Origin: Paenibacillus amylolyticus
GTDB taxonomy: Bacteria; Bacillota; Bacilli; Paenibacillales; Paenibacillaceae
Direction: 5' to 3'
DNA length: 64,000 nucleotides
Assembly (NCBI RefSeq): GCF_029689945.1
Contig: NZ_CP121451.1
Span: forward strand, 6,696,001-6,760,000
In this document: piece after piece, positions 1 through 64,000 of the stretch
Layout of the letters: every line of letters begins with the position of its first letter
Position numbering within the stretch: the first letter of the stretch is position 1
Program-made: the position numbers and the translations under genes
The notes under the pieces: generated by a model
What the model was told of the DNA's origin: nothing
Databases searched by the model: none
The model's input: only the letters and a program-made list of their open reading frames with translations

Positions 1-211
1 CTTTAAACTGATTGTGTTTACACATGATGGCCGCAAGTTTGAGATGATACTTAGCATGTTGGTGATACTCCATGATTGTAGTATGTATCATGTGGTAAGC
101 AGGAATATGTTTGGACCTAGGTTGTGTGGAGATATCATGGTCTTGCGAACGTGGGGTAAAATCTACTAGGTGATTACAATGTGCTTCGGTTATGGACCAA
201 TTTCTTGCCAT
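1..211 (-). CDS. Hypothetical protein, 3' end cut by window edge
   Basis: An open frame on the minus strand runs off the window start after about 70 codons (begins MARNWSITEAHCNH). I chose the ATG at 211 because GGAGGG lies 6 bases upstream; an ATG at 217 directly abuts that GGAGGG and is unlikely. The visible part is rich in His, Asn and Gln and has no signal peptide or membrane segment. I recognise no family. It is divergent from the XRE regulator at 353, so the 140 bases between them probably hold both promoters, and the regulator may control it. Confidence 0.5.
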   Translation of the reverse strand, partial: MARNWSITEAHCNHLVDFTPRSQDHDISTQPRSKHIPAYHMIHTTIMEYHQHAKYHLKLAAIMCKHNQFK

Positions 212-352
212 TGTCATCCCTCCAAAGAGTTAATACCAGTATTATACATTAAAATGATACATATAGTAATCAAATAAATTATTTGTATTCTTCGTTTGGT
301 GTTTACCTTAAGGAAACTTGTCTACACTTTTGAACATAGAGAGGTGAATACC

Positions 353-694
353 ATGAACGAGGACAGAGAAGTTTTGAAGCTGGTCGGAGCCAGAATTCGT
401 GCACTACGCAAAGAAAGAGGGTATTCACAGGAATCCCTCGGAGAAAAAGGTGGATTTCATTTTTCATACATAGGACAGATCGAACGTGGAGAAAAGAATG
501 TTTCTTTGGTGAACTTGGCAAAGATCGCTGAGTCACTTGATGTTAATTTGATTCAATTATTTGCTTATATAGAAGAAGAGTTTGAGGTAACTGAAGATGA
601 GAAACAAATCAAAGAAATTGTACAACTGCTAAGAGATTCTTCTCCTGATAATATTCGTGTTGCAAAAAATGTTATTAAAGGAGTATTGATGTGA
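353..694 (+). CDS. XRE-family transcriptional regulator, controller-protein-like
   Basis: This 113-residue protein has a Cro/C1 helix-turn-helix over about residues 8-65, with a recognition region around FHFSYIGQIERGEKNVSL. It is followed by a short acidic tail that may dimerise. The ATG at 353 has GAGAGGTG 7 bases upstream, so the longer upstream reading from 296 is not needed. The helix-turn-helix resembles controller (C) proteins of restriction-modification systems and SinR-like repressors. No methylase or restriction enzyme is adjacent; the nearest genes are a helicase gene and a short unknown divergent gene. A terminator-like hairpin follows the stop. The DNA-binding role is firm; the target is unknown. 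Confidence 0.85.
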   Translation: MNEDREVLKLVGARIRALRKERGYSQESLGEKGGFHFSYIGQIERGEKNVSLVNLAKIAESLDVNLIQLFAYIEEEFEVTEDEKQIKEIVQLLRDSSPDNIRVAKNVIKGVLM

Positions 695-699
695 AAACA

Positions 700-740
700 G
701 CAAACCCTATCCGTCCATTTATGGATTGATAGGGTTTCTC
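700..740 (+). terminator. Terminator after the XRE gene
   Basis: An inverted repeat AAACCCTATC ... GATAGGGTTT with a loop of about 14 bases sits directly after the regulator stop. The following TTTCTC is a weak T tract. The hairpin lies between convergent genes and may serve both strands. Confidence 0.55.
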
Positions 741-765
741 TACTTTGCACAGTCTATGGTGCACA

Positions 766-2625
766 TCATCTTGAATTTGCTCTGCTGCATAAATAATTCA
801 TCAATTCTTGATCCCGACAGTAAACATAACAACCTTTCATACCCCGAGACATCAAAATTTTATAAATATTTTTGACAAGTTTTGTTAGTTCCTCATTCTT
901 AAATTTAAGTCCTCGTTTTCCCATTCTATCTTTGTACTCATCATAATCTGAATAAAGTTCCTTTTTATCGGAATCATATTTTAGATCATTCCCTATAATT
1001 ACGCCTACATAATCAAACTCAAGACCTTGAGACGTATGAACACATCCAATCTGGTCTATACCACTCTCATGGATGGCCCAAGTGCTTGATATTGAACGAG
1101 CATTCCAAGGCATAGCAAAACGATGTTCTTCAATAATTACATCCGGAATTTCTCCGTTGCGATTGCCTTCTTTATCTGCTGTCCAATTCCAAGCAAAGCC
1201 TGCCAACATTCTAGCCTTATAACCTTGATCGTTTTTACTTTTGATTAGATCGTATACTTCGTTAGGTGTATCTACTAATTTAAATTCAAAAGAATCTTGA
1301 TCCCAACCATCGAAATTAGCGGTGGGACGAATCTGTAAAGCATCATCAACCCAATTCAAAAATCCTTCTGCTCCAGAACAACGGAACTGTGCTGCTAGTG
1401 AATATTCATGCACTTCCGAATTATATAGGGCAGCTAAACGTTTAATCTCGTCTATAGATCCTATATCTTCAGGACGAATACGTTGAAAATCATCTATGAA
1501 AAACACATTCACTTTAGATGCTTTTATGATATCCTCGATCTGATTCTCCCCAAGATATTGATATGCTCCTTTACCTTTTAAGCGATGTGCCTCATCCACA
1601 ACAAGTACGTCGTACATATCAGCTGGCTCTTTGTAAAACTGACTTGATCCCGTAAATAACATCTTTGTCCTAGTTTTGTTTCTAGCTTGTCGTTGAGTCA
1701 AGGTCTCTACCATAACCGTTCGGAATGAAGCATTCGGGGCAATGAATTTAACATTCAACTTATTTTTAAGTAATCCACCAAGGGCATTCATAGATATCAC
1801 TGATTTACCTGTTCCAGGTCCACCTTGCACAATGATTGTGCGTTTTACATCTGTTTGCTTGGCAAGGCTCATAATGGCCTCGTATGCAACCTTCTGCTCA
1901 TCAAGTAAAACAAAATTAGAGTTCCCTTGAAATAATCCATCGATATGATCGATTAGCTTCTTGGAAGGACGAATCTTACCGTTCTCAATTAAATAAAGTA
2001 AATTAACTCCATTTCCTTCACCTACATGCCTTTTCAGAAAATCTTGAAGTTTAGATGCATCATCAGCTAGAAACAAAGGAGCTTCACGGATGATATCCTG
2101 ATATTGATTTTATTGAAGGGGGTCCGGCTGTACTGTCCTGTAGTTATGTAGATATGCACATGAGTATCCGTTAATATCTTTGGAATATACGGCCTCATTC
2201 ATATCACTCAGATACTGTTTGTATGACCATGCTTGATATGAAGGATGCGGTGTCTCTCTTGTTCTACCTCCAATAAAGGCCCTTACAACATCCTCCCGAT
2301 CCATAGCCTCTACTGCATCCCATTGTTTTAACTCAACGATCACAAAGTTATCATTCTTTTGTTCATCCTGACCTGCAATGATAAAATCTATTCGTTTACT
2401 CGTAGAAGGAATGTTGTACTCAATTAATATCCCGCAGTCATCTGCTACCTTCGATTTACGAATAATTTTCTCCATAAACTGCATAGAGTTGTTCCAAGCT
2501 CGTACTTCCCCTTGATTGGGTCTTTTTCCCATCCCTTTAATAAATGCTTCTTCAATCTGAACTGTAATTTGGTTGTTATCAACTGATTCCCGGAAAGCTA
2601 ATGCGTTACTGCTGTAGATAATCAT
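766..2625 (-). pseudogene. DUF2075 (Schlafen group 3) nuclease-helicase, split by one in-frame TAA
   Basis: Two consecutive open frames (2110-2625 and 766-2076) are in the same reading frame, separated by a single TAA at 2110-2112. Together they give about 619 codons, a normal length for the family. The N-terminal part has a PD-(D/E)xK-like signature (RIDFIIAG then VIVELKQW). The C-terminal part has Walker A GGPGTGKS, Walker B VVDEAHR, DDFQRIR and a late SF1 motif TSQGLEFDYVGV. Family knowledge: PF09848 proteins are DNA/RNA helicase-like ATPases often found near defence genes. The stop falls between DPLQ and NQYQDIIREAPLF, where homologues read through. It may be a recent nonsense mutation or a sequencing error; re-initiation at a TTG near 2076 would give a helicase without its nuclease. 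Confidence 0.8.
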
Positions 2626-2665
2626 GATGCACCGCCTGAATTATATTAGTTTTTCAGTGTCTCTT

Positions 2666-3492
2666 TTAAATATAGTACTCTATTGAGTCTTCTTTGTTTT
2701 TTAGTATTTTTAAAAGATGTATTTTCTCAGAAAGTATCTTTGAACGTTCTTCTGTACGGAAGATTGTTGCGTCATGTATATACTCACTATTCCCAAGTAA
2801 AAAAAGCTCTTTATCAATAAGATGATAAATAAACCATTTCATGTCTTCATATTCTTGATCTAAAACGTAAAAACACTCATACTCGTACTTACTAAATTTT
2901 TCACGGAGTTGAGAGAATGTCATTATTATCAGTAATACAAACATTGAACTCGTAAATAATAATGAAAATAGAGTTAAAGTTAAATTAACTATTAATACTT
3001 CTGGTTTGTCTAAAGTAAGCTCTAAACTACCTTCTGCTATACTACTGGCAAGAAAACTTGGAAGCACAGAAAAAAACATAATATTTGTACCATAAGTATG
3101 ATTAATGAGAATTTAAAATTCTTCAATCTTGAAAACCTTTTATCAAAAAAGCTATTTTTTGTTAGGCTAATATATACAATAATAAAATATAAACAAGTTC
3201 CAATGATTGAGATAACGAGTGTAACATATTCGTTCATACCAAGATTAAAGTACAACAGTGTAAGGAAAACAGAAACAATGAAGCCTAATATCACATATAC
3301 AATGTAATTAGATATTTTTATCAAAGTCCTCTTTTCTTTTGATGAAATTAACCTTTCGATCTTGGATGAAGTTAACGAAGTTATTACCTGATTTTTCTTA
3401 AAAAAAGTCCACATAAAGCTAAGAATAGCAACAATCCCGCCCACTCCGCCTAATTTAGATAAAAATTGTCCATCCAAAATTCTATCCCACAT
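2666..3492 (-). CDS. Multi-pass membrane protein of unknown function, frameshifted at a T7 run
   Basis: Two overlapping frames (3037-3492 and 2666-3079) make one protein of about 275 residues if one T is added to the T7 run (plus-strand A7 at 3070-3076). The start ATG at 3492 has GGAGG 7 bases upstream, which rules out the ATG at 3510. The joined protein has about five hydrophobic segments (near residues 10-28, 58-83, 85-108, 128-150 and 160-185). A charged C-terminal tail of about 80 residues follows and is probably cytoplasmic. The run reads T TTT TTT in the upstream frame, so a -1 ribosomal slip would also join the frames. Composition is more AT-rich than the neighbours. No family recognised. 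Confidence 0.6.
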
Positions 3493-3529
3493 GACCTTGC
3501 CTCCATACATATTCTAATACCGCTAGTTT

Positions 3530-6500
3530 TCAAACAATACACTTATTCGCCACCGCCACCATCTTCGCAGGCATCTCTTCCCTTAACCGCCACACAAAGC
3601 TCATTGGTTTGTTCCCTTCATGACTCACATAATCGGCTTCGCCCAAGAAGACAAATGGAGACGTATAGCCATGCTCCTCCTTATACTCCCTTACGAACAG
3701 TACAATCCGGTTACCTGTCTCTTGATGATGAATATATCGCTGCGCGGTAGCCGTATGCTCCGACACCCTGCTCTGTGTCTGCCAGTGGAATAAACGCTCG
3801 TTGATCGCATAATCCTCATACAGCGTAGATGGTGAGAAATCTTTGTCCGATTTGTTCAATGTAATGAAGAAGATATCGGTCTGTTCATCGGCAAAATACT
3901 TCACGCCTTCACGGAAGGCGGGTGATTGCTGGGCATTCCAGTAGCCAAAGGCGGCAAGCACTTGGTCGATAGAGTACATACAGTGGATATCCAGTGGACA
4001 CGTGTACGGGAACGAATTGCTTTTATCCACAAATCGCAGATGAGCCAGATTATATTTGAAAATATCCACAAGCTCTGCTCGGAATGCTTCACAAGACAGC
4101 ACACGCTGTACACCCTCTTCGATGCTACTCAATCCTAGTTTCTCAGGCGCAGCCCGATGGAACGTGTAATAGAACATGATGAGCATGCGCTGTTCATCAG
4201 CGTTGGTCGGTTCTTTGCCTTTTTCAATAAAGTCGATCAAGAACGTCAGCCAACTTCGGGAGTTAATCGTCAGCACAGATGGCAGTCTGCGGATGTACTC
4301 ATCCTGCTCACTCTCAATTGGCTCTGTCAGTCCGGCCTCGGCTAACATACCCCGGAAATACCTTTTCCCCGTACGTCCTCCATACAATTCAACTAGTTTC
4401 ATCCCGTGATGCTCTACAAAATGAGCCAAGGTCAGCGGCAGTCCGGTGTCTTGCTGAAACGTTTGCAGCTTCTGGATCAACGCTCTGCGATTACGACTCA
4501 TCTGCTTGAGGTTGCGCATGACGTATTCCTTTGCTTGTTTTTCCAATTGAATGAACGTGCCACGAGGCAGGTTCGAGAAGCCGTTCTCAACGTAGTATGA
4601 GATGGAATGTTTGGTAGCGCCGATCAGAGCGCGGAATTTATCCTGGAACCTGTATTCCTGATGCGCTTGCCCGATGAAGTCGAGCACGGTCAGGCACTCT
4701 TTGCCCTCCGCCATCCGTAGTCCACGTCCCAACTGTTGCAGGAATACGGTCAGACTTTCGGTAGGACGCAGGAACAGAATAGTGTTCACCTCAGGGATAT
4801 CCACGCCCTCATTGTACAGATCCACCACAAAGATCATGCGCAGTTCCCCGTTCACCAGCTGTCCTTTCGCAGAATGACGTTCCTGTTCGCTCGACCCGCC
4901 ATGCAGTGCTATGGATGGAATGCCGGCTTCGTTAAATATTTTTGCCATATACATCGCATGATCCACCCCTACGCAGAACCCAAGCCCCTTCACATCGTCC
5001 AGATCTGTTACGTATTTGTTCAGACTTTGGATGATCTGGTTGGCACGGATTTTGTTATGGGTATAGAGCTTCTCCAGTTCGTTCAGATCGTAGCCTTTGC
5101 GCGACCACTTTACCTGGGATAGATCGACCGTATCGGTGACGCCAAAATACTGGAAAGGACTCAGTAGTTTCCGGTCAATGGCATCAGTGAGACGGATCTC
5201 GGCGGCAATCGTATGATCGAAGTAGGCGGTAATGTCTTTGCCATCCATCCGTTCTGGTGTTGCAGTGAGTCCTAGCAAAATCTTCGGTTCGTATTGGGAC
5301 AATAACTTCTGGTATGAAGGTGCAGCGGCATGGTGGAATTCATCCACAATGATGTAATCGTAATAGTCTGGGCTGGTGATCTCCGTCAGCTTCATAGCGT
5401 TAAGGCTCTGAATACTAACAAACAGGTGGTCCAGCGCCTCTGCTCGGTGATTCCCGACATGCAGCTCACCAAAGTTCATATCCTTCAGGATATACCGGAA
5501 CGTGTCCCGGCTTTGCTTCAAGATTTCTTCCCGATGGGCGACAAAAAGAAGCTTTGCTCCCGCATGGCTTGCCCGGAATCGCTTGTAGTCGAAGGCAGAG
5601 ATGACCGTTTTGCCTACGCCTGTGGCGGCGACGATCAGATTGCGGTTTCGTCCGTACAGCGCACGCTCGGCGTGCAGCTGCTCCAGCACTTCTTTTTGAT
5701 AATCGTAAGGCTGAATGTCGAGGTGGAAGTGGTTGGACTGATCTTTTTACGATTCAGAGCCGCCTTCAATTGTGCCTCATGGCCTTCATCCTCAGCCACA
5801 TACCGCGTAAATTCACGGTCATTCCAGTAACTCTCGAAAGTCGCTTCAATCTTGCGCAGCACATCAAGTGAATCCTTCTCCGTCACCTTGAGATTCCACT
5901 CCATACCACTGGTCAGCGCCGGGTTGGATAGATTGGAAGAGCCGACATAGGCGGTGGTGAATCCAGTATCACGGTGGAAAATGTACGTTTTGGCGTGCAG
6001 CCGAGTCACTTTGGTATCATACGAAATCTGGATCTCTGTGTTAGGTAATTTGCTAAGTTCAGTAATAGCCTTGAGGTCGGTTGCTTCCATATAGGTGGTC
6101 GTGATGATCCGCAGCTTCCCACCGCTCGCCGTGAATTGCTGAAGTTGTTCCAGAAGCAGGCGAAGCCCGCTGAATTTGATAAATGACACCAGCCAATCGA
6201 TCCGGTCGGCGGTCACGATCTCCTTTTGCAACTCCAATAACATACTCGGTTCAGACTTTGCACCTGTGAATAAAGAGCTTTGGGAGATCGGCGTATCTGG
6301 ACGAACGATTCTGGTATCCCTAACCGCACGAATGCTGTTCAGCTTGGAATACACATGGGTCAACACTTCCCCCTGTTCATCCAGTTGCAATTCGTTGTAC
6401 TCTTCTTCCCCCAGTGTGCCTTTGAGAGTAGCAATAATCTCATTACACGTTCGAATCTGTGCCAACACTGCTGTCTTATCTTCCGTCTGTTCCCGCACAA

Positions 6501-6665
6501 TCTTAAGCGCTCGCCGGGTCACTGCCGCCAAATACGTGGACAGCAATTTACGCGCTTCCTCTGCATCCAACTTCTCGGTCCCAATGTTATACACATCCGG
6601 TCCAGCTCCGAAATCTCCTGTCTGGTGATCGTGTTGATAAGTTGTTCATATATGCCTTGTTTCAT
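3530..6665 (-). CDS. PLD-nuclease / DEAD-box helicase / DUF3427 protein, two frameshifts
   Basis: A protein of about 1045 residues once two single-base losses are repaired: near 6597-6600 (GACCGG to GACCGGG) and in the T5 run at 5744-5748. Order of domains: an N-terminal segment beginning MKQGIYEQLIN, a phospholipase-D-like domain with one HKD-type motif (HAKTYIFHRD then GSSNLS), an SF2 helicase core (Walker A ATGVGKT, box II DEFH, box III TATPERMDG, box VI QQLGRGLR), and a C-terminal DUF3427 region. The start ATG at 6665 has GAGGT about 6 bases upstream. A single HKD suggests a dimeric nuclease. Such proteins resemble restriction-type or phage-defence effectors, but the substrate is not known. 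Confidence 0.85.
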
Positions 6666-6792
6666 GAATGTACCTCGTGAGGGTGTAGGATAGTTGTGGA
6701 TCGTTCTCTATGTATATGGTGAGCTAAAAATTGCTTCTTCTATATTATCGACCAATTGGTGGAAGATTTCATTAGTTGTTTGATTTCATAGG

Positions 6793-6831
6793 AAAAAGCA
6801 CCTCTACTTTTGGTTTGGTAGAAGTGCTTTT
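6793..6831 (-). terminator. Terminator after the orphan immunity-like gene
   Basis: The hairpin GCACTTCTAC / GTAGAGGTGC is followed by TTTTT on the minus strand. It closely resembles the hairpin at 7424-7463, in both stem and loop. Confidence 0.8.
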
Positions 6832-6912
6832 CTATGAATACGGTTATGCGAAATATTAACCTAATGATCTACAGATTATTAAATATCAATCGGATCTTTC
6901 TCAACAAATTTT

Positions 6913-7356
6913 TCATACCAATTGTTTAATGGAAAATGTGAGACTTGTATAATCTCTAGAGAGAGTGGTTTGATGGTATAAGAGCCCCCGTTCAAAAAGT
7001 ATAATTAACGGTTCATATATGTCTAGATACTGGCTGATGCTCGGAATATTCTCTGCGTACTTCGCCAACTGTAGATAGTATTCGAATATTCTTTTCACAT
7101 ATGAGTTTTGATTCAAATACGCAACAGCCTCCGAACTGCAATAAGCTGAAATATCTAATTCCTCTTCTTGATCTCCTAGCAGTTTCGCCACATTAGTAAA
7201 TGCAGGTGGCATAGGCTTCAGCTGCTCCGCTTTATAAAATTGAGCCATTCTTCTGAGAAATTCATATCCGAGTTTAGTATCCTCCTCAGAGATAACAGTA
7301 CCTACTAAGGCCCAATTTATATTATTTAGTTTGGATACTGCATTTTCCAATAACAT
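6913..7356 (-). CDS. Putative second (orphan) immunity protein
   Basis: A 147-residue soluble, acidic protein with no signal peptide or membrane segment. The ATG at 7356 has GAGGTG 7 bases upstream. I do not recognise the family. It lies directly downstream of a toxin-immunity pair on the same strand and has its own terminator, nearly identical to the one that follows the first immunity gene. That layout is typical of the row of spare immunity genes left downstream of polymorphic toxin loci when toxin tips are exchanged. The immunity role is inferred from position only. Confidence 0.55.
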   Translation of the reverse strand: MLLENAVSKLNNINWALVGTVISEEDTKLGYEFLRRMAQFYKAEQLKPMPPAFTNVAKLLGDQEEELDISAYCSSEAVAYLNQNSYVKRIFEYYLQLAKYAENIPSISQYLDIYEPLIILFERGLLYHQTTLSRDYTSLTFSIKQLV

Positions 7357-7423
7357 TCTGTTTCACCTCAACATTTAGTATTCAATCTTATTATCGTAGT
7401 ACTTGCTAGTATCCTTTTTTCAT

Positions 7424-7463
7424 AAAAATGCACCTCTACGTTTGGTCTGGTAGAAGTGCATTT
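7424..7463 (-). terminator. Terminator after the cognate immunity gene
   Basis: The hairpin TGCACTTCTAC / GTAGAGGTGCA is followed by TTTTTATG on the minus strand, about 40 bases after the immunity stop. It is a near copy of the hairpin at 6793-6831. Confidence 0.8.
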
Positions 7464-7498
7464 AAGTAGTATCATTATTTTGTCTACCTACTGTTTCT

Positions 7499-7972
7499 TT
7501 AGCTTGGTAGCTCCTTTTCAATATAAGGATGGTCAAGTAGTAGAAGAAGCTTTGAAGTTAGATATTTAGTTTGATATTCATCCAACCGATTATTGACCGT
7601 CAACAGACCATTCTCCATTCTAAGCAGTTGTGTAGAACCATCTTCTAGGAACAAAAGATTACCCTCAGTATGTTTTATAAGCTTACTAAAAATTCTGAAC
7701 ATATGCTCTATACCTTCAGTAAAAGTACTACCAAACAATTGAGTTCTAATGCATACATTCACATCTAAGTTATAATGCTGTTGAACAAAAGTGATATCAG
7801 AAATATCCTCAATTTCAAGATGCAACGTAAAAAATCTACTGCCAATAACTATTTCCTCTTCATTACTTTGGAAAGAAGCTTTTTCAATAACCGATTCAGT
7901 AACATATTGCTCTATCAGTTTCCCCAAAGAATTACGATCGAGCTTACTTTTTAAAAATAATTCATAGTCCAT
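7499..7972 (-). CDS. Immunity protein of the CdiA-type toxin
   Basis: A 157-residue soluble acidic protein starting 3 bases after the toxin stop. Its ribosome-binding site (GAGGAGG) overlaps the last codons of the toxin, so the two are translationally coupled. I do not recognise a named domain; the fold looks like an alpha/beta protein with a long central sheet region. By position and coupling it should be the cytoplasmic inhibitor of the tRNase tip encoded upstream. The assignment as immunity is inferred from the operon, not from a sequence motif. Confidence 0.7.
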   Translation of the reverse strand: MDYELFLKSKLDRNSLGKLIEQYVTESVIEKASFQSNEEEIVIGSRFFTLHLEIEDISDITFVQQHYNLDVNVCIRTQLFGSTFTEGIEHMFRIFSKLIKHTEGNLLFLEDGSTQLLRMENGLLTVNNRLDEYQTKYLTSKLLLLLDHPYIEKELPS

Positions 7973-7975
7973 CTA

Positions 7976-9133
7976 TTAATCCTCCTCAAACACCCGTGTT
8001 ATGTTGCCGTCCTTAACGAATAAAATCTCTTTCAGATTTTTCAAATCTCCGGTTGGATTTGCTTTTCTGATAATTCCTTGACTAAGTTCACTAACTTTTT
8101 CAGTGGGAAATTCATCTAGGTTAACAACGATTCTTTCCGCTTGCGTTTTAGTTTTCGTTGCTATGTTTCGAAGAATATTATCTACGTTTGCATCTTCCTT
8201 GGGCGAATAACAGTCAAAAACCTTACCTTGAATTAAAAAGTCAGGATTAGAAGTTGCCTTGATTCCATAACCATTTCCGCCATTTATTTCGTCTAACATT
8301 TTGATTTCATAACCTTGTTCAGCTAAGAAGTCAGCAGTTTCATTTTGTTTCTTTATCCCGTGGGAATCACCTACTCCATAATTTCCAGTTGGTTTACTTC
8401 CCTTTGGTAAGGTAGGCTCAGTCATATCTCTATCACCGGTCCCCTTATTCGATTCCTTCTTACCTCCACCCGACCCACCCAGATCGGTATGCTTATCATC
8501 CATCGAACGAAATGCTTTGCCAAACAAAACATACGCCAGGGCCTGTCCTGTCATTGCGCCACCGTAATATCCTGCTCCACTCTCATCAATCTGCTTCTTC
8601 TGGTCTTCTACAAATTGCTCTATATCTGACCTCGCGGTCCCAGTTCCCCAGGCAGTATCCCATGCAAACTTAATACCACGCCCAACGTCTACAACTTTGC
8701 CCACGGTCATCGCATATGCGACACTGCCTATTGTACTGAACGGGTTATTGAAGAAAGCTTCTACTGTTTGGCCCATTCCCGTTATTGTTTCTCCTATGGA
8801 TTTATCAAGCAGCCCTACAGCGAAATTCCGCTTTAGTTCCTCTGGAATGTATAGCGCAACCTCGCCTGAGCCATCCGTTGTTCTGAAGTTCCTCGCGATA
8901 AACGTAAACTCATTCTGGATCTTGTCCAACAGTCCGAGTGTAGTGGGGAACACTTCTTTTGCCTGCATAAAATCCCAGAAGAAACGCTCTCCAGTCACAC
9001 CAGACCAATCGGATTGCAGCAGGTAAATCGACTTCTCCAGCTCCCTGACCATTCGCTCCAGTTCCTGTTTCTTCTGCTGGACCAATCGAGCTTTCTCGTC
9101 CAACACATCGGGATGTACCTGAATACGTTGCAT
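7976..9133 (-). CDS. LXG/WXG-type polymorphic toxin with CdiA-like tRNase C-terminus
   Basis: About 385 residues. Residues 1-90 form a WXG100-like helical hairpin with a central DWSG turn, the targeting domain of type VII secreted toxins. Residues about 100-220 are a pre-toxin linker containing YYGGAMTGQALAYVLFG. A Gly/Ser-rich hinge (GGSGGGKK) leads to a C-terminal domain with NPDFLIQG, FDCYSPKE and a Gln/Lys helix (KTKTQAERIVVNL), the pattern of the CdiA C-terminal tRNA nuclease family (PF18451 type). I chose the ATG at 9133 (GGGTGAAG upstream) over 9160. It would be secreted and kill sibling cells lacking the immunity gene just downstream. Family call good; substrate inferred. Confidence 0.85.
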   Translation of the reverse strand: MQRIQVHPDVLDEKARLVQQKKQELERMVRELEKSIYLLQSDWSGVTGERFFWDFMQAKEVFPTTLGLLDKIQNEFTFIARNFRTTDGSGEVALYIPEELKRNFAVGLLDKSIGETITGMGQTVEAFFNNPFSTIGSVAYAMTVGKVVDVGRGIKFAWDTAWGTGTARSDIEQFVEDQKKQIDESGAGYYGGAMTGQALAYVLFGKAFRSMDDKHTDLGGSGGGKKESNKGTGDRDMTEPTLPKGSKPTGNYGVGDSHGIKKQNETADFLAEQGYEIKMLDEINGGNGYGIKATSNPDFLIQGKVFDCYSPKEDANVDNILRNIATKTKTQAERIVVNLDEFPTEKVSELSQGIIRKANPTGDLKNLKEILFVKDGNITRVFEED

Positions 9134-9327
9134 CCTATCTTCACCCGCCAACCTGACCATAGTTTATATACCTAAATTTTAACAAGTGAGAGTGAGGATT
9201 GGAATCAAACGGAAGAATCATTTCCCCAGATGTTATCCGGTAGTTGGGCAACATCCTTGGGTAACCATTTTTGCACATTAATGCATGAATCAATACCGTT
9301 ATGTCGACGGGAGTCTTGTACAAAAAG

Positions 9328-9355
9328 AACGACCTCTATCTCAGATAGAAGTCGC
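9328..9355 (-). terminator. Terminator after the short DUF4183 gene
   Basis: The hairpin GACTTCTATC TGA GATAGAGGTC is followed by GTTCTTTTT on the minus strand, about 35 bases after the DUF4183 stop. Confidence 0.8.
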
Positions 9356-9388
9356 ACAAGATAACGATACAGCATCATTACATCTTCA

Positions 9389-9673
9389 TTAAGACACTAC
9401 AAATTGTACGACAATTGGATTCCCATCATTCAATGCATCTCCACCGGGAATTGTAATTGTAGTCGTCGTAGCCGAGGACGTATCTGCTGTTTGCATAAGG
9501 CCATTAATATAAAGATTGTAGTAGTTGTAGGTGCCTGGGAATGCGGTTGCAGCTACACCCGCGTCGTTTGTAAAGGCAGTCGCAGCTATCGCAAACGTCG
9601 CTCCAGTCCCGGTTCCATCACCAATGGTTGCAGCAAATCTCAAACTGTTCTGAAATGGTGTCACGAGTGGCAT
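9389..9673 (-). CDS. Short DUF4183-domain protein
   Basis: A protein of 94 residues made up almost wholly of a DUF4183-type domain: a Thr/Ala-rich beta region, then YNLYINGLMQ and a PGGDALNDGNPIVVQF ending. The ATG at 9673 has TAGGAGG 8 bases upstream and is preferred to the GTG at 9682. DUF4183 domains occur at the C-termini of spore-surface and exosporium collagen-like proteins in Bacillales. The gene directly upstream on the same strand is such a protein ending in the same domain. It is therefore probably a spore or cell-surface structural protein. No signal peptide is visible. Confidence 0.75.
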   Translation of the reverse strand: MPLVTPFQNSLRFAATIGDGTGTGATFAIAATAFTNDAGVAATAFPGTYNYYNLYINGLMQTADTSSATTTTITIPGGDALNDGNPIVVQFVVS

Positions 9674-9755
9674 GTTTCTCACCTCCTACCTAACATAGTA
9701 TATGTGGTAGATTCGAGCGCAGTGAGGGCAAAGGAACCGGTAGACAAAACCAATT

Positions 9756-10832
9756 TTAACCATTTATGATATTGGTTGTTATTATAATAACCTCGATAAT
9801 AATAGGTGTCCCTGCAAAGATCACACCGTTTTGTGACGAAAAAGACAACCTATCCGCACTTACACTATATGAGTTTCCTGGTTGGACGACCCCGTTGACG
9901 GCAAATTCGGTTATCGCTGCCGCCATCGTCATTAGTGAATGCTGTGGCAGGAATTATAACTGAGGCCGACAAATCCAGATCGGTATCCGGAAAATAGAAG
10001 TAACGATTTGCCGTAGGAATGATTTCAATTCCGGTACGGTACCCGGCGGACCTTGCTCACCTGGGGGACCCGTTGGTCCTTGCACTCCGGGAACTCCCGG
10101 TTGACCTGGTTCACCTTGAGGGCCTGCGGGACCTTGCGCTCCCGGAACTCCCGATTCACCCTGCTCACCTTGAGGCCCTGCCGGACCTTGTGCCCCCGGA
10201 ACTCCCGGTTCACCCTGCTCACCTTGAGGCCCTGCCGGACCTTGTGCTCCCGGAATCCCCGGCTGACCCGGATTACCTTGAGGGCCTACGGGACCCTGTG
10301 CTCCGGGAGTCCCGATTCACCCGGCTCACCCCGAGGGCCTGCGGGACCCTGCGCTCCGGGAACTCCACGTTGACCCGGCTCACCTGGAGGGCCAACGGGA
10401 CCCTGCACTCCGGGAGCTCCCGGTTGACCCGGCTCACCCTGAGGGCCAACGGGACCCTGCGCTCCGGGAGTTCCCTGTTGACCTGGCTCGCCGTGAGATC
10501 CGACGGGACCTTGGGCACCTGCCACACCTTGCGTCCCTGGGAGACTCACAGTCTTTAATTCATGTTGTCTCAACGGAGCAAGCATGGGGCTAGGCTCATA
10601 ATATACCGGGTGACTGCCTGCCCCTCTCGGTAATGCAATGACTTTTTTTGTCACGGGCCATTTTCTGTGATCTTACTGGACGCTTCAGGGCGCAGCGCTT
10701 TCTTCGGCACACTTTACGAACCATTTTATATTTACGTTTTCCTGAAATTTTGTTTTTGTATTTGGATTTCAATCTAGAACGACTGGACCTCAATTTGTTG
10801 AGGGTGGCTGTCCTCTTGTTCAGATCCTTCAA
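9756..10832 (-). CDS. Collagen-like (Gly-X-Y) protein with basic N-terminus and DUF4183 tail, several frameshifts
   Basis: Reading through four single-base indels (A7 run 10643-10649, near 10305, near 10043 and near 9920) gives one protein of about 358 residues. The first 60 residues are very basic (Lys/Arg-rich, KDLNKR..., [10 protein letters not shown]). Next comes a linker with HPVYYEPSP, then about 40 Gly-X-Y triplets ([14 protein letters not shown] type). The C-terminus is a DUF4183 domain ([11 protein letters not shown] ... [13 protein letters not shown]). AAGGAG lies 9 bases before the TTG at 10832; no ribosome site precedes the GTG at 10654 where the collagen frame otherwise starts, which supports the basic part being its true N-terminus. 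Probable spore-surface filament protein like BclA. Joining the basic part is my inference. Confidence 0.65.
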
Positions 10833-10886
10833 AATGGTCATCTCCTTAGGCCAAGACACACAGTATATATGCCCTATACTATGTCC

Positions 10887-11108
10887 TTAACACATTCGGA
10901 GAGTGTGCGAATAACTATGAGTGAAGCCCAATAAAAAAGACAAGAGTCCTGCTATAGCTGTCCTTTGTCTTGGTAGCATAACTTCATTGTCTCCTCCCCA
11001 GGACCGCAATTCTCGATCCAGTTCCAGTTTATTTTGATGAATCAATAGATCTTTCTCGTCCATAGGCAAGAAACATTCATTAGCCAGATATTTCGAGTAT
11101 TCGTGCAC
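10887..11108 (-). CDS. Small hypothetical protein with a C-terminal hydrophobic segment
   Basis: A 73-residue frame beginning at a GTG with a weak ribosome site; a start at the ATG near 11063 (MDEKDLLIHQ) is also possible. The first 45 residues are charged and may be helical; residues about 50-68 (AIAGLLSFLLGFTHS) are hydrophobic and could be a membrane anchor. It sits just downstream of a lipoprotein gene on the same strand. No family recognised, and it may not be a gene. Confidence 0.35.
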   Translation of the reverse strand: MHEYSKYLANECFLPMDEKDLLIHQNKLELDRELRSWGGDNEVMLPRQRTAIAGLLSFLLGFTHSYSHTLRMC

Positions 11109-11123
11109 GTTTTTAATAGACTC

Positions 11124-11504
11124 TTACTTCTTCTTAAAATACTGAACGATCTCTTCCGGCTCCTGCGTTTCCAATGTGATCTGGCCTTTCTCGAACAGGA
11201 TCATGTACGGATATGATTTCAGACCAAAAACCTTCTCATAATCAAACTTGTTTTCATCACGGACATTATAAAAGGTTACGTTAGTAATTGGGCCTTCTGC
11301 CCTCAAATTCTCGTTATTCACTTCATTTAATTTCTCCTGTAAATCCACAATAAATGGCCGCTCCGCAGCACGGTCAGTGAAAACAATCAAAGAAGCATCG
11401 TTCCTCTGAAACTGAGTTAATTGTTCTATGGCCTTTTCTCTATTATTTTGACCGCAGCCTGCCAATACGAATATCAACATACATAACAACCAGAACCTCT
11501 TCAT
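11124..11504 (-). CDS. Small lipoprotein, thioredoxin-like fold suspected
   Basis: A 126-residue protein with a clear lipoprotein signal: MKRFW, a hydrophobic core, then the lipobox LAGC with Cys17. The mature part has a pattern suggestive of a thioredoxin fold (SLIVFTDR, then VFGLKSYPYMILFEKGQI, with the cis-Pro-like YPYM) but lacks a CxxC active site. GGAGGAG lies 7 bases before the ATG. It would be anchored on the outer face of the membrane. A redox role is unlikely without cysteines; a structural or binding role is more plausible. Confidence 0.75.
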   Translation of the reverse strand: MKRFWLLCMLIFVLAGCGQNNREKAIEQLTQFQRNDASLIVFTDRAAERPFIVDLQEKLNEVNNENLRAEGPITNVTFYNVRDENKFDYEKVFGLKSYPYMILFEKGQITLETQEPEEIVQYFKKK

Positions 11505-11588
11505 TAAACTCCTCCTCCAAAATATAATAATGGTTACTACTTATTATTAGTTGCGTAACACGATACCGTCACTCCATTCAATTTGGAA

Positions 11589-11634
11589 CTACAAAGAGTT
11601 CATTCGTGAGCACCATGAATGAACTCTTTGTTTG
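11589..11634. terminator. Hairpin terminator 3' of the DUF2207-like gene
   Basis: A long inverted repeat, CAAAGAGTTCATTC ... GAATGAACTCTTTG, with a loop of about 14 bases. It lies directly after the stop of the minus-strand gene at 11635. The T-rich side is on the plus strand, so it may work poorly on the minus strand. Confidence 0.5.
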
Positions 11635-13104
11635 TTAATCTCCACCGCCACCTGAGTCGCCTCCACCGGAATCCCCAGAATCTCCATGATCCGATCCATA
11701 ATGGTGTCCACCAGAACTGTCGTGATGGTGATGTGAATGCCCGCTATCATACCCTGTTGAGCTGCCGCTATATACCGTGCTGCCACCGGGTGACCCCGTT
11801 TCCAACGTTCCAGTCACATAATTCAAACGGTCATATGGATACTCCGCAGCTAACATGGGACGAAATACTCCACGTAGATGCAATGTTAGCGCTAATAATG
11901 GGGCGTGTGTAAGTGTGGAAGAAACAGGCACGCTGTCGACTTGTTCCGCTTTCAGTTGCACCAAACGTCTGAGTTCGGGATCGACATGATTATCGAGTGG
12001 GCTCCAATCGGTCTTACGTGCACAACGGGATCCAATCCCGAGCACCAGAGCCGTCTGTAAAATGCGTTCCATGTTCTCTGCAGATTCGTGCAGACGATCT
12101 ACTGGAATGCCTTTCTTATAGCGTCTGCGCCAGCGGCGCATGGAGACAGCCCAATCCCGGGCAGAGGAACCTACTACACGAGCAGGCAAGATTAGACGCA
12201 GTAACAGCGACAAGAAAATTACGCCAATGAGCATACTGTTCTCGGCTGTCCCCGTAGGGGACAGTGTTATTGTGACCAGCAATCCTACACTAGCCAGCTG
12301 ATAAGGCCAGCGCACTCGAATTCGTTTTAAAGCCACCAACCAGAGCACCAACGTCACAGCAAGAGCGATACTCTCCTGAATCCCAGCCCCATTGGTGAAG
12401 CACAATGCGCAGGTCAGGATAAACAACACAGGAAATACGAGCATCACAAGCAGGCGGAGCAGAAGCGGCGTTCGGATCAGACTGTTCCAATCCTGCCGTG
12501 TCTCAAGAACGCTATTCTTCCATGCCTCTAATTCCTGCCCTATTACTTTTTCCTTACGACGATAATGCTGCATCTCTCCGTACTGTGAACTTTGCTGCGA
12601 GCTTGGTCCTGCCAGCGCATCCAGTCGGAATCGCTGTTGACCGAAGCTATATTCTTTCAGCATCCATTGCAACAGTTGGCGTTCGTCTGCATTTACCGCA
12701 GCATCAGGCTGCTCATTTCGATACTCCAGTGTGGTATTTGGCCCATATTTGTCATCCCGATATCTCTTTTTGGCTTGCACGATACGCAGGGATAACACCC
12801 GAGAACGGGTTAACTGGAATAACGACGCCTGTGTATCCCTCAACTTCAATCGTCCCTTACTACGTAAATAAGCCAGAAACAAAGGGTCCGCCTGCTCCAC
12901 TTCTTCATCCGAATATGTACCTTTGCTTAAGTAATTCCGAATCCAGATTAGACATTGCACAATGAACATCGCGAGCAGCACCCACATCAATGGCTCACTA
13001 AAGCGAAGAATCCAACCATCCTGCAATACCGCGGCTTGTCCCTGTGCGAGGGCTGGTACTTGATGGTTTGTTGAAGCGATAGATGTCGATAACACGTACT
13101 TCAC
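11635..13104 (-). CDS. DUF2207/YciQ-like membrane protein with His- and Gly/Ser-rich tail
   Basis: About 489 residues. I chose the GTG at 13104 because GGAAGGAG lies 8 bases upstream; a longer reading to 13215 would run into the gene before it. There is one hydrophobic segment near residues 37-58 (PLMWVLLAMFIVQCLIW). A charged domain of about 160 residues follows, then a cluster of three to four segments (about 215-310), a cytoplasmic-type domain, and a tail of His, Gly, Ser and Asp (HSHHHHDSS then GGGDSGGGGD). The architecture with a Gly/Ser-rich end resembles DUF2207 proteins of unknown function. The His-rich tail could bind metal. A DUF4362 lipoprotein gene precedes it. Confidence 0.65.
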   Translation of the reverse strand: MKYVLSTSIASTNHQVPALAQGQAAVLQDGWILRFSEPLMWVLLAMFIVQCLIWIRNYLSKGTYSDEEVEQADPLFLAYLRSKGRLKLRDTQASLFQLTRSRVLSLRIVQAKKRYRDDKYGPNTTLEYRNEQPDAAVNADERQLLQWMLKEYSFGQQRFRLDALAGPSSQQSSQYGEMQHYRRKEKVIGQELEAWKNSVLETRQDWNSLIRTPLLLRLLVMLVFPVLFILTCALCFTNGAGIQESIALAVTLVLWLVALKRIRVRWPYQLASVGLLVTITLSPTGTAENSMLIGVIFLSLLLRLILPARVVGSSARDWAVSMRRWRRRYKKGIPVDRLHESAENMERILQTALVLGIGSRCARKTDWSPLDNHVDPELRRLVQLKAEQVDSVPVSSTLTHAPLLALTLHLRGVFRPMLAAEYPYDRLNYVTGTLETGSPGGSTVYSGSSTGYDSGHSHHHHDSSGGHHYGSDHGDSGDSGGGDSGGGGD

Positions 13105-13180
13105 CTGATAAACTCCTTCCATAATATGACGATTCGATCTACTTTCTATAAACCTATTAATATGATGAAAGAATCGAAGA

Positions 13181-13651
13181 TTACTTCGGAAGAGAGAAGA
13201 TATTTTCCTTTTCACAATCGGTTAACACATAGAATGTACGCCCTTGTTCACTTTTTATCGTACCGATGCCTTTACACGTATTTGTAGTTTCACCCTGCCC
13301 TGAACCATACATATCTCGTGAATCATCATATGTGGTTTGAATCACCTTGCCATCATATACCAGTTCTTGGATCACAGGCCCACCTTCAATCGTGTACTGG
13401 GTTACCCGGACCTGACTCGGTTGCTCTTTGCTCACGTGCTTCAGGAATGTCCTCCACTTGTCGCCGTTTCGCATACCGTTCATGAGTACAACCACATCTC
13501 CACTCTGCTCTGCTTGTTCAGGGTTATGCGGTTCAATAATGTCTGGAAAAGAAGTCATGACTTCTTCAGAATCGATGGTCTGCTGATGAATCGGATTACA
13601 ACCTGTTAACAACCCAATCCATATACATAGAGTGAGTAGGCACTTTCTCAT
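13181..13651 (-). CDS. DUF4362-type lipoprotein
   Basis: A 156-residue protein with lipobox LLTGC (Cys18) after a typical signal sequence. The body contains DVVVLMNGMRNGDKW and the paired EGGPVIQELVYDGKVI and NTCKGI segments typical of DUF4362 proteins of Paenibacillus and Bacillus, whose function is unknown. GAGGTGATCAA precedes the ATG. It is probably exported and membrane-anchored. Two Cys residues in the C-terminal half (TNTCKG and LTDCEK) could form a disulfide outside the cell. Confidence 0.75.
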   Translation of the reverse strand: MRKCLLTLCIWIGLLTGCNPIHQQTIDSEEVMTSFPDIIEPHNPEQAEQSGDVVVLMNGMRNGDKWRTFLKHVSKEQPSQVRVTQYTIEGGPVIQELVYDGKVIQTTYDDSRDMYGSGQGETTNTCKGIGTIKSEQGRTFYVLTDCEKENIFSLPK

Positions 13652-13781
13652 TTGATCACCTCATATGTACAACGTTAAAAACACTGTTTTGGTTATGTTC
13701 TCTCTTTATATTCTGTCTCTAAAATAGCATGATCGCCAGTCTTCTTCATTCTCGCTCACTCGTTATGACTATATAAAAATC

Positions 13782-13835
13782 CCCCTCAAGTAACTCCATG
13801 TTCTGATTGAACATCGGTTACTTGAAGAGGATTGA
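13782..13835 (-). terminator. Terminator of the GH2 gene
   Basis: On the minus strand CCTCTTCAAGTAAC pairs with GTTACTTGAGGGGG and is followed by ATTTTTATA. It lies 10-60 bases after the glycosidase stop. Confidence 0.8.
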
Positions 13836-13844
13836 TCGGTTACT

Positions 13845-16800
13845 CTACTTCTCGAAACGGAACCAGTCGAAGTCAAACTGACTTCCCGGCAAGAAGATAA
13901 AGATTACCTTTTGCACACCTGTCACGCGTTCAAGCTCAAACACCCGCTCTTCATATCCTTCGGATTGTGTGAACTCAACCAGTTGATTGCTCTGTCCGTC
14001 CGCACCCGCGAAGCGGATATGAATCGTATTGATATCAATCGGTGAATGGCCATGAATAACGAGCTTCGAGGTGCCTTCGCTCGTAAAGTCCATGTTTTCA
14101 AACTCCAGCGACACATTATTCCCGATGCCTTCAACACGGTCACCCTCAATTTTGAAGGTATCTCCATAGAGATGGTCACAGGATGCCGCCGCATTCTGTT
14201 CAAAAGCACGACTCTGGCGTTCAAATGAGAATCCTTTAATATGAATCTTCTGCTTCAACACAAAACAGATCGAAGTAATCCCGCTCAGGCGTTTGGACAG
14301 CTTATACGTCTCTTCCTGATACACATTCCATTTGGATTCCTTGTCATACACCACATCGGCGATCATTGTGCTGCCCTCTTCATCCGGCATGCCTTCCCAG
14401 ATCTGCATGAAGTACTCTTCGCTCGACAATGCAAAGATCGGAATAGTGATCGTATCGGAACCATATGGGCCAAAGTCGATATTGCGGAAGCCTACATGTG
14501 TCTCCCCGTCCCGACTTGTGGCTACGCCGCGTTCATTCCCGTTACCAACCTCACCTTTGGTGTAATCATATAATCCGCCTGTGATGAAGCCGTATGGATC
14601 TTTATAGGCAGTACCGAGCCCTTCCGCTTTGAATTCCAACTGGGAGATGAGTTTGGTTTTGTCCGTACCATTTGCACTGGTAGCGCGAAGTCGGAACGCC
14701 CCGTCACCTATCGCAGATACTTTCACCGTATGTTGATTCTCCCCATTGCCATCCGTTCCCGCAGGCATGACTTCCACCTTGGCAATGTTGGATTCGATGC
14801 CGCCATCATTCACAGCAGCCCATTCGATGTCCCGATAGGACGCGTTCTCTGGATACAGCTTGACTGTTACGAAGAGCTCTGGGTTGGACGGATCGAGCAA
14901 CTGTCCTGATTCGCTGATGATCTCGATTTTCCGCAAAGGAATCTCCTGAGCGCTGCCCGTCAGCACCGGACGTTCTTCATTGACCATGAAGACTTCTTGC
15001 ACTTCTTTTTCATCACTATCGACATCCGTGGCACCCACAACCTGCACTTCATACTCCGCTGCGGCACCTTCCAACCCTTCCGAAGATACTTCAATCCGTA
15101 CCGTTCCGACTTCATCCGTTGCTCCGATAATGGCCATCAGTTTACCGCTAAACAACCTTCTGCTGAGCCCTTTGTATGGATCATAGTCCGTGCTGTCTCC
15201 GTTATCCAGACCCTGTAATCGCCCGGCACCGGACACCTGAACCTGCACGCGGTTGTTTGCATTGTGCACCGGATGACCCGCTTCGTCTTCCACCGTAATT
15301 TCCACGAAAATAAGATCTGTGCCGCTCGCCTGTAGCTGCTCCCGATCCGCCTGCAGACGAATCTTCTTCGCATCCGTAAAGGATCGTTGTACATCCGTCG
15401 CAATCACAACACCGTTCTCATCATACGCGATTGCCTTCAGCTCACCCTCTTCATAAGGGACTTTCCACCAACCGGATAGCTGTGTTCCATGAGCGTGGTC
15501 GATATCGTAGGTGCCAATTGTCGCCCCGTTGAGTTGCAGCTCAATCTTCGGCGCGTTGCTGCACACGCGTACATCAATGATCTGACCCGGGTTGAAATCC
15601 CAATAAGGGAACAGGTGAACCATCGGACTTTTCTTATAATCGGTCCATGCTGCTTGGTAGATATAATAAGCGTCTTTCGGGAACGTTGCCGTGTCCAACT
15701 GTCCAAAATACGAATTCTTCGTATGATACGGTGTCGGTTCACCAATATAGTCGAATCCGGTCCACAGGAATTGGCCCAATGAATACGGACGATCCCGCTC
15801 AGCCAGAATGCAATATTCAGCCGACTTCGCGCCCCAGCTTGTCGTGCTGTTCCCAAGCGCCGAGCACTGCTCGTCATCATCGGCCAGAATCGGCTGTTCA
15901 AACGGGAAGTGATAGATGCCACGGCTCTGCACCACTGATGAGGTCTCACTGCCATAGATAATCCAGTCTGGATGTTCTGCATGGTGTTGGTCGTAGTATT
16001 TTTCCGCGTAGTTGTAGCCTGCCAGCTTCACGATATCCGCACATTTCTGTGCATTTTCCCATGGCATGTAGTTCGAACCGATGGTCACGCCCGCATTGCC
16101 TTTTGGATCGTATTCCAGCACATAATCCATCAGCATCCGAGTCACTTCCTGTCCGCGCTCATCCGCATGGGTATCATAGATTTCGTTCCCGATACTCCAC
16201 ATGATCAGACTGACATGATTACGGTCACGTTTCACCCAGCTCTTCACATCCGTATGCGCCCACTCCGGGAAGAATCTCGCATAGTCATATGGCGTTTTCG
16301 CCCGCTCCCACATGTCGAAGGCTTCGGACACAATCAGCATACCCATCTCATCCGCGAGTTCCATAAACTCTTTGGCCGGCATATTATGTGCGGTCCGGAT
16401 GGCGTTAACACCCATTTCTTTGAGCAAAACGAATCTTCTACGCAGTGCCGTCAGGTTAAACGCCGCTCCCAATGCCCCGAGATCATGGTGTTCACACACG
16501 CCGTTCATCTTCGTATGGACCCCATTCAGATAGAATCCTTCACTCGGATCCAGCTTAACGTCCTTGAATCCGATACGCTGGGACACAGTCTCAATAATCT
16601 CTTCGCTCTGATCTTCCGAGATCAGTTTCAGCTCCGTGACCAGCTCATACAGATGTGGGGCATCCGGGCTCCACAGGTTAGGATTCAAAACAATAATCTG
16701 TTGGCTATCTGTCGATACAACCGCGTTCGAACCCACCGAAGCCGTAACATTCGCTTGGCTGGATGCCACCACTTGACCTTCAAACCGGATCGTATGCACC

Positions 16801-17333
16801 AGCTCTGCCTGCTGTTTCTGTTCCAGGTTCAGTTCCGTATCCACTTCCACTTTCCAGCCATCCGGCTGCTTCTGAATCGATACATACGTTCCATCCGTCA
16901 CAATATGGTTGCGGTCCCGTGTCTTCAGCCACACGTTGCGATAGATTCCAGCCCCGGAATACCATCTGCTGTTCGGGCTCTGGTGCACCACTTTGACCAC
17001 AATCTCATTGTCACCTTCCACCAGTGCATTCGTGATCTCATGTTCAAACGCGGAATATCCATACTTCCACTCCCCAACCAGCTGCCCATTCACATACACG
17101 GACGAATCCATGTATACGCCATCAAAACAGAGCAGTAGCTGCTGCTCATCCTTCGAGTAATGAAACGTTTTGCGATACCATCCAATGCTATCCTCGTACA
17201 GTTCGAGCGTATTATATATCAGCCAATCATGGGGAAGCTCCACAGGTTCATACACCAGACCTGCAGGTTCCGTAACGTCCAGCTTACTTTTCGCAAATTG
17301 CCATCCCTCATTAAAAAGTCGCTTCTGATTCAT
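13845..17333 (-). CDS. Glycoside hydrolase family 2 (beta-galactosidase-like), large
   Basis: A 1162-residue enzyme with no signal peptide, so probably cytoplasmic. Residues 1-145 form the sugar-binding jelly roll (LPHDW, RWYSGAGIYRNVWL), about 150-255 the immunoglobulin-like domain, and about 260-560 the TIM barrel. The acid/base is Glu384 in MWSIGNEIYD; the nucleophile is Glu463 in IIYGSETSS. A DUF4982-like segment (HLFPYWDF) and bacterial Ig-like domains follow. The last 230 residues have two CBM-like parts that each refer to a DxxFTSEG or RNIDFGPYGSD type strand. It is intact, unlike many neighbours. It probably releases galactose or a related sugar from imported oligosaccharides. Exact substrate unknown. 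Confidence 0.9.
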   Translation of the reverse strand: MNQKRLFNEGWQFAKSKLDVTEPAGLVYEPVELPHDWLIYNTLELYEDSIGWYRKTFHYSKDEQQLLLCFDGVYMDSSVYVNGQLVGEWKYGYSAFEHEITNALVEGDNEIVVKVVHQSPNSRWYSGAGIYRNVWLKTRDRNHIVTDGTYVSIQKQPDGWKVEVDTELNLEQKQQAELVHTIRFEGQVVASSQANVTASVGSNAVVSTDSQQIIVLNPNLWSPDAPHLYELVTELKLISEDQSEEIIETVSQRIGFKDVKLDPSEGFYLNGVHTKMNGVCEHHDLGALGAAFNLTALRRRFVLLKEMGVNAIRTAHNMPAKEFMELADEMGMLIVSEAFDMWERAKTPYDYARFFPEWAHTDVKSWVKRDRNHVSLIMWSIGNEIYDTHADERGQEVTRMLMDYVLEYDPKGNAGVTIGSNYMPWENAQKCADIVKLAGYNYAEKYYDQHHAEHPDWIIYGSETSSVVQSRGIYHFPFEQPILADDDEQCSALGNSTTSWGAKSAEYCILAERDRPYSLGQFLWTGFDYIGEPTPYHTKNSYFGQLDTATFPKDAYYIYQAAWTDYKKSPMVHLFPYWDFNPGQIIDVRVCSNAPKIELQLNGATIGTYDIDHAHGTQLSGWWKVPYEEGELKAIAYDENGVVIATDVQRSFTDAKKIRLQADREQLQASGTDLIFVEITVEDEAGHPVHNANNRVQVQVSGAGRLQGLDNGDSTDYDPYKGLSRRLFSGKLMAIIGATDEVGTVRIEVSSEGLEGAAAEYEVQVVGATDVDSDEKEVQEVFMVNEERPVLTGSAQEIPLRKIEIISESGQLLDPSNPELFVTVKLYPENASYRDIEWAAVNDGGIESNIAKVEVMPAGTDGNGENQHTVKVSAIGDGAFRLRATSANGTDKTKLISQLEFKAEGLGTAYKDPYGFITGGLYDYTKGEVGNGNERGVATSRDGETHVGFRNIDFGPYGSDTITIPIFALSSEEYFMQIWEGMPDEEGSTMIADVVYDKESKWNVYQEETYKLSKRLSGITSICFVLKQKIHIKGFSFERQSRAFEQNAAASCDHLYGDTFKIEGDRVEGIGNNVSLEFENMDFTSEGTSKLVIHGHSPIDINTIHIRFAGADGQSNQLVEFTQSEGYEERVFELERVTGVQKVIFIFLPGSQFDFDWFRFEK

Positions 17334-17363
17334 CGTAGATTCTCACTTTCTTGAAGTAAATTA

Positions 17364-17377
17364 TGATTGCGGTTACA
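17364..17377. promoter_or_regulatory. Candidate cre (CcpA) site upstream of the GH2 gene
   Basis: TGATTGCGGTTACA matches the degenerate cre consensus (TGWNANCGNTNWCA) at 13 of 14 positions, 31 bases before the ATG. Catabolite repression of a glycosidase would make sense. A single degenerate match is weak evidence. Confidence 0.4.
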
Positions 17378-17553
17378 ACAATAACTATCGTTTTTTACGA
17401 AAACCTTTTCGGTAATGCTAAGTATGACTATAACACATAACTCGATTATATCATCAGTCTCTTTCCTGTAGCTCCATTTCACAAGATTTTTTAGCCAGAT
17501 TGATGAACGTTTTATTCCCCTCCGAGCATGGTAACTTTCGATGACCCCATACC

Positions 17554-17585
17554 AAAAAGGCAACCCGTCATACGGGTCACCTTCT
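17554..17585 (-). terminator. Terminator of the siderophore operon
   Basis: On the minus strand GGTGACCCGT ATG ACGGGTTGCC is followed by TTTTTGG, about 70 bases after the last synthetase gene. The stretch 17334-17651 holds only this hairpin and the candidate cre site. Confidence 0.85.
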
Positions 17586-17651
17586 CTGTTCTATATTTAA
17601 CCTTTATCACGCTACGCTTCTCTCCACACTCCTACCTATAGCACTCAACCT

Positions 17652-19499
17652 CTATCCCTTGTAAAAAGGGTTCCACCCTATGCCTTTGCCCGATGGCATC
17701 GCGCCAGGCACACCGTCCGCTTCAAGCAGCGGACGGACAACTAACTTCACGGGCCACGCCTCGCTCTCAAATACCGCATGAGCGAGTTCGGCCCGGTCAT
17801 CCTCAAGAAGCTGCACTTGCGTCAGCGCTTCCTTCCAAGCCTGCTCCGTGATCTCCCAGAACTTCGTTTCCGGGATGTGATACACCTCGCTAAGGGCCTC
17901 CATGATCGGAGCCAGATTCACCTGCGTCCCCAAAGACTGCACATAAAAGATCAGCTTCTGAATCGTCTCGTTGTACAGGCTGTTCGAGTAGCCCGGACGA
18001 ATATGATAAGCAGGGTCTGCAATGCCATGCTGATCCAGATAAGGCTGATGCAAACGCACGGAATCATGATCGCGAAACAAGAGCCCCTTTACCTGATTAT
18101 CCTGTAACACCAGACAGCAGTTCTGACCATGAATTTCAGGCACAACGCCCACTTTGAACAGACGCATCACGATATCATAGAATGTCGTAGCTGTACTCCT
18201 ATAGAATTCCACCACGTCTGCACTGCTCAGATTATCCCCCAGAATCTCGGTTAATAGATGATGTCCATCCAGATTCACACCGAGTGCTGCCATGGGAATG
18301 ACTTTGTAGGATTCATCCAACAACTCAGAGGGATACACACGAATCTGTGCAGCCAGATGGCGGGGATGATCGTCGAACAGTCCCATGGATTCTGGCATGA
18401 AGCCCCACCAGTTCTGCTCTTCGCACATGTACACCTTGTCCTTCAATGTCTCGTCACAAGCCACGGCTTGTCGTAACATCCGTTCTCCCGCAAGACCATT
18501 CAGCAGCTTGACCACCGGAAGATAACGAGCAGCCCCTAGCGACAGCACACTAACGGGTAACTTGAGCATTAGAGTGGATTCGGTTAATGGGGCCATCGAG
18601 CGCAGAGAGGATGTGGCCTGTACGTAGCCTACTTCTACATCCAATACGACAATGCTACCTGCTTCGATCTCTTCATTGAAACGGGGCAGAATCACATGCT
18701 GTAATTGCCACGGATGAACAGGCATCGGCAGATATTCGTAGAGCGTGATCCCTTTTCGGGCAAACTCAGCTTCCACCATCCCGCGCTGAACTTCGTCTAA
18801 CACGTCCATAATGGATAGTCCATCTTCGCAACCTTGCTGCACGGCATCCAGTCGTATGGCTACCCAGCGTAGTGAAATCGCCTTCCCGAATTCCGCTGCA
18901 TACTGTGTTACATCTTCTGCGTTGAATCCCACCTTGGCTTTGGACGATGGATGAAATGGACGATCTCGCAATGCTGCAACACGTTCACCTTTGATAAACC
19001 ACTCATAAGCAGATGCCGGGACGTTGGCGGACAGATACTGGACTTGTTCCCAGCCCAGAGCATACTGCTCCACAGCAATCTCCAGACTAGACAGGAATTC
19101 TGCCACTCCGGGTTGTGCATAGGCTTCATCCGACAAAGCCTTTTGTAACACCGCACGTGAAACCTCTGCCGGAGAATCAAGAAGAACCCAGCTTCCATCT
19201 GCCTTCTCCTCGTAGATCGGTGAACCCTGAACCCACTGAATCCCCTGTCTTACTCCTGCTTCAACCAGACACAGTACGGCTTGCGTATGCAATTTATAAT
19301 GAGAAGCACCCTTCTCATTATGCTCTTCGCCCTCATATTCCTTATACATTCGCCGGAATGGTGCAGGTGCCGTGGCAAACTCAATGAATGCATGACTCTC
19401 CAGTGGAAGCAATTGCTCCGACAAGAATGAATTCATCAGATCCGCCATAATCCGGCGTTCAGCGGCTTGCAGACTGGAACGCTTCATCAATGTTGACAT
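17652..19499 (-). CDS. NIS siderophore synthetase (IucA/IucC family), operon gene 8
   Basis: About 615 residues, intact. It is an NRPS-independent siderophore synthetase that adenylates a carboxylate (citrate or 2-oxoglutarate type) and transfers it to an amine. Visible signatures are the ATP-binding HPSSKAKVGF, the PMPVHPWQLQHVI segment and the C-terminal HGQNCCLVL and LLFRDHDSVRL regions, the last with an Arg-Asp pair found in the thumb/palm active site. FhuF-like cysteines are absent. The ATG at 19499 has GGAGG 9 bases upstream; an earlier ATG at 19505 is possible. It overlaps the end of the decarboxylase gene, as expected of a coupled operon. Closest role by gene order: AcsA or SbnF-type. 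Confidence 0.9.
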   Translation of the reverse strand: MSTLMKRSSLQAAERRIMADLMNSFLSEQLLPLESHAFIEFATAPAPFRRMYKEYEGEEHNEKGASHYKLHTQAVLCLVEAGVRQGIQWVQGSPIYEEKADGSWVLLDSPAEVSRAVLQKALSDEAYAQPGVAEFLSSLEIAVEQYALGWEQVQYLSANVPASAYEWFIKGERVAALRDRPFHPSSKAKVGFNAEDVTQYAAEFGKAISLRWVAIRLDAVQQGCEDGLSIMDVLDEVQRGMVEAEFARKGITLYEYLPMPVHPWQLQHVILPRFNEEIEAGSIVVLDVEVGYVQATSSLRSMAPLTESTLMLKLPVSVLSLGAARYLPVVKLLNGLAGERMLRQAVACDETLKDKVYMCEEQNWWGFMPESMGLFDDHPRHLAAQIRVYPSELLDESYKVIPMAALGVNLDGHHLLTEILGDNLSSADVVEFYRSTATTFYDIVMRLFKVGVVPEIHGQNCCLVLQDNQVKGLLFRDHDSVRLHQPYLDQHGIADPAYHIRPGYSNSLYNETIQKLIFYVQSLGTQVNLAPIMEALSEVYHIPETKFWEITEQAWKEALTQVQLLEDDRAELAHAVFESEAWPVKLVVRPLLEADGVPGAMPSGKGIGWNPFYKG

Positions 19500-20722
19500 G
19501 ATCATTGTCCTCCGTTAGATAATGGAATGCCGGGTGCGGATGCCCCAGAAAATCGTGATGCGAGATGGTCCAGCAATAAGCTCCAGACTTTTCAAACAAA
19601 ACAATGTCTCCCACGCGCAGTAGTGCTACCTCCGCATCAGAATGCATACGATCCTTGGGTGTGCATAACTCCCCAACGATATGGACGCGATGATCCCTTA
19701 CCTCTGGCCTGGCAAATGAATGCTTCCAACGCTCCGTCGCCATAATCTGAAACGGGTGGTTATGTCCCCATGAAGCAGGCAGACGATGATGATGTGTACC
19801 TCCCCTTAACACGGCAAAATGCTGACCATGAGAAGTTTTGATATCCGTAACCTCTGCTGCGTAATATCCGTGGTCTGCGACCAACAGTCGGCCTGATTCG
19901 AAATACAATTCGCCTCCACGTGAAGCAAGGCGTTCTCTGGCTTCACTTTGCTCCAGCAGGGAAGTGAATAACGGCCAGTTGAATCCGGGACTGCCATCAT
20001 AGGTGACACCAAACCCGCCTCCTGCATTCACCACTTCGACAGGTAGATCGTACTCGTGTTGCCACTGCTCTACCTTTTGCAAATACAATTCGATCATCTC
20101 GGCATGCAGCCTGGCATCCATATTGTTGGACAAAGAGTGGAAGTGGAACCCGATCAACCGAACAATACCCGCGCCTTCCACACGAATAAGCTCGATCGCT
20201 TCTTCCACCGACTCTTCATCGATGCCAAAAGGACTTGGCCCCCCCCATGACAATCTTCGTCCGAGGTAACGTACTACTTCGCAGATTGATTCGGAGCAGA
20301 ATGCGAACCTCCTGCACCTGCTGCTTCTCTCGCTCCTTCGCAATCGCAATGATGCGTCGCAGCTCCAGCAGACTTTCCACATGGATATAACTCACGCCTT
20401 GCTCGATCGCCAGCCGCAGCTCGCTCTCCTTTTTCCCGGACCGCCGAACAGAATCGGAACCTCCCGACTTACAGTCCTAACCTTGAGCAGCTTCTCCAAT
20501 AGAAGCCACTTCAAAGCCCTTCACAAATGGAAGCAACGCCTCAATGATTCGCGGATCAGGATTCGCCTTGATCGCATAGAACAACTGTGTGTTTCCGGGC
20601 ATGCTGCCCAACATCTGACGTACCTGTTCCTGCATGCCAGCCAGATCATAGACATACGCACATACCGGTTCTTCCATTCCGCGTTGCAGTTCATCTATCG
20701 CATGCCATACACTCGATTTCAT
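19459..20722 (-). CDS. PLP-dependent decarboxylase (fold III, LysA-like), operon gene 7, frameshifted
   Basis: Repairing three indels (extra base near 20477, missing base in the T5 run 20430-20434, extra base in the C8 run 20239-20246) gives 420 residues. The PLP lysine lies in LFYAIKANPDP, and VNAGGGFGV and YFESGRLLVADHG supply phosphate- and substrate-binding loops. A CTPKD segment holds the catalytic Cys equivalent. Family knowledge: SbnH, AcsE and PvsE are such enzymes, decarboxylating a citryl-diaminoacid intermediate or the amino acid itself to give the diamine or aminoalcohol unit. The start ATG overlaps the stop of the upstream citrate-synthase gene (ATGA). Confidence 0.85.
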
Positions 20723-21495
20723 AGTTGCCCACCCGCATTCCTGTAGTCATTCCGTTTTTGGACGTACGCCCGAAACGCCGTATTCCGATCATCACCCAGC
20801 ACGTAGATATGTACTCCCCGCTCAGCCCAGAGCGTCATGTCTTCCACACCTCTGGTGACGGATGCATAAGGTACTCCGCACTGCTTCGCAGTAGTGTACA
20901 ATTCATCCAGCGCCTGTCTCACATCCAGGTGCTCCGTCTGCCATGGCACGCCGAGGGACTGCGACAGATCCGCCGCCCCTTCCAATACAAAGCTCACCTG
21001 AGGGTGAGACAGAATCTGTGCACTTTGCCGAACGCCCTCCACACTTTCAATCATGGGCACAATCATCACCTGTTGGTTAGCTTCCTCGATGTATCCAGTG
21101 AGCGGATATTTCCCGAATAAACCAGGACGGCCACTGTTCAGACTCCGCATTCCAACTGGATGATAGTAGGCGTGATGGACCGCTTCCTCCACCTGCTCCA
21201 GTCGCTCGACATGCGGAATGACGATGCCTTGTGCCCCACAATCCAGCACTTTAAGAATCTCCACTCGCTCCACTTTCGAAATGCGAACCAACGGGGTCAA
21301 CCCCACCAGTTCTGCCGCCCTAATCAATTCCTCTACCGACTCCATGGATGTTGCCGCATGTTCCAGATCAATAATGACAAAATCATATTCCGCATGTCCG
21401 ATCATCTCAATGATGACCGGGTGTGGTATGGATACAAAAAGACCATAGACAGGCTGTTTACGTGCAATCTTTTCCTTCAGCGTATTGATTCTCAT
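20719..21495 (-). CDS. HpcH/HpaI-fold citrate synthase-like enzyme (SbnG/AcsB type), operon gene 6
   Basis: A 258-residue class II aldolase-fold protein, intact. The metal ligands are in VPMIESVEGV (Glu) and EGAADLSQSLG (Asp); an Arg and His early in the barrel (DLEHAATS) complete the site. In staphyloferrin B and achromobactin clusters this family (SbnG) makes citrate from oxaloacetate and acetyl-CoA for siderophore use, free of the TCA cycle. Its place between two synthetases and a decarboxylase argues for that role rather than for aromatic degradation. ATGA overlaps join it to both neighbours. Confidence 0.88.
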   Translation of the reverse strand: MRINTLKEKIARKQPVYGLFVSIPHPVIIEMIGHAEYDFVIIDLEHAATSMESVEELIRAAELVGLTPLVRISKVERVEILKVLDCGAQGIVIPHVERLEQVEEAVHHAYYHPVGMRSLNSGRPGLFGKYPLTGYIEEANQQVMIVPMIESVEGVRQSAQILSHPQVSFVLEGAADLSQSLGVPWQTEHLDVRQALDELYTTAKQCGVPYASVTRGVEDMTLWAERGVHIYVLGDDRNTAFRAYVQKRNDYRNAGGQL

Positions 21496-23337
21496 TCGAC
21501 GCTTCCCTTTAATTCAGTCATTCCCTGTAATTCCAGGGCATCCTTGGATACCTTAAGCGGATTGAGCGCCTTACGAAAATACAACTCCCCATCCCCATAC
21601 AGACGGCGTTTGGTCATCTCTTCAATCAATGCATCCTCGGCAAAAAGGTCAAATGCCACGAACCGCTCTGCGTATTCCGGGTGCTCTCGCTGATAATCCA
21701 CAATTACACTTGCGCACAGCTGCCAGAATGACTGCTCTGACAATCCAAACTTCTCAAAGGCCAACGCAATATCTGTCATACAGATAAAAAAGAACGCATC
21801 ATACGTATAGTCGCGAACTTCCGACACATCTCCCGCATAGATGAAGGAATACCGATTGAACTTGCGATGAGTTTCCGGCTCGGGGTTCAGCTTCGGTGCC
21901 CGTTCCGGGTGTAACAGTTGATCCGGTACATAGCGAACACCATCATGCAGATCCTTGATTAACATTCGTTTCGGCAGGTCATCTTCCAGTACCAAAATGA
22001 TATTCTGAGCATGAGATTCCAGCGCAATCCCGTGTGCGTAGAGCAGATGGATAATTGGCAGTGTAACCGTGCGAACAAGGGCCTCGCTCCACTTTGCCAC
22101 ACCATATCGTTCCACAGCATCCTGGATAAATGGAACACCATCCGGCTGCACCAACATCAATGCATTCAGCGGCCACGCCGTCTCGCCTTGCTTCAGATGA
22201 ACCGATACATTCTCTCGCCAGATCGCACCAAGTGTGCCGTAGGCCCGTCCATACTGCGTTGCAGGCAACTGCTCATAACGGAATGACAGTCCCATGATTT
22301 CTTTCAAAAGGCCAAACTGCGCCTGCTGCAACAGCTCATCTTCACGAACGAGTTTATCCAGCCAGTCACTGATCAGCGGTGCGTTCTGGGTCGTATGCTG
22401 TGCCAATATACGTGTGCTCGATGTGTTGGTAATGCTGAGGGCCAGCTTGATGTACGGGGCTTCCGAATTCACCCGGTTCGATAGTGAACGGATGGACTGC
22501 TGCGCACGATAAGGTGATGAGGAAGGCCCGAGATACACAATATCTCCATCCATCAATTGACGCGTATATACCGATTCCAACTGATGCTCCCACTGCCATG
22601 GATGAACCGGAATGAACACATATCCATCTCTCGCGTCAGAACCTGTCTGCCCATCACCCTCCAGAACCTCTTGAAATTGCCGCATGTCCTCCAAGGTGAG
22701 ATGCTGCGCTTACCAATTCTTCAGAACTGTAGCCCGCGGATACAGCGGTCTGAGCGAGTTCTTTTTTCACAGCCACCCAGACTAATGCAACTTCAGAGTT
22801 AAACTCAGGGCCATAGGCCAGATTGTCTTTCAGAGAAAACCCCAACCTCGACTTATAACTCGGGTGATACAGATGACCGTCGGTCATGTGACTTTCGAGC
22901 GCATCATAATGCCGATCTTCACTCGGAATGTTCAAGGGTAATATCGCCCGGCACTGGCTGTCCTTGGCCATCGTTTCAAGCAGTTCCTGGATAAATGCCG
23001 TTACATTCGCACCCTTCAATGAATTCAGCACAATTTCCTCCAAAAACAGATCCAGATCGGTGCACCGAACCCCTTCCCTTTGAATCGAACCCTTCTTCAC
23101 CTTCACCCGGCCAAATGAAAACTTCCGCTCCGCTTCACACGTGTACACCACAGAATCGCTAGAGGATGTAATGCCGCTGGTTCGCCATTCACTCCCACGT
23201 ACATCACTGTCCAAGATACCTTCGAACCACATCGCCTCCAATGTCTGCCGCATGATCCGTTCCTGTACACTCACGTAGACTGCTTCTGTCCTGCCACCTG
23301 CTTCAGCCCTGTATCCCACGACTCCCACGCACTTCAC
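21492..23337 (-). CDS. NIS siderophore synthetase (IucA/IucC family), operon gene 5, one frameshift
   Basis: Two frames (22654-23337 and 21492-22694) join after removal of one A near 22708-22712 (GGTAAGCG to GGTAGCG), giving up to 614 residues. Motifs are HPSYKSRLGFS, IPVHPWQWEHQL, the SSSPYRAQQSIRS strand and ALESHAQNIILVLEDD with KDLHDG in the C-terminal catalytic part. The start is either the GTG at 23337 or a GTG at 23328, which has GGGAG 8 bases upstream. It overlaps its neighbours on both sides. It should form one of the citrate-amine amide bonds. Assigning it to the AcsC or AcsD position would need a tree. Confidence 0.88.
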
Positions 23338-25089
23338 TCCCTATTCGTTTCATTGGATTGCTCACCGGCACATAAGCCGGAGTCTGGCTGATCCCTCTTA
23401 GACAACTCACCAGATTTTGCTTGGCCAGAAATGCATCCGTTGTCAGCAGATGTTGCACATATGCATTGCCCGTTTCTTCCAGTTCCTCCACAAGTGCATC
23501 ACGTACCTGCTTCCAGAAATGCTCCTCCGGGACGTTCACATCTCGCGCCATCGCATGAATCAGAGACCCAGATGATTGACGATAAAATAGTACGATGTCC
23601 TCGCCCAGGCGTTCTCTCGCGAATAAAATAACAAATCCGACGCACCGCGATCCTGCTCACGGATAAGTTCCTCATCCACACTGACCCCTTCCAGGTCGCG
23701 AACGATAAAATCCACTGGCAACCCATCCTTCAAGGTCACAAGGGTATTCTGTAGATGCGCTTCAAAATGAATGCCTTTCTCTCCCGCCGCCCTGACAATC
23801 GGAAGCAGTGAACATGCCAGATAACGTTCCAGCCAACGTTCAGCAATGTCACGTCCACCGCCCAGCATCGTCATCAGCCTGGAGCGCATCCCGGGAAGCG
23901 GTGCCTCAACTAGACTGGATAGTACATACGTATTCGCAGGGTCAAACTCTATGGGCCGATAGGCGATCGTAAACAGGCTGGTCAACTCTTCATCATCAAA
24001 AGCACAAGTCGCTACACCCGTCTCATACGCAATATGCGTATTCGGTTCAGCACCGAAGCAGTCATGCCTGCCTGACGTATGTGGAGGCATCCAGTGTTCT
24101 GCGCATCTGCTCTGCACTGTTGGTGCGAATCATATTGGTAATCTGCATGTTCAGTGACAGCTTGATATTGCAGTTCCATGACGGAACATACACCGTCCGG
24201 ACCGAAGAAGTTGGATACACGGTTGGCCCTGCACTGTCAAGCAGAATCAGTTTTTCATCTCGAATATAAGACTGTACCTCGGTCAACTGTGATATGTACG
24301 TGTATTGCCATGGATGGACGGGCAGCAGCCCATACAGTTCACTCTTTTCTTTTAAAATAGGCTCCACATGGGTCCGCAGAAGATCATGCAGATTCATTAC
24401 CGCCTCGTCATCCACCCATTCCTGCACGTAGACATCCTGCCTTACGGCGATATAACAGAGCTGAAACGATGCGCGCAGCTCCGGGCTGTACTTCTGAACA
24501 TCCTGATCGCTGAAGCCTTTAGAGTTCTTCGGAAATGGATGGAACGGATGACCATATAACAGTGACTGTTCCGATGTGCGATAGTCGTGGATATCGAGAC
24601 CGGCTGCTTGTTCGATATACAACGTCAGGTTGCCCACACTGTTATCTACCTTTTGTGCAAAATCTCTGGCATACGCCGCCTCTAGTCGACTCGCATTCTC
24701 ACTCCATGGATGTACATTCTCCACCTCAAGTGAACGTTTCATTTCCATCGCACGCTTCGGCACTCCATGTTGATTCGAACTCGCTCCCTGTGCCCCCTCT
24801 CCACTTAGCTCACATGTGATCCAGCGAACCAGGTCGCGATAATGGACCGCTTCCCCTCCAGATTCCATGCTGTGGTATTCATGCTCTCCCATGGCAGAGT
24901 AATAGGATAGTTGTCCCGTGATTGTCACCCCGCTGGCTTGAAAAGCAACAGCGTACGTCAGCGTATTTGGATTGATCCGAATATCGCTTTCTTCTCTAAC
25001 GCAAGCTCACGGATGTAACAGTTCAGCAGCAGCTTGCACGAATGTTCATGAGCCTGCTGCTCCGCCTCAGACCGGAGCCTGTTTTCCAT
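23303..25089 (-). CDS. NIS siderophore synthetase (IucA/IucC family), operon gene 4, three frameshifts
   Basis: Three lesions (missing base near 24988-24993, extra base near 24066-24072, missing base in CCC at 23568-23570) hide one protein of about 595 residues. The repaired N-terminus reads MENRLRSEAEQQAHEH, overlapping the end of the exporter gene. Motifs: HPFHPFPKNSKGFS, LPVHPWQYTYI, YPTSSVRTV (ATP-binding loop) and HFEAHLQNTLV with FIVRDLEGV in the palm. The HPWQ and SSxRT pair resembles AcsD-type enzymes, which join citrate to a first nucleophile. The number of lesions is high, but every piece aligns in order, so I take it as functional in the living strain. Confidence 0.85.
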
Positions 25090-26500
25090 CTCGAACAATG
25101 ATGCCAACCTTCTTTCGGGTTATAAGTAGGACCAGGGGAAGTGTAAGCAGTATGGCGCAGCCAAGGCCGATACAGATTTCTTTGAGCGCTCCCCATTTTG
25201 CCATCTCCATGGACGTTCCTGCCCCGGCAAGCCATTGCCAGCGCATATCGTAATACAGGGTCATGCCCATCACCGCAAACGAAGAAGCCAGTCGCTCAAT
25301 CGTGGTCGATAACACCGAACCTTCATGCATGTCTTCCTCCGGCAACGCTTGTAGACCAATAGCAGATATACTCATGCCTGACAGACCAACGCCAACTCCC
25401 CGGCACGCCATGAGCATACCAATGATCCAGATCGGGGCTCCCATCGGCAGAACAGCAAACGACAGGATTGATACCGACACCAGCAACGTGCCCCATGCGA
25501 TAAAATGCATGGACCGACCACGATCCAGCAAGCTGCCGCCAATCCACATGAACAGACTGGTGCAGATTGACAAGGGAATGAACAGCGCACCGGACTGGGC
25601 CGGCGACAGGTGGAAGACATCCTGGAACAATAACGGCAACGCAAAGATCACGCCAAACATGACACAATCCTGAATGGTCGAGATCAGCACGGTCAGTGGA
25701 AAGACGGCATTACGCCGCAGCAGATGGTACCTTATTAGTGGTTCCTTGCGACTGTTCTCGGTCTGGACAAAACGTATGAGTAACACCACACCAAGCGCAA
25801 TCAGCAGCCAAGGTACCCATACCGCCACAACAGGACTCGCATACAACTGTACGCCCAGACTAAGGGCACCTACCGCGCAGATCAGCAGCATCACACTGAT
25901 TGGATGCCATTTTTTCCTGCGGGTAGGGATATACTTCTGAATGACTCGACCGCACCCGATGAATGAGAATACAGCCAGCGGAACATTAAGCCAGAACAGC
26001 ATTTCCAGCCGCCCATACTGAATGATGAAGCCACCCAGCGTAGGCCCGGCCGCTGGAGCCAACATAAGCAGCAACCCCCACGCGCCAGTAATTCGTCCCC
26101 TTACCTCTGGTCCATATACATCAAACAGCAGTACAAGTGATAACGGAATCATCAGCCCGGCGGCAACCCCATGCATGAAACGGACCAGCAACAGTACCTC
26201 AATCGAGTGATAAAATAGTGCACCTGTCACCGAGAACACGCCATAGATTGTGATGCCAAGCATATACGTCTGCTTACGGCCCAGTCGGTCCACGATCAGG
26301 GAAGCCAGCGGCATCGTTAACGTCATGGCCAGCATGTACAGGGCGATGATCCATCCGCCTGCTGTCGTAGAGATCTGATAATATTGCACAAAATAAGGCA
26401 GCAGCAGGTTAAATGCACTATTGGTCAGCACCAGCGAAAAGGCACCAAACAGAATCGCGAGTAATACGGCATGCCTCTTTATCATGGATAGCTTCAGCAT
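25067..26500 (-). CDS. MFS siderophore exporter (DHA2-like), operon gene 3
   Basis: A 477-residue protein, intact, with about 14 hydrophobic segments. Motif A is seen as SLIVDRLGRKQTYMLG after the second segment, and the exporter motif C as LAPAAGPTLGGF. MFS proteins are fixed members of NIS clusters (SbnD, YhcA, PvsC), moving the finished siderophore out of the cell. The position between the aminotransferase and the synthetases supports this. The start ATG overlaps the aminotransferase end by 7 bases. A general drug-efflux role cannot be excluded from sequence alone. Confidence 0.88.
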   Translation of the reverse strand: MLKLSMIKRHAVLLAILFGAFSLVLTNSAFNLLLPYFVQYYQISTTAGGWIIALYMLAMTLTMPLASLIVDRLGRKQTYMLGITIYGVFSVTGALFYHSIEVLLLVRFMHGVAAGLMIPLSLVLLFDVYGPEVRGRITGAWGLLLMLAPAAGPTLGGFIIQYGRLEMLFWLNVPLAVFSFIGCGRVIQKYIPTRRKKWHPISVMLLICAVGALSLGVQLYASPVVAVWVPWLLIALGVVLLIRFVQTENSRKEPLIRYHLLRRNAVFPLTVLISTIQDCVMFGVIFALPLLFQDVFHLSPAQSGALFIPLSICTSLFMWIGGSLLDRGRSMHFIAWGTLLVSVSILSFAVLPMGAPIWIIGMLMACRGVGVGLSGMSISAIGLQALPEEDMHEGSVLSTTIERLASSFAVMGMTLYYDMRWQWLAGAGTSMEMAKWGALKEICIGLGCAILLTLPLVLLITRKKVGIIVRDGKQAPV

Positions 26501-27850
26501 GCAGCCGTTGCTAGGGCAATCGCTTCCGCTACTGATTTCTCAAAGATCGCCAGGATCGCGCCCGATTCTTGTTCCGTAATATTCAGCGGCGGCAGGAAAC
26601 GAACAACAGCTGAATGACGCCCGCCCAGTTCCACGATTAATCCATTCTTGAAACATTCACGTTGAATGGACTCCGCCAGCACACCATTAGGAAGATAGTG
26701 TCCCAGACGATCCTTGCGTCCTGCCGGATCAACCACCTCAACGCCGATCATCAATCCTCTTCCACGCACATCACCAATCTCTGCATATCTCTCTTTCAAT
26801 GCATTCAGTTGACTCATGAACTGTTCACTGCGCAGCTGCACGTTGTGCAGAACATTCTGCTCCCGAATATAGCGAAGTGTCGCAAGTCCCGCCGCCATGG
26901 CCAGCTGATTGCCACGGAACGTGCCAGTGTGAGCGCCAGGTCTGCCATTGATCCAGCTCTTCCCGGTAGATGACAACAGACATCGGCAGGTTGCCGCCCA
27001 CCGCTTTGGAGCAGATGATTACATCGGGTACAATTCCGGCGTGTTCGAATGAAAACATGCGTCCTGTCCGTCCAATGCCGGTCTGCACTTCGTCAATAAT
27101 GAGCGGAATGCTTCGCTCTGCCGTGATTCTGCGTAGCTCCCTTAGCCATTCGAGATCCGCCGGAATTGCCCCGCCTTCGCCCTGCACCGTCTCCACAATG
27201 ACCCCGCATGGTGCGGCAATACCACTCTCGCAATCATCGAGTAAGTTCTCAATGTACTGGGCACTTAACCGGGCCGTCATGCCTTCACCAACACCAAAGG
27301 GGCAGCGGAATTCATAAGGAAACGGCAGAAAATGAACGTCGGGTAACAGGCTTTGCAGATGCTGTTTCTTGCTTAGGTTGCCACTCATCGACATCGTCGC
27401 TTGGGTTGAACCGTGATAACCACCTTGAAAAGCAAGAATCGACTTGCCACCTGTAGCATGTTTGACCAGCTTAATGGCAGCTTCCACTGCATCGGCCCCC
27501 GTTGGACCGCAGAACTGGATTTTGGCTTGGTCCCGCATCTCTTCCGGAAGAATGGAGAATAGTTCTTGCATATATGAAAGCTTCAGGGGCGTTGCCAAAT
27601 CCAGTGTATGTAGCGGAATCTGTTGATCCAGGACATCGCGAATGGCGTTAACCACCGTGTCATGGTTATGCCCCAGCGCCAATGTTCCTGCACCAGCCAG
27701 ACAGTCGTAGAATACGCGGCCTTCCGTATCGGTGATCTTCACCCCATGGGCCTTGCTAATGACAAGCGGGAAATGTCGGGGGTACGATCTTGCATTGGAT
27801 TCCTTCTCATTTTGCAACTTCAGATATTCCGTCTGCACTTCTACTGACAT
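26494..27850 (-). CDS. Class III aminotransferase, diaminobutyrate-2-oxoglutarate type, operon gene 2, one frameshift
   Basis: Frames 26825-27850 and 26494-26976 join at about 26945 with one extra base removed, giving 451 residues. Features of fold-I class III enzymes: GPTGADAVEAAIKLVKHATG, GGYHGST, IIDEVQTGIGRTG and the PLP lysine in IICSKAVGGNLP; HTGTFRGNQLAMAAG lies after the break. The closest role is L-2,4-diaminobutyrate formation from aspartate semialdehyde (AcsF, RhbA and EctB family). This separates the cluster from staphyloferrin B, which uses SbnA and SbnB to make diaminopropionate. AcsF in achromobactin clusters is the same type of enzyme. Confidence 0.87.
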
Positions 27851-28008
27851 AGCCCTTTAACGCTCCTTATAATCGATTCAGGCTGAACCTGCTGCCTGTG
27901 ATTCTTGTTCTTCATTTTGCATATGACATGGTATGGGTTAAAAATGAGGATAAGTTCATCATGGTACATAATGGTTTCCTTCATCTGTACCACGTTATTC
28001 AATATTAT

Positions 28009-29033
28009 TTACACGTTGTTATATGACTTATATTCGAATTGTTCCTGACACAGATATTCCAGATATAACCGAACCACATCACGAGTTGTTCCACCATGGG
28101 GAAAGACGTGGTGTGTCAGATCCGGTAAAGCATTTACTTCCAGAATGCCCCCTGATCACCCGAGAACGGAGTACGGATATCTCGACAACGAACATCGATT
28201 CCTGCTACATCGATCTGAAGCGTCTTCGCTGCCTCAATGATCATTCGGGCATTCTCGGGGTGAATGATTTCGGTACAATCCCTGTAGTATTCACTGATTT
28301 TTCCGGCGGCAGAGTTACGAAGATCATAGAGCTCGATTTCTCTACCAGCAGCAGGTACTTCATTCATTGTTAGCCCTTGTGCACGCAATACCTCGAAGAG
28401 ACGTTCAGCCTTTACATCAACCTGGGGAAACGCTTCATACTCGCCAATGAACGTCATCTTGATTCGTTCCTGATTCAACTGCTCGATTAACGCCCGAACG
28501 GTTGAAGTTCCGTCTCCCTCGACATAGACAGGCCGATACTGGTTCACAGCCGCCACTTCATCGTTAATAATCAGGACTCTGTAATCGATTCCGATCACAT
28601 ATTGCTGCAACATAATGCTGCTGCCATGCACACTCGCAAGCTGAATGGCTGTCTCCAGCTCATCCTGGGTACGTACATCCAGCGTCACGCCCATGCTGCT
28701 GCTTGCATCCAGCGGTTTCACGACAATGGAGCCATGCCTTTCCAGAAAATCTGCTGCTTCGCTTCCCATCTCCGGGATCACGATAAATGTCGGTACAGGC
28801 ATACCCTGTTTATGCAACAACTTGTTACATGCCTGCTTGTTCTTCGCAAGCAATCCAGCGATTAACGGCAGACGATGAGATCTGGTTTTGTTAATGATGA
28901 TCTGCTCGTCCCCTACAGACAGTTTCAGAAAGTCTTCGCATCCCTCAAGAAGAGGCTCACAGGTGATGCCCATTTCTCTCGCTTTGCTTATAATGAGTCG
29001 GTTTTGCAAATTATGAATCCCTTTCGGAAACAC
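28009..29033 (-). CDS. ATP-grasp ligase (PvsA-like / cyanophycin-synthetase fold), operon gene 1, one frameshift
   Basis: A missing G in the run at 28148-28152 (plus-strand C5) truncates the frame. Restoring it gives 341 residues ending EVNALPDLTHHV, FPHGGTTRDVV and a short tail. The ATP-grasp signatures are present: VVKPLDASSSMGVTL, then the dipeptide-ligase-like QQYVIGIDYRVLIIN, and the metal-binding GIDVRCRD with GGILEVNALP. It joins a carboxylate to an amine with ATP. In vibrioferrin synthesis PvsA has this role. It is the first gene of the operon, with a Fur box 265 bases upstream. Substrate unknown; an amino acid added to the citrate or 2-oxoglutarate moiety is the natural guess. Confidence 0.82.
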
Positions 29034-29070
29034 TGAAAATCCTCCTCGATCGAATGAAAGTACTCGCTCC

Positions 29071-29259
29071 TATATAAGTTTCAATACTATTTTTCCACGA
29101 AATCACTGCGTGGTCAGAACCATTTTCCGATCGCTGTTATCCCCAGATTTTTTTGATTCCCTTTCCTCAAGGGAAAATCCGGGGATAAAGGCGCACGCTA
29201 CGCTTCTTCAGATCTGTTCTGCCCCCTCCGTTAACGTATGAAATTTGAATTAATCTTAT
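29071..29259. repeat. MITE-like repeat, copy A (189 bp)
   Basis: Copy A of a family with copies at 47827-48049, 51916-52140 and 60979-61206. The ends are imperfect inverted repeats (TATAAGTTTCAAT and, reversed, TATAAGATTAATTCAAA). The core is a long hairpin: TTATCCCCAGATTTTTT ... AAAATCCGGGGATAA, with an inner stem CCCTTTCC/AAGGG. This copy lacks the central AGCTTTCTTGCAGAAAGCT stem seen in the others. It lies between the Fur box and the first siderophore gene, in the operon's 5' leader. Confidence 0.75.
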
Positions 29260-29296
29260 ATTGCTTATACTTTCATCAATTTGTATTTTCTTTTAA

Positions 29297-29317
29297 TATT
29301 GATAATGATTATCAATA
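29297..29317. promoter_or_regulatory. Fur box of the siderophore operon
   Basis: TTGATAATGATTATCAAT is a near-perfect inverted repeat matching the Fur consensus (TGATAATNATTATCA core, 15 of 15). It lies 264 bases upstream of the ATP-grasp start, with the MITE-like copy A in between. Iron repression of the operon is thus strongly indicated. Confidence 0.9.
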
Positions 29318-29449
29318 TCATACAAATCCTATTTTATGGCAATTCAATCTGAATTGTCAACAATAAACTTTTAAGGAAAAATAAGATTGATTTTAACAAG
29401 GTTGGAATAGGTATGGTTTTGTTACATCTAATAGCAGATACATCAAACA

Positions 29450-29490
29450 GGGCAAGCTCTGGACCATAACGAAACCAAGAGCTTGCCTGT
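29450..29490. terminator. Hairpin downstream of the ABC transporter operon
   Basis: AGGCAAGCTCTTGG pairs with CCAGAGCTTGCC around a loop of about 10 bases. It stands about 280 bases after the ATPase stop, between the uptake operon and the siderophore operon. The T tract is weak on both strands (TGTTTCTG and TGTTTGATG). The rest of 29260-29614 outside the Fur box shows no gene. Confidence 0.5.
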
Positions 29491-29614
29491 TTCTGTGATC
29501 TGCTTTGCATGCAGAGAGTTGATGTGGAGGGTTGAACAATAAGGATATAGATTGAAATATCCTTCGAATCATGATGGAGATGATCGTCGAGCACGTAGTG
29601 AAATACTTAAATAC

Positions 29615-29769
29615 TTAATGGTTTAAATTAAGACAAACGGGTCGGGCCATATCCCTCAGGATTTCCGTCAGCTTGATAGTAAGAGCAACAGGTTCTGTGC
29701 TAACAATCCGTGCCTCCAGAAGTGGATACTCTCTTGGAACTGTTGAATTGTATCGGCGGATTGCGTCCC
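29615..29769 (-). other. Open frame downstream of the ABC ATPase (possible tail or small gene)
   Basis: A different frame from the ATPase stays open to 29615 with coding-like composition (DAIRRYNSTVPREYPLL, ARIVSTEPVALTIKL, TEILRDMARPV). It has no ribosome site or start codon of its own near the ATPase stop. It may be a small unannotated gene, an extension reached by an indel, or chance. The ATPase is already full length without it. No family recognised. Confidence 0.25.
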
Positions 29770-30591
29770 TCAAGCCAGCTGGGTGTAACGCTGTTCTCCA
29801 TTCAGCTTCCTGCCCCTTCCATGCGGGATGCATGTCGGTGTGCCAAACAGTGGATCGACTGCAATCTCACACTCCATCTGAAAGACCTTGCGGACCATCT
29901 CTTGCGTAACGATATCTTCTGGCTTCCCTTCCGCGTAGATGGACTTATTGTGAACAGCCACAATATGATGTGCATAGCGACATGCCAGATTCAGATCATG
30001 AAGCACCATCACAATCGTGCGTCCTTCCCTTTCATTCAGTTCAAACAACAGATCGAGGATATCAATCTGATGGGTCATATCCAGATAGGTTGTAGGTTCA
30101 TCCAGCAGCAGCGTTTCGGTGCCCTGCGCGAGGGTCATCGCAATCCAGGCACGCTGACGTTGTCCACCGGACAGGGCATCTACAGGACGATCCGCAAGTT
30201 CAGTCAGATGCGTGGACTCCAGTGCCAGCTTGACCATGCGCTCATCCTCTCGTGACCATTGCTTCAGCCACGTTTGATGCGGATAACGTCCTTGCTTAAC
30301 CAGTTGATTCACCGTCAGGCCTTCCGGAGCAGTCGGACCCTGTGGCAGGATGGACATGCGTCTTGAAATCTCCTTGGTCGGCAGCTTCGCAATCTCTTCA
30401 CCATCCAGCAGCACCGAACCGGAACTGGATTTCAGCAACCGGGCCATCGTACGCAGCAGCGTAGATTTGCCGCAGCCGTTGCTGCCAATCAGGACGGTAA
30501 TCTGTCCCTTGGGAATGGTCAAGTTCAAATTTTCAATAATGGGATCTGCTCCATAGGAGATCGTAAGCTCCTTGGCTTCCAGAATACTCAC
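29770..30591 (-). CDS. ABC transporter ATPase, iron-siderophore uptake (FecE/YusV type)
   Basis: A 273-residue ATPase with Walker [10 protein letters not shown], signature [10 protein letters not shown], Walker [13 protein letters not shown] and the H-loop VMVLHDLN. I chose the GTG at 30591 because GAGGAGGAGAG lies just upstream; the upstream open frame to 30687 overlaps the permease gene. The ATPase family serves FecCD-type permeases for ferric citrate and citrate-based siderophores. It is the last gene of the binding protein-permease-permease-ATPase operon. It acts on the inner face of the membrane. Confidence 0.93.
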
Positions 30592-30604
30592 AGCCCTCTC
30601 CTCC

Positions 30605-31647
30605 TCAAAACTGATTTCGATTCTTGAATAACAAATACAGGAAAAATGGTGCGCCAACGCCTGCGGTGAATACCCCTGCGGGAACATCTAGCGGTAAAAA
30701 AGCCGTACGGGCTATCAGATCTGCGACAAATACAAGCAGAGCACCCACCAGTCCGGACACGATCAGCATACTGCCAAACATCCGACCGACCAGCTTTCGG
30801 GCAATATGTGGAGCAATCAGGCCAACAAAACCAATGGTTCCGGCCACAGCCACAGCGATTCCCGCAAGCAGTACACTGCATAACAGCAACGCAGAACGAT
30901 GCCACTGTACCGTTACACCCAGTCCTGTCGCCAAGTCATCCCCGAACTCCTGTGCATTCAGGCTGCGGGCGAACCAGATCGCCAGCGGTACAACAATCAC
31001 CATAACTAGCAGTATGGTTCGAACATCGATCCACGATGCTCCATACACGCTTCCTGTCAGCCAGATATAGGCTTGACCTGCCGTGTAGAACGGACTCAGG
31101 ATCAGCATAAAGGTCGTTCCGGCCCCGGTAATGGCTGAGACTCCAATACCGATTAATACCAAGCGGATCGGACTAACGCCCTTTTTCCAAGCAAGTACGT
31201 AGATGCTCAATGCCGTCAGAAGCGCACCAACAACGGCAAACAGCGGCAAAAGCTTGATGCTCACCGCTCCCCCAGCAACGTAACAAACCCTACAGCCGCA
31301 ACAGCTGCACCGCCAGTGATACCAATGACATCCGGTGAGGCCAGCGGATTACGGATAATGCCTTGCAGCAGCGCGCCTGACATACCGAGCGCTGCACCTA
31401 CGAGCAGGGACAATAACACCCGTGGCAGTCTTAAGGTCAGCACGACGAAGTCATGCTCCCCTTCATTCAGACCCAATATCGTTCTGATCACATCAAGCGG
31501 AGAAATAAAGTCACTACCCACACTGGTACCGACTACTCCAGCCACCAGGAACAGAAAAATACATATGCCGATGACAGCCAGTGATTTTCGTTCCATTTGC
31601 ACCGAGACGGTGTCTTTTTTGTTGCGGAACGTCCACATCTTCCTCAT
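30605..31647 (-). CDS. FecCD-family permease subunit 2, one frameshift
   Basis: Frames 31261-31647 and 30605-31264 join when one G is restored in the plus-strand C5 run at 31269-31273, giving 347 residues with about ten membrane segments. Motifs [25 protein letters not shown] and [15 protein letters not shown] are those of the FecCD family; [12 protein letters not shown] is the loop that docks the ATPase. The first motif is given in full only by position, near residues 73-97. The start overlaps the stop of permease 1 (ATGA-type). It forms the translocation pore with permease 1. Confidence 0.9.
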
Positions 31648-32657
31648 ATCTTCGTCACCCCCTTGCGGGCGATGTACACGAAGAATGGTCCGCCAATCAA
31701 CGCAGTCATGACACCGAGTGGAACTTCCTGCGGCATGATCACCAGTCTAGCCACCACATCTGCGGACAGCAGCAGAATGGCACCTCCGACTATAGAGTAA
31801 GGAACGAGCCAGCGGTAATCATTGCCTACCAGTGCACGCATGATATGGGGAACAACCAGACCGACAAGACCGATCGAACCGGCTACAGCAACTGAACCAC
31901 CCGCCAGCAATACGGTAACAACGCCCATGAGCACCTTGACCAGAAGTACGTTCTGTCCCATGCCTTTGGCGATATCGTCACCCGTCAACAACAGATTGAT
32001 CGCTCTGCCCATGAACAGAGAGACAATGGCTGCGACTGTCATGTACGGCAGAACGGGATATAACATATCCAATGTCCGCCCGCTAACTGAACCGGCCAGC
32101 CAGAACAGTACATCCTGCAATCCGGTTCCATCCAGTACGAGAATGGCTTGTGTGAACGAGGCAAACAATGCCGAGATTGCCGTCCCTGCCAGTACAATTT
32201 TGATCGGTGTCAGGCCATCCCGACCGAGGGATCCCAAGGCATACACAATCGCCGCGGCAACCGCAGCTCCGGCAAAACCAAACCACATCATGGTGGTCAG
32301 CGAGGATACGGACAATACTACAATAGCAATGACAATAAAAAAGATCGCCCCTGCATTGATCCCGAACACACTTGGTGAGGCAAGCGGGTTACGTGTTAAT
32401 GCCTGCATCAGTCCACCCGCTACAGCCAAACTTGCACCAACGACAGCAGCAATAATTGTACGTGGCAGCCGCTCCGTCAGGAGCACCACATGTTCCACCG
32501 AGCTATCGTCATAGAATTGCAGCGCATCCCATGCCATCTGAAATGTGATATGCGTGCGTCCCAGAATCATACTGGCTGTGCAAGCAAGTAGAAGTAATAT
32601 GAATAAACCAACCAGCCCATAGATCTTGGCGCTTGCCTTTGTAAAAAGGGGAAACAT
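31644..32657 (-). CDS. FecCD-family permease subunit 1
   Basis: A 337-residue protein, intact, with about ten membrane segments. Family signatures are RLPRTIIAAVVGASLAVAGG and the ATPase-coupling loop GSIGLVGLVVPHIMRALVG. It pairs with permease 2 as a heterodimer for ferric-siderophore import. The gap to the binding-protein gene is about 100 bases and contains a strong hairpin with a T run, so expression is probably partly attenuated relative to the binding protein. Comparable systems are FecCD, YfmDE and the achromobactin CbrBC pair. Confidence 0.93.
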   Translation of the reverse strand: MFPLFTKASAKIYGLVGLFILLLLACTASMILGRTHITFQMAWDALQFYDDSSVEHVVLLTERLPRTIIAAVVGASLAVAGGLMQALTRNPLASPSVFGINAGAIFFIVIAIVVLSVSSLTTMMWFGFAGAAVAAAIVYALGSLGRDGLTPIKIVLAGTAISALFASFTQAILVLDGTGLQDVLFWLAGSVSGRTLDMLYPVLPYMTVAAIVSLFMGRAINLLLTGDDIAKGMGQNVLLVKVLMGVVTVLLAGGSVAVAGSIGLVGLVVPHIMRALVGNDYRWLVPYSIVGGAILLLSADVVARLVIMPQEVPLGVMTALIGGPFFVYIARKGVTKI

Positions 32658-32687
32658 ATGCTCACTCTTTCATCTGTAAAATGAAAA

Positions 32688-32745
32688 AGGACCTGCCTGC
32701 CCATACACTTCGTTAACGAATGTCCTGGTGCACGGCAGGTCCTGC
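32688..32745 (-). terminator. Intra-operon terminator/attenuator after the binding-protein gene
   Basis: On the minus strand GGACCTGCC ... GGCAGGTCC with a further inner stem (CATTCGTTAACGAA) is followed by TTTTTC. Placed between binding protein and permease, it should give more binding protein than permease, a common pattern. Confidence 0.75.
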
Positions 32746-32755
32746 TCCTGTTTAA

Positions 32756-33769
32756 TTAGTTCAGGTTGAACTGCTTATATAGATCGTCCAGCATCATGTT
32801 GGCCGATGTATATCCACCTGCCATATTCCAGGCCACTTCATCAACCTGAATCAGTTGGTTGTTCTTGACTGCATCAAGATTCTTCCACAGCGGACTGCTG
32901 GTCCAATCATCGTAATTTTTCTGAATGGCATCGGTCTCGGTGCCTGAATTGAAGTTAAAGATCATGTCCGCATTCATATCCGGAATGTTCTCTTTGGAAG
33001 TCAATTCAACTCCCCAAGTATCTGCATCATGTCCTTCAGGTCTGGTGAATCCAAGCTCTTTCAGAATTTTACCTGCATAACCCATGTAGAAAATACGAAC
33101 CTGATCGGCTCTGAAGTTCGTAATGGTTGCTTCAATTGGCAGACGATCGCCCATCTTCTCTTTGAAATCAGCTACACGCACATCCCAATCGGACAATAGC
33201 TTGTTCGATTGCTCAACCATATTCATCGCTTCACCCGCTATTTTCACCGTTTCTTTCCAGTCGAACAGGGTCTCCGTCACTACGGTTGGTGCGATCTGAG
33301 ACAATTGTTCATAGATCTCTTCATGTCTGATCTTTGTAGCAATAATCAAATCCGGTTTCAACTTGTTGATCTCTTCCAGATTGGGCTGGGATTCCTGTCC
33401 TACTTGTGGAACTCCGTCCAGATCCGCTCTCAGATATTCATAGACTGGCTGTTGAACCCATGATTCAACCACGCCTGCCGGTTTCACACCCAGTGCAACG
33501 ACTACATCATTCGCACCCTGGAACAGGGTAACAATCTTTTGTGGTGTTCCCTTTATTGTTGTTTCGCCCATGGCATGTTTGATCACTCGGGTCTGATCTT
33601 CAGTCGCACTGGCAGTGGCATCACTTTCATTATTGCTCTCATTGCTGCTTGCAGCTTGGCTGGAAGTATTCGTTGTCTCGGCACTTCCCCCCGAAGCACA
33701 ACCAGCAAGTAGCGAAATCATCAGAATAAGTGCTGCATAAATGTATAGCTTTTTCTTTACTTTATACAT
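32756..33769 (-). CDS. Iron-siderophore binding lipoprotein (FecB/FhuD family)
   Basis: A 337-residue lipoprotein: signal with basic start and lipobox LAGC (Cys24), a Ser/Thr/Asn/Glu-rich linker to about residue 60, then a type III (helical backbone) binding domain starting GETTIKGTPQKIV. Residues such as GVKPAGVVESW and DLIIATKIRHE fit FecB-like ferric-citrate or carboxylate-siderophore binders. AGGGGAGA precedes the ATG. A Fur box overlaps the promoter region, and the siderophore operon lies next to it, so it most likely binds the ferric form of that siderophore outside the membrane. Confidence 0.92.
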   Translation of the reverse strand: MYKVKKKLYIYAALILMISLLAGCASGGSAETTNTSSQAASSNESNNESDATASATEDQTRVIKHAMGETTIKGTPQKIVTLFQGANDVVVALGVKPAGVVESWVQQPVYEYLRADLDGVPQVGQESQPNLEEINKLKPDLIIATKIRHEEIYEQLSQIAPTVVTETLFDWKETVKIAGEAMNMVEQSNKLLSDWDVRVADFKEKMGDRLPIEATITNFRADQVRIFYMGYAGKILKELGFTRPEGHDADTWGVELTSKENIPDMNADMIFNFNSGTETDAIQKNYDDWTSSPLWKNLDAVKNNQLIQVDEVAWNMAGGYTSANMMLDDLYKQFNLN

Positions 33770-33797
33770 GTAACCCGTCTCCCCTTTTTCCTCTAAA

Positions 33798-33820
33798 TGA
33801 TATTGAATCTCATTATCAAT
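33798..33820. promoter_or_regulatory. Fur box of the uptake operon
   Basis: On the minus strand TTGATAATGAGATTCAATATCA contains overlapping 7-1-7 Fur half-sites (TGATAAT and AATATCA with a GATTC core). It lies about 30-50 bases upstream of the binding-protein start. The remainder of 33821-34115 is AT-rich with no gene seen. Confidence 0.8.
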
Positions 33821-34116
33821 TGTATTGTAATGGAGAACAAACCATTATACAAGCATTTTATTTGGAAAAACTTCTCACGATTTAACGAACTCCTTCACTT
33901 CTTAAAACAACAATAAATACATACATATAGACCAAACCTATATAATATATACCGATATAATCCACTCATTAAAAAACCATATATGTAAATTTATTCTTAG
34001 TCACTTAACATGTAAATTCCTATTCTTGCTTTTAGCTTCATCTAATACATCTCTCTTACCGCTGGTGAATTATTATTCATTCATATGTATTCAATCAAGG
34101 ATATTACTGTAAAACA

Positions 34117-34166
34117 ATTCCTGTAATTTCTTGTTGTACTATGTTAGATTATCCATTGGAATAAAA
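34117..34166 (+). promoter_or_regulatory. Conserved upstream block, copy 1
   Basis: A 50-base block (ATTCCTGTAATTTCTTGT ... TATCCATTGGAATA) is about 80 percent identical to 52838-52886. Both stand about 75 bases before a paralogous secreted-protein gene. It is likely the promoter plus a regulator site shared by the pair. Confidence 0.6.
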
Positions 34167-34195
34167 TCACATCTATAGATAGGGGATATTAACAC

Positions 34196-34777
34196 GTGAA
34201 GAAATCATGGGTACTATCAATCATTATGAGTTTTGTTTTGCTCGGCGGAGTGTTCGCACCTGCAGGTTCTTACGCCGCTGCTGCGGATGACACAACCACT
34301 ACATATTCGGAAGACGAATACTATGAAGACATTGACACGTCAGAACAAGAGCCTCTACCTTCAGCTGAAGAAGAAGATTTCCTGAACTACCTGGATCAGT
34401 TGGATCTCGCATCAGTATATGAGGAGAAAGCGTTCAATGCACTGGGAGGCGGATTTTACATTACATCTTCCAATCGCAAGTCCGTGTTCCTGAAACTGAC
34501 CAACACTGCGATTCCTAACTACACCAAATATGTATCCAAGCTGAAACTGATTAAACCGCAAACTGCAGAGCTGCAAAAAATCCATGCCAGCCTGATCAAA
34601 GGTAGCTATACCCAGCTGGAAGGCTTCCAACTCGCCAAAAAAGCGGTCTCCAAAACAACGGTAAACAGCGCTGTCCTGAAACAAGCCAATGCCAAAATTG
34701 CTGCCGGCAAGAAAAATATCGAGAAGTACCAAAAAGAATTGTCTGCCTACGCCTATGATCTTGGATATGAATTTTAA
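34196..34777 (+). CDS. Secreted protein of unknown family, paralogue A
   Basis: A 193-residue protein starting at a GTG with AGGGG about 10 bases upstream. It has a signal peptide (MKKSWVLSIIMSFVLLGG, cleavage after about SYAAA), an acidic low-complexity stretch (SEDEYYEDIDTSEQE), and a helical domain with NRKSVFLKLTNTAIPNYTKY and KLIKPQTAELQKIH. A paralogue at 52911 shares this whole layout, with about 55 percent similarity in the helical domain. No family recognised. It is probably released or held at the wall. A terminator hairpin lies at 34867-34907. Confidence 0.8.
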   Translation: MKKSWVLSIIMSFVLLGGVFAPAGSYAAAADDTTTTYSEDEYYEDIDTSEQEPLPSAEEEDFLNYLDQLDLASVYEEKAFNALGGGFYITSSNRKSVFLKLTNTAIPNYTKYVSKLKLIKPQTAELQKIHASLIKGSYTQLEGFQLAKKAVSKTTVNSAVLKQANAKIAAGKKNIEKYQKELSAYAYDLGYEF

Positions 34778-34866
34778 AAACAATTTTGAAATTTAAGGAA
34801 AAAAAGTGTTTTCTTTTGCTGATTTACTTCGTATAATAGCACTATAATCAAAAGGCTATGCTGCCG

Positions 34867-34907
34867 AAAGGTACAACCTCGTGAACAATAGAGGTTGTGC
34901 CTTTTTT
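34867..34907 (+). terminator. Hairpin with T run between paralogue A and neopullulanase
   Basis: AAAGGTACAACCTC ... GAGGTTGTGCCTTTTTT is a strong intrinsic terminator. It can close paralogue A, but a TATAAT box at 34832-34837 lies between, so it may instead be a leader attenuator of the amylase gene. See the shared-leader finding. Confidence 0.75.
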
Positions 34908-34960
34908 GCGTTTATGGCCAGATTGATCTGAATTTCATCATCTGCCAAGGAGTGATTCAC

Positions 34961-36732
34961 ATGATTCTTGAAGCTATTTACCATCGCCCGAAACTCAATT
35001 GGTCTTATGCTTATGATCGCTCGACTATGCATCTACGACTTCGGTCCAAACGCGGGGATCTGGATGCGGTAATCGCCATAACCGGGACAAATATGCCTGG
35101 GATCGGACCATTACGCATATCCCCATGCACATCTTTGCCCGAGATGAAATGTTCGATTATTGGGAAGCGGAGACTTCACCTCCCTATCGCAGATTGCGTT
35201 ATGGCTTCCAACTGATTCAGGGTGAGGAATCGATCTGGATGACGGAGCGCGGATTCGAGCAGGCACTGCCTGATCATGCACTTGAGTTTTTTGATTTTCC
35301 ATTTATGAATCCGGTCGACATTTTTGAACCGCCTGCCTGGGTGAAGGACGCCGTGTTTTATCAGATTTTCCCGGAACGTTATGCGAATGGTGACCCCTCC
35401 ATCAGTCCCGCCAATGCTGAACCCTGGGGAGGAGAACCCACCCCGGTGAACTTCTTCGGCGGCGATCTGCAAGGTGTGCTTGATCATCTGGATCACATCA
35501 GCCAGCTGGGCATCAATGCCATTTACTTCTGTCCGCTGTTTGAGGCCACTACGAATCACAAATACAATACAGGCGATTACATGAAGATTGACCCTCATTT
35601 TGGGACCAATGAGCAGTTCAAGACCTTCGTGGATGCCTGTCATCAGCGTGGCATACGTGTCGTTCTGGATGCAGTGTTCAATCATTCCGGCAGAGAGTTC
35701 CCTCCTTTTGTCGATGTCATGAAGAATGGAGCCGCTTCCCCCTACGCAGACTGGTTCTATATCAAAGACTGGCCGCCACGTGTGGAGGATGGCATACCTA
35801 CTTATGATACTTTTGCCTTTGAACCGCTTATGCCAAAGCTGAATACGGAACACCCTGACGTGAAAGCATACCTGCTGGAGGTCGGACGATTCTGGATCGA
35901 GGAGATGGACATTGACGGATGGAGGCTCGATGTGGCCAACGAGGTGGATCATCAGTTCTGGCGCGAGTTCCGTCAGACGGTAAAAGCCATCAAACCTGAT
36001 GCGTATCTGCTCGGTGAGATCTGGCATGATTCGCTGATGTGGCTACAGGGAGACCAGTTCGATGCCGTGATGAATTACCCTTTTACCAATTCGGTATTGG
36101 ACTATACGGTACATGGCAAGCTCGATGGACTCGGATTTGCGAATGAGATCGGCAAATTGCTCGCAGCCTATTCACAGCCTGTAACAGAAGTGGCCTTCAA
36201 CCTGCTCGGGAGTCACGATACCCCCAGACTGCTGACCTTGTGTGATGGAGACGAGCGCAAGATGAAGCTTGCCGTTACGCTGCTGCTTACGTATCCAGGT
36301 GTGCCATGTATCTATTATGGAGACGAAGTCGGTCTTGACGGGGGATATGATCCAGGTTGCCGCAAGTGTATGGAATGGGATGAGACCAGGCAGAACCGTG
36401 AACTTCTGGAATTCTTCACCCATAGCATCTCCCTTCGCAAACAGCACCCAGCACTGCGTAGCACGGATCTGAAGATTGTATATGCGCAGGCCGGCGACCC
36501 TTGCCTGGCCATCGAACGATTGGATTCCCGTACGGGTGAACGCATGCTTCTTGTGCTGAATGCAGGTGATGAGCCATGCACCTTGGAACTTCCTTTGGCA
36601 GACCGTAACGTCTGGCGCAATCTGTATACATCCAACGTCGTGGAAGCTCGGCAAAACAAACTGACCCTCGAGCTGGAAGCGTACGGATTCTCCCTGCTGC
36701 AACTTGAGGTAAAACAACCAGCTGAGGCCTGA
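34961..36732 (+). CDS. Neopullulanase/cyclomaltodextrinase-type GH13 enzyme, one frameshift
   Basis: One G missing from the run at 35084-35086 splits it (N-terminal frame from 34961, rest from 35125). Repaired length is 590 residues. An N-terminal CBM34-type beta domain (about 1-125) is followed by the GH13 barrel: VVLDAVFNHSG, the nucleophile Asp in GWRLDVANEVD, acid/base Glu in LLGEIWHDS, and LLGSHDTPR with the transition-state Asp. No signal peptide, so cytoplasmic. AAGGAG lies 9 bases before the ATG. The GH13_20 enzymes hydrolyse cyclodextrins, pullulan and maltodextrins. This fits with the CGTase 5 kb away and the maltodextrin importer. Confidence 0.9.
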
Positions 36733-36765
36733 TATAAATACAGCTAACAAGGGTAAACACTTCAA

Positions 36766-36811
36766 AAAAGGCTGTCCTCAAGGTCATATAGACGACCGGG
36801 AGCAGCCTTTC
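36766..36811 (+). terminator. Terminator of the neopullulanase gene
   Basis: AAAAAAGGCTGTCCTC ... GGGAGCAGCCTTTCC forms a stem around a loop of about 18 bases, 35-80 bases after the stop. Confidence 0.7.
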
Positions 36812-36832
36812 CTACATCTTATTCATTATATT

Positions 36833-37028
36833 CTAACGAACTCAGCACACCTTATTCGCTTCATGATCGTCCGGCTAACTACCTAACGAACCAGAGAGAC
36901 GTTATTTCGTTAAATAGGGCGATTTGGGCAAGCAAAAGCCGTATTTGGGACGAAATAACGTTACTGAGATTCGTTAAGTTTTACTTTTCTTGATTATCCC
37001 CCAATACGATGTCTGAGGTTCGTTAGCG
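36833..37028. repeat. AACGAA palindromic repeat cluster 1
   Basis: Four variants of the unit TAACGAACCTGAG-n-ACGTTATTTCG occur here, two in each orientation: TAACGAACTCAG, CTAACGAACCAGAG, ACGTTACTGAGATTCGTTA and GTCTGAGGTTCGTTAG. The middle pair forms a large inverted repeat (GACGTTATTTCG and CGAAATAACGTT). It fills the gap between convergent genes. A related cluster is at 57727-57925. Confidence 0.65.
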
Positions 37029-37164
37029 ATAGCGGTTGAGGGAAACTCTTCGAGGTGGACACCTTTCCTGTTCCTGTTCCCATTCACAATTCCAGATTAG
37101 GTTAACAGTCTCTGCTCTCCCGCCTCATATGGATTGGTAACCTTGACCTCTTTCTATGCTAAGC

Positions 37165-38530
37165 TTAGGCGAATGGCAGCGGGGAAGTCGGTTTACGGAT
37201 TTTCTTCATTCTCGAACTTACGAGTTCTCCCTGTGTAATTACGATTTTCTGCGGTATTTTATAGGAAGGCAGCTTATCCCGACAATATTCCCAGATGGAT
37301 CGCCGCAGATCGGTAAGAGTGCACTCGGCAGCCAGCCGCACGGTTACCTTCACTCTCTGACCGGTGATGCCACTCTGCTCTCCCGAAACGACGGCCGCTT
37401 CAATACATTCCATCTCTTCCAGAACACCCTCGACCTCAGCAGGATATACCTTCCGTCCCCTATGTTAATAATCTCCGAACGGCGGCCCAAAATGCGAATG
37501 TACCCCTGCTCCAATACAGCTTCATCTCCGGTTCGCAGCCATCCATCCTCCGTAAAAGGTGATGGTGCATTCAGATATCCGATCATCGCTGTTGCTGTAT
37601 GAATCTGCAATTCTCCTTCCACCACCCGGTACTTGACCTCTTCATCTTGAATGGAGAACAGCAGAGATCCTGGTTCTTTGGAACGGGTTGGCAGTATGCC
37701 CAATTCAGACATACCATAGGCTTGTATCGTCCTAATCTGTGGAAATCTCCGGTTCCAGGCTGCCAGAACAGATGGAGGCATCACTTCCGATCCGTATGAC
37801 ACCACTTCGAGACTCGACAGATCATACCCTTCATCATTTCTGCCCAGCAGCAACAGATTCATGAATGTTGGGGAGACAGGCAGTGCCTGCACACGAAACT
37901 TCTCAATCGTCCGGCACACTTCTTCAGGAGAGCGATCCGCAATGATACACAGACATCCCCCACTGGACAGGGATTGCAGCATGGTATTCACACCGCCGAT
38001 ATGATCAAACATCATGAATGGGATCGTTCGCAAGGGCCGAATCTGTCGTCGAAAACGATGTAACAGCCGATCTGCACGATGCACAGTCGCTTTACTCGTT
38101 CCGGTTGATCCGGATGAGAAGAGTACCAGTCCCCTACACCCTCCTGTGCCAGCGTGGATAACAACACTGGAATCTCTTCGGAGCATGCCCACGTTTGCCG
38201 AATGAACAACTTGCCTTCTTCAATGCCCAAACGCCATTTCACCTGTGCCAGCTTCATATATTCCTGTCGTTTGACTTCAACCAGGTTCCGATCCATGGGA
38301 AGCACAATGCACCCTTGTCCGAGCAAAGCAATCAATGCTGCCGCGGCATAAGGAGAATAGTCTTCTTCCAGCGTTACGAGCTGTCCAGCCAGCCCTTCTG
38401 CCGTAATCCAATCGCTCATGATCTCAACCTCTTCCAGCAGCCAACGGTAGCTGTACTCCTGATCCTTCCAGATCAGTGCAGGATGCTGTTCCTGTTCCGC
38501 GAAACGTTCGAGCAAAAATTGGGTCAACAT
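37165..38530 (-). CDS. AMP-forming acyl/aryl ligase (adenylation enzyme), two frameshifts
   Basis: Restoring one G in the run at 38131-38134 and one base at 37442-37443 gives 455 residues, short for the family. Core motifs: LVLFSSGSTGTSKATV (phosphate loop), YGMSELGILP (A5), GWLRTGDEAVLE (A7) and RILGRRSEIINIGD (A8). The C-terminal lysine motif lies near SSRMKKIRKPTS. It activates a carboxylic acid as acyl-AMP and passes it to a thiol. The ATG overlaps the stop of the BtrH-ACP gene (ATGTTGA), so the likely acceptor is that carrier protein. Substrate not predictable by eye. Confidence 0.85.
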
Positions 38531-39941
38531 CTGGCATCCTCCTCACGGGCAGAAGACCACTGCTGTGCAAGATAATCGACGAGTGAGCCTACAGTCTGAT
38601 AGGGACTTTCCGGCATGGAAGCAGTAGCTACCTCCGACAGCGCGACTCCCATTCCCATACCCCATCGATCTTCGATTCCCTGCTCCACCACAGCAAGCAG
38701 TGACACGAGTTCCAGCGAATCCAGTTGCCCATTTCGTCCGTATAACGGAGCGTTGCCACCTTCACCAAGCGGAATCGATGTATTATGGTATGCATTTAAC
38801 TCCCGGCAACTATCCAACACGATATGAAGCAGAGCCTCCCTGTGTTCTTGTCCAATCGATGGCACGGTCTGACGTTGAAAGCAATCCTCCTGAGGTATGG
38901 ACTGTCGAAGTGTTTCATACCAGTGCCATTCATCCGTGACCAGCATTTTAATGACACCTGTCAGCTGTACTTTCCAGTGCTCACGCTGCTTCATCCGGCT
39001 GACCTGAAGCATATTGTAGGCCTTCTCCCATCGTGTAATGATGTCGCTGAATTCTCTCGCATATTGATCAAGAGGAGACCCGAGCCATAAGGCAGACTCC
39101 TGAAGAAGATCTCGAAAAAAATACCGGCTCCATCGCATATCAAACAGCAGACCGGATACCAGCATCTCATTGAATTGCTCCCCTTCATTCGCCTCATGCA
39201 ATGCATGTAACAGTTGCAGAGACACCGCATGTCCAAAATGATAATTCCGCTCTCCTTGAGTAATCTTCCGGCCAGCCAGAAATTCTTCAATCTGTGTTTT
39301 TAACGCCTGAGTCAACATGTCTCGGTACCCGGCAGAGTCAAGCTTCACCGTTGCCCGAATATCCATGGTGCCGAACGTTCGAAGTTTTTCTTTGCGCTTC
39401 GCCTGAGCGAGTTCGGGGATGCTTTGATTTCCTTGCCAGAAATCATGAAAGGCCCTTAGTGCAACCTTCCCCTTGTACTTGGAGGGCACGGGATCATAGA
39501 CGTGAACATGCTCATCTTCCAGACCGTACACGGCAATCCAATGGTCTACCAGATGCAGACGGGAGCCTTGCTTCACGTGTTTGCGAATGTACTCGGGATT
39601 CTGATAATCCTCACAATAAGGCAGATGATAACTGGTTCCAGTAGCCAAAAAAGCTCACCTTCGCCGATATGCTGCCGGATCTGCGTCTTCCCCTCCTCGA
39701 AGCTGCCCAGCTCCTGCTGACCATACATCTCCCAGATGGGCTCTGCGTAATCCAGCTTGTGAAAGTAAGGCTTCACTAATCCGTGATCTCCGCACGAAGG
39801 GAGGCAATACAAGCGACTTGCGGCCAATAATGCCAGACTTGTGATGGACCCTTGTCGATGGAGCACTTCATGAATCAGAGGGAAATTACAGGGATAATAA
39901 TAGGGAATGTCCAGCACTGGATCGAATGAAGGAATGATCAT
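38524..39941 (-). CDS. BtrH-like acyltransferase fused to an acyl carrier protein, one frameshift
   Basis: One T missing from the T6 run (plus-strand A6 39647-39652) splits it; repaired length 472 residues. Residues about 1-180 resemble the butirosin BtrH N-terminal, papain-like fold (DUF6005 type): Cys in YYYPCNFPLIHEVL, His in LVDHWIAVYG and Asp in HVYDPVPSK form a possible triad. A helical middle region of about 180 residues follows. The last 80 residues look like an acyl carrier protein with LDSLELVSLL, where the Ser would carry phosphopantetheine. BtrH moves an acyl group from a carrier protein to an amine. Here donor and transferase would be one chain. The fusion reading is mine. Confidence 0.75.
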
Positions 39942-41322
39942 TTGGGGCCTCCTCTTCCCATTTTGGCAGACATCCTGCCCCAGGATTGGATTAGGTAATG
40001 CATAGACATATCATCTGTTGCCCGAAATACCCGATTGGCAATAGCCTTGCCGTCCACATCAGTCTCGAAACGACGGAAACCACGTGTAAATCGGAAGGAG
40101 AACCCGCTATCCCGCGGGACTCGGTAACAACCTTCATATCGACCTTTACCGGAACGGACAAGCTTCATGCCCATGCCACCATAGATTGTTTCCCCGAATC
40201 TTCGTCGGGAGCTACCTCTGCATGAATGCAGACTTCTACGTGCGTAGACAATTCAGGAATGACCGTATAGATGCGCGTAGTGGACAGTTCCCCCACAGTC
40301 AGCGTAATGGATGCACTTCCAATACCGACAGGCACCAGCTCTCCACTCGAACGAACCTGGATAACATCAGGGTTACTGGAAGTATAATTTCCATGCAGCA
40401 GACTCCGAACCAATCCGCTCTCGTAGTGCATTTGTGCATTGATACACACAGTCATTCCACCCTGTAGTCCGATGACACCCCTGCCAAGCAGTTGGATTGA
40501 GGTGGGTCTACCAACGCGACCGAACATGTATAGTAACGGGAGATGAACGCGTGCTCCCCAGTCACCTTCCTGATGACAGGCACCCTGCTGTTCCAGAAAT
40601 GCCAACTCCTCACCCGATGTGGCTCCGCGTTCAAGCAATTGATGAGCTACCTTTCTGACCTGGGATGGCCGAAATAGACCTTCCATATCCCCGATATCCA
40701 TCCACATTCGAACGCTGGGTATGGGGATGTCCGCTGGCAAGCGATACATGTTTTCTTCCATCAGCCCGCTTTCCGATGTTTCGTCCAGCTGCACATCCAC
40801 ATAGAACGGCGACATCATGATCAGTTTTCCAAAAACATCCGGATGTCGCATCCCCATGTGCAATGTACAGAGTGCCGCGGCAGATGAACCCAACAGTCCG
40901 GTATCCTCCTTGTCCGGCAACGTCCGGTATCGATGATCAATGATCGGCTTGAGTTCATGAATGATAAAATGCTCATAGGCGATGCCTGAGCATCCCACAC
41001 TCACGGCCTCTCTCTCCGGGGCGATGAAGTGATAGAATTCGTTGTGCGTGACTGGACGGACATGCGTAATGCCGACAATAATCAGTGATTCAATCTGCCC
41101 GGAAGAAATAAGACCGTCTGCTGCCTGATCGATATTCCATGTTTCATTGCCTGGCCCGGACGGACCAAAAGCCCGCTGCCCTGCATGAACGTACAGAACC
41201 GGATAACGCCGAGCTGTATGCTCATGGTAACCGGGCGGGAGATACACATAAATGTTGCGGATATTGCCCAGCCGTGATGCCTGAATGCCTTCCAAACATT
41301 CGATGACAGAATGGGTACTCAA
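39938..41322 (-). CDS. Esterase (PF00756/Fes-like) with Ig-like and E-set C-terminus, one frameshift
   Basis: One G missing in the run at 40192-40195 splits it; repaired length 461 residues. The N-terminal alpha/beta hydrolase has YVYLPPGYHEHTARRYPVLYV, the nucleophile elbow LLGSSAAALCTL and a late His in QQGACHQEGDW. A Big2-like domain follows (SSNPDVIQVRSSGELVPVG). The last 75 residues carry FSFRFTRGFRRFETD and VDGKAIANRVF, the pattern of the carbohydrate-binding E-set found on some esterases. No signal peptide. It is the first gene of the tight three-gene operon. It may cleave an ester of the operon's product. Confidence 0.8.
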
Positions 41323-41369
41323 CGATCATCAACCGCCTCTCTTCTCCCGATTCGACTGCATAATACAAA

Positions 41370-41398
41370 TAACCCCGCCTCAGAAGAGACGGGGTTGT
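41370..41398 (-). promoter_or_regulatory. Hairpin in the esterase-operon leader
   Basis: On the minus strand GACAACCCCGTCTC ... GGCGGGGTTATTTGTATT is a terminator-like hairpin about 50 bases before the esterase start. Upstream stands AAGGGCTATG and a further hairpin (ACACGCACGTGTG). A -35/-10 pair (TTTACA, TAAACT) is possible at about 41455-41485. It resembles the CGTase leader. See the shared-leader finding. Confidence 0.5.
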
Positions 41399-41522
41399 CC
41401 CAAAACACACGTGCGTGTCCCGGGATACATAGCCCTTATATTGTGAATCTGCGAATAGTTTAAATCCCCGGACATGCTTTTGTAAACATAAAAATAGAAA
41501 ATAAATGCTCCCAAAAAAGTTA

Positions 41523-41551
41523 TTGACATAAGATCCAATATTTCTTACGAT
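41523..41551 (+). promoter_or_regulatory. SigmaA-type promoter of the CGTase gene
   Basis: TTGACA at 41523-41528, a 17-base spacer, and TACGAT at 41546-41551. It gives a leader of about 210 bases before the chosen start codon. Confidence 0.7.
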
Positions 41552-41570
41552 AGCGATGTGATCATAACTC

Positions 41571-41648
41571 GAGGGCCATGCTTTTAAACCAGAGCGGTTT
41601 AGGACAACCCCGGTAACTCCCGAAGGAGATGCCGGGGTTGTTGGCGTG
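41571..41648 (+). promoter_or_regulatory. Structured leader of the CGTase gene
   Basis: Nested inverted repeats: GGCCA near 41574 can pair with TTGGC near 41640; TAAACC AGAGC GGTTTA forms one arm; ACAACCCCGG ... CCGGGGTTGT forms the second, enclosing CTCC CGAA GGAG. No T run follows, so it is not a simple terminator. A three-way junction is possible. Confidence 0.5.
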
Positions 41649-41694
41649 TCAAAAGGAGGGAAGTCTCAATCCACTGCGTATCATTCCATTATAT

Positions 41695-41708
41695 TGAAAG
41701 CGCTATTA
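41695..41708 (+). promoter_or_regulatory. Candidate cre (CcpA) site in the CGTase leader
   Basis: TGAAAGCGCTATTA matches the cre consensus (TGWAARCGYTWNCW) at 13 of 14 positions, about 150 bases after the promoter. It fits a roadblock-type catabolite repression of a starch enzyme. Confidence 0.6.
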
Positions 41709-41768
41709 TTCATGAAACAGGTTGGTTGTTTATCTAAACTACTACATTCACGAGAAGGGTGGATTACT

Positions 41769-43925
41769 ATGTTTCAAATGGCCAAACGCGTACTCCTCAG
41801 CACTACACTGACCCTCAGTTTACTTGCAGGGGGCGCACTTCCCTATATGCCTGCTTCCGCGATCCATGCCGATGCGGATACCGCGGTTACCAACAAGCAG
41901 AACTTCAGTACAGACGTCATCTATCAGATTTTTACGGACCGTTTCCTGGACGGCAATCCTTCCAACAATCCCACCGGAGCTGCCTACGATGCCACTTGCA
42001 GTAACCTGAAGTTATATTGCGGAGGCGACTGGCAGGGTCTGATCAACAAAATTAACGATAACTATTTCAGCGATCTGGGCGTTACGGCATTGTGGATCTC
42101 CCAGCCAGTTGAGAACATATTCGCCACGATCAACTATGGCGGTGTGATCAACACGGCGTATCACGGTTACTGGGCACGTGATTTCAAGAAGACCAATCCT
42201 TACTTCGGAACCATGGCTGATTTTCAAAATCTGATTTCCACCGCTCATGCCAAAGGCATCAAGATCGTCATTGACTTTGCACCGAACCATACGTCTCCTG
42301 CCATGGAAACCGATACGTCCTTTGCTGAGAATGGCAAGTTGTACGATAATGGTAATCTGGTTGGCGGATACACGAATGATACAAATGGCTATTTCCATCA
42401 CAACGGCGGCTCCGATTTTTCCTCCCTGGAAAATGGTATCTACAAAAACCTCTATGACCTCGCAGACTTGAATCATAATAACAGTACGATTGACCAATAT
42501 TTCAAGGATGCAATCAAGCTATGGCTTGATATGGGCGTGGACGGCATTCGTGTTGATGCGGTGAAACATATGCCTCTCGGCTGGCAAAAGAGCTGGATGT
42601 CCTCCATCTATGCACATAAACCTGTATTCACCTTTGGTGAATGGTTCCTGGGATCTGCTGCATCCGATGCGGATAACACGGAATTTGCCAATGAATCCGG
42701 GATGAGCCTGCTTGATTTCCGCTTTAACTCTGCCGTACGGAACGTCTTCCGGGATAACACATCCAACATGTATGCCCTCGATTCGATGATTACAGGAACG
42801 GCAGCAGATTACAATCAGGTGAATGACCAAGTTACGTTTATCGACAACCATGATATGGATCGGTTCAAAACAAGTGCCGTCAACAACCGTCGTCTGGAAC
42901 AGGCGCTGGCCTTCACGCTGACTTCACGCGGTGTACCTGCCATCTATTATGGTACCGAACAGTATCTGACAGGTAACGGTGACCCGGACAATCGGGCCAA
43001 AATGCCTTCTTTCTCCAAAACAACAACGGCCTTCAACGTCATCAGCAAGCTGGCGCCTCTTCGCAAATCCAATCCGGCGATTGCCTACGGCTCCACGCAG
43101 CAACGCTGGATCAATAATGACGTGTATATCTATGAACGCAAATTTGGCAAAAGTGTAGCTGTTGTTGCGGTGAACCGTAATCTCTCCACACCAGCGAGTA
43201 TCGCGAATCTGAGCACTTCACTGCCAACAGGCAACTACACCGATGTACTTGGCGGCGCATTGAACGGTAATAACATCATTTCCACCAATGGTACCGTCTC
43301 TTCATTCACGCTTGCTGCCGGGGCAACCGCGGTCTGGCAGTATACAACAAGCGAAACAACACCAACGATTGGACATGTAGGTCCGGTGATGGGCAAACCA
43401 GGTAATGTTGTTACGATTAGTGGACGTGGATTTGGCTCCACCAAAGGTACCGTATACTTCGGTACAACAGCCGTTACTGGTGCAGCCATTACATCCTGGG
43501 AAGATACACAGATCAAAGTGACGATCCCGGCTGTTGCCGCAGGCAATTATGCTGTGAAAGTAGCTGCGAATGGCGTCAACAGCAATGCCTATAACAACTT
43601 CACCATCCTTACAGGTGATCAGGTTACTGTACGATTCGTCATTAACAACGCTTCCACCACACTGGGGCAGAACATCTATCTGACAGGTAATGTGGCAGAA
43701 CTAGGCAACTGGAGTACGGGTACAACAGCTATTGGACCTGCATTCAATCAGGTTATCCACGCCTACCCAACTTGGTACTATGATGTGAGCGTTCCTGCCG
43801 GAAAACAACTGGAGTTCAAATTTTTCAAGAAAAATGGGGCAACCATTACGTGGGAAGGTGGTTCCAACCACACATTTACCACACCAGCCAGCGGTACAGC
43901 GACTGTAAATGTAAACTGGCAATAG
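41769..43925 (+). CDS. Cyclodextrin glucanotransferase (GH13, five-domain, secreted)
   Basis: 718 residues from the ATG at 41769 (AAGGGTGG upstream); a longer frame from 41646 includes leader RNA. A signal peptide ends near MPASAIHA. Mature start [17 protein letters not shown], then the barrel with DFAPNH, nucleophile Asp in GIRVDAVKH, acid/base Glu in FTFGEWFLG and [10 protein letters not shown]. The central subsite Tyr is in GGYTND. Domains C and D ([19 protein letters not shown]) and a C-terminal CBM20 starch-binding domain ([11 protein letters not shown]) complete the CGTase plan. It converts starch to cyclodextrins outside the cell. Maltogenic amylases share the layout, so product specificity is not certain. 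A stem-loop terminator follows. Confidence 0.9.
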
Positions 43926-43945
43926 AATATTCTGTCCACAAGTTA

Positions 43946-43990
43946 ACCCGGAGTAGTTACGCTAACGCAGCGTATGCTCCGGGTTTTGTT
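43946..43990 (+). terminator. Terminator of the CGTase gene
   Basis: AACCCGGAGTAG ... ATGCTCCGGGTT followed by TTGTTTTATTTTG, 20-60 bases after the stop. An inner stem ACGCTAACGCAGCGT adds stability. Confidence 0.85.
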
Positions 43991-44119
43991 TTATTTTGTT
44001 TTGTTTGACTTAGCCAGAATGCTTAGGTTCTTCATAAGCTGCGAAGATTACCTCTATCCCACTCTCTACCGATGTGTACATGTGGTTCAATCCATATCAT
44101 GCATACTCCCTACTACGTT

Positions 44120-45404
44120 TTATTGATAGGTTCGAATCGACTTCAATGTTGTGGCTGCCAGAATACCTGTGGCCAACAGCAATATGCCCACGCCTTGCAG
44201 CACAGAAGCTGCCCCACTGATCTGCCAATACGGAGACAACCGTCAATCCCAGAATAGGCGCTGTACTGGTGATTGTTCCAACGACGCCATAGACCCTTCC
44301 TTGTAGCTCGTCCGGTACGGCTGTCCTCAGCATAATCTGGGTGAGCATCGTACAGCAGGCGAACATCGCTCCTCCGCTCACGATTAACGGCAACGCCATG
44401 ATTGGTGAGGATACATTCGCCAAAAGAATATAGAGTGGGCCTAAAACAATCAGACCGATAAATACCCATCTTCCTCTTCGCTTCAATCGTTTTCCCGAAG
44501 CAATCAGCAGTGCAGAGCCCATCATATATCCAAGTGGAATACAGGTCTCAATTAATCCAAACTGTACCGGATTCGCCTCCCATACCTTAACTGCCATCAC
44601 TTGAACCAGCATCATGGCTGACATGAAAAACAAGATTAGCACCGGATTGAGCAATACAATGGATCGAATCAGACGATTCCGATAGATATAGCCAAACGAA
44701 CTACGCCATTCCTGAGCAAATGTGGTCTGCTGATGAACGGATCGCTGCACCTCTGGAAAACGCCCCGCCATCAGCACACAGATTGCGGACAACAGAAAGG
44801 TTGCGCCTGTGGTTAATATGGCGACGAATCCACCAAATGCAGCAACAGCAACGCCTGCCGCGGCTAGTCCGCTAATCCGGGCAAGATTATCCACCATGTG
44901 AATGGTTCCAGTCGCTTGCTGAATATGTTCTCTGCCAACCATGCTTGCTACAGAGGCATGGAATGCAGGTGCCTGAAACAGACTTGAAAACATGGATAGG
45001 GAGAGCAACAGCAGCACCACCGGGAATGGCACATGCCAAACGAATAAGCTAATCGCAATGAGTACAGCCATTACACCGCGAAAGACATCCGAAGCCAGCA
45101 TCAGCTTCCTGCGATCCAATCGATCTGCAACCGTGCCCGCCACCGATCCAAAGAGGAAGCTGACAGCCATATTACAGATCTGTACAGCGGCCATGCTCTT
45201 CGCACTGCCTGTGGTCTGTAATACCCACAGACTGATTGCAATTCCATTGAAACAATCTCCAAAGACCGAGATGCCGTAGCCGTATAATATCCTCCGGAAG
45301 GTAACATTACGCCAAAGTGTCTGCGGCGTCTTGGCATTTTGCAATGCAGCTTGTCCTCCTTGATATCCCATAACCTCGGGCTCACTGGACGGGTTCATGC
45401 CCAT
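44120..45404 (-). CDS. MFS transporter (MFS_3/DHA3-like), one frameshift near the 3' end
   Basis: About 427 residues once one extra base in CCCC at 44212-44215 is removed; otherwise the last 30 codons are out of frame. There are about 12 membrane segments. Motif A-like VADRLDRRKLMLASDVFRG follows segment 2, and segment 5 carries VDNLARISGLAAAGV. It belongs to the major facilitator family related to macrolide efflux MefA and enterobactin exporter EntS. The true C-terminus would end KSIRTYQ. It stands alone between CGTase and the importer genes. Substrate not predictable; a peptide, antibiotic or siderophore is possible. Confidence 0.82.
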
Positions 45405-45450
45405 ACATCACGTTCCTCCCTAATCATGATTCGAGCCCCCATATGGAACC

Positions 45451-45506
45451 AGGCACTTCCGCAGCAATGGCTGTCGACAAAGACAGGACATTACGGAAGT
45501 GCCTGA
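45451..45506. terminator. Hairpin after the maltodextrin importer genes
   Basis: CAGGCACTTCCG ... CGGAAGTGCCTG, perfect over 12 pairs, with a further small stem inside (TGTCGACAAAGACA). It lies between the MFS start and the permease stop. No T run, so efficiency is unclear. Confidence 0.5.
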
Positions 45507-45604
45507 GTTAAGTGAATGTTACGCTATCGCTGCTAATCATGCGTCGTTAGCTTGGCTGACGAGATTGTCCTTAGTCCTATAACATTTCTTCCTAACGTCT
45601 TCGT

Positions 45605-46441
45605 TTACCCTTTGGAAGCTCCTGCTGTCAGACCTTGAACAAGGAATCGTTGCAGGAACACAAACAGCAGCGTAATTGGAATGGCGATCAGAACTGCACC
45701 CGCGGCGAACATTGTAAAGTTACTGTCCTGATACCGGTTGACCAGATCCCACATGCCTACTGCAAGCGTCCAGTTCTCCTTCGTCCGCAACACCAGCCGG
45801 GCGAAGATAAAGTCCATCCATGCACCGGTAAAGCTGGTCAACGCCACATAGGTCAGCATCGGCTTGGATAAGGGCAGGATGATGCTGGTGAATACCCGCA
45901 GGTGACTCGCACCATCCATGCGTGCAGCTTCATCCAGACTGCGCGGGATGGTGTCAAAGAACCCTTTGACGATAAAGCCGCCCAGTACCGCTCCTGAAGA
46001 ATAGACCAGGATGAGCGCAGCATGGGTATCAAGCAATTTAACTTGCAGCAAAATGATATAGATTGCAATCATGCTCATAAAGCTTGGGAACATGCCAAGG
46101 ATCAGCATGGTGGAGAGAATCGTTTTACGTCCACGGAACCGGAAACGGGATAACGCATACATCCCGAGTGTCACCATCAGCGTGGAGAAAATCATTGTGA
46201 AAAAGGCTATTTTCAATGTATTCATATACCATCTGCCATACATAAAGGACGGGTTATTGAATAGCTCGCCGTAATGGGCAAGCGTGAAAGCTTCGGGCCA
46301 TAATCGCTCACTGAACAATGCCGCACCGGGTCTCAGGGAAGAAAGAAAGATCCAGAGTACCGGATAGATGGAGACAACGGCGATCATCACCAGCAACACA
46401 TAACTCAGGGCCAGACGCAGCGGATTATTACGAGTCTTCAT
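45605..46441 (-). CDS. Maltodextrin ABC permease, MalG/MdxG type
   Basis: A 278-residue protein, intact, with six membrane segments. The ATPase-docking EAA loop is SLDEAARMDGASHLRVF followed by ILPLSKP. It ends FLVQGLTAGASKG, as in MalG/MdxG proteins of Bacillales. ATG overlaps the MalF stop. No ATPase gene is present; Bacillales maltodextrin importers commonly use the shared ATPase MsmX encoded elsewhere. It imports maltodextrins or cyclodextrins, fitting the secreted CGTase. Confidence 0.92.
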   Translation of the reverse strand: MKTRNNPLRLALSYVLLVMIAVVSIYPVLWIFLSSLRPGAALFSERLWPEAFTLAHYGELFNNPSFMYGRWYMNTLKIAFFTMIFSTLMVTLGMYALSRFRFRGRKTILSTMLILGMFPSFMSMIAIYIILLQVKLLDTHAALILVYSSGAVLGGFIVKGFFDTIPRSLDEAARMDGASHLRVFTSIILPLSKPMLTYVALTSFTGAWMDFIFARLVLRTKENWTLAVGMWDLVNRYQDSNFTMFAAGAVLIAIPITLLFVFLQRFLVQGLTAGASKG

Positions 46442-47792
46442 TGAATCATGTCCTCCTCCTTGAATGATTTGGAGCGGCGGAAGTTCCAGATGGAGAATGA
46501 AGCGATGATGAGGAAGATAATAATCCCTACCGCTGATGCCATGTTGAATTTGTTATTGTCGAGCGTGAGCTTGTAGAGCCAGGTGACCAGCAGGTCTGTT
46601 GCCCCTGCATACTGGTAGTCTCCCCGCAACGGATTCCCGTTGGTCAGCAGGAAAATAACATTGAAGTTGTTGAAGTTCCCGGCAAACTGCATGATGAGCA
46701 CCGGGGTCGTGGCAAACAGAATGAACGGCATCGTAATGATCCTGAATTTCTGAAAAGCGGATGCACCATCCACTTCGGCAGCCTCATAAAGATCACGAGG
46801 GATGGCCGTCAATACCCCCAGAATGAGCACCATACTGACCGGAATACCAATCCACATGTTGACAACAATGACGGTGACTTTCGCCCAGAACGGATCTGTG
46901 AGCCAAGGCAATCCCTCCAGCCCAAACGCTCTCATGTACGTATTGATGGGTCCAAACTGGCCATTGAACAGATTACGCATGAGCAACAAGGAGATAATCT
47001 GCGGGATCGCATAAGGCAAAATAAAAATCGTCCGCCACAGCTTCTTGAAGCGTATGCCCCGCTGTTCAATCAACAGCGCCACAAGCACGCCGCCAAAATA
47101 GGTGGTGACTGTTGCCAAGATAGCCCAAATGACTGTCCAGGTCAGCACACCATAGAATGTCTGACTCCAGGATTTCAGCTGAATCAGATCACTGAACGTC
47201 TTGAAGCCCACCCAGTCCACGAGTTTGGCTGGCGGAATATGGTCCGGTGCCGAGTAGTTGGTAAATGCAATCGTGATCGTAAACAGAATCGGCATAACCG
47301 TGAAGAAAAGAATGCCCAGTGCCGGGATGGACAGAAACAGGTAGGGAAAGTTTTTGTCCATCATGTTCCGAAGCGAAGCCGCTGCGCCCAGGGTTTTCTT
47401 CCCTTCCTCTCTTGCGAGTCCCGTGACATACGCATCCCGGATATTCAGGATATAGATCAGGATAAACACAAAAAACACCAGCAATACGATAATGCCATCC
47501 AACAGCAAAAAGATGGAATGGTCTCCCCTTTGAAGTACGGTGGACCCATTCACTTTGACAAAACGCTGTGTATTTTCCCCAGTGTCCATATGCCCCATAC
47601 GGCTTGTGACAGGCGAGGAAGCAGGTACGCAAGCCCTGCTCCCTCCAGTAACAGCAGACAAATTCCCTTAATCCACTGTCGATTGTACAGCTGTCCAAGA
47701 CCTTGCAGTACGATGGAACATATAGCCGCTGTCATCCGGTGCTGTCTTTCCCTGTTCGGTCCAACGGGCACCGGGACATGCTGCTGTTGCAT
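46438..47792 (-). CDS. Maltodextrin ABC permease, MalF/MdxF type, one frameshift
   Basis: One G missing from the run at 47577-47580 separates the first 70 codons. Repaired length 451 residues, near B. subtilis MdxF. The N-terminus (TAAICSIVLQGLGQLYNRQW) has two hydrophobic segments and is a common extension in these proteins. The body starts with DHSIFLLLDGIIVLLVF and includes the EAA loop LYEAAEVDGASAFQKF. Start ATG at 47792 has GGGAGGAG 8 bases upstream. It pairs with the MalG-type permease. Confidence 0.9.
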
Positions 47793-47826
47793 TCGCTCTC
47801 TCCTCCCCGCCTATTGCTGACCTGTA

Positions 47827-48049
47827 TGAATTGAACAATAGTGTACTTACACTGACCACTCCGATGACAGAATAAGCTTCCGATCGCTGTTATCCCCAGA
47901 TTTTTTCGATCCCTTTTCAAAGGGGAAAATCCGGTGATAAAGGCGAGCCATATGCTTCCGAAGTAGCTTTCTTTCAGAAAGCTTTTAGCTTCACTTCTTC
48001 AGCTTTCTTCTGTCCTCTCGTTTTTTGTGTAATTATAAAGTTCAATTAT
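47827..48049. repeat. MITE-like repeat, copy B
   Basis: About 223 bases. Ends TGAATTGAACAATAGTGTAC and, reversed, CATAATTGAACTTTATAATT. The core hairpin (TTATCCCCAGATTTTTTC ... AAAATCCGGTGATAA) and the AGCTTTCTTTCAGAAAGCT stem are present. It sits between the binding-protein gene and the permease gene of the importer, in the same transcript, and so could lower permease expression. Confidence 0.8.
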
Positions 48050-48086
48050 GCAGGCTTATGCATATCTTCGGATTCGTCGTTCGTCC

Positions 48087-49373
48087 TTATTGGACGGTTG
48101 CAAGGCTTTCCTGGATCTGTTTCACGGCATTGTCCAGTGATGCCTTCACGTCCTTGTCGGTATCCCATATATCCGTAATGGCCGACGTGATCGGTCCCCA
48201 TACGCTGTCCATGGCAGGCAACGAAGGCATTGGCGTGGAGTTGTTGAACTGTTCCAGGAACGCCTTATTGATTGGGTCCTCCTGCAACTTCGGATCAGCA
48301 GCCACGTTTTTGTTCGCAGGAAGTGTACCGTTTAGATCAAAGTTCTCCATCTGAGCCTCTTCATTGGAAAGGAACGCTGCCAAGAGCTTCGACGCATTCG
48401 GATATTGCGTAAATGCATTTACATAATAGGCTTTAACGCCTGAGAAGGAGGTCATCGGTTTGCCATCGATTGCAGGAAGCGGAGCAACCCCAAAATCAAT
48501 ACCTGCATTGCGATAATCGGCAATGGTCCACGGGCCGTTAATGTCCATGGCGAGTTTGCCGCTGGAGAATAATCCTTTTTTGATATCATAGTTCACGTCA
48601 CCCATCTTGAGCGGCAGCACTTCCGACTTCAACGTCTGCAAGAACTGTCCACCCTTCTGGGCTCCTTCGTTATTCAGACCGAGATCCGCGCTATCCATGC
48701 CGTTGTCCCCGAAAATATAACCACCCTGTGAAGCCAGGAATGCATAGTTATAGTAAAATTGCTGCAATTCCCACATCAGCGCATACTGATTGGATTTCAC
48801 GTTATTGAACGTCTTGGCGAAACTGATAATCTCATCAAAGTTTTTCGGAGCTTCTGGATACAATGCTTTGTTGTAAAAAAGAGCATAGGTCTCCACGCTG
48901 TACGGATAGCCGTACAAGATATCCTTGAACGTCACCGCCTTCAGTGCATTATCGCTGGTGTTCTCCGCGGTCTCTGCTTCAAATATGTCATTGGGCAGAA
49001 TAAGTCCCGCCTCTGAAGCGCTACCAATCTTATCATGCGGGAAAACAACAACATCCGCCGCCAGACCCGCCGGGCCATCCGTCGTTAGTTTGGTTACCTG
49101 ATCGGTTGGAGGTAATTCCTCCATTTTGACCGTTACCCCATACTTCTCTTCGAATTTTTTGGCTCTTTGCTCAATAAAACTGCTTTGATTTTTGTCCTCC
49201 CAGATGACCAGCGTTGCTCCTTCTTCCGGTTGAAGGTTCTCGGCTGTCAGCTCAACAACCTCCTCCGGATTCTCACCTGCCGTCGTTGGAGATGGACTCC
49301 CGCCTCCTGCACCGCACGCAGCCAGTGTAAAAGCCATCATGACAGACAATGTTGCCCCTTGCCATTTTCTCAT
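48087..49373 (-). CDS. Maltodextrin-binding lipoprotein (MdxE/MalE type)
   Basis: About 428 residues from the ATG at 49373 (GGAAGGGG upstream); an upstream in-frame start at 49448 would add 25 residues with no signal character. Lipobox LAAC with Cys near residue 20, a short linker, then LVIWEDKNQSSFIEQRAKKF typical of maltose/maltodextrin-binding proteins, PYSVETYALFYNK and KKGLFSSGKLAMDINGPW. It is the first gene of the importer operon. A LacI-type operator and a cre box lie within 150 bases upstream. It binds maltodextrins outside the membrane. Confidence 0.92.
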   Translation of the reverse strand: MRKWQGATLSVMMAFTLAACGAGGGSPSPTTAGENPEEVVELTAENLQPEEGATLVIWEDKNQSSFIEQRAKKFEEKYGVTVKMEELPPTDQVTKLTTDGPAGLAADVVVFPHDKIGSASEAGLILPNDIFEAETAENTSDNALKAVTFKDILYGYPYSVETYALFYNKALYPEAPKNFDEIISFAKTFNNVKSNQYALMWELQQFYYNYAFLASQGGYIFGDNGMDSADLGLNNEGAQKGGQFLQTLKSEVLPLKMGDVNYDIKKGLFSSGKLAMDINGPWTIADYRNAGIDFGVAPLPAIDGKPMTSFSGVKAYYVNAFTQYPNASKLLAAFLSNEEAQMENFDLNGTLPANKNVAADPKLQEDPINKAFLEQFNNSTPMPSLPAMDSVWGPITSAITDIWDTDKDVKASLDNAVKQIQESLATVQ

Positions 49374-49432
49374 GTAGAATGTCCCCTTCCCTCTGCTTGG
49401 TCCAGCAATGTTCACGCTTTCCACCCTTTTGT

Positions 49433-49443
49433 ACAAACGTTTG
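49433..49443. promoter_or_regulatory. LacI-type operator 1 (importer promoter)
   Basis: ACAAACGTTTG, palindromic core CAAACGTTTG, 60 bases upstream of the binding-protein start. Same core as operators 2 and 3. Confidence 0.75.
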
Positions 49444-49519
49444 CCCAAATGAAGGAGAGGATGATCTCACCCTCCATTATGTAGGGATAAAACAGTCATT
49501 AAATAAGTAAATTCATCGA

Positions 49520-49533
49520 TGTAAGCGCTACAA
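49520..49533. promoter_or_regulatory. Candidate cre (CcpA) site between importer and regulator
   Basis: TGTAAGCGCTACAA matches the cre consensus (TGWAARCGYTWNCW) at 13 of 14 positions and is centred on the AGCGCT palindrome. Confidence 0.6.
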
Positions 49534-49567
49534 TAACAATCACATCATACAATACCGAACTTTCTTT

Positions 49568-49583
49568 GCACAAACGTTTGCAC
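49568..49583. promoter_or_regulatory. LacI-type operator 2 (regulator promoter)
   Basis: GCACAAACGTTTGCAC, an extended palindrome core of operator 1, 194 bases before the regulator start. It may allow looping with operator 1 and autoregulation. Confidence 0.75.
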
Positions 49584-49776
49584 AAGCCGTATTCATTCAA
49601 TTTTAACCATTTTCTTTCTTCTACCTACAGTAATTTCCTGTTTCCTTGTTCAGACTCTTTCTTCCTTTATTTTACTTCCTGTGCATCCTTCACTCGGCAG
49701 TTAGGAATTGATTTCTCGTACCCTTTGGATTACCATAGGAGAATATTTATACGATTGTTCAGAAGGGATTTTTTAC

Positions 49777-50810
49777 ATGATTACGATCAAGGATATTGCC
49801 AAATTGGCGGGTGTTTCCCCTTCTACAGTGTCACGGGTGATTTCCAACCATCCCAGAATCAGCACCGAGACCTCTCTCAAAGTGAAGCAAATCATGAAAG
49901 AATTGAACTATCATCCCAACATCATGGCGAAGAGCCTGGTTTCCAAAACGACACATACCCTTGGCATTATGCTGCCGCGTCCTGCAGAAGAATTGTTTCA
50001 GAATTACTTTTTCGGGGAACTGCTGCGGGTATTATTACACATGCCACCCGTATGAATTATGAATTGCTGCTAACCACTGAAACTTCATCAGACAATGAAC
50101 TGCACGCGATCTCCCGTCTTGTTCATGGTCGCAGAGTGGATGGCATTCTGTTGCTTGGGTCCAAACGAGACGATCCCATCATTTCATTTTTGGAAGCGGA
50201 AAAGTTTCCTTTTGTGTTAATCGGTCGCAGCGAAGCTCATCCCAATGCCCCCATGGTGGATAACGATAATGTACAGACTGCTTATGATGCGACACATCAT
50301 CTGATCGCCCAAGGGCATACGCGAATCGGATTTGTCAGCGGCCCACCGGACATTACGTTATCGCATGATCGCATGCTAGGATACCAAAAAGCGCTTGCCC
50401 AAGCCGGGCTGGATGCCGATAGTGACTGGATTGTGGAAGGTGAATTTCTACAGGAAAGTGGATTCAGGGCGATGTCGCTGTTCATGTCCTTGCCGAACAG
50501 ACCCACCGCAATCGTTGTCATTGATGACAACGTGGCCTTCGGGGTACTGAGAGCTCTTGCCGAGCTTCATTATCTGGTGCCTGAGGATATCAGCGTGGTC
50601 AGTTTTAACAATATTGCTTTATCGGAGCTGGCTTCACCACCCTTAAGCTCTATAGACATTGGAACCTATCAGCTGGGCTATACAGCCGTCCAGGTCTTGT
50701 TAAAAATTCTAAGCGGGGAACCACAGCCTCATAATCCGGTCATTATTCCCCATCGTCTGATCGTGCGTGAATCCTCACTCTTTTCCAAACCAAAACCACC
50801 CTCAAATTGA
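49777..50810 (+). CDS. LacI-family regulator of maltodextrin genes (MalR-like), one frameshift
   Basis: One G missing from the run at 50027-50029 splits the helix-turn-helix half from the sugar-binding half. Repaired length 344 residues. The DNA-binding part starts MITIKDIAKLAGVSPSTVSR, with the hinge helix MAKSLVSKTT near residues 51-60. The effector domain has RRVDGILLLGS, HLIAQGHTRIGFVSG and VIIPHRLIVRESS. Divergent from the importer operon, with CAAACGTTTG operators at both promoters. It most likely represses in the absence of maltodextrin. A start inside the 49566 frame is wrong because it lacks the HTH. Confidence 0.9.
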
Positions 50811-50836
50811 TTCATTTCAAGCATCCGTGTAGAAAT

Positions 50837-50849
50837 GCAAACGTTTGTC
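50837..50849. promoter_or_regulatory. LacI-type operator 3, downstream of the regulator gene
   Basis: TGCAAACGTTTGT shares the CAAACGTTTG core. It is 27 bases after the regulator stop and far from any start codon. Confidence 0.55.
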
Positions 50850-50893
50850 CTATACGGGATATGGCGCTGTGATCCACCGTTCTCGGAGTAACA

Positions 50894-50929
50894 CAAAAAG
50901 AAGCCGCATATGGTTATGCGGCTTCCTGA
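50894..50929 (-). terminator. Terminator of the SDR gene
   Basis: On the minus strand GAAGCCGCATAACC ATATGCGGCTTC is followed by TTTTTGTGTT, about 55 bases after the SDR stop. Confidence 0.85.
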
Positions 50930-50976
50930 CTGTTCGCACTATTTCGGTACTCCATGCTCGACTGCGCTTGAATGGA

Positions 50977-51735
50977 TTAATAGGAACTCCAACCTGCATC
51001 AGCTGTAACGACGGTTCCGTTCACGAAGCTGGACTCGTCCGACCCAAGGAACAAGGCCACCTTGGCGATCTCTTCACTCGTCCCAATGCGTGGGTTGATT
51101 GCCATGCCCAGCTGTTGCCGTCCTGCACCGTATGGGCTAATGCCAGTCATGGATGCGCTGATGTTGGTTGCCACGGCACCTGGGGCGATCGCATTACAAC
51201 GAATGCCTTGCTCAGCATACATATACCCTGTATTTTTGGTGAAGCCCACGACCGCATGTTTGGAGGCCGTATAGGCTGCTCCTGCACGTCCGCCGTGCAA
51301 TCCACCTGCCGAAGCAATGTTCACGATGACGCCTTTTTGTTTTTCCAGGAAGATCGGCAATACTTTCCGTGTTGTCCGCATCACACTGGTTGTGTTCACA
51401 GCGAACAATCTCTCCCACTTCTCATCCGTTATATCCGCTGCAGGCTCCATGCCATCCATAATGCCCGCATTGTTAATCAGAATATCTACTGTACCGTATG
51501 TGCTCACCGTCGTATCAATCAGATTCTGCACATCTTCTTCTTTGGCTACATTGGCCAGAACCACAATCGCTTCCCCGCCCTGTGCCTTAATATCATTCAC
51601 AACCGCCTGTGCGGATTCCTCGTTAATATCCGATACGACTACTTTTGCACCCTCTTGGGCGTATAACGTCGCGATCGCTTTCCCCATACCTGAACCAGCA
51701 CCTGTAACAACTGCCACTTTATCTTGAAGTTTCAT
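50977..51735 (-). CDS. Short-chain dehydrogenase/reductase (SDR)
   Basis: A 252-residue classical SDR, intact. The nucleotide loop is TGAGSGMG, the NNAG motif is present as ILINNAGIMDG, the catalytic Ser is in VNIASAGG, and the YxxxK pair is YTASK. Asp in VVSDINEE after the second strand suggests NAD(H) preference. AGGGGG precedes the ATG. It is transcribed alone and divergent from the TetR gene at 52161, which may control it. Such family members reduce or oxidise small alcohols and ketones; substrate unknown. Confidence 0.9.
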   Translation of the reverse strand: MKLQDKVAVVTGAGSGMGKAIATLYAQEGAKVVVSDINEESAQAVVNDIKAQGGEAIVVLANVAKEEDVQNLIDTTVSTYGTVDILINNAGIMDGMEPAADITDEKWERLFAVNTTSVMRTTRKVLPIFLEKQKGVIVNIASAGGLHGGRAGAAYTASKHAVVGFTKNTGYMYAEQGIRCNAIAPGAVATNISASMTGISPYGAGRQQLGMAINPRIGTSEEIAKVALFLGSDESSFVNGTVVTADAGWSSY

Positions 51736-51915
51736 TCCATGTATCCCCCTTCATGTATTCGTTTACAATAAGTTAACAAACAAATGTTCATTAACTCTTA
51801 TCCTTAGTATAATAAGTCATAGCATTTCACATCAATCAGTAAAAGCTTGTCCCGTTGTACGTTAAACAACACTTGTCATCCCGAATGTACATTAATTAAT
51901 AAAGTGAACTATAGA

Positions 51916-52140
51916 AATTGAACTAAACATTTACACGAAACGGAGAGGACAGAAATAACCTGAAGAAGCAAAGCGCCCGCCTAAAAGCTTTCTGGAAGAA
52001 AGCTGCATCGGAAGCGAAGCGATCGCCTTTATCCCCGGATTTACCCTTTATAAAGGATTCAAAAAATCTGGGGATAGCAGCGATCGGAAGGTTGTTCTGT
52101 CATCGAAGTGGTCAGTGTAAATATGCTTTAATTCAAATTA
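51916..52140. repeat. MITE-like repeat, copy C (reverse orientation)
   Basis: About 225 bases, inverted relative to copies A, B and D. Ends ATTGAACTAAACATTTACAC and, reversed, TAATTTGAATTAAAGCATAT. The internal hairpin is TTATCCCCGGATTTA ... AAATCTGGGGATAG and the stem AGCTTTCTGGAAGAAAGCT is present. It lies between the SDR and TetR divergent genes, ending 20 bases before the TetR start. The rest of 51736-51915 shows no gene. Confidence 0.8.
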
Positions 52141-52160
52141 TGTAGTGAGGAGGAAAATAG

Positions 52161-52754
52161 ATGTCTGAAACTCCGAATTCAATGGACCGAAGAATTAGAA
52201 AATCCAAAGCTGCACTGAAGGATGCACTCATCCATCTGATGCAAAAACATCCCTTTAAGGAAATATCGATTACAGATATTGTGGAGTGTGCCGATCTGAA
52301 TCGAGGTACATTTTACAGACATTATCAGTACAAGGAAGACCTGTTCAATGAGATCATCCATGATGTAATTCAGGATCTGGTGACTTCTTTTCGCAAACCC
52401 TATCAAGGGATGAAAGAGTTTGAAGTCGGTCTGATGCCCTCTTCGGCCATCACCATCTTTGAACATGTGCACCAGCACGCACAATTCTACACACTGGTTG
52501 TACAGTCCGAGGCTTCTTCCAACTTCCAACGCATGATCTGTGATGTTCTTCGCGATCTCTCCTTACAGGATCTGAACCATATCTTCCCACAGCACATTAA
52601 CCCTGAGCTGCTGGCAAGTTACCAATCTCATGCGATATTCGGCATGATCATGGAGTGGATCAGACAGGATTTCAAGCACAGTCCTGCCTACATGGCCGAG
52701 GAGTTGTTTAAGATCATTCATTACAGACCTGGTCATGTTGTGTTGAACGATTGA
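52161..52754 (+). CDS. TetR-family regulator
   Basis: A 197-residue protein, intact. The helix-turn-helix lies over about residues 13-58, with ITDIVECADLNRGTFYRHYQYKED at its core (given as ITDIVECADLN and GTFYRHYQYKED). The C-terminal effector domain belongs to the TetR_C_8 group (DhaS-like), ending AEELFKIIHYRP. GTGAGGAGG precedes the ATG. It is divergent from the SDR gene, making that gene the natural target. A MITE-like copy occupies most of the shared intergenic region. Confidence 0.9.
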   Translation: MSETPNSMDRRIRKSKAALKDALIHLMQKHPFKEISITDIVECADLNRGTFYRHYQYKEDLFNEIIHDVIQDLVTSFRKPYQGMKEFEVGLMPSSAITIFEHVHQHAQFYTLVVQSEASSNFQRMICDVLRDLSLQDLNHIFPQHINPELLASYQSHAIFGMIMEWIRQDFKHSPAYMAEELFKIIHYRPGHVVLND

Positions 52755-52837
52755 ACATTCACATCAGTATGCTCTCCTAAAGAGTGATCATTGAGATGCA
52801 TTTTGAAAAAGATCGGCAACTCTATTTATGTAAATCT

Positions 52838-52886
52838 ATTCCTGTAATTTCTGGTAATGATGTGTTAGGTTATCCAATGGAATACA
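52838..52886 (+). promoter_or_regulatory. Conserved upstream block, copy 2
   Basis: ATTCCTGTAATTTCTGGT ... TATCCAATGGAATA, matching 34117-34166 and ending 25 bases before the start codon of paralogue B. Confidence 0.6.
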
Positions 52887-52910
52887 AACAAAAGGAGGAT
52901 GACATTACAT

Positions 52911-53531
52911 TTGAAGAAGTCGTGGATGTTATCATTGATTACCAGTTTTGTTTTGCTTGGCGGAGCACTTCTCTCTCCATCCGCTTCTGCTGATGCAGCC
53001 AAAGTAGCAACCTCTACATATTCAGATTCAGATCAGAGTTATAGTGAAGATGATTATTTGCATGAAGAACTTATGGATGAATTAGATTTAGAATTAGATG
53101 AGGCAGAACTTACCGCAGATCAACAAGAGTTTATCGATTATGTTAATCAGATACTAGCTCTTAAAACTTATTTAGCCAAAGCCTCTACCGCTCTGGAAAG
53201 CATTCGCTCCCAAGCAGATTCACCCAATCGTAAGTCCATATATCTTAAACTTACGAATACGGTAATCCCCAATTATACAAAATTGGTATCCAAGCTAAAA
53301 CAGATTAAGCCTACCAATCCGAAGCTCAAGAAAATTCATGCCACATTTGTCAAAGGAAACTATAATCAGCTCGAAGGGCTCCTGTTGTACAAGCAGGCAG
53401 TGTCCAAAACCAAAGTGAATTACACGATACTAAAGCAGGCTAATACCAGAATAGAAACCGCTATCGATCTCCTGGAGCAATCCGAACAACAGCTATACGC
53501 TTATGCAAAAAGTTTAAGTTACGATTTTTAA
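52911..53531 (+). CDS. Secreted protein of unknown family, paralogue B
   Basis: About 206 residues. The TTG at 52911 (LKKSW...) matches the start of paralogue A (GTG, MKKSW). AAAGGAGG lies 12 bases upstream; the ATG at 52899 abuts the ribosome site and is less likely. Signal peptide to about SASA, then an acidic region (YSEDDYLHEELMDELDLE) and the same helical domain (NRKSIYLKLTNTVIPNYTKL, KLKQIKPTNPKLKKIH). No family recognised. The acidic stretch is longer than in paralogue A. A terminator follows. Confidence 0.8.
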   Translation: MKKSWMLSLITSFVLLGGALLSPSASADAAKVATSTYSDSDQSYSEDDYLHEELMDELDLELDEAELTADQQEFIDYVNQILALKTYLAKASTALESIRSQADSPNRKSIYLKLTNTVIPNYTKLVSKLKQIKPTNPKLKKIHATFVKGNYNQLEGLLLYKQAVSKTKVNYTILKQANTRIETAIDLLEQSEQQLYAYAKSLSYDF

Positions 53532-53556
53532 CACCTAACCATAGAAACCCAAAAAG

Positions 53557-53597
53557 CGACCATTCCTCATGCTTAATGAGGAACGATCGCTTTTTCT
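53557..53597. terminator. Bidirectional terminator after paralogue B
   Basis: AAAAAGCGACCATTCCTCAT ... ATGAGGAACGATCGCTTTTT, with T/A runs on both sides. It can serve the convergent TelA operon as well. Confidence 0.85.
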
Positions 53598-53652
53598 AAT
53601 TATACAAATGATAGCCATTAACAAGTGACATTGTATTTCTCTCTCTTCTGAC

Positions 53653-54791
53653 TTACAGTCCCAACTTCTGCCCTTTCTCCAACCGCTGGATCTGTTGCTC
53701 TCCTGTATCCGCAAGTTCACGGAACTGCGAGATCGTCTCGCGCATTCTTGGCAGGGCTTCTTGCTTATACAGACTGATTGAATCGAGTGCTGACAATACA
53801 TCGGTGAACGCCTGTTTCATCGTATCCACGGAGATGCTGGCTTCATACGCCTGCTTTTGAATGGCGATTCCCTGATCCTTCAGCATTTTGGATGTACCCG
53901 CGATCAGATCGTTGGTGGTCTGGTTCAACAACTCAATCTTCTGTAATACAATCTTCTGGTTATACAGAGCACTGGCTACCGTAACGGCAATTTTCAGTGC
54001 CGAGATCGTTACATTTTTCGCCCGGTCTACCCCGCGAATCAGTTCCTTGTTATTACGAATGACGACTTCAATCGCCATAATCCCCTGTTGGTTCACGACC
54101 AACATCTGCTGCAGATCCATGACCCGCTGACGGAGCGGGAACAATACTTCTTCGGTAATAAAACGGACTTTCTCGGGTCCTCATTGCGGACCTTGGCCGC
54201 TTCAATCTGGCTATCGATGGACTCATCCATAATTACGCCGAGCTGAATTTCCTTTTGCAGACGCTTGGTGAGTTCTCTTAGATTCTGTTGTTCAATCTCC
54301 AGCGTCGTATTATCGTTACGCAGGGTGGATCTGCCTTTATCCAGGGAGGTTACGATGTCAGCGATGACTGCGTCAGCCTTCTGGTATTTCAGGAAATAGG
54401 CGCGAAGCGGATTGAACAATTTTCCGAGAAATCCGGTTTTGGCAAAGTCGACCACGCTCGGGTCGAGATCCTTCAGTTGCATATGCAGCTCGGTCAAGCC
54501 TTTGGCGACCTGACCGCCCTCGTCTCCCGTTTTGGACAGATGTCCAACAGAGACTTGAAGCAAGGCGTTTTTCTCAGAAGAGGATCTCATCGTGTTCATG
54601 CCAAAGCCGTCAATGGATTGCAGAATCTCTTTGCGCTTCTCCAGGGATTCAAGGTCCAGTGTCATGATCATCTCCACGTTGGCATTAGCCACTTGTTGAA
54701 GCTCCGCGACCTCGGCGGGCACGGGTTTCACCTCTTCTTCAATCACTTTCTGAATTTCCTTCTGGCTCGGTATTTCCATTGAAAATGACAT
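53653..54791 (-). CDS. telA: TelA-family toxic-anion resistance protein (YaaN-like), one frameshift
   Basis: One base missing in the GGG at 54175-54177 splits it; repaired length 379 residues. The protein is a long helical, coiled-coil-rich chain with no membrane segment. It has the family's VEMIMTLDLESLEKRKEILQ type N-terminus (shown by VEMIMTLDLESL), VVIRNNKELIRGVDRAKNVT and ALYNQKIVLQKIELLN segments. TelA proteins are linked to tellurite resistance and to membrane stress in Bacillales; the mechanism is unknown. It is the last gene of an operon with the vWA protein and XpaC, as xpaC-yaaN are paired in B. subtilis. Confidence 0.88.
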
Positions 54792-54810
54792 CTAAGTTCC
54801 CCCTTTAAAT

Positions 54811-56497
54811 TTACATCTGTACGTTAAACAGGTTCCCGATCTTGTACACGACATCGTCGGTATCGGCATTGATGCTCGCCGCTTCGTTAATGCTGGAGAT
54901 GCTCTCCAGCGCCTTGATGTCCGCGTTGTATCCAATCGTATAGATTGGCACTTGGTACGTCTCGACCAGATCACGGATATCCTTCAGGGTATGACCTTCG
55001 TTGGTCTCGCCATCACTCAAGACAAAGATCAACGGCTTCACATTTGGATTAGCAACCTTATAATCTTCCAGCATCTTCATTGCCACCACGATCCCGTCAA
55101 ACGTCGCCGTACCGCCTCCTGCTTGCAGACTATCTACTGTTCCAACAAACATGGACTGCTGGTTCGTATCATACTTGGCAATCGGCAGATTCACAGTTAC
55201 CCCGCTGGAGTAAGAGACCAAGCCAATACTGTTGTCCGTACCCAGGTACTTCTGACCTTTGCGCAGGGACTCCTTCAGTCGGTTAAGCGGTTCGCCATCC
55301 ATGCTTCCGGATACATCGGTCACGAACACCGCGGCAATCGGTTTGCTGCCGTTCTTCTTCTCTTCCAGACTTTCTGCGCGGACAGCAATGTGCCACCATC
55401 CACAGTGGCCAGTTCGGATTTGTAATCCTGCAACCCATTGAAGCCAAACTCTTCTGCCGATTGTTGATACTTCGCCTGAGTGACGAATTCCGCAAACTTC
55501 TGGATAATCTCCTGTTTGTTCTGCGGCAATTGTCCCAATGCATATAGCGGACTGTCATGTCTCACGCCAAAAGGTGTAAAGACATAACCACTCTTCAGAT
55601 CAGCGGTATTCACATACGTCTGGTATTCGAGTACAAAGGCATCCAGTCTGCCTGACTTGGCCGCTTCCCGCATCTGAATCGTTGTCGACGCTGTAAAAGG
55701 AACGTTCGTCTGGAATTTCTCGAATCCCTCAATCGCCTTCTCTCCCAGCGGGTTGGCGCTATCATACGTATTCAGTGCAGTCACCAGGAAGTTCAGTCCT
55801 GTGGAGCTGGCAAATGGATCGGTATATCCCATCGCGAGTTCATTGCTCTCAATGGCTTCGGTTACAGTTTTTACATTCACGGAGCCGTAGGTATCGACGA
55901 GTGCATCGTATTTGGCTTTGGAGATGACAATCCCGGAACATTCCCGACCAATCGCTTAGATACCATCTCTGTCTTCACTCCACTGGCCTCAACCATCTCG
56001 CCCCACAGTTCATTGGAAGGTGTGAATGCATCCGGTATATACTTGCCCGACTTGATATAATCAGTAGCTGTTCCGGAGGCAATGTTGCGGATTTTGACGG
56101 ATACCTGTTTGCCACCAACAGTAATATTGGCTTTGTTGAACGCCTCACCCACCTCGGTTAACCAGCCGTCAACCCCGCTGCCCGACTTCTCTGGGGAAGA
56201 GAAGATTTCGACGTAATCATTCGTTGTATTCTCTACAGCAATTGCGAATTTGGAGATATCCGGCAGTGATTCTGCTACGTCAACCGGATCGAGATCAATC
56301 TGTCCTTTGACCGGCTCCGCCGTCGCTGGCGCAATGTCCGCGTACAGTTTTCCCAGTTCCTTACCTGCGTTCTCCGTGCTCACCTGTGTGGTTGACTTGC
56401 CAAAGTTCGATGTTAGTGTAATTCCTGCATAGACCAGACCGAATACGAGTACCAGCATTACAATCGATATGAAAAAAAACTTTCCCTTCTTGGCCAT
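54811..56497 (-). CDS. Membrane-anchored solute-binding + vWA domain protein, two frameshifts
   Basis: Repairs at 55932-55934 (one G) and 55371-55373 (one A) give 562 residues. An N-terminal anchor (FFFISIVMLVLVFGLVYAGI) is followed by a type 2 periplasmic-binding fold (DYVEIFSSPEKSG, GYTDPFASSTGLNFL) over about residues 90-360. A von Willebrand A domain then begins with the MIDAS motif VTDVSGSMDG and continues with SDGETNEG. The vWA domain would lie outside the cell. The stop is 19 bases before the TelA start. Combination with XpaC and TelA suggests an envelope-stress assembly. The solute bound is unknown. Confidence 0.85.
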
Positions 56498-56509
56498 ACG
56501 AGCAACCCC

Positions 56510-57247
56510 TCACTGTCTGTATAATTTGGTGTGCTTGATTAACTGATCGATCTCCTGCATACAAGGCATTTGTTCAATATCTCCGGCTTCGAAGCTGTCG
56601 AGGCGTGAAATCTCCAGCAACAACTGATCCAGCTTGAGCAAAACTTCCTCATTGGTGTGTAGTGCATTCTTCACATAAGACAAATAATCGTTGTATACCT
56701 TCGTTTTTTCCTGAAAAAGTTTCTGGGGAATGCTATGGGATTTGGATTTCATCATGTTGGCATAGTCGGCTTCATCGAACACATTCAACCGGTTCAGCAC
56801 ACTGCGGATGTTCAGGTATAGCAACTTCTCCACTTCCAGCGTGACCGAAGCGAATTTCTTGTAGCTCAGTTCCCCGGGATCAAACCGCTGATGAAGCACA
56901 TTCAGGAGTGTTTCTTTCTTCTTTTTCATCCGGTTCAGTTGGGACAGCCCCAGCGTAATATCTTCTTCGAGGACTTTGATGCGTCTATAAAAAGATAAAG
57001 CTTCCACATAATCTTCATGTGTTTCGATATGCTTCACGGGCAGGACTACCGGCTGTCTGAATAGCAAGCTGTAGCTGCCATACAAGAGTCCCATTGCACT
57101 GCCGAACAACAGGGTAACGGATAGCGCAGTGGTGAATGCACCCTCCCCGAAATTCAGCCCGATAAAGCCGGGTGAGAATGCCAGAACATTCACGGTCACA
57201 ATACCGAGGATTAACCCCAGCAATTTTATGTACTTGATCATGTTCAA
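56510..57247 (-). CDS. xpaC: XpaC-like membrane protein
   Basis: A 245-residue protein starting at a TTG with GGAGG 8 bases upstream. Two hydrophobic segments near residues 8-27 and 37-60 are followed by a helical, highly charged cytoplasmic-type domain of about 180 residues. That domain includes EALSFYRRIKVLEEDITLGL and KSHSIPQKLFQEKTKVYNDY. The layout and last part match the 5-bromo-4-chloroindolyl phosphate hydrolysis family (XpaC), whose true function is not known. It is first in the operon XpaC, vWA/solute-binding, TelA. Confidence 0.8.
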   Translation of the reverse strand: MNMIKYIKLLGLILGIVTVNVLAFSPGFIGLNFGEGAFTTALSVTLLFGSAMGLLYGSYSLLFRQPVVLPVKHIETHEDYVEALSFYRRIKVLEEDITLGLSQLNRMKKKKETLLNVLHQRFDPGELSYKKFASVTLEVEKLLYLNIRSVLNRLNVFDEADYANMMKSKSHSIPQKLFQEKTKVYNDYLSYVKNALHTNEEVLLKLDQLLLEISRLDSFEAGDIEQMPCMQEIDQLIKHTKLYRQ

Positions 57248-57635
57248 TCATCCGACCTCCTTTCATGTTATATATTGGTGCTTCATGTCGTAATTTTCCT
57301 GATCAACTTCTTCTTATTGTACATGATGTTAACGCTCTCAGGTGGATAACATTGGATATTCGGATACTCATACTATACGTGGTTTGGGCTTATCCCATTT
57401 CATATTTTCAGGGACAACGTGGAACTTGGCAGGAAATAATGTGGTCAATCCATACAAATCGAGTTTTACGAGACAGCAGATTGTGGATAGGAAATGTTAT
57501 CAGGTAATACGTAGAAAATAGCTATGCGTGTCATTTTTTATATAAGACTTGTCTAAAAAAGAGTCATGAAATGCAGGGTTCACAAGAACCCTCACACAAT
57601 ATGTTAAAACTGACGAACACTACTGATGCATAAAA

Positions 57636-57683
57636 AAGGACGAAACGGAGATCAGATCATCCGGTTTCGCCCTCGCCCTTTAT
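57636..57683. terminator. Hairpin in the long gap before the Uma2 gene
   Basis: GGACGAAACGGA ... TCCGGTTTCGCCC stem with flanking AAAAAA and CCCTTT. In the gap 57248-57979 I see this hairpin and the AACGAA cluster, but no gene. Confidence 0.45.
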
Positions 57684-57726
57684 GTGTTGTTTCTTCGTTT
57701 AAGGTTGGGTGCTCTATTATAAAATG

Positions 57727-57925
57727 CTAACGAACTGAGGTAACGCTATTGGGTGCATTTCAGCTCATCTGAAAATGTAACGAACCTGAGACACGTTATA
57801 TTCGCGTATTAGGTGTAAAAACGCGGCATATCGCCTATCTCGAATGGAATAGCGTCGCTGAGATTCGTTACATTCTCCACCACATCCATATTGCCCATAT
57901 AAGACGTGTACGGTTCGTTAGAATT
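57727..57925. repeat. AACGAA palindromic repeat cluster 2
   Basis: Variants of the unit seen at 36833-37028: CTAACGAACTGAGGTAACGC, TGTAACGAACCTGAGACACG, the reverse GCTGAGATTCGTTACA and a single GGTTCGTTAG. Spacing between inverted copies is about 60-80 bases. It lies in the gap between the XpaC operon and the Uma2 gene. Confidence 0.65.
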
Positions 57926-57979
57926 TAGAAAACAGCTGCCTTATTTCTTCGTCTGTAGCGAACAGGTTAACACTTCGCA

Positions 57980-58567
57980 CTACCTGAACTTGAACAGCGA
58001 ATCCATCGGGATTACAAGTTCGGGATATATAACCGATTGAATCGTTTCCTGCTCTGTATATAGATGACGAATCTGGTAACTCCCCTCCTCCAACGTGTAC
58101 ACGTGGACAGTTTGATTGCCGGGGTCAACAATCCAGTATTCGTTCACACCATATTTCTGATACAAGTTAAATTTCTCGTTAAAATCCTTTAGTGCAGTCG
58201 AAGGCGATAACACTTCGATAATTAAAGAAGGCGCACCGTGGCAACCACTTTTGGATATCTGGTCTTTGGAGCACACCACCGATAAATCAGGCTGTACAAC
58301 TTGATCTGGTAGATCATATTGTTCATTTTCGCTAAAATACACATCGAAAGGGGCAACAGACACGAAACATTTCCGATTCTGAAAAAAAGTCCGCAAAGAG
58401 AAGTGCAGCTCACCCACAATAAACTGGTGCAATGAAGTAGGTGCTGGAGACATATTAAAGGCTTTGCCGTTAATTAATTCCCATGCCCCCTCCCAAGTTA
58501 ACCAATCCTGAAAGTTATAAGTACCTTTATTATCGGGTTTTGCCACACTTCCAACCTCCTCTTCCAC
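57980..58567 (-). CDS. Uma2-family protein (DUF820, PD-(D/E)xK fold)
   Basis: A 195-residue protein, intact. Uma2 signatures: WELINGKAFNMSPAPTSLHQ, VVQPDLSVVC (Asp), PSLIIEVLSPST (Glu in IEV), then YQKYGVNEYWIVDPGNQ. The fold is that of restriction-type endonucleases, and members are annotated as Uma2 endonucleases, but a cellular role has not been shown. They are common in cyanobacteria and in Paenibacillus. GGAGG precedes the ATG. It stands alone. Confidence 0.88.
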   Translation of the reverse strand: MEEEVGSVAKPDNKGTYNFQDWLTWEGAWELINGKAFNMSPAPTSLHQFIVGELHFSLRTFFQNRKCFVSVAPFDVYFSENEQYDLPDQVVQPDLSVVCSKDQISKSGCHGAPSLIIEVLSPSTALKDFNEKFNLYQKYGVNEYWIVDPGNQTVHVYTLEEGSYQIRHLYTEQETIQSVIYPELVIPMDSLFKFR

Positions 58568-58629
58568 CTAGGACGTAATTTATTTTCATTATAACATTGT
58601 GTTTGTGCCATTTCACACCATGCCCCTAA

Positions 58630-60960
58630 TTACGCAAAGAGGGATGACGGTTTGCTTCGCGTGGTGCGTACCTCGACAACTTTCCCGGCACAGCCATTGT
58701 CGCCCTCCGCCTGGAACATGACCTTAACGCTGTCTTTTCCTGATGTAACGGTCTCAGGAATATCATAGGTCACATAGAATACGTCGCCGATTTTGTTCAT
58801 ATGAATTCGCTGCTCTCCAATAAGTGTGTCATCCACGGTAATGGTGAACTGTCTGTTGTATAACGTCCCTTCCCGTTCAAACGTGGAATGATCTCCACCC
58901 CAATAGGCCACACATAGATAATTGGTTGCGGCGCGATCCACTGCCAGTTGGTAACTGAAGTAAGCCCCACTGACACCAAAAGCCTCTCGCCACATATGCA
59001 ACTTCTTACGTCCATCTGTGGTTGAACCGTTATAATGCTCACCACGGCAGTTGCTATCCAGTTGATGTCCGATCTCATCCTGCTGACCGTCCGCCTGGAC
59101 CCTGTCGATCGTAATATCGTTCAACTCTTTCTCCAGCGCATCACCTTCATCGTTAAACGGCCAATACACGGTATAAAATTCATGGTGCACATTATAGAAC
59201 GGAATCAGCTTCACGGGTTTGCCCGTGGAAGTGACACCTTGGCTAAGTTCAAATGTTAACCTGTCTGCATCTACGACCTTGATCCACTCTCGCACATCCT
59301 CCTGCTCCGTCCAGATCACAGGTACGGGTGCGGTCTTGGGATTCAATGCTGTTTCGTCCACAATTGTGTCCTCTGGCAGTCCCTCGCTTCCCAGTGCACC
59401 GGCGAGTACAATCGGGCCGTACAGAAAGGCCACTTTGTGGGCATCATCCCGGGCAGTGTACTGGCGAAGCGACATTGGCAGGGTGATTATGATGACATCG
59501 CCCGCTGTCCATGTGCGGTCGATGGAAAGATAGCCGGGTTCCATCCGTGTATACGGATGTTCCGTATCCCCGTTAACCGTTGCCGTCATTGGCTGTTGCA
59601 GCCATGAGGGCACGCGTAATCTTAGATGAGCCGAGGCGCTGCCGCCGGTGATCGTCAGGGTTACCTTTTCCGAATAAGGAAAGTCGGTTTCAAGCTTCAG
59701 GGATATTCCCTGAGCGGTCCAGTCCAGCTGGGAAGCGATATACAGATTGACGTACAGGTTCTGTTCATCCTCATAATAGATCGCCTCGGCATATTTGCCC
59801 GGGTTCTCCATGCCTGATCCTGTGCAGCACCACCAGGCGGTATCGTGAGTACCATAGATTTTGTAGTGTCCTTGCAGCGTTGATGCAAAATACGTTTTGT
59901 TCCCCGTATCGGGGTCCTGCGTGCCGAGGATGTGATTGTAGATGGCGTTTTCATAATAGTCCATGTAGGCGCTATCGTGATTCCAGGCGAAGAGTTGTTT
60001 CGTCAAATGCATCATGTTGTGGGTACAGCAGCTCTCTCCTGTTTTGATGCCAAGACTCTCCATGCCCTTCGCTTCATAATGCTCCGAAATACTCGTCGCT
60101 CCAAATACGTAAGAACGATGATGCACCGTGGTGTCCCAGAAAAACTCTGCTGCTGTCCGATAACTCTCACGGGTAGGGTCCTGATTGTAGATTTCGGCAG
60201 CACCGATTACTTTGGGAATCTGAGTATTGGCGTGTTTGCCTTGAAGATCGTCCTGCTTGTGTTCCAAGGGTCTCAGAAGCAATTGATGGGTAAACTTATT
60301 GGCGATGTCAAGGTATAAGGCTGTCCCCGTAATCCCATACAGTTGTGCAAAAACCTCATTCATGCCCCCGTGCTCACTCTGTAGCATCGTCTGGATCTGT
60401 TCATCCGTCATGGTCATTAGACCTTCCACTGCCCAATCCGCGAACCGTGTTACCACTTCAAGTGCCTGTCCGTTGCCGGTGAGTCGATAGGCGTCAATCA
60501 GACCGCGATAGATTTTGTGCACACTATACCAGGGAACCCAGTACTCACCGATGTTAAATCCACCAATATGCTCGGCGCGGAATGCGATGCGGAACGCTTC
60601 TTCTGACAAACCGCCGATGTATCCACTTCCCGTAGTCTGCTGAATTCTCGCAAGTTCGGTGACAGCATAATCCAGTCTTTCTTTTAACGTCTCATTCCCG
60701 GTTGCCTGATATGTCACAGCCAGGGCAGACAGATAGTGTCCGAGGGAATGTCCACTGATGGTACGAGCCTCCCACCCCGCGTAGCGTTCTTTTCGTGCAG
60801 GTAGACCATGAGCTTCGAAGCACGGAGCCAGGAATCGATCCATATCCAGCGATAACAGGTAACGCTCCCCAACCTCTTGTGATGTATGGAACACACCATC
60901 CAACAACTCGACATGTTCCGGTCCCAGAAATCCTTTTTTCGTCTCAATCATGACACTCAC
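58630..60960 (-). CDS. GH127 beta-L-arabinofuranosidase-like enzyme
   Basis: A 776-residue enzyme, intact, without signal peptide, so cytoplasmic. The (alpha/alpha)6 barrel includes WEARTISGHSLGHYLSALA. The zinc site and nucleophile Cys of HypBA1-type enzymes are seen: GESCCTHNM (Glu and Cys) and WWCCTGSGMENP (the Cys pair). C-terminal beta domains follow (LRLRVPSWL). It hydrolyses beta-L-arabinofuranosides by a cysteine nucleophile. The divergent AraC gene is the likely regulator. GAAGGAG precedes the ATG. Confidence 0.92.
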   Translation of the reverse strand: MSVMIETKKGFLGPEHVELLDGVFHTSQEVGERYLLSLDMDRFLAPCFEAHGLPARKERYAGWEARTISGHSLGHYLSALAVTYQATGNETLKERLDYAVTELARIQQTTGSGYIGGLSEEAFRIAFRAEHIGGFNIGEYWVPWYSVHKIYRGLIDAYRLTGNGQALEVVTRFADWAVEGLMTMTDEQIQTMLQSEHGGMNEVFAQLYGITGTALYLDIANKFTHQLLLRPLEHKQDDLQGKHANTQIPKVIGAAEIYNQDPTRESYRTAAEFFWDTTVHHRSYVFGATSISEHYEAKGMESLGIKTGESCCTHNMMHLTKQLFAWNHDSAYMDYYENAIYNHILGTQDPDTGNKTYFASTLQGHYKIYGTHDTAWWCCTGSGMENPGKYAEAIYYEDEQNLYVNLYIASQLDWTAQGISLKLETDFPYSEKVTLTITGGSASAHLRLRVPSWLQQPMTATVNGDTEHPYTRMEPGYLSIDRTWTAGDVIIITLPMSLRQYTARDDAHKVAFLYGPIVLAGALGSEGLPEDTIVDETALNPKTAPVPVIWTEQEDVREWIKVVDADRLTFELSQGVTSTGKPVKLIPFYNVHHEFYTVYWPFNDEGDALEKELNDITIDRVQADGQQDEIGHQLDSNCRGEHYNGSTTDGRKKLHMWREAFGVSGAYFSYQLAVDRAATNYLCVAYWGGDHSTFEREGTLYNRQFTITVDDTLIGEQRIHMNKIGDVFYVTYDIPETVTSGKDSVKVMFQAEGDNGCAGKVVEVRTTRSKPSSLFA

Positions 60961-60978
60961 TCCTTCACGGGATGTAAT

Positions 60979-61206
60979 ATATAAGTTGAACTAAAGATTA
61001 TTTACACTGACACTACGATAACAGAATAACCTTCCAATCGCTGTTACCCCCAGATTTTTTGATTCCCTTTTCCGAAGGGGAAAATCCGGGGATAAAGGCG
61101 AAGCATATGCTTCCGATGCAGCTTTCTTGCAGAAAGCTTTTAGCTCCGCTTTTTCAGGTTTTTTCTGTCCTCTCCGTTATCATGTAAATGATTAGTTCAA
61201 CTTATA
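60979..61206. repeat. MITE-like repeat, copy D
   Basis: About 228 bases and the best preserved copy. Ends ATATAAGTTGAACTAA and TTAGTTCAACTTATAT are perfect inverted repeats over 16 bases. The core contains CCCCAGATTTTTTGATTCCC ... GGGGAAAATCCGGGGATAA and AGCTTTCTTGCAGAAAGCT. A TATATA motif borders both sides (possible target duplication). It lies between the divergent GH127 and AraC genes. Confidence 0.85.
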
Positions 61207-61368
61207 TAGATATAGATATCCATTCATTCTTGAGGGGTAAAATCCGTGTTCCATTCCATATGTCCTTTACTCGACAATCCACTCCATTGCTTGAATATCC
61301 CCATAGTATCAAATAAAATGTAATAACATCAGACTCATAATCCAAGAAAAGGTGGATAAATCCGTCCT

Positions 61369-62133
61369 ATGCAAAAGCCACTGGAACATTACCTGTGCGG
61401 CAAGTTCATATCCGACGGCAACTGGAGCCATATGAGACGCAGCATGCCTGTTCACGAAATCATTTTGATGCTGGAAGGTGAGATGTACATTGCGGAGGAC
61501 GATGAGAAGTACATGGTTCGTGCCAATGATCTGTTGTTTCTGCACGCCGGTCGTACCCATTACGGCTACCAGATCAGCGACACACCCGTCAGCTTCTACT
61601 GGGTTCACTATGCTGCCAAGTCCGCAGAATTCAATCGGTTCAGGACACATGCCACCATTCAGGTTCCTTCCATGGCCAATCAGTTATTCAAGCAATTGCT
61701 GCATGTGTCCTCCTTCTCTCCCGAGGAAGCCGACGCCGCTTTGCTGTTGTTGTTCAGAGAACTGGAGCGTAATATAGAGGCCGATTATCGCCCGCACAAT
61801 GCGATTGTGGACCATATCTGCAAGTGGGTCGATATTCATCTGCACACAAACATCACGGTGAGTCAGATTGCGGAGAATTTTAATTTTAACAAAGACTATA
61901 TCTCCAAGATGGTGAAGCGCGAGAAAGGTACCGGTCTCAAAACCTATATCCTCACAGAACGTATTCGCCGGGCGAAACAACTGCTGCTCAACACCAATGC
62001 CAGTGTAAAAGAAATTGCCGGACAGTGTGGCTTCTCCGATTACAAGCTGTTCCTGCGCATGTTCAAGCAATACGAAGGCAATACGCCAACCGAATATCGC
62101 AATCATCTGTATTCCACACAACTCAATCGCTGA
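61369..62133 (+). CDS. AraC-family regulator of the GH127 gene
   Basis: A 254-residue protein, intact. Residues about 10-100 form a cupin-type sugar-sensing domain (HEIILMLEGEMYIAEDD, DLLFLHAGRTHYGYQ). Residues 155-250 hold two helix-turn-helices (ITVSQIAENFNFNKDYISKM; ASVKEIAGQCGFSDYKLFLR). AAGGTGG lies about 13 bases upstream of the ATG, rather far. It is divergent from GH127 and probably activates it on an arabinose oligosaccharide. The signal is inferred. Confidence 0.9.
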   Translation: MQKPLEHYLCGKFISDGNWSHMRRSMPVHEIILMLEGEMYIAEDDEKYMVRANDLLFLHAGRTHYGYQISDTPVSFYWVHYAAKSAEFNRFRTHATIQVPSMANQLFKQLLHVSSFSPEEADAALLLLFRELERNIEADYRPHNAIVDHICKWVDIHLHTNITVSQIAENFNFNKDYISKMVKREKGTGLKTYILTERIRRAKQLLLNTNASVKEIAGQCGFSDYKLFLRMFKQYEGNTPTEYRNHLYSTQLNR

Positions 62134-62262
62134 CGCGACTTGATCTATAGAAATGACTGAGCGAACTATAGAAAATTTGAATATATCGAATGGAAACCGT
62201 TATGGTAAAATGCAAGAAAACTCTATATCATACTTAACCCATAAGAGAAGAGGAATTAAAAG

Positions 62263-62775
62263 ATGACAACGGCCGCCGTTACCATTCTTCCTGCCACAGA
62301 AACAGACCATCCAGAGATCGTGGATATCCTTGTTGCAAGTTATGCCGAGTATCGGGAGACATTTGAGCAAAATGAACGTTGGGAGGCCTACTTAAAAGAC
62401 ATTAGAGAGTCTGTGGTTAATCCGTACCTGACACAATTGTGGGTCGCCAGGATTGATGATCAGATTGTTGGTACAGTCCAATTGTTCGAAACAGCGCACA
62501 AGGCCTATCCAAATTTTGAATTGCCCATCGATTATCCATTTATTCGCCTATTGGGTGTTGATCCAAGATGGAGAGGCCACGGGATCGCCAGAGCATTGCT
62601 GCAGCAATGTGTGGAATCTGCCAAAGAGATGGGCAAAGATACGGTATATTTATATACGGGCGGTCAGATGGTTAATGCCATCCGTTTATATGAGCGTTTT
62701 GGATTCTATGAAGATAAGGAATTCAGCTCCGAGAGTAGCGGGGGTAAGGCGATTTGCTACCGCTATGACTCCTAG
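62263..62775 (+). CDS. GNAT-family N-acetyltransferase
   Basis: A 170-residue protein, intact. Motif A is LLGVDPRWRGHGIARALLQ, with the acetyl-CoA pyrophosphate loop RWRGHGIA. VNAIRLYERFGFYED is motif B. AAGAGGAA precedes the ATG. Acceptor unknown. A stem-loop terminator follows. Neighbouring genes give no functional hint. Confidence 0.9.
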   Translation: MTTAAVTILPATETDHPEIVDILVASYAEYRETFEQNERWEAYLKDIRESVVNPYLTQLWVARIDDQIVGTVQLFETAHKAYPNFELPIDYPFIRLLGVDPRWRGHGIARALLQQCVESAKEMGKDTVYLYTGGQMVNAIRLYERFGFYEDKEFSSESSGGKAICYRYDS

Positions 62776-62865
62776 TTTTGGGTATTAGCTTAGCGAACCG
62801 CGATCAGCGGAATTGATCCATGAAGAGTTGCTAGCGAAAGATGCGTGTTCTACTTGAGTAACGTG

Positions 62866-62901
62866 AAAAAGACCATTCATGCGGATGAACGGTCTTTTTG
62901 C
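62866..62901. terminator. Bidirectional terminator
   Basis: AAAAAGACCATTCAT GCGG ATGAACGGTCTTTTT, between the convergent GNAT and dehydrogenase genes. Confidence 0.85.
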
Positions 62902-62902
62902 G

Positions 62903-62934
62903 ATTTATATTTTATATTTTATATTTTATATTTC
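62903..62934. repeat. Short AT-rich tandem repeat
   Basis: A seven-base unit TTTTATA is repeated about four times just after the terminator. It may be length-variable. No function is inferred. Confidence 0.7.
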
Positions 62935-62979
62935 AAAGATGCTGATATAAAAAAACTTATCTTCGTTAGCGAACATTCT

Positions 62980-64000
62980 TTAGCCGCCAATCTCCACCAA
63001 AATCTTCGCATGGCTCTTGTCGCTCATCAACAGCTCAAGCCCTTCCTCTACGATGTCGTCCAATTTGATTTTCTTGGTGATGACCTGTTTCACATCGAGA
63101 GATCCTTCCGCAATCAAAGAGATGACTTCAGGGAAAATGTGACGATAGGCCAGCGTTGCTGTCAGATTCGCTTCCTTCACCAGAAGATCGAAGAAGTTCA
63201 CTTGAAGCGGATTTGGAATTGCGGCGATCACAACAACTTCTCCACCTTTTTTGACAACCGAAACGGCACTGTCCATGGTTGGTTGCACTCCCGCTGCTTC
63301 ATAAGCCACATCGATGCCACCCGATTGTTGCAGAATCACTTCGGTTGCATTGACTTTGGCGCTGTTCACCGGAATCGCTCCCAGCTTAACTGCCAAGTCC
63401 AAACGTTCCTCAAATACATCGACGGCATAGATCTCAGAAGCTCCGGCTGCTTTGGCAGACAGAATGGTCAATAATCCGATTGGACCAGCTCCGTACACAG
63501 CTACCTTGTTACCTACTTTCAATTTGCTGTGTCGAACCGCATGAAACGCTACTGCCGTAGGCTCGACGAGGGCACCTTCTTCAAAAGTTACGTTATCCGG
63601 GATGGGATGAACCATGTAAGCTTCAACAACAACATACTCTGCAAAACCACCATCACCATTCAGTCCAACGAATCCAAATTGAGTACATTGGTTATAACGG
63701 CCCTGGATACAGTACTCACATGTTCCACAGTGGTACAATGGCTCTACCACCACTCGCTGACCTACACTGATACCGCTTACATGACTACCCAATTCACTCA
63801 CGGTTCCTGCAAATTCATGGCCCAATGTGAGCGGCGCTTTCTGTCCGGAGAGCGGATGATTCTCGCCTTCCTGAATCCCCACACCATGATGATAGGCATG
63901 CAAGTCACTGCCGCAGATCCCCGCATATTCCACTTTAATTTTGACTTGTCCTTCTTGAGCAACCGGAACCTCTCGATCTTCAACACGAACATCTTTATGA
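62980..64000 (-). CDS. bdhA: Zn-dependent alcohol dehydrogenase, (R,R)-butanediol dehydrogenase type, 5' end cut
   Basis: The frame runs off the window end; about 340 residues are visible. Catalytic zinc ligands: Cys in YAGICGSDLH, His-Glu in LGHEFAG, and Glu in LVEPTAVAF; structural zinc Cys in CGTCEYCIQGRYNQC. The NAD loop is VYGAGPIGLL, with Asp in YAVDVFEE. The match to butanediol/sorbitol-type dehydrogenases is good, especially HPLSGQKAPLTLGHEF and QFGFVGLNGDGGFAEY. It would interconvert acetoin and 2,3-butanediol with NAD(H). Sorbitol dehydrogenase is an alternative. Confidence 0.85.
   Translation of the reverse strand, partial: HKDVRVEDREVPVAQEGQVKIKVEYAGICGSDLHAYHHGVGIQEGENHPLSGQKAPLTLGHEFAGTVSELGSHVSGISVGQRVVVEPLYHCGTCEYCIQGRYNQCTQFGFVGLNGDGGFAEYVVVEAYMVHPIPDNVTFEEGALVEPTAVAFHAVRHSKLKVGNKVAVYGAGPIGLLTILSAKAAGASEIYAVDVFEERLDLAVKLGAIPVNSAKVNATEVILQQSGGIDVAYEAAGVQPTMDSAVSVVKKGGEVVVIAAIPNPLQVNFFDLLVKEANLTATLAYRHIFPEVISLIAEGSLDVKQVITKKIKLDDIVEEGLELLMSDKSHAKILVEIGG

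Follow-up and report, generated by a model that had tools for sequence, protein, structure and literature searches.

A predicted Fur-box siderophore operon of Paenibacillus with a stand-alone ATP-grasp ligase of the cyanophycin-synthetase type

Which siderophore would be made by a Gram-positive operon that combines three NIS synthetases with an ATP-grasp ligase? The question is raised by a locus of Paenibacillus amylolyticus (contig NZ_CP121451.1), analyzed here within a window of 64,000 nucleotides, in whose coordinates all positions are given; all features described lie on the minus strand. ORF and Pfam analysis confirmed the eight co-directional genes behind a Fur box that the first-pass annotation had described, with the same order and span. 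The first gene encodes a stand-alone ATP-grasp ligase of the cyanophycin-synthetase G-domain type (28018-29033, split near 28137-28215) and is followed by an AcsF-like diaminobutyrate (Dab) aminotransferase (26494-27850, split near 26942) and a DHA2/EmrB-like MFS exporter (25067-26500, open frame). Next come the SbnE-like NIS synthetase E (NIS-E; 23303-25107, four pieces with breaks near 24991, 24070, and 23567) and the AcsC/SbnF-like synthetase F (NIS-F; 21492-23337, split near 22710). The operon closes with an HpcH/HpaI aldolase-fold protein, a probable citrate synthase similar to AcsB/SbnG (20719-21495, open frame), a PLP decarboxylase similar to SbnH/PvsE/AcsE (19459-20722, broken between 20231 and 20480), and the AcsA/SbnC-like synthetase C (NIS-C; 17652-19505, open frame). 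Best Pfam E-values per gene run from 1e-61 (aminotransferase) down to 2e-10 (ATP-grasp), with 4e-52 for the last synthetase, and both PF04183 and PF06276 were found in the window's synthetase pieces, which represent three synthetases. The assignment to a carboxylate siderophore operon of the NIS kind is supported.

The Fur box (TGATAATGATTATCA) is an exact match at 29300-29314. In each of the 53 loci examined, the 450 bp upstream of the ATP-grasp gene contain a box with at least 13 of 15 matches, against one of 1060 shuffled stretches, the 53 loci being related sequences and hence not independent. The gene set is predicted to be iron-switched. A promoter-like TTGACA-18-TAAAAT site (29331-29360, 11/12 match) has the Fur box just downstream; since promoter-like sites in the region number 18 against 17.3 in shuffles, what backs this site is its position beside the box, and neither promoter nor terminator counts in the region exceeded those of shuffles. 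The leader also carries an inserted non-coding repeat (29060-29240; 43 matches in the genome, itself included; fold z of -4.0), whose site is empty in two related loci (L035 and L036). An Rfam scan of the leader returned a chance match only.

The operon is longer than first described, as an iron-siderophore ABC importer adjoins it upstream (29770-33769). Its substrate-binding protein (Peripla_BP_2, 32756-33769; PF01497, E-value = 1e-26) stands at the same place in relatives and is followed by a FecCD permease (31644-32657; PF01032, E-value = 2e-93). A putative second permease in two pieces (30605-31647; ORFs 31261-31647 and 30605-31264) is proposed from its position, where the related locus L047 has an ortholog of 347 aa. 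The ATPase (29770-30687; ABC_tran, E-value = 2e-32) has a 273-aa ortholog in the same locus, and the upstream extension of its ORF is probably non-coding. The importer and the frame breaks are two features that the first reading had missed.

Among the remaining enzymes, the intact ortholog of the aminotransferase scored 726.9 bits against a cut-off of 671 for the NCBIfam subfamily model PRK06938, did not reach the equivalog cut-off of PRK06931, and is 50-57% identical to AcsF. The aminotransferase thus falls within the diaminobutyrate family. The aldolase is of the AcsB type, with a small margin over the Sbn protein, while the decarboxylase is about equally near AcsE (37%), SbnH (40%), and PvsE (37-41%). 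SbnA and SbnB are not among the eight operon genes, nor was either a best match among the plus-strand ORFs of 40 named loci (stretches of 18-21 kb). We take the references 7cbb, 6knh, and 4tv5 to be SbnC, SbnH, and SbnG of S. aureus, respectively; for the plasmid references, whose records give names to sbnA and sbnB alone, the labels AcsA-F and SbnC-H are likewise our assignments, by order and similarity.

The ATP-grasp ligase was studied against the cyanophycin synthetase CphA1, in a residue alignment at about 30% identity and with residue roles taken from part of a published account (PMC9427784). The proteins of this type stand alone, with open frames of 284-381 aa (340 aa for P0001) and no Mur-ligase-like M domain, and the family's model aligns to CphA1 157-485 only; among the matches listed outside the family in a phylum sample, frames were 579-1026 aa long, mostly near 880. 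The catalytic residues K220, K261, R309, D431, E450, and N452 (CphA1 positions) are kept in all 40 chosen proteins, and the window's own piece shows the first four, its frame ending before position 450; the second ATP-grasp piece of the window was left out of this comparison. The acceptor pocket has changed. The aspartate-binding residues R458 and R323 are each present in 0/40 of these proteins, against 26/26 and 24/26 (the other two having Lys) in long-frame controls. Instead, 33 of the 40 carry Tyr323 and Asp456, and the remaining seven, two of them named Tumebacillus, share Asn and Gly. A further residue in contact with the side chain of aspartate, Asn394, is retained in 31/40, which makes the change of the pocket a partial one. 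The long-frame controls themselves differ from CphA1 at Glu215 (Asp) and His267 (Gln), in 26/26 each.

The ligase is a constant part of the cluster type. The search for the eight-gene order that the first-pass annotation had suggested recovered the same operon from 31 of the 40 relatives fetched within the genus, and it also occurs in named Paenibacillus, Cohnella, Halalkalibacterium, Caldalkalibacillus, and Lysinibacillus genomes, scanned with two peptide patterns that would miss divergent members. An ATP-grasp gene of this type is present in 32/75 genomes of the genus, the window's own included, and in 53/394 of the family. It lies 0.3-3.6 kb from NIS-E in 54/54 loci that carry it and in 40/40 named loci, two overlapping sets. 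No such gene was found in the fetched stretches of 25 sister NIS loci (22 genomes) or in ten named reference clusters. In the mainly open-access literature searched, no product was assigned to this cluster type. One report mentions a staphyloferrin-like siderophore synthetase in Paenibacillus polymyxa CR1 (PMC4209062). The best reading is that of an undescribed cluster type common to Paenibacillaceae and some Bacillaceae.

What this cluster type would make can be proposed step by step, with the roles of the Sbn enzymes as given in part of one source (PMC9301485). The aldolase-fold enzyme would provide citrate and the aminotransferase Dab; the SbnE-like synthetase would join citrate and the diamino acid in an amide, the decarboxylase would strip this intermediate of a carboxylate, the AcsC-like synthetase would add a second amine, and the AcsA-like one alpha-ketoglutarate. 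The MFS protein would export the product and the ABC system re-import it. The ATP-grasp ligase would turn a carboxylate into an acyl phosphate and pass it to an amine, forming one further amide or peptide bond; an acidic amino acid is an improbable acceptor, a cationic one, e.g., Dab or a diamine, a possible one, and the exact carboxylate and amine are a guess. A citrate-diaminobutyrate-ketoglutarate molecule with one further ATP-grasp bond is thus our best reading of the product. Given that further bond, it should differ from achromobactin, staphyloferrin B, and vibrioferrin, which fits the earlier surmise that it is perhaps identical to none of them, and the kinship of the ligase with cyanophycin-making enzymes suggests a siderophore so far undescribed.

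With slightly better than even confidence, tempered by the kept Asn394, we read the locus as an operon behind a Fur box that belongs to a cluster type found in Paenibacillus, Cohnella, and a few Bacillaceae and that serves to make and re-import a citrate-based carboxylate siderophore with one further bond from the ATP-grasp ligase. A more specific proposal, to which we give an even chance, is that a cyanophycin-like G domain was taken into a NIS operon, where it gave up its specificity for aspartate and came to act as a fourth ligase; the result would be a class of undescribed citrate-Dab-ketoglutarate siderophores with an extra amide arm across Paenibacillaceae and neighboring Bacillota. If true, this would be a second kind of ATP-grasp chemistry in NIS pathways, from another subfamily than PvsA, and it makes a prediction at the level of single residues (Tyr in place of Arg323 and Asp in place of Gly456). 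Paenibacillus polymyxa and its relatives are described, in the part of the source available, as plant-growth-promoting rhizobacteria (PMC4209062), for which iron supply matters.

An alternative that overlaps with this best explanation and does not exclude it would have the ligase make a precursor ahead of the NIS steps, e.g., a dipeptide or a Dab amide, for a staphyloferrin B-like siderophore built from this ready-made unit. Cyanophycin G domains and GshF do join amino acids, according to part of one source (PMC9427784), and the ATP-grasp gene adjoins the aminotransferase in most loci read out (exceptions L060 and L197, and the fragmentary L199 and L257). However, one relative (G025) keeps the ligase gene while the operon's aminotransferase and MFS genes are missing, and nothing separates a precursor step from action on the finished scaffold; we regard this role as possible, if rather unlikely.

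Another alternative is that the operon makes achromobactin or a trivial variant of it, with the ligase as an accessory. In its favor, the aminotransferase, NIS-F, NIS-C, and the aldolase resemble the achromobactin-type proteins of Sodalis and Thalassospira more than staphyloferrin B-type ones, where the latter exist, and an aminotransferase, an MFS protein, an aldolase, and three synthetases of matching kinds make up part of the Thalassospira cluster. In a three-synthetase tree NIS-F branched with AcsC/SbnF and NIS-C with AcsA/SbnC, which supports this part of the first-pass annotation. This tree was a quick one with long-branch warnings, and a careful type-A tree, which also holds two long rows, is preferred. 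There NIS-E and SbnE form one clade, with support of only 85/58. Placing NIS-E in one clade with AcsD was rejected (p = 6e-6 and 3e-5). The identity of NIS-E with AcsD is 24% and that with SbnE 30-34%, and the best BLAST matches of NIS-E are SbnE proteins (184-229 bits). AcsD forms the citrate-serine ester. Since the first synthetase is not AcsD-like and probably belongs with SbnE, the label "achromobactin-type" does not hold for the operon as a whole, and achromobactin is rejected as the identity of the product. The ATP-grasp gene in 54 of 54 loci, and the existence in the same genus of a cluster type lacking it, also speak against this explanation, which we consider improbable.

Still less probable, in our judgment, is a decaying pseudo-operon that makes nothing. 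Only the MFS, HpcH/HpaI, and last IucA/IucC genes are open in one frame, the other five of the eight (ATP-grasp, aminotransferase, first two IucA/IucC, and decarboxylase) being broken into two to four pieces in two frames each, and 4/7 reference ORFs are split inside the operon versus 13/33 outside. The latter count rejects a decay confined to the operon; the window and 60 kb of flank together have 17 split ones among 40 matched reference ORFs. The operon pieces are 67-97% identical to their orthologs and the Fur box is exact. Runs of at least four identical bases lie within 30 nt of only three of six break stretches and thus do not point to one kind of error.

A PvsA-like action of the ligase, with a vibrioferrin-type arm on the product, is highly improbable: both are early biosynthetic ATP-grasp genes of NIS operons, but the proteins at the PvsA place matched PRK02186 best in 3/3 scanned of four vibrioferrin-type clusters, BLAST (E-value = 0.004 over 91 residues) and profile comparison (probability 17%, E-value = 0.0015, 109 columns) gave weak matches, and the synthetases (orthologs of L036) reached at most 95 bits with PvsB and 152 with PvsD. 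Kinship with PvsA is accordingly rejected, and the description of the ligase as vibrioferrin-like fails. Nor is any of the three synthetases of the PvsB type; NIS-C scored 95 bits with PvsB against 338-390 with AcsA, and PvsB stands apart from NIS-E in the type-A tree.

Compared with known systems, the operon shares with achromobactin-type clusters (Sodalis pSG1, Thalassospira pCSC3H3) the Dab aminotransferase, MFS exporter, AcsC- and AcsA-like synthetases, AcsB-like aldolase, and adjoining ABC importer, but differs in its first synthetase, its extra ligase, and its gene order. Staphyloferrin B-type clusters (Agrobacterium, Rhizobium, and Pseudonocardia plasmids) have the SbnE-like first synthetase and the same order of MFS, two synthetases, aldolase, and decarboxylase; here, the aminotransferase takes the place of SbnA/SbnB, the SbnC-like gene comes last, and the ATP-grasp gene is added. 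In vibrioferrin-type clusters (Vibrio fortis, Vibrio sp. THAF190c, Cupriavidus necator pHG1, and Pantoea soli, of which only the Pantoea record names PvsA) an ATP-grasp gene likewise stands near the head, beside MFS and PLP decarboxylase genes, although it is of another subfamily, with two synthetases and no aminotransferase among the listed cluster genes. The sister NIS clusters (L066-L074, L200-L202, L204-L216) have related synthetases and, in many, the aldolase, decarboxylase, and Dab aminotransferase, but no ATP-grasp gene of this type in the fetched stretch, and their NIS-C is only 36-49% identical. Finally, the ligase shares its six kept residues with the CphA1 G domain, from which it differs in standing alone in a siderophore operon, free of an M domain, and in the replacement of both aspartate-binding arginines and His267.

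The siderophore genes run along the minus strand between positions 29033 and 17652, in the order ATP-grasp ligase, class III aminotransferase, MFS exporter, two IucA/IucC synthetases (NIS-E and NIS-F), HpcH/HpaI aldolase-fold protein, PLP decarboxylase and a last IucA/IucC synthetase (NIS-C). The first-pass annotation had named these eight types in this order correctly, while it missed frame breaks in five genes and drew the operon too small, overlooking an iron ABC importer directly upstream (29770-33769: substrate-binding protein, FecCD permease, second permease, in two pieces and identified by position, and ABC ATPase). The five broken genes are in two to four pieces over two frames each; MFS, HpcH/HpaI and NIS-C are open in a single frame. 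As reference we used 80 ORFs of at least 200 aa from a 140-kb stretch of the relative G003, matched at 70% identity or more to the window or its 60-kb flank. Forty matched, and 17 of these are spread over two or more frames (4/7 in the operon vs 13/33 outside), with a fused aldolase-decarboxylase ORF counted as unsplit though its middle part has no match. Frame breaks are common in this assembly and are taken for assembly errors; a single gene may have decayed. Breaks extend well past the operon (window and loci L082-L084), and pseudogenes should be called with caution anywhere in this genome. The G003 ORF (L035, 11685-13871) holds aldolase and decarboxylase in one 728-aa frame, which is either a genuine fusion or the result of a base error.

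Pfam scanning of five neighbouring genes gave three glycoside hydrolases or amylases, one WXG100 protein and one gene with no match; the secretion-associated WXG100-domain protein lies at 8405-9154. The Fur box is exact in the window, directly downstream of a promoter-like site. At least 13 of its 15 positions match upstream of the ATP-grasp gene in 53/53 loci (38 exactly; L199 lies outside this list), against 1/1060 in shuffles preserving base composition only. Between Fur box and first gene, a non-coding repeat (29060-29240) has a strong fold (z -4.0) and 43 matches in the genome, its own copy counted (scores were computed for 40 of 191 candidates). The site is empty in two relatives, L035 and L036.

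A protein like NIS-C occurs in 43 of 75 genomes of the genus, the window's included, and loci were fetched from 40 of 42 relatives. The ATP-grasp type was found in 31 of the 40, 30 with all eight gene types and one (L060) missing aminotransferase and MFS, and the type without ATP-grasp in nine. One gene each in L040, L054 and L061 is read in more than one frame. The ATP-grasp profile matched 53/394 genomes of the family (8/19 genera) and 99/398 of a phylum sample, where the frames of the listed hits from outside the family span 579-1026 aa, mostly about 880, as in cyanophycin synthetases. Scanning named genomes yielded 40 loci, spread over Paenibacillus, Cohnella, Halalkalibacterium, Caldalkalibacillus and Lysinibacillus, with NIS-C mostly at or past the fetched end; in 20 an FhuF-like protein stands directly upstream of the ATP-grasp place (the one scanned has Pfam FhuF and its 2Fe-2S domain), and no FhuF-like ORF was seen at that place in the window. 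The ATP-grasp gene lies 0.3-3.6 kb from NIS-E in 54/54 loci (53 family genomes plus G896) and in all 40 named loci, an overlapping set. It is absent from all 25 sister NIS loci, which come from 22 genomes (three of them sampled twice), and from all 10 named reference clusters. Among the 54, an MFS of this kind is missing from eight and the aminotransferase from one: the relative G025 (L060, L197) keeps ATP-grasp without either, and its sole aminotransferase candidate, 40% identical, lies elsewhere in the genome. Separately, P0097, P0098 and P0100-P0104 are stand-alone cyanophycin-type ATP-grasp proteins with Asn/Gly in place of the Tyr/Asp signature, two of them named Tumebacillus.

Ten genomes of the genus (G009, G010, G014, G015, G020, G041, G055, G057, G058, G073) have three IucA/IucC matches each, none like NIS-C at E 1e-20: a different type of NIS cluster. 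In L066, L204, L206, L209 and L211 the NIS cluster is arranged in yet another way: aminotransferase, NIS-E, a gene without a label (about 364-430 aa), and AcsC- and AcsA-like genes, with no ATP-grasp.

Named reference clusters were taken from plasmid records and assigned a type by their gene content: L090 and L219 to achromobactin, L217, L218 and L220 to staphyloferrin B, and L262-L265 to vibrioferrin (PvsA is annotated in one of these); L221 is a Moraxella cluster that includes a monooxygenase. Where the window's genes are split, their L036 orthologs were compared instead. NIS-C shows 34-41% identity to AcsA vs 30-33% to SbnC, the aldolase 46-49% to AcsB vs 42-43% to SbnG, and the aminotransferase 50-57% to AcsF; NIS-F is nearest AcsC (40-49%). 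The decarboxylase (40% SbnH, 37-41% PvsE, 37% AcsE) does not decide the family. NIS-E has 30-34% identity to SbnE vs 24% to AcsD, and in a 42-synthetase tree it joins SbnE (85/58), while AcsD joins PvsD. Holding NIS-E with AcsD was rejected, at a cost of 166 log units for this cluster type (p 6e-6) and 120 for both types (p 3e-5). The system is thus a mosaic.

In staphyloferrin B synthesis SbnE couples citrate with diaminopropionate, SbnF attaches a second diaminopropionate and SbnC alpha-ketoglutarate (PMC9301485); the diamino acid of achromobactin is diaminobutyrate, perhaps from the single aminotransferase AcsF (PMC3179956); and PvsA has a proposed, putative role in ester formation with citrate (PMC5577590). 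We infer the order of steps and substrates: with diaminobutyrate replacing diaminopropionate, the operon would make a staphyloferrin B homologue with one further bond from the ATP-grasp enzyme. The enzyme families are already known; a limited literature search returned no precedent for the gene combination, the constant ATP-grasp presence or the altered pocket. Compared with achromobactin, the operon has AcsA-, AcsC-, AcsB- and AcsF-like genes in common but differs in NIS-E, to which SbnE of staphyloferrin B is nearer than AcsD.
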